Below, one piece after another: positions 1 to 5,683 of a DNA stretch of 5,683 nt. The DNA lies in the NCBI GenBank assembly GCA_001790855.1, contig MGDH01000036.1, forward strand, positions 25,233-30,915. Direction: 5' to 3'. The stretch is from Candidatus Schekmanbacteria bacterium RIFCSPLOWO2_02_FULL_38_14. Its GTDB lineage: Bacteria > Schekmanbacteria > GWA2-38-11. Positions within the stretch are counted from its first letter, which is position 1; the number at the start of each line of letters is the position of its first letter. A program made the position numbers and the translations under genes. The notes under the pieces are model-generated. The model had not been told where the DNA came from and did no database searches. It saw nothing but the letters and a program-made list of their open reading frames with translations.

Positions 1-106
1 TGGTATTCAGGTTATTCCTGTTTGCCATTAAGATGAAAAACACTCCTATCAGCGGGAAAAATGTAATTACTGTAAGCACTGGAAAAAACTCCTTGCTCAT
101 AAACAT
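1..106 (-). CDS. nuoM: NADH-quinone oxidoreductase subunit M, N-terminal fragment
   Basis: This is the first 35 codons of an antiporter-like membrane subunit of complex I; the rest lies beyond the left edge. The readable N-terminus (MFMSKEFFPVLTVITFFPLI, continuing hydrophobic) is one membrane segment with the FPLIG pattern common at NuoM/NuoL N-termini. The start at 106 is well fixed: an in-frame TAG directly precedes the ATG, and AGAGGA sits upstream with GAGG (113-116) 6 nt from the codon. A second ATG at 100 would lie too far from it. The gene begins 35 bp after the nuoL stop, in the usual L-M order. The assignment rests mainly on gene order, because so little protein is visible. In the complete complex NuoM is one of three proton-pumping antiporter modules. 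Confidence 0.8.
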   Translation of the reverse strand, partial: MFMSKEFFPVLTVITFFPLIGVFFILMANRNNLNT

Positions 107-141
107 CTATTTCCTCTTTAAAAATATCCTTAATGTCTACT

Positions 142-2073
142 TTATCTCAGCAAATAATATCCCAGTATCATAACTGCCCCGATTAATATTGAAAGCATAT
201 ATGACTGGGCAACACCAGTCTGAAGCCTCCTTAAAACAGAGCTCCCGCCTTCAAAAAATGACGCAACACCATTAACAATGCCGTCAATTACCCTGTTGTC
301 AAAAGACTCCCATAAAAAGATTGAGCCGTTTTTAATCGGGTTAACAAACAACGTGTCATAAATTTCATCAATATAATATTTATTCAGAAGAACCCTGTGT
401 ATCCCCTTGAAGCTTGAAGATATCTTCTGAGGCAGTTCGCTTTTAACAATATAAAGGAAATATGCTGTCACAAGTCCTATGAGTGCAATCCCGACAGAAA
501 CTGCCATCAGAATAAATTCAAGAGACTCACCTCCTCCGTGTCCCGCAGCAGGACTTGGTTGTTCACCACCAAGAACAGGCGATAAGAAGGATACAATCTC
601 ATTATGCCCGCCAAAAACATGAGGAACTCCGACATAACCTCCCACCACTGAAAGTATTGCAAGGATTATAAGCGGTATAGTCATAACTGCCGGAGACTCG
701 TGCAAATGGTGCAGTTTTTCATCAGAGCCCCTGAACCCTCCAAAGAATGTAACAAAAAGAAGCCTGAACATATAAAAAGATGTAAAGCCGGCTGCAACAG
801 CGCCAACAAGCCACAGCCACGGTGAGCCGTAATGTCCGCTGTAAGCCTGCCACAAAATTTCATCCTTGCTGAAGAACCCTGAAAATCCCGGCAACCCTGT
901 AATTGCAATTGTTCCTGCGAGGAATGTAAAAAATGTTACAGGCATATGCTTTCTCAAAGCGCCCATTTTCCAGATATCCTGCTCTCCGCCCATTCCGTGG
1001 ATGACGCTCCCTGCGCCCAGAAACAAAAGGGCTTTGAAAAATGCGTGGGTCATAAGGTGGAATATGCCTGCTGTGAATGCTCCGACCCCGCAGCCAAGAA
1101 ACATATAGCCAAGCTGGCTCACAGTTGAATAAGCAAGAACCCTTTTTATGTCGTTCTGAACAAGCCCGATTGAGGCTGCAAAAATGGCAGTAGCTGCGCC
1201 AATTATTGCCACAAGCATCATTGAGTCAGGCGCAAGAATGTACAGGAAATTGCACCGCGATACCATGTAAACCCCTGCTGTAACCATTGTTGCTGCGTGG
1301 ATTAATGCGCTGACAGGAGTTGGACCCTCCATTGCATCCGGCAACCATACATAGAGAGGTATCTGCGCTGACTTTCCGCAGGCACCAATGAAAAGAAGTA
1401 TTGTTATGAGAGTTATTGTCGGGTCTCCTGCTGTAAAATCAGTTCCTGCTTTTTCAAAAACCTCCCTGAACTCAACGCTCCTGAATGTAGAGAATATGAG
1501 CATAACGCCAAGAATAAACCCAAAATCACCTATCCGGTTTACAATGAATGCCTTCTTGCCTGCATCAGATGCTGATTTTTTCTCAAACCAGAAGCCTATT
1601 AAAAGATATGAACAGAGTCCCACTCCTTCCCATCCGACAAACATCAGAAGGAAATTATTTGCAAGGACAAGAATAAGCATTGAAAAGGTGAAAAGATTAA
1701 GATAGGCAAAATACCTGAAATAGCCGGGCTCATTATGCATGTAACCCACTGAGTAGATGTGGATTAAAAACCCGACTCCTGTTACAACAAGAATCATTAT
1801 CCCGGAAAGAGGGTCAATCTGGAACCCTATGTCAGCATTGAAATCTCCTGAGCCGATCCATGTGTATATTATTTTCTGGAAAAATCTTGTCTCAGGTGAA
1901 AGATTGAGAAGTTGTGTAAATATGCTCAGGGAGACAAGAAAAGATGCGCCGACAACTGCACAGCCGACAAATCCGACAGCCTTGTTGCCGATTTTTTTTC
2001 CCAAAAGACCGTTAATAACGGTACCAATTAATGGAAAAAGTGGAATCAGCCATATATATTCAAACATTTTCAT
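142..2073 (-). CDS. nuoL: NADH-quinone oxidoreductase subunit L (antiporter-like, distal membrane arm)
   Basis: A complete 643-residue protein, slightly longer than E. coli NuoL (613). NuoL is the terminal pumping subunit of complex I, and its long lateral helix runs along the membrane arm. The expected ionisable residues are visible: E149 in GWEGVGLCSY, D183 in NRIGDFGF, K234 in ACGKSAQIPLYVWLPDAM, H259 in ALIHAATMV, H343 and K347 in THAFFKALLF, and K403 in GFFSKDE. These match the E. coli pumping residues with a steady offset of about five. A Gly/His-rich loop lies near residues 485-515, then the amphipathic lateral-helix region (about 545-605) and a final membrane helix (about 622-641). 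The ATG at 2073 abuts the nuoK stop (TAAATG) with only a weak Shine-Dalgarno, so translational coupling is likely; a second ATG at 2067 is possible. No truncation or frameshift is seen. Confidence 0.97.
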   Translation of the reverse strand: MKMFEYIWLIPLFPLIGTVINGLLGKKIGNKAVGFVGCAVVGASFLVSLSIFTQLLNLSPETRFFQKIIYTWIGSGDFNADIGFQIDPLSGIMILVVTGVGFLIHIYSVGYMHNEPGYFRYFAYLNLFTFSMLILVLANNFLLMFVGWEGVGLCSYLLIGFWFEKKSASDAGKKAFIVNRIGDFGFILGVMLIFSTFRSVEFREVFEKAGTDFTAGDPTITLITILLFIGACGKSAQIPLYVWLPDAMEGPTPVSALIHAATMVTAGVYMVSRCNFLYILAPDSMMLVAIIGAATAIFAASIGLVQNDIKRVLAYSTVSQLGYMFLGCGVGAFTAGIFHLMTHAFFKALLFLGAGSVIHGMGGEQDIWKMGALRKHMPVTFFTFLAGTIAITGLPGFSGFFSKDEILWQAYSGHYGSPWLWLVGAVAAGFTSFYMFRLLFVTFFGGFRGSDEKLHHLHESPAVMTIPLIILAILSVVGGYVGVPHVFGGHNEIVSFLSPVLGGEQPSPAAGHGGGESLEFILMAVSVGIALIGLVTAYFLYIVKSELPQKISSSFKGIHRVLLNKYYIDEIYDTLFVNPIKNGSIFLWESFDNRVIDGIVNGVASFFEGGSSVLRRLQTGVAQSYMLSILIGAVMILGYYLLR

Positions 2074-2379
2074 TTACCATTTCATCAGATTTATTTCATC
2101 AACATTCACAGTAGCCCTGTTTCTGAAAATCAGAATGATTATTGCAAGCCCGACCACAACCTCAGCAGCAGCTACTGAGAGGACAAAAAAAACGAAGACC
2201 TGACCGTCCAGCGAATTCAGATACCTTGAAAAGGCAATAAAGGTCAGGTTCACAGCATTGAGCATCAGCTCAATACACATGAAAATCACGAGCGCGCTTC
2301 TTCTTACCAGAACACCAATAAGCCCGATGGTAAAAAGAACTCCTGAGAGTATGAGATAATGAGTCAGAGTAATCATCAT
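2074..2379 (-). CDS. nuoK: NADH-quinone oxidoreductase subunit K
   Basis: A small three-helix membrane subunit (101 residues from the first ATG) that is part of the proton path next to NuoJ and NuoN, homologous to MrpC. Both essential membrane glutamates are present, E37 in [10 protein letters not shown] and E73 in [10 protein letters not shown]. They correspond to E. coli E36 and E72. The one-residue offset and the family N-terminus (MI.L.H.LIL) suggest the real start is the second ATG at 2376, giving 100 residues. The Shine-Dalgarno GAGG (2384-2387) is 7 nt from that codon and only 4 nt from the first. This ribosome site is formed by the last Glu-Asp codons of nuoJ, and the first ATG overlaps the nuoJ TGA by one base, so the two genes are translationally coupled. 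Confidence 0.97.
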
Positions 2380-2900
2380 CAGTCCTCTTTTTTTCCTAAA
2401 ACAACTGCTCCGATAATTGCAACAAGAAGCAGTACAGAAGTAACCTCAAAAGGAAGAAGAAAATCAGTGAAGAGAAGTTTTCCAATGACCTTTGTATTCC
2501 CTCCTGCTTCAGCAATGTTTTCCGGAGTATAAATCTCCTTTGAAAGAGACCGGGTTCCAAAAGCCTTTATGGCTATGAAACCCTCTGCCAGAAAAATGAC
2601 CGCAAAAACAATTCCAAAATATTTCTGTATCCTGAGTTTGCTGAAAAAATCCTCTTCCCTCTTCAAATCCATAAGCATTATCACAAAAAGGAAAAGCACC
2701 ATGATAGCCCCTGCATAGACCAGAATCTGCACTGCAGCTACGAAATGCGCATTCAGCAGCACATAAAGCCCTGCAAGAGAAAGAAAAGTAATAACCAGAG
2801 ACACTGCGCTTGAAACAGGGTTTTTCCTGATTACAACAAAAACTGCAGATATTATTGCTACTGTAGCAAACAGATAAAACAAAACAGTTTCTAACAGCAA
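2379..2900 (-). CDS. nuoJ: NADH-quinone oxidoreductase subunit J
   Basis: A 173-residue membrane subunit with five predicted helices, close to the usual length (E. coli 184). The diagnostic third helix is present (residues about 54-77, with [20 protein letters not shown]), where a conserved Tyr/Gly-rich stretch forms the pi-bulge involved in coupling. The C-terminal helix contains [19 protein letters not shown], as in the family. The start codon is TTG at 2900. AGGAG (2907-2911) lies 6 nt upstream, an in-frame TAG overlaps that site, and the next in-frame ATG would remove two helices, so the TTG start is well supported. NuoI normally precedes NuoJ but is missing: upstream lies a 126 bp repeat-filled spacer and then nuoH. 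It overlaps nuoK by one base. Confidence 0.96.
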
Positions 2901-2906
2901 CTTAAT

Positions 2907-2911
2907 CTCCT
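2907..2911 (-). promoter_or_regulatory. Ribosome binding site fixing the TTG start of nuoJ
   Basis: On the minus strand AGGAG is followed by a 6 nt spacer and TTG. An in-frame TAG (2912-2910) overlaps the Shine-Dalgarno, so no start further upstream is possible in this frame. The arrangement mirrors that of nuoH. Confidence 0.75.
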
Positions 2912-2917
2912 AAATAA

Positions 2918-3022
2918 GGATTCAAGGGTTCCAGGGTTCGAGGGTTCAAGTGAATATGAACCAAAAAGAAATTTGACTCTTAAAATTCCCTTAAACCCTT
3001 GACCCCTAGAACCCTTAACCCC
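2918..3022. repeat. Inverted pair of tandem octamer arrays in the nuoH-nuoJ spacer
   Basis: Two 33 bp arms (2918-2950 and 2990-3022) are inverted copies of each other, matching at 26 of 33 positions by hand alignment, around a 39 bp AT-rich centre. Each arm is about four tandem 8 bp units; in the right-arm orientation they read CTTAAACC, CTTGACCC, CTAGAACC and CTTAACCC, giving a consensus near CTTGAACC. Several mismatches become G-U pairs in RNA, so the transcript could fold into a long hairpin ending about 17 nt before the nuoJ ribosome site. It fills nearly the whole spacer where nuoI would be expected. A related array lies in the nuoE-nuoH spacer. The repeat structure is read directly; its function is unknown. 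Confidence 0.85.
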
Positions 3023-3026
3023 ATCT

Positions 3027-4091
3027 CTAATAAACATCCCACATTATCAATGCACCTGTTATCAGTATATTCAATATTGAAAGCGGAAGAAAAACCTTCC
3101 AGCCAAGCCTCATAAGCTGGTCATAACGGAATCTCGGAAGAGACCATCTCACCCAGATAAACAGGAACAATAAAAGCCCCACCTTTGCACAGAACCAGAT
3201 TATAGGCATAAACCAGAGCCTGTCAACAATTGGAAGCCCCATCCATCCTCCAACAGGCAGTCCCTGCCATCCTCCCAGATACAGAGAGACTATCATTGCT
3301 GAGGCAGTAACCATGTTTGAATACTCTGCCATGAAAAACATTGCAAATTTCATGCTGCTGTACTCTGTATGGTATCCTGCAACAAGCTCAGAGTCTGCCT
3401 CTGGAAGGTCAAATGGAAGCCTGTTTGTTTCAGCAAAAGAGGAAACCAGAAAAATCAGAAAACCTAAAAACTGCGGAAAGATATACCAGTATCTTCCCTG
3501 GTCATTCACAATATCAGCAAGACTTAACGACCCTGCCATCATAATGATTCCCATTACTGAAAGCCCCATTGAAATCTCATAGCTAATCATCTGGGCAGAA
3601 GCCCTGAGCCCTCCCATAAGCGAATATTTGCTGTTTGATGCCCAGCCTCCAAGAACAATCCCGTAAACTCCGAGAGAGGCAATGGCAAAAACATATATTA
3701 TTCCTACATTCAAATCCGCTATCTGAAGCCTCACAGGAGTGTCAAGAAATCCAAAGAATGTTGTCTTGGGACCAAAAGGTATCACTGCAAAAGTCATAAG
3801 CGAAGGCACAATTGAAATAGCCGGAGCCAAAACATAAAATATTTTGTTTACATGGTCTGGTATTATGTCTTCCTTGAAAATAAATTTTATTCCATCTGCA
3901 AGGGGCTGGAGAAGCCCGAATGGACCAACCCTGTTTGGACCTATGCGGTATTGAATCCGTGCGCATATCTTTCTTTCTGCAAGCGAAAGAACAGCCACAG
4001 TAGTCATTATAATCCCGAAGACAAAAAAAATCTCTATTACATTAATTGTCCACGGATTTTTCAATATGTTTATTAACAGTTCTCTATTCAA
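3027..4091 (-). CDS. nuoH: NADH-quinone oxidoreductase subunit H (quinone-channel subunit)
   Basis: A complete 354-residue membrane subunit with about eight helices (E. coli 325). NuoH forms much of the quinone-binding chamber and anchors the hydrophilic arm to the membrane arm. Family signatures are plain: AERKICARIQYRIGPNRVGP (38-57) followed by FGLLQPLADGIKF, the stretch SAQMISYEISMG with E172, and ETNRLPFDLPEADSELVAGY (221-240) followed by HTEYSSMKF. The start codon is TTG at 4091, with AAGGA 6 nt upstream and an in-frame TAA overlapping it; the first internal ATG is codon 29 and would destroy the first helix. NuoF and NuoG, usually just upstream, are absent: a 128 bp spacer separates it from nuoE. 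NuoI, usually just downstream, is also absent. Its NuoB/D/I partners are not encoded in this window. Confidence 0.97.
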   Translation of the reverse strand: MNRELLINILKNPWTINVIEIFFVFGIIMTTVAVLSLAERKICARIQYRIGPNRVGPFGLLQPLADGIKFIFKEDIIPDHVNKIFYVLAPAISIVPSLMTFAVIPFGPKTTFFGFLDTPVRLQIADLNVGIIYVFAIASLGVYGIVLGGWASNSKYSLMGGLRASAQMISYEISMGLSVMGIIMMAGSLSLADIVNDQGRYWYIFPQFLGFLIFLVSSFAETNRLPFDLPEADSELVAGYHTEYSSMKFAMFFMAEYSNMVTASAMIVSLYLGGWQGLPVGGWMGLPIVDRLWFMPIIWFCAKVGLLLFLFIWVRWSLPRFRYDQLMRLGWKVFLPLSILNILITGALIMWDVY

Positions 4092-4107
4092 TTTGAATCC
4101 TTAAAGT
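4092..4107. repeat. Degenerate octamer-repeat copy at the nuoH start
   Basis: TTTGAATC followed by CTTAAAGT resembles two units of the CTTGAACC octamer family. The 10-mer TTGAATCCTT (4093-4102) recurs exactly at 4189-4198, so direct copies bracket the G6/C6 palindrome. On the minus strand this copy supplies the AAGGA Shine-Dalgarno of nuoH. Confidence 0.5.
4098..4102 (-). promoter_or_regulatory. Ribosome binding site fixing the TTG start of nuoH
   Basis: AAGGA on the minus strand is followed by TTCAAA and the TTG start. An in-frame TAA (4103-4101) overlaps it, so the start is bounded. The site lies inside a degenerate copy of the local octamer repeat. Confidence 0.72.
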
Positions 4108-4124
4108 TCTTTAATAGTATTCTA

Positions 4125-4172
4125 CAAATCCCCCCATCCCCCCTTTAGAAAAGGGGGGCAAGGGGGGATTTG
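4125..4172. repeat. 48 bp G6/C6 palindromic repeat in the nuoE-nuoH spacer
   Basis: The left arm CAAATCCCCCCATCCCCCC (4125-4143) pairs with the right arm GGGGGGCAAGGGGGGATTTG (4153-4172), apart from a small AT against CAA internal mismatch. TTT/AAA extends the stem to an AGA loop. The result is a very stable cruciform or RNA hairpin with two G6 runs per strand. It has the look of a dispersed REP or MITE-like intergenic element, but only this full copy is in the window; an 11 bp match (AAATCCCCCCA) occurs at 5244-5254. On the minus strand it is not followed by a T run, so it is not a classic terminator for nuoE. It could still lower read-through or protect mRNA ends. Confidence 0.88.
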
Positions 4173-4187
4173 TTTTTCATTTTCTCC

Positions 4188-4210
4188 CTTGAATCCTTGA
4201 CCCCTTACCC
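4188..4210. repeat. Octamer tandem array downstream of nuoE
   Basis: Three adjoining units read CTTGAATC, CTTGACCC and CTTACCC, the same family as the arrays at 2918-3022 and in the orientation of their right arm. A 13 bp stretch here (4186-4198, CCCTTGAATCCTT) is the exact reverse complement of 2916-2928. It starts about 10 bp beyond the nuoE stop. Confidence 0.65.
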
Positions 4211-4219
4211 TTATGAAGT

Positions 4220-4690
4220 CTATTTGAGCTTTTCTAAAATCTCATCCACCCTTTCAATGCTCAAATCCTCATAATAATCTTCATTTATTTGCATCATTGG
4301 AGCTGTGCCGCAAGAGCCAAGACACTCAACAGTAACAAGAGTGAACCTGTTATCTATGGTTGTTTCACCAACCTGTATCCCAAGTTTTTTTTCAATATGC
4401 TGTACTATTTTTTCTGCATTCAGAAGTGAGCAGGAGATATTGTTACAGACCTGAATGAAATATTTCCCGACAGGCTTTTTATTGTACATTGTATAAAATG
4501 TTGCCACGCCATAGACTTCAGATTGAGGCAGACCCATAATAGAAGCAACATAATCCATTACCTCCCTGCTGATGTACCCAAACTCCCTCTGAGCAAGATA
4601 AAGCGTTGGAAGAAGCCCTGCCTGTTTATCAGGATACTTCTTTAAAATCTCTTCAAACTCTTGCTTTGCCTTTTCTGAAAACATTACCAT
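4220..4690 (-). CDS. nuoE: NADH-quinone oxidoreductase subunit E ([2Fe-2S] thioredoxin-like subunit)
   Basis: A 156-residue soluble protein, normal length for the 24 kDa subunit family. An N-terminal helical region (about 5-65, with LPTLYLAQREFGYI and VYGVATFYTMY) precedes a thioredoxin-like [2Fe-2S] domain. All four cluster ligands are present: C82 and C87 (CNNISC) and C123 and C127 (CLGSCG). In complex I it sits beside NuoF at the NADH site and holds cluster N1a. The same family also occurs in NAD-linked hydrogenases and formate dehydrogenases, but the surrounding nuo genes favour complex I. NuoF and NuoG do not follow it. The start is limited to ATG 4690 or 4684 by an in-frame TAG just upstream; no strong Shine-Dalgarno is visible. 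It may have its own promoter in the gap after nuoA. Confidence 0.95.
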   Translation of the reverse strand: MVMFSEKAKQEFEEILKKYPDKQAGLLPTLYLAQREFGYISREVMDYVASIMGLPQSEVYGVATFYTMYNKKPVGKYFIQVCNNISCSLLNAEKIVQHIEKKLGIQVGETTIDNRFTLVTVECLGSCGTAPMMQINEDYYEDLSIERVDEILEKLK

Positions 4691-4720
4691 GATATTCTAT
4701 TATTTCTCAAACATACATGT

Positions 4721-4749
4721 TTTATAACCAAAAACTCTAACCTTCACAA
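4721..4749 (-). promoter_or_regulatory. Candidate sigma70-like promoter for nuoE
   Basis: On the minus strand TTGTGA (4749-4744) is separated by exactly 17 bp from TATAAA (4726-4721), a 4/6 and 5/6 match to the consensus hexamers. It lies wholly within the 63 bp gap between the nuoA stop and the nuoE start. A short inverted repeat, AAACAT-AC-ATGTTT (4709-4722), covers the end of the -10 box and the expected start point. AT-rich DNA gives such matches by chance, so this is suggestive only. Confidence 0.42.
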
Positions 4750-4753
4750 TGAA

Positions 4754-5131
4754 CTACTCCCATTCCAGCGCCTTTCTCTTCCATACATATACAAAACCTA
4801 TTAAAAGTATTATTATAAAAACAATCATTTCAATAAATGCAAAGGATCCAAGAACCTTTAATTCACGAAAAACTACTGCCCACGGATATAAAAATACTAT
4901 TTCGATATCAAAGATTATAAATAACATCGCTATGAGATAAAATTTAATTGGAAATCTTAACCGTGCAGAACTTACAGGCGGAACGCCGCATTCGTAGGGG
5001 GATAACTTTTCTTTGTTATATATCCTTCTGCCAACAAGATATGAAAGTAACAGATTGGCAAACGCAAAACCTACTACAATTAAAACTAAGATAAAGATTG
5101 GCACATAACTGTAAAGACCTTGTTCCATCAT
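4754..5131 (-). CDS. nuoA: NADH-quinone oxidoreductase subunit A
   Basis: A small three-helix membrane subunit of complex I located at the junction of the quinone module and membrane arm. From the ATG at 5131 it is 125 residues, typical for the family, and begins MMEQGLYSYVPIF. Signatures include KLSPYECG, the stretch RFPIKFYLIAMLFIIFDIEI with the conserved Asp and Glu, VFLYPWAV, and the C-terminal YVWKRKALEWE. The frame stays open to an ATG at 5260, which has a passable GGGGA upstream, but those extra 43 residues are Lys/Arg-rich, unlike known NuoA N-termini, and include repeat-like DNA. I therefore prefer 5131 or 5128, with weak GGATGG upstream. Most of the gene is about 33% GC by hand count, well below nuoL. 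NuoB, C and D, which normally follow, are missing. Confidence 0.93.
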   Translation of the reverse strand: MMEQGLYSYVPIFILVLIVVGFAFANLLLSYLVGRRIYNKEKLSPYECGVPPVSSARLRFPIKFYLIAMLFIIFDIEIVFLYPWAVVFRELKVLGSFAFIEMIVFIIILLIGFVYVWKRKALEWE

Positions 5132-5299
5132 TACCCATCCATTCACAAAACTCTTAGTCTTCTTCTTATTAATTTTCTCTAGTTGCCACATCCACTCATG
5201 CGGAGTGATTCTTTTTTTTCTCTCTTCTCGCTTTACAGAAAGAAAATCCCCCCAACTCATAACATCCCCATTTCAGGAGAGAATCTAAGCTGAGGGGAA

Positions 5300-5329
5300 A
5301 TTATATTATTATTTGAAAAGCAAAATCAA
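5300..5329 (-). promoter_or_regulatory. Candidate promoter for nuoA overlapping the end of atpE
   Basis: A perfect -10 hexamer TATAAT (5305-5300) on the minus strand is preceded, 18 bp away, by TTGATT (5329-5324, 4/6 match). It overlaps the last codons and stop of atpE and would start transcription near 5293, leaving a leader of about 160 nt before the preferred nuoA start. This could uncouple nuo transcription from the ATP synthase gene. No T-tailed terminator separates the two genes. The evidence is sequence match only. Confidence 0.4.
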
Positions 5330-5638
5330 AACTACAACAAAGGTGTAAATTACAAGGGATTCAATCAATGCTAATCCGATAATCATAGCTGTTTGAATTT
5401 TTCCTGAAGCATTTGGATTGCGCGCAATCCCTTCCACGGCCGAGCTTACGCTTTTGCCCTGTCCCAAGGCGCCTCCAAAAGCTGCTATTGCTATTCCGAT
5501 AGCGCAAGCAATATAGACATAATTAAAACTTCCTTTGCCACTCTCTACATTCGCTGCCTCTTCCTGAGCCATTACCATTGTACCGGAAAAAAGAAGAAGC
5601 CCAAAGAGAAGTACTGATACCAAAACCGCTTTATTCAT
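5309..5638 (-). CDS. atpE: F-type ATP synthase subunit c
   Basis: Forms the rotating c-ring of the membrane Fo sector. The 109-residue product is longer than the usual 70-90 because of a leader-like N-terminus: Lys3, a hydrophobic run (4-19) and VMAQ, suggesting cleavage after A24, then an acidic linker. Two transmembrane hairpin helices follow (about 39-65 and 80-107), joined by the conserved polar loop ARNPNASG containing R73. The ion-carrying glutamate is E93 in LALIESLVIYTF. Q60, E93, S94 and Y98 align without gaps with Q32, E65, S66 and Y70 of the Na+-binding Ilyobacter c subunit, whereas T67 is Leu here. The start ATG 5638 has GGTGAG (5647-5652) 8 nt upstream. Other ATP synthase genes would lie to the right, outside the window. 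Confidence 0.95.
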   Translation of the reverse strand: MNKAVLVSVLLFGLLLFSGTMVMAQEEAANVESGKGSFNYVYIACAIGIAIAAFGGALGQGKSVSSAVEGIARNPNASGKIQTAMIIGLALIESLVIYTFVVVLILLFK

Positions 5639-5683
5639 TATTAATTCTCACCCCCCTTTTTTTGTAAGGTTTAGTCCACTGAC

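Follow-up and report, generated by a model that had tools for sequence, protein, structure and literature searches.

Gene content of the window

The window, by which we mean the entire stretch of 5,683 nucleotides analysed here, corresponds to positions 25233-30915 of contig C36 in a draft genome of 2.68 Mb (43 contigs, 99.4% complete). Reading of the open reading frames (ORFs) revealed intact genes on the minus strand in the order (atpE)-nuoA-E-H-J-K-L-(start of nuoM), and the subunit identities obtained with Pfam and NCBIfam were in agreement. The gene order A-E-H-J-K-L-M proposed in the initial annotation was thus reproduced exactly. Directly upstream of nuoA lies atpE (5309-5638, minus strand; PF00137), which encodes subunit c of the ATP synthase F0 part and is itself preceded, just outside the window, by atpB and a gene for a 76-aa protein. 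The nuoA ORF (4754-5260, minus strand) matches PF00507 over ORF residues 68-167. Since NuoA of the related genome G002 is 126 aa long and starts at the equivalent Met, the true start of NuoA is probably located at 5131 or 5128, giving a protein of ∼124 aa, and the first ∼43 residues of the ORF are probably untranslated.

The next gene, nuoE (4220-4690, minus strand), was recognized by PF01257 (E=1.4e-58) and scored above the TIGR01958 cut-off. Its product carries the Cys pattern of the 2Fe-2S (N1a) ligands at Cys82, 87, 123 and 127, and the nearest solved chains are the 24-kDa subunits of complex I. This gene is followed, all on the minus strand, by nuoH (3027-4091; PF00146, E=6e-130), the product of which is monophyletic with the cluster-1 NuoH proteins of the relatives, nuoJ (2379-2900; PF00499, E=3.7e-44), nuoK (2074-2379; PF00420, E=7.5e-31) and nuoL (142-2073; TIGR01974 and PRK06590, both above cut-off). 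The 5′ end of nuoM occupies positions 1-106 (minus strand); the gene continues beyond the window, its full extent being 8397-10106 in locus L003, and nuoN follows just outside the window on the same contig (L003, 6941-8485).

Junctions at the canonical positions of the absent genes

Three minus-strand junctions mark the positions where further genes would sit in a canonical operon, namely a 63-bp A-E junction (4691-4753) at the site of nuoB-C-D, a 128-bp E-H junction (4092-4219) at the site of nuoF-G, and a 126-bp H-J junction (2901-3026) at the site of nuoI. These lengths agree exactly with those in the initial annotation, which had described the junctions as free of coding remnants. The latter point was borne out by a very permissive tblastn search with all subunits (E<=1), which returned no coding remnants in the three junctions, only chance-level scraps of mostly 8-20 aa. 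In three related genomes of the same phylum (G001, G002 and G003), the A-E junction measures 35, 2 and -1 bp, the E-H junction 164, 52 and 24 bp, and the H-J junction 229, -16 and -76 bp, where some starts are approximate. As the A-E and H-J junctions of G002 and G003 are reduced to a few bases or to overlaps, they leave no space for lost genes.

The E-H and H-J junctions of the window (4092-4219 and 2901-3026) contain palindromic, repeat-like runs, including C/G runs in the E-H junction, as exemplified by CCCCCCTT...AAGGGGGG and GAACCCT/AGGGTTC. The greater length of the junctions in this genome is thus made up by sequence resembling a dispersed palindromic repeat. On contigs C3 and C13 (loci L004 and L017), comparable stretches at the coding ends of genes seem to specify tails rich in proline and glycine.

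A complementary operon on a second contig

A genome-wide search for nuoB, C, D, F, G, I and N, as the initial annotation had advised, located all of them. While nuoN directly follows nuoM, the other genes form a single minus-strand cluster, nuoB-CD(fused)-F-G-I, on contig C25 (L005, 4190-9941), as named by Pfam and NCBIfam. Of the options listed in the initial annotation, the one placing the hydrophilic redox genes elsewhere in the genome was therefore the one that held. The cluster on C25 shows the canonical order minus A, E, H and J-N, which is exactly the gene set at the locus of the window. Together, the two loci account for all 14 subunit genes, with A, E, H, J, K, L, M and N on C36, and B, CD, F, G and I on C25. 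Every gene in the two halves is intact, in keeping with the earlier reading that this is not a case of general decay. A second complete 14-gene nuo operon was not found in this genome.

The proteins encoded on C25 carry the motifs inspected for NADH/FMN binding and Fe-S clusters. NuoF scored 640 bits against a TIGR01959 cut-off of 559, could be aligned to solved NuoF along almost its entire sequence, and contains GRGGAGFPTGLKW (GRGGxGFPxGxKW pattern) together with CxxCxxC, which identifies it as the NADH/FMN-binding type with N3 ligands. NuoI has two CxxCxxCxxxC motifs, NuoB has Cys37/38/103/132, and the NuoD part of the fused protein has the HPxMHG motif. NuoG is short (560 aa), as is its molybdopterin-like region; PF13510, PF10588 and PF22117 all match, so that the N1b, N4 and N5 regions are present. 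Against TIGR01973, the protein as a whole scored 442, short of the equivalog cut-off of 470. Many subunits scored under some NCBIfam equivalog cut-offs, as is to be expected for a divergent phylum.

Taken together, these data indicate that the window very probably represents one half of a two-locus ('split'), yet complete, 14-subunit proton-pumping NADH:quinone oxidoreductase. Nothing is missing; the enzyme is an ordinary one with an unusual, conserved arrangement of its genes in two operons. As predicted from the gene content, the operon nuoA-E-H-J-K-L-M-N behind atpB-atpE would supply the seven membrane subunits plus NuoE, and the operon nuoB-CD-F-G-I would supply the Q-module, NuoF and NuoG. 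A single complex of the usual kind would then form from the products of both operons. In this complex, NADH would reduce the FMN in NuoF, on which NuoE with its N1a cluster would dock, and electrons would pass via the clusters of NuoG, NuoI and NuoB to quinone, thereby driving proton pumping by the membrane arm.

Conservation of the partition across the phylum

To compare the gene order in related genomes, another check proposed in the initial annotation, we inspected four genomes of the phylum, namely that of the window (G000), G001, G002 and G003. The same partition was present in all three relatives: each of the four genomes has atpB-atpE-A-E-H-J-K-L-M-N at one locus and B-CD-F-G-I at another. 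In G002, the membrane-arm locus lies ∼140 kb inside a contig of 614 kb, and the second locus is on a 46-kb contig. Trees of NuoB, D, E, F, H, L and M all (7/7) united the four genomes in a single cluster-1 clade with the internal topology (G000,G001),(G002,G003), the support of the NuoE clade being only 0.69. The recurrence of the same two loci with a matching tree topology implies that the split is old, was fixed before these four genomes diverged from their last common ancestor, and was inherited vertically.

The probable partner of NuoE

The initial annotation had considered the retention of NuoE without NuoF especially odd. In the whole genome we found two NuoE proteins (window and contig C10) and two NuoF proteins (C25 and C10), and there is no NuoE beside the NuoF of C25. 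The latter can thus supply the partner, being itself devoid of an adjoining NuoE. When similarity was ranked across 44 reference loci that each have B, D, E, F and H, the window NuoE correlated best with the C25 NuoF (Spearman 0.71), as compared to 0.55 for NuoD and 0.07 for NuoH. Indirectly, this correlation agrees with E and F forming a functional pair although their genes lie at separate loci, and we infer that the partner of the window NuoE would be the C25 NuoF, which lacks a neighbouring NuoE of its own.

The NuoE and NuoF proteins of C10 were rejected as partners for the window cluster, as this locus has its own NuoE and its NuoF is a HydB-like protein of 641 aa. The locus (L018, G000:C10, 6356-10711) encodes a NuoG-like protein (264 aa), this HydB-like NuoF and a NuoE beside a protein resembling the beta subunit of 2-oxoacid:ferredoxin oxidoreductase. 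The pair is HydBC-like, consisting of a fusion-type NuoF and its own NuoE, and perhaps belongs to an NAD-linked or bifurcating oxidoreductase. G002 (C2) and G003 (C167) likewise have E and F genes of the C10 type.

Alternative explanations and a second complex I

Conceivably, the true sequence has the missing genes at the three junctions, from which they dropped out through a collapse of the assembly. This idea might draw on the draft state of the genome, with its 43 contigs, and on the repeat-like sequence in the E-H and H-J junctions. However, the assembly contains the missing genes as a single cluster at another place, and three further, independent genomes have the same two loci and junctions, one of them on the 614-kb contig. 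With the same two loci in four independent genomes, the collapsed contig suggested in the initial annotation is excluded for practical purposes. Hardly more credible is another option raised there, namely that a different electron-input module docks on the membrane arm. Such a module might be NuoEF-like as on C10 or of the ferredoxin type, with the window NuoE being a leftover or used elsewhere. The second NuoE/NuoF-type pair on C10, adjoining a 2-oxoacid-oxidoreductase-like gene, could be taken as such a module, but its own NuoE is only 32% identical to that of the window, and it is the NuoF of C25 that has none adjoining. In addition, the complementary sets occur together in four of the four genomes, the window NuoE tracks NuoF, and the genome has a full complementary module, the NuoF of which is normal. 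Apparent gaps in a complex I gene cluster thus call for a search of the whole genome before any other route of electron input is put forward.

A redundant, decaying copy would be a further possibility, where a second complex I does the work and the window cluster is a remnant. Such a second complex I is indeed present in the genome, where contig ends interrupt its genes, A-B-C-D being located on C3 and J-N on C13. In the trees, it is placed in a separate clade. In the three relatives it is encoded by a contiguous cluster of 11 genes, A-B-C-D-H-I-J-K-L-M-N (L221, L224 and L228), without E, F and G. As it lacks these genes in the contiguous loci of the relatives, it is no substitute for an NADH dehydrogenase. 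Moreover, the genes of both halves of the split complex are all intact and have been kept in four genera. We therefore regard a redundant copy as highly improbable, and retain the reading of a complete enzyme encoded at two loci.

The second complex is a distinct enzyme, probably of the EFG-less kind, as judged from its gene content. The cluster of the relatives (L221, L224 and L228) corresponds to the 'headless' 11-subunit form, which lacks NuoE, F and G; the complex of the window differs from this form, having E in the window and F and G on C25. An EFG-less complex I is of physiological interest, but it represents a known type. The assembly gap in the second complex of the window's genome falls inside nuoD-nuoJ.

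Comparison with known nuo gene arrangements

The 14 subunits are the same as those of the canonical nuoA-N operon, and the canonical relative order is kept inside both halves. However, the canonical operon is contiguous, whereas all four genomes have A-E-H-J-K-L-M-N at one locus and B-CD-F-G-I at another. Among 103 E-containing clusters, D-E-F was in place in 89, and E was located between A and H only in the four genomes of this phylum. The A-E-H order was not detected outside the phylum in 80 contig loci and other genomes, a set in which near relatives may be absent and where tblastn can miss divergent subunits.

Split nuo loci are already known as a kind. In Nitrospina gracilis, the genes for NUO-2 are spread over several loci, with nuoACHIJKLMN, nuoEGD, and nuoB2 and nuoF2 apart (PMC3578206). 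Its loci are spread as here, but the partition is another one and its NuoF2 lacks the FMN site, unlike the normal NADH-type NuoF reported here. The single 14-subunit complex I of Desulfurobacterium thermolithotrophum is likewise encoded by two operons, ABCDHIJKLMN and EFG (PMC12724263), the divide being at the N-module boundary, in contrast to the present case. Partial likenesses were also encountered among the loci inspected. A Bacteriovoracaceae MAG (L097, nuoB-CD-E-F-G-I) has the peripheral-arm genes apart from the membrane arm, as here, but its NuoE stays with NuoF. The MAG Dive96_bin1.91 (L024, E-F-H-J-K-L-M-N) and clusters of the A-C-E-F-(G)-H-J type (L232 and L234) combine the membrane arm with some N-module genes and are devoid of other hydrophilic genes, as here; in both cases, F is kept beside E. 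Specifically, L232 (G034:C32) reads A-C-E-F-H-J and L234 (G050:C28) reads A-C-E-F-G-H-J-K-L-M-N, and these two clusters and L024 are mostly without B, D and I. In a literature search of open-access papers we found no paper on the exact partition nuoAEHJKLMN / nuoBCDFGI, which as far as we could find is undescribed. As the present case shows, a large respiratory complex can stay cleanly divided over two operons for long, with one N-module subunit encoded on the 'wrong' operon.

Possible origin of the two operons

As to how the partition arose, we tentatively favour a model in which an entire 14-gene operon was duplicated and the two copies then lost genes reciprocally. This state would have become fixed in the phylum's ancestor and left NuoE on the membrane-arm operon. 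The idea was prompted by the gene order in either half, which is canonical except that the genes of the other half are cut out. Going by gene order, one duplication with reciprocal loss would be simpler than three excisions whose products rejoined in order elsewhere. On contig C3 (L004, ∼10610-10852, minus strand), towards the contig end, we found the C-terminal part of a nuoD of the cluster-1 type, which is decayed and frameshifted and has a DNA identity of 75% to the nuoCD of C25 and 77% to that of G001. This piece points to a further copy of this type in the past, unless it resides on a mis-binned contig. Being located at neither of the two loci, it backs the duplication model weakly. If the duplication model is true, the synthesis of NuoE would be uncoupled from that of NuoF and tied to the membrane-arm and ATP synthase F0 genes, and this tie of NuoE to the membrane-arm operon could possibly set the stoichiometry of assembly.

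The ATP synthase genes are also split. In the window's genome, atpB-atpE and the gene for the 76-aa protein are located on C36 (L003, 15309-16624), and the genes for the b subunits, delta and F1 are on C26 (L256, 4203-10552). Such a split layout is fairly common for ATP synthase. In each of the four genomes, however, the genes for the F0 membrane subunits a and c stand next to those for the membrane arm of complex I.
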